From: Acidimicrobiales bacterium
GTDB taxonomy: Bacteria; Actinomycetota; Acidimicrobiia; Acidimicrobiales; Poriferisodalaceae
Reading direction: 5' to 3'
Length of the DNA stretch: 11,064 bases
NCBI GenBank assembly: GCA_020439485.1
Contig: JAGQSP010000220.1
Span: 1 to 11,064 of the forward strand
Shown: positions 1-11,064 of the stretch, piece after piece
How the letters are laid out: each line of letters starts with the position of its first letter
Position numbering within the stretch: the stretch's first letter is position 1
The notes under the pieces: generated by a model
The model's input: only the letters and a program-made list of their open reading frames with translations
Told to the model about the DNA's origin: nothing
Database searches by the model: none
Position numbers and translations under genes: made by a program

Positions 1-380
1 TACACCTGGCCAGCGATGAACAGCGCACCGAAGCTGGCGGTGGACGCCAGCCACAAGCGGGTCTGGCGGTCGTCGCCCTTCTGGATTGCCTGGACCGCAA
101 GCACCATGGTCAACGAACTCATCAGCAGCACGAACGAGCTGACCGAAGTGAACGGGATGTCGAACAGATCGCTGGCCTTGGGGCCGACGTCTATACCGAG
201 ACCGTCTGGCTTGTTGCGCAGCAACAGGTAGCTGCTGATGAGCGCCCCGAACAGGAGGCACTCGGAGCCGAGAAAGCCCCACATGGTGAGCTTCTCGTGC
301 GAAAGCCCGGTATTGGTGGGCAGATGGTCGTAGTCGTCCCAATCGGTACGGCCGTATCCGACCTGGGCCGTGTCAGTCAA
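1..380 (-). CDS. ctaE: Cytochrome c oxidase subunit III, N-terminal part (cut by window edge)
   Basis: Subunit III of the aa3/caa3 oxidase, an integral membrane subunit that carries no metal and stabilises subunit I. About 126 residues are visible and the frame runs off the left edge, so perhaps the last third is missing. The segment KLTMWGFLGSECLLFGALIS (residues 30-49) is the typical start of helix 1. Further hydrophobic helices lie near residues 78-98 and from 108 on. I place the start at a TTG (380-378) because GAGGAGGAG lies just upstream and the residues before helix 1 fit the family. An in-frame ATG at residue 33 would cut into helix 1. The start overlaps the ctaD stop by 8 nt (TTGACTGA), so the two genes are probably translationally coupled. 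The family is certain and the exact start is likely. Confidence 0.9.
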   Translation of the reverse strand, partial: MTDTAQVGYGRTDWDDYDHLPTNTGLSHEKLTMWGFLGSECLLFGALISSYLLLRNKPDGLGIDVGPKASDLFDIPFTSVSSFVLLMSSLTMVLAVQAIQKGDDRQTRLWLASTASFGALFIAGQV

Positions 381-2352
381 CGGTCTCCTCCTCGGTCTCG
401 TGCTCGGCGTGTTCGTCGTGATGGCCGGCATCAGGATCGGTTGCGGGCTCGAGAGCCCATCCATAGATGGCCGCCACGGCGATGAGACCGCCGATGACAC
501 TCAGCCACAGGTTGTAGATGACGCCCAGGCACAGGACCGGCATCGAGAACGCAAGCACGATGGGCCAATACGACGGCGAGGGCAGATGCGGGTGCTGGTC
601 GCCCTTCTGAGCGATCTCGTTGCCGTCGGCGATCTGGACCAGGACGCCGTCTTCGTTCTTCTGGTACTTCTTGTGCCACCAGTCGTCGAGCTGGGTGACG
701 ACTGGGTAGTAGTCGAAGTTGTGCTCGGGTGCGGGCGAGGGAATCGACCACTCGAGGGTGCGACCGTCCCATGGGTCGGCTGGAGCCTGGGGCACCTCGC
801 CACGGCGGTACTTCATGCTGGTGGTGAAGATGTTGAAGGCAAACACCGCCGCGGAGATGAACAGCACGATGGTGCCGATGGTGGCCACCATGTTCATCCA
901 GTCGAAGCCAAGGCCCTCGTCATAGCGGTAGGTACGACGAGCCATGCCCTGCAGCCCGAGGAAGTGCATCGGGAAGAAGGTCATGTTGAAGCCGGCGAAC
1001 ATGAGCCAGAAGTGGGTCTTGCCTAGACGCTCGTTCAGCAGGAAGCCGAACACCTTGGGCCACCAGTAGTAGACGCCGGCGAACAGGCCCATGACGCCAC
1101 CACCGAACAGCACATAGTGGAAGTGTCCGACGATGAAATAGCTGTCGGTCTGCTGGGTGTCGGATGCTGCCACCGAGTGCATGACGCCCGTGACGCCGCC
1201 CAGGGTGAACATCGACACCAGCGATATCGAGAACAACATCGCGGTGGTGAAACGTAGGTTGCCGCCCCACATGGTGGCGATCCAGTTCAGGATCTTCACG
1301 CCGGTGGGTACTGCGATGAACATCGTTGCCGCTGAGAACGCAGCCACCGATACGGGCCCCATGCCCGAGGCGAACATGTGGTGAGCCCACACACCAAAGC
1401 CCATGAAGGCGATGGCTATGCCCGAGAAGACCACGAACGAGTAGCCGAACAGGGGCTTGCGGCTGAACACCGGCAGCGTCTCGGAGATGATGCCGAAACT
1501 GGGAAGGATGATGATGTAGACCTCGGGGTGTCCGAAGATCCAGAACAGGTGCTGCCAAAGGAGCGGATCTGCGCCCTGCTCGACGTTGAAGAAGTTGGCG
1601 TCGAAGTTGCGGTCGAACACCAGGAACAGAAGCGCCACGGTGATGACCGGCAGCGAGAACAGCAGCAGGAACTGCACCACCATGATCATCCAGCAAAAGA
1701 TCGGCATGTTGCGCAGATCCATGCCAGGCGCCCGCATGTTGAGCATCGTGATGATCAGGTTGACCGAGCCGACAAGCGAGGCAACACCGGTGATCAGCAG
1801 GCCCAGGGCGTAATAGTCGACACCGTGCCCCGGGCTATAGGCCAGACCAGAGTTGGGTGCATAGCAGAACCAGCCGCAGTCGGCCCCGCCGCCCGTGAAC
1901 CAGCTGAGGTTCAAGAAGATGCCGCCGAAGACGAACAGCCACAGGCCCAGGGCGTTCATGCGGGGGAAGGCGACGTCGCGAGCGCCGATCTGCAGAGGCA
2001 CGACGTAGTTGGCGAACGCCGCCGCCAAGGGCATGACCACCAGGAACACCATGGTGGTGCCGTGCATGGTGAACAGCTGGTTGTATTCGTCGGCGGTGAG
2101 GACGGTGCCGTTTGGAACCGCCAGCTGCAGACGCACCAACAACGCCTCGATGCCGGCGATGAGGAACCAGAACATGGCTACGGCGCCGTAGAGGATGCCC
2201 AGCTTCTTGTGGTCGACTGTGAACAGCCAGCTACGCCAGCCCGTGTTGGCAGTGGGTCGGGCGAGAATGCCGATGCCACGATCGCGTGTGGGCGAGGCGG
2301 CGCCGGATTCGAGCTCGAGGATTTCTGATGGTTCCTGCTCGATTATCGCCAT
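373..2352 (-). CDS. ctaD: Cytochrome c oxidase subunit I (catalytic, aa3/caa3 type)
   Basis: Catalytic membrane subunit that reduces O2 to water and pumps protons. All expected residues are present: His97 (TMHGTT) and His412 for low-spin heme a, His410 for heme a3 (GHFH), and His275, His324 and His325 for CuB. Tyr279 is the cross-linked tyrosine in GHPEVY. Glu277 and Asp126 (D channel) and Lys353 (PTGVK, K channel) mark an A-type oxidase. At 659 residues it is longer than a minimal subunit I. The extra C-terminal part (about 525-659) has a soluble linker, two predicted helices (about 594-635) and an acidic His-rich tail (HHDEHAEHETEEE). The ATG is supported by AGGAGA about 7 nt upstream. It lies 46 nt after ctaC and overlaps ctaE. 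Confidence 0.98.
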   Translation of the reverse strand: MAIIEQEPSEILELESGAASPTRDRGIGILARPTANTGWRSWLFTVDHKKLGILYGAVAMFWFLIAGIEALLVRLQLAVPNGTVLTADEYNQLFTMHGTTMVFLVVMPLAAAFANYVVPLQIGARDVAFPRMNALGLWLFVFGGIFLNLSWFTGGGADCGWFCYAPNSGLAYSPGHGVDYYALGLLITGVASLVGSVNLIITMLNMRAPGMDLRNMPIFCWMIMVVQFLLLFSLPVITVALLFLVFDRNFDANFFNVEQGADPLLWQHLFWIFGHPEVYIIILPSFGIISETLPVFSRKPLFGYSFVVFSGIAIAFMGFGVWAHHMFASGMGPVSVAAFSAATMFIAVPTGVKILNWIATMWGGNLRFTTAMLFSISLVSMFTLGGVTGVMHSVAASDTQQTDSYFIVGHFHYVLFGGGVMGLFAGVYYWWPKVFGFLLNERLGKTHFWLMFAGFNMTFFPMHFLGLQGMARRTYRYDEGLGFDWMNMVATIGTIVLFISAAVFAFNIFTTSMKYRRGEVPQAPADPWDGRTLEWSIPSPAPEHNFDYYPVVTQLDDWWHKKYQKNEDGVLVQIADGNEIAQKGDQHPHLPSPSYWPIVLAFSMPVLCLGVIYNLWLSVIGGLIAVAAIYGWALEPATDPDAGHHDEHAEHETEEETVD

Positions 2353-2398
2353 GTGTCGTTCTCCTGTGGGGCCTCAGGTGCTGCGGGATGCGGGGTTA

Positions 2399-3580
2399 TC
2401 AGGGAAGGATCGGCGCGTCGCCGAGGGTTTGGAGGTAGGCAACGATGTCTTCGACCTGGTCGACGTTCAGCTGTTCAGCGAACGAGATCATGCCCTGCTG
2501 ATTGTCGGCACGAAGGGGCTTGCGGCCAGGAGCATCCTGAACCCAAGCGACCAGATCGGCCTGATTCAGCGAACCGTCTTCGAGGTACATGTCGAAGATT
2601 CCGCCGGCAAAGCCGGTGCGGCTCATCAGGTGGGTCAGGTTCGGCGCCACACCCGAGAGCAATGGTGGCTCGTTCTCGTAGGCCGACTCGTAGACACCGT
2701 TCACGACGTGGCAGCTCGAGCAGAACTGCCCGAACAGCTGGTAGCCCCGAGCCTCGGGTGTGTCGCCCTCGAGGGCGACCTGATCGGTGGTCTGGCGAGC
2801 AAGCCACTCGTTCCAGTCGGCCTCGTCGAGAGCGACGGCCGTGAGGCGCATGTCGGCGTGCGACAAGCCGCAGTACTCGGCGCAAAGCCCGCCATAGACG
2901 CCGGGCTCGTGAGCGTGGATCTTCCAGTCGTGAACACGACCCGGCACGGCGTCTTTCTTGCCGTTGAGCTCGGGTACCCAGAAACTGTGGATCACGTCAT
3001 TGGAGGTAATCCGCAGGTTGATCTGCTGATCTGCCGGGAACACGATGTCGTTGGAGGTGACGATGTCGTAGGTGCCGTCGTTGTCCAGGTCGTAGCTGAA
3101 CTGCCACCACCACTGCTGACCCTCGACCAGGATGGTCATGTCGGTCTCGTCCTGGTCGGCCAGGGCAAACACCTTGGGCACGGACACGACCGCAACGATG
3201 ATGAGGAACACCAGCGGCACGACGGTCCAGCCGATCTCGGCCACCGAGTTGCCGTGGATCTGGCCTGGCAGATCGTCGTAGGTCTCGGGCGTACTGCGGA
3301 AGCGGAAGATTATGAAGACGACCGCTATGCCCACCAGGACAGCAACCACGATGGCGGCAATTCCGATGAAGCTCGTGACCGACCAGATGACATCGGCGTT
3401 CTCGCCGCGGGGCTTCAGGCCGTTCTGGCCGTTCTCGCCGGCGCAGGCAGACAGTGCGGCCAGCGCGCCAACGAGCAGGGCCAAGGGCGCAAACCTGCGC
3501 GTTCTCGACTTGCGGACAGGCTGAGTCACTCGGGCCAGCTCGCTCTCTGCCCCCAGGGGGCCTCGGTCGAATCGGGTCAT
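2399..3580 (-). CDS. ctaC: Cytochrome c oxidase subunit II with fused C-terminal cytochrome c domain (caa3 type)
   Basis: Electron-entry subunit, probably a lipoprotein outside the membrane. From the ATG (393 residues): a basic segment (KSRTRR, 24-29), a hydrophobic signal ending in a lipobox (LSAC, Cys46), two membrane helices (about 66-93 and 116-138), an aromatic patch (QWWWQF, 156-161), and a cupredoxin domain. CuA ligands are His198, Cys233, Glu235, Cys237, His241 and Met244 (CAEYCGLSHADM). A cytochrome c domain follows, with heme motif CSSCH (287-291) and Met364 as probable axial ligand. This makes a caa3 oxidase that needs no separate small cytochrome c bound as substrate. The ATG overlaps the upstream stop by 4 nt (ATGA). 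A GTG at 3529 would give a more typical lipoprotein signal length, so the start is uncertain by 17 residues. Confidence 0.97.
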   Translation of the reverse strand: MTRFDRGPLGAESELARVTQPVRKSRTRRFAPLALLVGALAALSACAGENGQNGLKPRGENADVIWSVTSFIGIAAIVVAVLVGIAVVFIIFRFRSTPETYDDLPGQIHGNSVAEIGWTVVPLVFLIIVAVVSVPKVFALADQDETDMTILVEGQQWWWQFSYDLDNDGTYDIVTSNDIVFPADQQINLRITSNDVIHSFWVPELNGKKDAVPGRVHDWKIHAHEPGVYGGLCAEYCGLSHADMRLTAVALDEADWNEWLARQTTDQVALEGDTPEARGYQLFGQFCSSCHVVNGVYESAYENEPPLLSGVAPNLTHLMSRTGFAGGIFDMYLEDGSLNQADLVAWVQDAPGRKPLRADNQQGMISFAEQLNVDQVEDIVAYLQTLGDAPILP

Positions 3581-4365
3581 CGCACGTTCACCACCATGAC
3601 GGCGACCCCGTCGCCGGTGAATCCGAGCGTGCTTTCTTCGGTGTGTTCTGTGTCGTCGCCGTGGTCTTCTTCGTGGTGTTCGAAGTCGCGTTCGCCTACG
3701 GCGATGGCAACAATACCGCCCACCACGACGGCCAATGCCCCGATGGCGAGGATCGACGCCATGATGGGGCCCTTGAGGTCGGGCTTGGCGTAGAAGACGA
3801 AGGCGAAGATCAGGATCGTCGTGGCCACGCCCAGGGCAAGCCAGCTCGAAGCGTTGCGGGGCAGCGCCAACAGAACCCTCGAACCCAGCAGAACAGGAAT
3901 GGCGCCGAAGAGCACGGCGTAGACGGGCACCTCGAAGGGCAGCATCACCTTGCGGCGAACGGCGTAGTTGGCGGCAGCATCGGTGGAGCGGCGGTCGGCC
4001 CAGGCCGTGATGGTCCACTCGATGGCGGCCAGCACGATCAACACGAAGCCCGCGATCGCCAAAAGCGGCGTTGCGACGAGGCCGACGATCATGACGCCCA
4101 CACCGGCCGAGGCCATGATGGGCCAATAGGCGGGTACGAGCTCGTACGCGGCTTCACGCTCGCGGTCGATCGACGGAGCGTCACCGGCTTCGAGTGACAG
4201 CCAGGCGAGGAACAGGCAAGCAGCGCCGGCTGTGCCCAGGATGATGGTTCCCGAGAAAGCGACGTCGCCCGTGCTGTTGGCGGCGGTGCCGACGCCGTAC
4301 ACCGTCGCAGCGACGATGAGCAGCAGTCCGACTCCGGCGAGGAATTTGGTGGCGGTTCCGAACAT
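3577..4365 (-). CDS. ctaF: CtaF-like oxidase subunit IV with extra C-terminal membrane domain
   Basis: Membrane protein of 262 residues with about seven predicted helices (near 8-28, 37-57, 80-98, 99-118, 143-165, 174-192, 203-223). The first ~125 residues resemble actinobacterial cytochrome c oxidase subunit IV (CtaF): an N-terminal helix ending in VYGVGT, then TGDVAFSGT, then AYWPIMASAGVG before a helix pair. As I recall, ordinary CtaF is about 140 residues with four helices, so the second half is an extension I do not recognise. It ends in a His/Asp/Glu-rich stretch (ERDFEHHEEDHGDDTEH, 225-241) and a short tail. The start lies 6 nt after the preceding stop, with AGGGA as ribosome site, and the stop overlaps ctaC (ATGA). 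The CtaF match is by pattern only. It could be a general oxidase-associated membrane protein. Confidence 0.7.
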   Translation of the reverse strand: MFGTATKFLAGVGLLLIVAATVYGVGTAANSTGDVAFSGTIILGTAGAACLFLAWLSLEAGDAPSIDREREAAYELVPAYWPIMASAGVGVMIVGLVATPLLAIAGFVLIVLAAIEWTITAWADRRSTDAAANYAVRRKVMLPFEVPVYAVLFGAIPVLLGSRVLLALPRNASSWLALGVATTILIFAFVFYAKPDLKGPIMASILAIGALAVVVGGIVAIAVGERDFEHHEEDHGDDTEHTEESTLGFTGDGVAVMVVNVR

Positions 4366-4371
4366 TGGTCC

Positions 4372-4962
4372 CTACTTGACGACGTAGACGGCGTACCAGG
4401 CTGCGCTCCAGGCCAAGACCAAGAAGTCGAGGAAGAGAGCAGATGAGGTCAAAGAGGCTGCGCCCTCGGGGCCGAGGTCGCCGCCGAGCGCTCGCATTCC
4501 CATCAACAACCAGTAGGCGAGGGAGATGAGAGTGAAGGCGATGATGACACCGGTGATGGTGAAGGCGAGGTTGTGCCATTCGCTGGTGCCGATGGCGATG
4601 TCCATGCGGTTCATCGAGAAGATGAGCATGTTCAGGAAGGCCAGGATCATCAACATCGTGGCGCCGATGGCCATGTAGGTGTGACCCCGCTCGTTGCGGT
4701 GCCCGGCCCACGCGGCCCAGTGGCCGAACAGGGCGGCCAACACGATGGTGACGACCGTCATGACCATCGGCGTGTTGGGAATTGCAACGTCGTCTGGCAA
4801 CCAGTTGTGGCCCGGATCGACGACGGCGTGGCGCCGGCTCATGTAGAACGCCAGCAGCCCGGCCATGAGGCTCGAGGCCGCAACGACGGCCAGCGACGTC
4901 GCTACTAGTTGGGTGCGGGGGGCGGTGCGCATGCCCGGCACAGCCATGGCGGTGTCGGCCAT
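4372..4962 (-). CDS. Cytochrome c oxidase subunit III-like membrane protein (second copy)
   Basis: A 196-residue protein with five predicted helices (about 20-40, 66-86, 97-115, 129-155, 173-193), the layout of the short five-helix form of heme-copper oxidase subunit III. The last helix (ALFLDFLVLAWSAAWYAVYV, 175-194) matches the usual subunit III ending of an aromatic/Asp helix. The segment EWHNLAFTITGVIIAF occupies the place of the usual glycine/histidine helix but lacks the usual HGLH-type motif, so the copy is diverged. It is distinct from the true ctaE at the end of the same operon. Its ATG shares one base with the stop of the upstream subunit I-like gene (TGATG), and AGGAGG lies 9 nt before the start, so coupling is likely. 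It most plausibly pairs with the ligand-free subunit I-like protein. Confidence 0.8.
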   Translation of the reverse strand: MADTAMAVPGMRTAPRTQLVATSLAVVAASSLMAGLLAFYMSRRHAVVDPGHNWLPDDVAIPNTPMVMTVVTIVLAALFGHWAAWAGHRNERGHTYMAIGATMLMILAFLNMLIFSMNRMDIAIGTSEWHNLAFTITGVIIAFTLISLAYWLLMGMRALGGDLGPEGAASLTSSALFLDFLVLAWSAAWYAVYVVK

Positions 4963-6614
4963 CAGACTCCGACCTCCTGTTCTTCACGAGCGTCAAGTAG
5001 TGGCGTGCCAGACGCCAAGGCGGGCAGACCCATTTCGGACTCCCACTCGGGGGTGAATGCTTCCCACGGGTTGTCGCCCGCTTCGGGACCCTTCTTCAAG
5101 AAGATCGACACCACCACGTTCAGCAACATGACGGCAGCTCCGGCGGCCACGAGGATCGTGCCCAGAGCTGCGATGGTGTTGAAGGCCTCGCTGGGATCTT
5201 CCAGACCCGAGTAGATCGAGTTGGTGAAAGGCCCGCCGGGCTGGCCCGACACGATTCCGGCCAACACGCTGCCCAGGGCGGCCACGATGGCGCCGGCACC
5301 GATGGCCAAAGCGGCGAGGAACCCGGGACCGGCCATGGTCTTGCGGCCGCAGATTATGGGCGCCCACCAGGTATGGGCAGCAAGTGCACCCGCCGCGCCC
5401 GCGCCGAGGACCAGCAGCTGGAAAGCCGCCGTGTTCCAGGTGGTGAACCTGAGCGCAATCGCAGGATCCATGTCGAAGGCATTGACCGACTCGAGCCAGT
5501 CGAGAAGGGCGCCCGCTACGGCGACTGCAGCTGCCAGCAGCACCATGACCGAAGCGATCAGGGCGCTGAACGCCGGGCCCGACTTGGGAATGCGCTTGGA
5601 AGCGGCGACGGTGATGATGTTCAGCATCACGGCGATGAAGATGCCGAGGCCCGCACCGGCTATGAAGCCCAGGTACACGATGCCCTGCCAGCCGTCGGCG
5701 ACCTTGTTGCCCTCGACCCCGCCGAGCTGGGCCCAGGCGCCGATGCCGAAGACGCCAACTGCGCCGACACCCGCCGTGGCTATGGCTCCTGCGACCACGC
5801 GCCGACCGGCTGTGACAGGCAGGATCTCGCCGATCACACCCAGCACGGGGACGATGAACAGGAACAGTTGCGGGGTGCGGTAGACCCACTCGATGTGTTG
5901 CCATATCCCGGCGTTGCCGCCGAGGAAGTCGAAGTCGAAACGCGTGCTGTAGCGGTGATCGATGTACAGCAGCGCCAGGTTGGCCAACAGGACCGGCATC
6001 GAAAGCAGCAGGCCGATCGCGGTTACCAGGCTCGCCCAGCTGAAGGCGGGCAGTTGGTCCATGTGCAGCCCTGGCGCCCTCATCGAGAAGATCGTCGTGG
6101 CAACCGTTATCGCCCCGAGCAACAGGGCGGTGATGACCGTGCCCAAGGCGATCAGGTGCAGGTCGACGCCCTCGCTGTCGAGGCGGGTGCCTCCGAACGG
6201 ACCACCGTTGGCGAGGTAGGCGCCCACCAGGGCGACAGCGCCGAACATCCAGGTCCAAAACGATGCCAACGCCGCACGGGGGAAGGCCAGGCGACCGGCT
6301 CCGATCTGCAACGGCACGACGTTGATCGCCAACCCCAGGAAGAACGGCACCAGGAACAAGAACACGAAGCCATCACGTGTCAGGGCATAGGCCTGTGCCC
6401 AGGTGGACTCGTCGAGCACCACGAAGCCGTCAGAGCTCGTGAGGTCGAGTCGCACGAGCACCTCGAGAACAAGGGTGGCGACCAGCACCATCGTCGAGAC
6501 GACCATGAACATCCGCCCGATGCGGCGGTGGTCGGTCGTGTTGATCAGACCGAGCAGGCTCGGATCCTCCGATGGCGGAGGCGGAAGCTCGGTCTGTGGG
6601 GCAGATTCGGTCAT
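4962..6614 (-). CDS. Heme-copper oxidase subunit I-like protein lacking all metal ligands
   Basis: A 550-residue protein of about twelve or more helices, clearly a homologue of subunit I. Shared landmarks with CtaD include TTDHRRIG (26-33), VVPLQIGA (99-106), AFPR (110-113), FSMRAPG (176-182) and IWQHIEW (237-243). By-eye alignment to the CtaD in this window shows every catalytic residue replaced: His97 to Thr79, Asp126 to Arg108, His275 to Thr247, Glu277 to Gln249, Tyr279 to Phe251, His324 to Gln296, His325 to Leu297, Lys353 to Ile325, His410 to Ala396 and His412 to Phe398. It should bind neither heme a, heme a3 nor CuB at those sites. The frame is intact, with the same high-GC codon style as its neighbours, so it is a maintained gene rather than decay. 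It is first in the operon and has no strong ribosome site. A structural or assembly role is my inference. Confidence 0.9.
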   Translation of the reverse strand: MTESAPQTELPPPPSEDPSLLGLINTTDHRRIGRMFMVVSTMVLVATLVLEVLVRLDLTSSDGFVVLDESTWAQAYALTRDGFVFLFLVPFFLGLAINVVPLQIGAGRLAFPRAALASFWTWMFGAVALVGAYLANGGPFGGTRLDSEGVDLHLIALGTVITALLLGAITVATTIFSMRAPGLHMDQLPAFSWASLVTAIGLLLSMPVLLANLALLYIDHRYSTRFDFDFLGGNAGIWQHIEWVYRTPQLFLFIVPVLGVIGEILPVTAGRRVVAGAIATAGVGAVGVFGIGAWAQLGGVEGNKVADGWQGIVYLGFIAGAGLGIFIAVMLNIITVAASKRIPKSGPAFSALIASVMVLLAAAVAVAGALLDWLESVNAFDMDPAIALRFTTWNTAAFQLLVLGAGAAGALAAHTWWAPIICGRKTMAGPGFLAALAIGAGAIVAALGSVLAGIVSGQPGGPFTNSIYSGLEDPSEAFNTIAALGTILVAAGAAVMLLNVVVSIFLKKGPEAGDNPWEAFTPEWESEMGLPALASGTPLLDAREEQEVGV

Positions 6615-6719
6615 CGCACGGACTCGCTTTGGTGGACAGGTCGACGGGCCGACGTCTGCACTGAACGCGCGTGCGTGTGCAGGCCGACGGCCGGGGCGGA
6701 CGATGGAATTCGGTTCGGG

Positions 6720-6749
6720 ACTCTAGTCAGCAGAATGCCAGGCATCGAA
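6720..6749 (-). promoter_or_regulatory. Candidate promoter of the oxidase operon
   Basis: Within the 208-bp gap between ctaB and the first oxidase gene, the minus strand carries TAGAGT (6725-6720), fitting the TAnnnT type of -10 box, with TTCGAT (6749-6744) 18 bp upstream as a weak -35. It would give a leader of about 100 nt. Read-through from ctaB is equally possible. The rest of the gap shows an inverted repeat, CTGCAC at 6656-6661 and GTGCAG at 6677-6682, of unknown role. Confidence 0.2.
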
Positions 6750-6752
6750 ATG

Positions 6753-6769
6753 TCGGGGAAGCACCCCGA
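6753..6769 (-). terminator. Short GC hairpin after ctaB, possible weak terminator or attenuator
   Basis: A perfect 6-bp stem (TCGGGG with CCCCGA) closes a 5-nt loop. It lies 54 nt after the ctaB stop in the direction of ctaB transcription. No run of T follows, so it is not a classical intrinsic terminator. It may only reduce read-through into the oxidase operon. Confidence 0.25.
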
Positions 6770-6822
6770 GAGCGGATGTGGAAGCGACGAGCCGGCGAAG
6801 ACGCCCTGCACTCGGTTGCGAC

Positions 6823-7749
6823 TCACAAGCCACCCCTCACGAGGACGTCGACGGCCATCGCCGCGAACACCACTGTGACATACGTGATGGAGTATCCGAA
6901 CACCTTCATGGCCCGACGGGCCGACAGGTCGCTCAAGAGCCTGACCGTGTGCCACATGAACACGGCGCCCGCCGCAACCGCGGCGACGGCATATATGGGC
7001 CCCAAACCCGCCAGCGGACCGAACGCGACACCCGAAACCACCACGGGCACCGTGTAGACGATCATCTGCACGGCGGTGGACTTCGCCGATGCAACTGCGG
7101 GCAGCATCGGGACGTCGGCGCTGCGATAGTCCTCGGCGTACTTGATGGCAAGCGCCCAGAAATGGGGCGGCGTCCACATGAACATCAAGAAGAACAACAA
7201 CCACGCTTCGGCTGGCAACGAATTGTCGATTGCGGCCCAGCCGACCAGCACGGGAACAGCACCCGCCGCACCGCCGATGACGATGTTCTGCTTGGAGGTG
7301 CGCTTGAGCCAGATCGTGTAGACGATCACGTAGAACAAGCACGCCGACAACGCCAACACCGCCGACAACAAGTTGACGGTGGTGGCCAGCAACACGAAAG
7401 CCGCGACCTCGATTGCGGTGGCGAAGACGAGGGCCTCGCGTGGCGAAACCTCGCCGGTGACGAGCGGACGTCCCTTGGTGCGCTCCATGAGGGCGTCTAT
7501 GTCGCGATCGACGTACATGTTGTAGGCGTTGGCGCCGCCGGCCGAAAGGGCGCCTCCGACGAAGGTCGCGATCATGAGCCACACCGAGGGCAGCCCGTCC
7601 TCGGCGACGATCATGGTGGGAATCGTCGTGACGAGCAGCAGTTCGACGATTCGCGGCTTGGTCAGCGCAACAAATGCCAGCGCGCGCGGCCGAACACGCC
7701 CGGTGCCGGGACGCGACGGAGCGTGGGGGGTGGCGCTTACGTCGGTCAC
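6823..7749 (-). CDS. ctaB: Protoheme IX farnesyltransferase (heme O synthase)
   Basis: Membrane prenyltransferase of the UbiA family that attaches a farnesyl group to heme B to give heme O, the first step to heme A. The 308-residue protein has the first Asp-rich motif NMYVDRDID (77-85, Asn77, Asp81, Asp85) followed by ALMERTKGRPL, and the second conserved loop YAEDYRSADVPMLP (204-217) after the MWTPPHFWALAI helix. About nine membrane helices are predicted, the normal layout and length. The start is a GTG at 7749 and no ribosome site is visible. A TATCGT box ends 7 nt upstream, so the mRNA may be leaderless. It sits divergent to ctaA and upstream of the oxidase operon, as expected for an oxidase assembly gene. 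Confidence 0.97.
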   Translation of the reverse strand: MTDVSATPHAPSRPGTGRVRPRALAFVALTKPRIVELLLVTTIPTMIVAEDGLPSVWLMIATFVGGALSAGGANAYNMYVDRDIDALMERTKGRPLVTGEVSPREALVFATAIEVAAFVLLATTVNLLSAVLALSACLFYVIVYTIWLKRTSKQNIVIGGAAGAVPVLVGWAAIDNSLPAEAWLLFFLMFMWTPPHFWALAIKYAEDYRSADVPMLPAVASAKSTAVQMIVYTVPVVVSGVAFGPLAGLGPIYAVAAVAAGAVFMWHTVRLLSDLSARRAMKVFGYSITYVTVVFAAMAVDVLVRGGL

Positions 7750-7752
7750 GGC

Positions 7753-7802
7753 CGAAACGATAGAGGCTTGGCGACGAAACGGCCAGAGAAGCCTTCGTTT
7801 CC
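7753..7802. promoter_or_regulatory. Three spaced CGAAAC-type half sites in the ctaB/ctaA divergent region
   Basis: CGAAACG occurs at 7753-7759 and 7775-7781 as a direct repeat 22 bp apart. Its near-complement CGTTTCC is at 7796-7802, 21 bp further on. The two-turn spacing puts the copies on one face of the helix, between two divergent heme A synthesis genes. A second inverted pair, AGGCTT (7764-7769) and AAGCCT (7789-7794), is interleaved. This could be an operator shared by both genes. No regulator can be named from the sequence. Confidence 0.3.
7757..7762 (-). promoter_or_regulatory. Candidate -10 box for leaderless ctaB transcript
   Basis: On the minus strand TATCGT (TAnnnT type) stands 7 nt before the GTG start of ctaB. 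This is the spacing expected if transcription begins at the start codon itself. The lack of a ribosome site at ctaB agrees with that. No convincing -35 is seen. Confidence 0.35.
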
Positions 7803-7878
7803 TCGTGGCCGTCGGGCGAATCGGCCCCGATTAGTGACCTTCGAGGGTGGCGGTGGGCTGCGCGGGGCAATAGCTTCC

Positions 7879-8820
7879 ATGAACGTGTCACGATCGACGA
7901 GCCACCCCGACCAACTGGTGAAGTTCCGGCGCTGGGCCACGGCCTCGCTGGTGACGCTGGTCGCAGTGATCTTCACGGGCGCCGGTGTGAGGTTGAGCGG
8001 TTCGGGCTTGGGATGCTCTAACTGGCCCACTTGCACCGAGACGTCGCTGGTTCCCGAGGCCGACATCCACGGCGTCATCGAATACGCCAATCGTCTGTTC
8101 AGCTTCGTGATCGTTGCGGCATGCATCGGAACCCTGGTTCTCGCCCGCCGGATGTCGCCACGTCAGCCCGGATTTGTCGCCAAGTCGTGGTGGATCATCG
8201 TCTTCGTGTTGGCCAACGCCGTACTGGGTGGCATCACGGTGCTGTGGGATCTCGCTCCGAGCATGGTGATGGGCCACTACCTGCTGACCCTTGTACCCAT
8301 AGCGTTGGCAACCATGCTGGTCGTGCAATCGACCCATCTGATCGAGGGGTCTGCTGACGTGCCCATCGCCGCGCCGCGGGCCCGCTTCCTGGTGGCCGCT
8401 ACCGCTGCCTGGACCTGTGTGATCTTGTTCCTGGGCACCGTGGTCACGGCCGCAGGGCCCCACGCAGGCGACGAGACCGCCGAGCGCCTCGACGTCTCGC
8501 TCCGCTGGGCGGCCAGGCTCCACGCCTCGAGCGTGTGGGTGCTGATCGCTCTGCTGATAGTCACCTGGCTCAGTCTCGACGCGGCCACCGACAGGGGCGA
8601 GCAGGTCTCGGCCGTGAAACGCACGGTCAGGTGGCTGGTGATCTCGTCGGTGGCACAGGGAACACTGGGTTACATCCAGTACTTCACGGGCACGCCGGCG
8701 GCCCTGGCCGCGGTTCACGTAGCGATCTCGGGCGTGATATTCACCATCGCCGTGCGACTCGCCATGCACGCCGCGGCGTCGGTTGACGTCTCCGAACGCG
8801 AGTTGTCGGCCGCTCGATGA
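7879..8820 (+). CDS. ctaA: Heme A synthase (COX15/CtaA family)
   Basis: Membrane enzyme that oxidises a methyl of heme O to a formyl group, giving heme A for CtaD. The 313-residue product has eight predicted helices. Candidate heme ligands are His133 (GHYLL), His215 (ARLHASS) and His280 (AVHVAIS). A conserved cysteine pair, Cys46 and Cys52 ([10 protein letters not shown]), lies in the first outer loop. The position of the first family histidine reads EYANR (Glu68, Asn71), so Asn replaces His. As I recall, this is usual in actinobacterial CtaA. I chose the ATG at 7879 because the protein then begins just before helix 1. No good ribosome site is present. The frame stays open far upstream only as a shadow of ctaB. 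The gene ends with a 4-nt overlap with clpS. Confidence 0.95.
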
Positions 8821-9119
8821 TGCCGGTGGGTTCGACGTCGACCACGCCTGTTCGCGAAGGCGACACCGGCACCGACGTCGAAGAGGACGTTCCGTGGGTG
8901 GTCATCGTCTGGAACGATCCCATCAACTTGATGGGATACGTCGTGATGGTGTTCCAGAAGCTGTTCGGCTACTCGCGCGAGAAGGCGACCATGCTGATGC
9001 TCGACGTTCACGAAAAGGGCCGCGCGGTGGTTTCGAACGGCACCCGGTTCGAGGCCGAACGCGATGTGTTTCGGCTGCACGAATACGGGCTGTGGGCAAC
9101 CATGCAGCAGGACAAGTGA
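8817..9119 (+). CDS. clpS: ATP-dependent Clp protease adaptor ClpS
   Basis: Small cytoplasmic adaptor that brings N-degron proteins to the Clp unfoldase. The 100-residue length is typical: a flexible acidic N-terminus (to about 26), then the core [20 protein letters not shown] (29-48), LFGYSREKA, and [13 protein letters not shown]. Pocket residues Asn33, Asp34, Met39 and His65 are present, so binding of N-terminal residues is likely intact. Two ATG codons stand in tandem at 8817 and 8820. The first overlaps the ctaA stop by 4 nt (ATGA), and there is no separate ribosome site, which suggests translational coupling to ctaA. The DUF2017 gene follows at once, an arrangement common in Actinobacteria. 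Confidence 0.96.
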
Positions 9120-9120
9120 C

Positions 9121-9609
9121 GTGGGGCTTTTCAACCGGCGCCGCATCAAGCGCACATCGTCTGGGGTGAACTTCGACATCACCCCGGACGAACGCGACCT
9201 CATCGCCCACCTGATTCCACAACTGCGCGACCTGTTGGTCGACGTGGCTCCTACAGGCCATGTCGACGAGGCCGTTCGCAGGCTGTTTCCCACAGCGCAC
9301 GCAGAAGACCCCGACCTCGACCTCGAGTTTCAGGCGAGTTCCAGAGACCGCCTGTTGGCGGCGAGACTCGATCGCCTCGACCTGGTGGAGGCGACGGTCA
9401 GGAACGAACGCCTCAGCTTCGAGCAACACGAGGCGTGGATAGCGGCCATCAACGACATCCGCCTGGTGTTGGGCACGCGACTCGACGTCAGCGAGGACGA
9501 CGACCCAGATCAGCTCGATCCAGAAGACCCCACCGACGCCGCGGTCGCCATGTATCACTACCTCGGGTTTCTCCTGGGCGAGCTACTCGACGCATCCGAG
9601 TACGCCTGA
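9121..9609 (+). CDS. DUF2017 family protein
   Basis: Soluble, mostly helical protein of 162 residues from a GTG start one base after the clpS stop. It fits the DUF2017 family, which is usually encoded just after clpS in Actinobacteria: a basic N-terminus (LFNRRRIKR), a middle RRLFPTAHAEDPDLDLEF segment, and a C-terminal part with AAINDIRLVLGTRLDVSEDD and AMYHYLGFLLGELL. I see no catalytic motif, and the function of the family is not established as far as I know. Its fixed position beside ClpS hints at a role linked to N-degron proteolysis, but that is inference. An ATG at 9064 in the same frame would overlap clpS by 56 nt and add an unrelated Cys-rich leader, so I reject it. Confidence 0.88.
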   Translation: MGLFNRRRIKRTSSGVNFDITPDERDLIAHLIPQLRDLLVDVAPTGHVDEAVRRLFPTAHAEDPDLDLEFQASSRDRLLAARLDRLDLVEATVRNERLSFEQHEAWIAAINDIRLVLGTRLDVSEDDDPDQLDPEDPTDAAVAMYHYLGFLLGELLDASEYA

Positions 9610-9636
9610 CAGCGCCATTGGTGATAGCAAGACGCC

Positions 9637-10848
9637 GTGACGGCCTTGCTCCAACGGCTGAGAAACTCAGAAGCGCTCCTGGTCCTGTGTGGCTCGACGT
9701 TCCTGGTCATGGTCGGCCAGGGCATCGTGTCGCCCGTCTTGCCGCTCTACGCAAAGGACTTCGGTGTCGGCGCAGAGATGGTCGGCTTGACGCTGACCGT
9801 GTTCGCTCTGGCCCGGCTGATCCTGAACATCCCGGCCGGCATGCTGGCCGACCGGTTCGGCAGGCGGGTGCTGCTGATCGGCGGACCGATCATCACCGCC
9901 GTCGGAATGTTCGGCTCAGGCTTTGCCGACTCGATATGGACCCTGCTGTTCTGGCGGTTCATAGCCGGAGGCGGGTCGGCGTTCTACATGAGCGGGGCGA
10001 TGATCTATCTGATCGACATCGCCCCACCCGAGAAGCGGGCTCGATACGTGGCCACCAACCAGTGGGCTCTCAGCGTTGGTGTGGCTGTGGGTCCGGGCAT
10101 CGGCGGCCTGGTCGCCGACACCTACAGCCTTTCAACGCCCTTCCACGTCGTGGGAGTCACGGCCATCGCCACCGCGATCTACGCAGCGGTACGCCTACCC
10201 GAGACCCGCGGCCAGGCCGACACCGGCGAGGTCGACCCGGATCAGCCTCCCGTCAGCGCGTGGACGTTCCTGACCACGAAACGATTCCTGCTGGTGGCCG
10301 CTGTCACGGCGACGATCTTCATGACCCGCGCCGGCACCAGGGGCACCCTGACCCCGCTGCACGCAACCGAGGCCCTCGACTGGGGCCCCAGCGAGATTGG
10401 GCTGGTGTTCATGGTGACGGGTTTCATGACCCTGTTCACCCTGATGCCCGCCGCGTGGGCGTCGGACCGGTTGGGCCGAAGCTCGGTGATCTTGTTCTCT
10501 GGCGTCATGGCGGCGGCCGGAACCGCCGTGGTCGCGTCGTCGACCAGCGCCGGCGGCTTCGTCGTCGGCAACATCATCATGACGCTGGGAACCGGCACCG
10601 CGGGGCCCGCGCCTGCGGCCTATGTGGCCGACATCGCACCACCAAACCTACGGGGCATGGCGGTGGCGTTGTATCGGTCTGCCGGCGACGTCGGGTTCCT
10701 GGCCGCTCCTCCCTTGTTGGGGTTCATAGGCGAGTCGACGTCGCTGCCCACCGCCATGTACGTCGCCGCTGTTCTGGTGGCCGTCACCGCGGTGATGTTC
10801 AGCATCGGCTCGCGGGGTGATTCGGCAGCAGGTCGCCAGGTCAGCTGA
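9637..10848 (+). CDS. Major facilitator superfamily transporter (DHA1-like)
   Basis: A 403-residue inner-membrane transporter with about twelve helices. Motif A, GMLADRFGRR, is at 68-77 and its C-half copy, ASDRLGR, at 275-281. A motif C-like stretch, GVAVGPGIGG (148-157), is typical of antiporters of the drug/H+ class. The two halves keep a matching loop, DIAPPEKRARYVATNQ (127-142) and DIAPPNLRGMAVALYRS (332-348), showing the ancient duplication. The central loop (about 188-208) is short and acidic. The start is a GTG with no clear ribosome site. The 27-nt gap from the DUF2017 gene suggests possible co-transcription. The substrate cannot be read from the sequence, and nothing ties it to copper or heme traffic except its place near ctaA. 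Confidence 0.9.
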   Translation: MTALLQRLRNSEALLVLCGSTFLVMVGQGIVSPVLPLYAKDFGVGAEMVGLTLTVFALARLILNIPAGMLADRFGRRVLLIGGPIITAVGMFGSGFADSIWTLLFWRFIAGGGSAFYMSGAMIYLIDIAPPEKRARYVATNQWALSVGVAVGPGIGGLVADTYSLSTPFHVVGVTAIATAIYAAVRLPETRGQADTGEVDPDQPPVSAWTFLTTKRFLLVAAVTATIFMTRAGTRGTLTPLHATEALDWGPSEIGLVFMVTGFMTLFTLMPAAWASDRLGRSSVILFSGVMAAAGTAVVASSTSAGGFVVGNIIMTLGTGTAGPAPAAYVADIAPPNLRGMAVALYRSAGDVGFLAAPPLLGFIGESTSLPTAMYVAAVLVAVTAVMFSIGSRGDSAAGRQVS

Positions 10849-10893
10849 TCCGCCCGGCCCGATTTTGGGGTGTCGAATGGCCTGATGAGGCTC

Positions 10894-10899
10894 TACCAT
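10894..10899 (+). promoter_or_regulatory. Candidate -10 box for tRNA-Glu
   Basis: TACCAT (TAnnnT type) lies 11 nt before the first base of the mature tRNA, a normal distance for a short 5' leader. No strong -35 is seen at the expected distance. The 62 bp between the transporter stop and the tRNA hold no clear terminator. Confidence 0.35.
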
Positions 10900-10910
10900 G
10901 TGGCGGTCCA

Positions 10911-10983
10911 GCCCCCATCGTCTAGCGGCCTAGGACACCGGCCTTTCACGCCGGCAGCACGGGTTCGAATCCCGTTGGGGGTG
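10911..10983 (+). tRNA. tRNA-Glu (anticodon UUC)
   Basis: A full 73-nt cloverleaf. The acceptor stem pairs GCCCCCA (10911-10917) with TGGGGGT (10976-10982), with one G-U end pair. The anticodon stem CCGGC/GCCGG encloses loop CTTTCAC, with anticodon TTC at 10945-10947. The T arm is ACGGG-TTCGAAT-CCCGT (10959-10975). The discriminator base is G, as in bacterial tRNA-Glu. CCA is not encoded (GCT follows), so it must be added after transcription. In addition to translation, tRNA-Glu feeds the C5 route to heme precursors where that route is used, but no such gene is in the window. Confidence 0.96.
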
Positions 10984-10986
10984 CTA

Positions 10987-11064
10987 CTAGGCCTCGTCGG
11001 CTGAGGGAAACGCCAGCCGCACCGTGGCACCCGAAGTTGCGCCGTCGATGACCTGAGCCGTGCC
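10987..11064 (-). CDS. C-terminus of a protein, possibly a sensor histidine kinase (cut by window edge)
   Basis: Only the last 25 residues are present, ending in two stop codons in a row (TAG TAG, 10989-10984). The sequence includes DGATSGATVRLAFPSADEA, which looks like the end of a GHKL ATPase domain, where a Gly-x-Thr turn leads into a last strand of the form V-x-L-x-F-P. The gene runs toward tRNA-Glu, and its stop lies only 3 nt from the tRNA end. The identification rests on a very short piece and could be wrong. Confidence 0.45.
   Translation of the reverse strand, partial: GTAQVIDGATSGATVRLAFPSADEA

Follow-up and report, generated by a model that had tools for sequence, protein, structure and literature searches.

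Why an oxidase operon should hold, beside its catalytic subunit I, a second subunit I homologue from which the residues of the chemistry have gone is the question raised by a contig of an Acidimicrobiales bacterium. The window, by which we mean the whole stretch of DNA that was analysed, is 11,064 nt long. The homologue, here called PS, carries neither heme nor CuB ligands and is encoded at 4962..6614 on the minus strand, in 550 codons with an ATG start. On the same strand it is preceded by CtaB (heme O synthase, 6823..7749), the first gene of the conserved order, and followed by C3L, a degenerate subunit III of 196 aa (4372..4962), M262 (3577..4365), with a CtaF-like N-terminal half and a three-helix part but here no blue-copper domain, CtaC (2399..3580), a caa3-type subunit II that has a CuA motif and a cytochrome c fused to it, CtaD (373..2352), the catalytic subunit I with every ligand present and a fused CtaF part, and CtaE (1..500, start approximate), a subunit III cut by the contig end. 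The start of C3L overlaps the PS stop (TGATG) and that of CtaC overlaps the M262 stop (ATGA), which suggests coupled translation. Divergent from the operon is a putative heme A synthase (7879..8820, plus strand), which we take to be CtaA from its position and the appearance of its sequence.

PS is a genuine member of the COX1 family, matching PF00115 with 132.3 bits (cut-off 34.8) over residues 31-295. The CtaD equivalog model TIGR02891 is also hit (E 2.4e-59), but at 201.3 bits against a curated cut-off of 670.75. A confident and complete predicted model contains the 12 long helices of the subunit I fold; this structural match is global, and the ligands were mapped by sequence and profile alignment. 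When PS was compared with CtaD of the same contig by MAFFT multiple alignment and by hhalign profile-profile alignment, the two agreed on every ligand column. None of the six His ligands remains: H97, H275, H324, H325, H410 and H412 of CtaD correspond to T79, T247, Q296, L297, A397 and Q399 of PS, the assignment of each His to its cofactor being one that we presume from known aa3 enzymes. Neither the cross-linked Tyr (Y279 to F251) nor the A-type proton channel residues are found, with E277 changed to Q249, K353 to A328 and N115 to I97; within the GARDVAFPRMN stretch of CtaD the D and N are R and A in PS. T350 is replaced by I325 and R472/R473 by P459/G460. Six His are retained (29, 153, 184, 220, 240 and 414), none of them in a ligand column. 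PMC3084760 gives six His as the expected ligands of heme-copper oxidases. As judged from its sequence, PS is a catalytically dead homologue of subunit I.

A preliminary description of the window had claimed that PS is a true subunit I homologue in which all heme, copper and proton-channel residues are replaced, and that these losses are not alignment slips. Both claims hold in the two kinds of alignment, in which no ligand position of the window PS is occupied by His. The constant offset of 28 that it reported between the two proteins applies to WQH, HPEVY and HH but breaks down at the K-channel site, where the offset is 25; three extra residues precede that site in both alignments, and Lys is absent at either offset.

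Two neighbours of PS, to which the preliminary description had drawn no attention, are degenerate subunits as well. The C3L of the window has no Pfam match of its own, yet 46 of 48 family members match PF00510 at E <= 0.01, the family profile finds COX3 chains in the PDB down to 6.5e-25, and hhalign relates C3L to CtaE with E 1.9e-20. M262 of the window likewise has no match of its own to the subunit IV Pfam family, PF12270; 7 of its 51 family members do match it at E <= 0.01, and the M262 of locus L130 scores 23.2 bits against a cut-off of 26.9. The M262 profile retrieves CtaF chains from the PDB (E 4.7e-5 to 2.1e-4), and hhalign aligns it with the CtaF part of CtaD at 96% probability over 46 columns, while no link to CtaC or to CtaE was found by hhalign. 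A predicted model of M262 (pLDDT 80, pTM 0.57) gave nothing at E <= 0.001 in Foldseek, the best match being the CtaF chain 7q21_F at E 0.23, so the CtaF assignment rests on the sequence profiles. Compared with CtaF, M262 carries the three-helix part as an extra fusion, and its C-terminal half has a homologue in other parts of the phylum, a membrane-anchored cupredoxin; in early-branching members M262 still contains the cupredoxin domain. With C3L resembling subunit III and M262 subunit IV, the operon holds a second, dead set of subunits I, III and IV, so that these three are doubled and subunit II is single. We refer to PS, C3L and M262 together as the module.

One account of such a set would be a duplicate decaying without function. 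All of its catalytic residues have been lost, one broken PS copy is known (L258 in genome G667, near a contig end), and PS evolves faster than CtaD in 12 of 12 pairs, which is consistent with decay and speaks against a structural role. However, the PS frame is intact and longer than 480 aa in every one of the 132 distinct loci that also carry CtaB and M262, a set outside which the broken copy falls. By the Nei-Gojobori method, 15 pairs were compared, of which 12 gave finite dS and three were saturated. In the 12, dN/dS of PS ranged from 0.09 to 0.51, the maximum being that of the window against L204 (dS 1.04), and dN/dS of CtaD from 0.02 to 0.30, below PS in each; reading frames were taken mechanically, and some overlong N-termini distort single values (C3L of L100/L110, several CtaB). 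Values below 1 in every usable pair indicate that purifying selection acts on PS, and the selection that the preliminary description had read from the open frame is borne out; dN/dS near 1 with frequent frameshifts in relatives, an outcome that it had named as refuting, did not occur. The fold is complete, and the operon place is fixed through deep branches. Intact frames, dN/dS below 1 and two agreeing alignments dispose of the pseudogene and alignment-slip explanations, and decay, which these results contradict, is hardly tenable.

Conservation within PS is uneven. Among the 106 members that lack the heme a ligand pair, 42 positions are at least 85% conserved, including P101, R113, R179 and a C-terminal S..PLLD stretch, and helices 1-5 (0.52-0.58) are better conserved than helices 7-12 (0.40-0.45); CtaD shows no such trend.

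The module is widespread in the order Acidimicrobiales and absent from part of it. Upstream sequence of 5 kb or more is available for 108 of the 130 distinct CtaD loci of this type in the order; every one of the 108 carries the module, and 102 show the exact order CtaB-PS-C3L-M262-CtaC-CtaD. A contig scan with PS itself as query found no relative. The scan with CtaD returned 272 matches, and of the best 80 of these, fetched via CtaD alone, the 56 with 5 kb upstream all contain the module, so the association was not produced by selecting on PS. By a hand tally, at least 167 of 248 genomes of the order hold the module or its third gene, M262. This comprises 160 counted as module carriers by a C3L match alone (E < 1e-32) and, from the other 88 genomes, G656, G675, G691 and G667 (the broken copy), in which PS was read, and G654, G678 and G690, in which only the third gene was seen. 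In a sample of 396 genomes from the phylum, all strong full-length third-gene matches among those listed belong to the same order; metagenome-assembled genomes labelled Ilumatobacter, Acidimicrobiaceae and Candidatus Microthrix carry the gene, labels that point to Acidimicrobiales as the order. None of 893 plasmid records contained a match covering 80% of PS, and the five listed are annotated ctaD.

Elsewhere in the phylum, neither PS nor C3L was seen at any of 19 loci, with 0 to 3.4 kb of sequence in view upstream of CtaC. CtaD is present in 17 of these loci, and in all 17 it is adjoined by a cupredoxin gene; the cupredoxin gene adjoins CtaE in L191 and stands alone on a short contig in L186. 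These cupredoxins (L184-L202), membrane-anchored, encoded near ctaCDE and about 215 aa long in several cases, gave, for those scanned, general cupredoxin-type matches only in Pfam and NCBIfam. Although homologous to the C-terminal half of M262, they are mostly separate genes with no dead subunit I or III beside them, and in the window the copper domain has been lost.

How the module reached its present state can be followed in its relatives, a point that, like its spread across the order, goes beyond the preliminary description. We examined 133 PS sequences: that of the window, 99 of 108 first-round copies that passed a similarity and length filter, and 33 later ones longer than 480 aa and taken without a similarity filter; some are close relatives, so the counts are of non-independent events. 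Four copies found later (L254, L255, L257 and L258) and the partial L234 and L240 stand outside this set. Never is more than one CuB His retained, and one is retained in only 4 of the 133. All three heme ligands, the heme a pair and that of heme a3, persist in 10, the heme a pair without the a3 ligand in 17, and the pair is missing in 106. The four later copies have no His at any CuB column; L255 retains the heme a pair, the broken L258 may do so, and L254 and L257 lack it.

In a tree rooted on CtaD and computed with the ligand columns removed, the PS that keep heme ligands form the early branches (f21; f8, f11 and kin; f126; L076). PS and CtaD each form a single clade (SH-aLRT 100 each), share the same earliest branches, and in both trees the nearest row to the window is L096, an agreement that argues for joint vertical descent. 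The trees are of a quick type with SH-aLRT support only and long PS branches, and the placement of PS among A-type oxidases is not settled by them. At least three changes are needed for the heme a pair and six for the a3 His, so the losses recurred; in L229 and L233 the heme a pair disappeared within an early clade. The order of cofactor loss visible on the tree is CuB first, heme a3 second and heme a last, blue copper going alongside it. The blue-copper motif, a pattern in the last 60 residues of the third protein, was looked for in the 132 loci with a third gene. It is found in all 10 PS loci with heme a and a3 ligands, in 11 of 17 with the heme a pair only, and in one of 105 without the pair, namely L229; L224 at least is truncated by the contig end, and its missing motif is uninformative. 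This matching distribution indicates that the retention and the loss of heme a largely coincided with those of blue copper, and suggests a former electron path.

Early relatives, with 10 retaining the heme a and a3 His, 17 the heme a pair, and the copper motif present in 21 of these 27, do look redox-active, and the module of the window organism could by extension still be a redox device working through non-standard ligands. We consider this highly improbable. PS of the window has no His at the ligand places, its M262 ends without a cupredoxin domain, and of the 105 loci that have a third gene but lack the heme a pair, L229 alone keeps the copper motif.

A further suggestion takes its cue from the site vacated by CuB. 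At the three CuB positions early PS typically have R...AG (f8, f11) or Y...SE (f21), and where the heme a pair is missing (106 PS), Gln occupies the first of them in 72 cases and the second in 87, against a mean modal frequency of 0.48 in helix 6 and 0.43 in helix 7. The former site might then be a Gln-lined polar cavity for water, ions or a small molecule, and PS a regulator or a membrane path, which we regard as improbable. The window PS has Gln at one of these two positions only (T247, Q296), and channel residues have been lost throughout, Lys at the K-channel site being present in 0 of 133, the D-channel Asp in 4 and the Glu in 11. A role as proton pump is rejected on the same absence, and the proton path proposed in the preliminary description finds no support.

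A structural or assembly partner of the true oxidase, also named in that description, is the best reading of PS, so that of its overall interpretation the selection on an intact dead subunit I stands and the proton path does not. We propose, with a probability of roughly 0.55, that PS, C3L and M262 form a dead protomer, a structural part in or on the working caa3 oxidase complex. Such a pseudo-oxidase protomer of subunits I, III and IV, without a subunit II, would be made together with the caa3 oxidase CtaC-CtaD/F-CtaE and most likely built into that complex, a membership that we guess from the place of PS in the operon and the conservation of that place. It might there render a structural service, for example as one half of a dimer or by providing the contact with a cytochrome bc complex, though scaffold role and docking partner alike are inferred. 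The module would have originated as an A-type oxidase set in which CuB was lost first, passed through a stage as a redox module with blue copper and heme a, and later lost both in the majority of lineages, with the body of the protein retained. Besides the faster evolution of PS, it counts against a structural role that CtaD of the same type works without the module elsewhere in the phylum, and that part of the order lacks the module.

Which complex might be docked is suggested by the respiratory genes of module carriers. We compared 60 genomes (54 families): 40 with the module, 36 of them recognised by strong C3L matches together with G656, G667, G675 and G678, and 20 with neither a strong M262 match nor two adjacent COX1 matches on a contig. 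A high-scoring split cytochrome b, defined as a PF13631 match of at least 127 bits ending near position 125-138, is present in 39 of the 40 and in none of the 20, counts that ignore kinship; the exception, G678 (88% complete), has module genes without split b. At the loci read, the split b is accompanied by a separate petD-like gene (L241, L253), a Rieske protein (L246, L251, L253) and a cytochrome c (L246, L253). Against a link between module and split b stands, besides G678 and kinship, a second and weaker match (32-65 bits) to cytochrome b, different in kind, in 17 of the 20 non-module genomes; six such loci were viewed, and L264 and L268 show a cytochrome b-like gene of 220-271 aa with a neighbour. 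SURF1 is skewed like split b, with 29 of 40 against 0 of 20, so several respiratory genes travel together. Alternative complex III was considered as a partner and discarded, ActD (PF11821) being above cut-off in 0 of the 60 genomes.

A more specific form of the proposal, possible though unlikely, is an asymmetric oxidase of one live and one dead protomer, the dead half having changed from an electron relay into a cofactor-free scaffold to the split-b cytochrome bc complex. An O2-inactive relay from blue copper to heme a, without CuB, would persist in early branches such as L047, L074 and L084, and the scaffold would link the oxidase to the split-b (b6-like) complex, replacing the usual bcc-aa3 contact. 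Rather unlikely is a role for PS in assembly, in which it would take the place of CtaD during biogenesis and hold heme A or nascent subunits, the heme-less forms holding subunits only. The PS gene directly follows ctaB, with ctaA divergent, early PS retain bis-His heme a ligands, and SURF1 has no match in 11 of the 40 module genomes, including the early-branching G138, G660, G225, G671 and G674. Heme a ligands are kept in 27 of the 133 PS and absent from that of the window. Against an assembly role, 106 of the 133 have been maintained although they lack the heme a pair. Replacement of SURF1 by PS was rejected, the skew of SURF1 towards module genomes being opposite to what replacement would give, and the heme-keeping G079, G658, G662 and G196 possess SURF1 as well. 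Taken as explanations of PS, a heme A chaperone, a polar path and decay are all weaker than the structural role.

Relative to A-type subunit I (CtaD/CoxA, PF00115, TIGR02891), PS is set apart by the missing heme a, heme a3 and CuB ligands, Tyr and tested channel residues; C3L and the N-terminal half of M262 are homologous to subunits III (PF00510) and IV (CtaF, PF12270), respectively. In cytochrome bd, also a terminal oxidase, the subunit CydB is related to the catalytic subunit but contains no heme. The idea of a cofactor-free partner would be alike, although CydB belongs to another protein superfamily and the partnership of PS is inferred. The actinobacterial bcc-aa3 supercomplex, solved structures of which are among the fold matches of PS, likewise pairs an A-type oxidase that includes subunit IV with a cytochrome bc complex. 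We know of no dead second oxidase unit in it, and, unlike it, module genomes have split cytochrome b, either in place of full-length QcrB or in addition to it. No publication on a protein like PS was evident among the matches listed by a literature search outside which most subscription papers and preprints lay. According to PMC3084760, a published oxidase classifier discarded sequences without six His, so the PS family can be missed there.

Many lineages have retained PS, an oxidase subunit I, after all its chemistry was gone, and living intermediates are present. An intact dead copy in the operon after stepwise loss of its sites suggests retention as a building part, not as an enzyme, and the family is a testable case of a redox enzyme core becoming a structural part. 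It also provides natural CuB-less and heme a-only versions of the fold, and plain counts of COX1 genes would overstate the oxidases of these bacteria.

Several smaller observations were made at these loci. The usual CtaA motif is EY.HR, and that of the window CtaA (7879-8820, plus strand) reads EYANR. An H60N substitution is listed for Acidimicrobiaceae CtaA in PMC8239418, so that here, too, a heme ligand may be missing from the heme A synthase of the group. Contig C698 (L241) holds a further COX1 at 1-1606 (minus strand), cut at the contig end and accompanied by a short CtaC-like gene, with split cytochrome b genes about 3 kb away (4462-5860, plus strand); contig C440 (L242) has full-length QcrB, CtaC and CtaD. 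The L241/L242 genome contains several oxidases. The neighbour of the divergent cytochrome b-like gene in L264 and L268, from non-module genomes, encodes a membrane-like protein of 316-317 aa. About 5 kb separate M262 and CtaC in L084 and L230 (f21 genomes), and in L084 this stretch contains genes that by eye resemble a metal ABC transporter and a Fur-type regulator. At 8817-9609 of the window (plus strand), ClpS adjoins a DUF2017 protein weakly similar to the oxidative stress regulator AosR, and the same pair is found near CtaB in many related loci.
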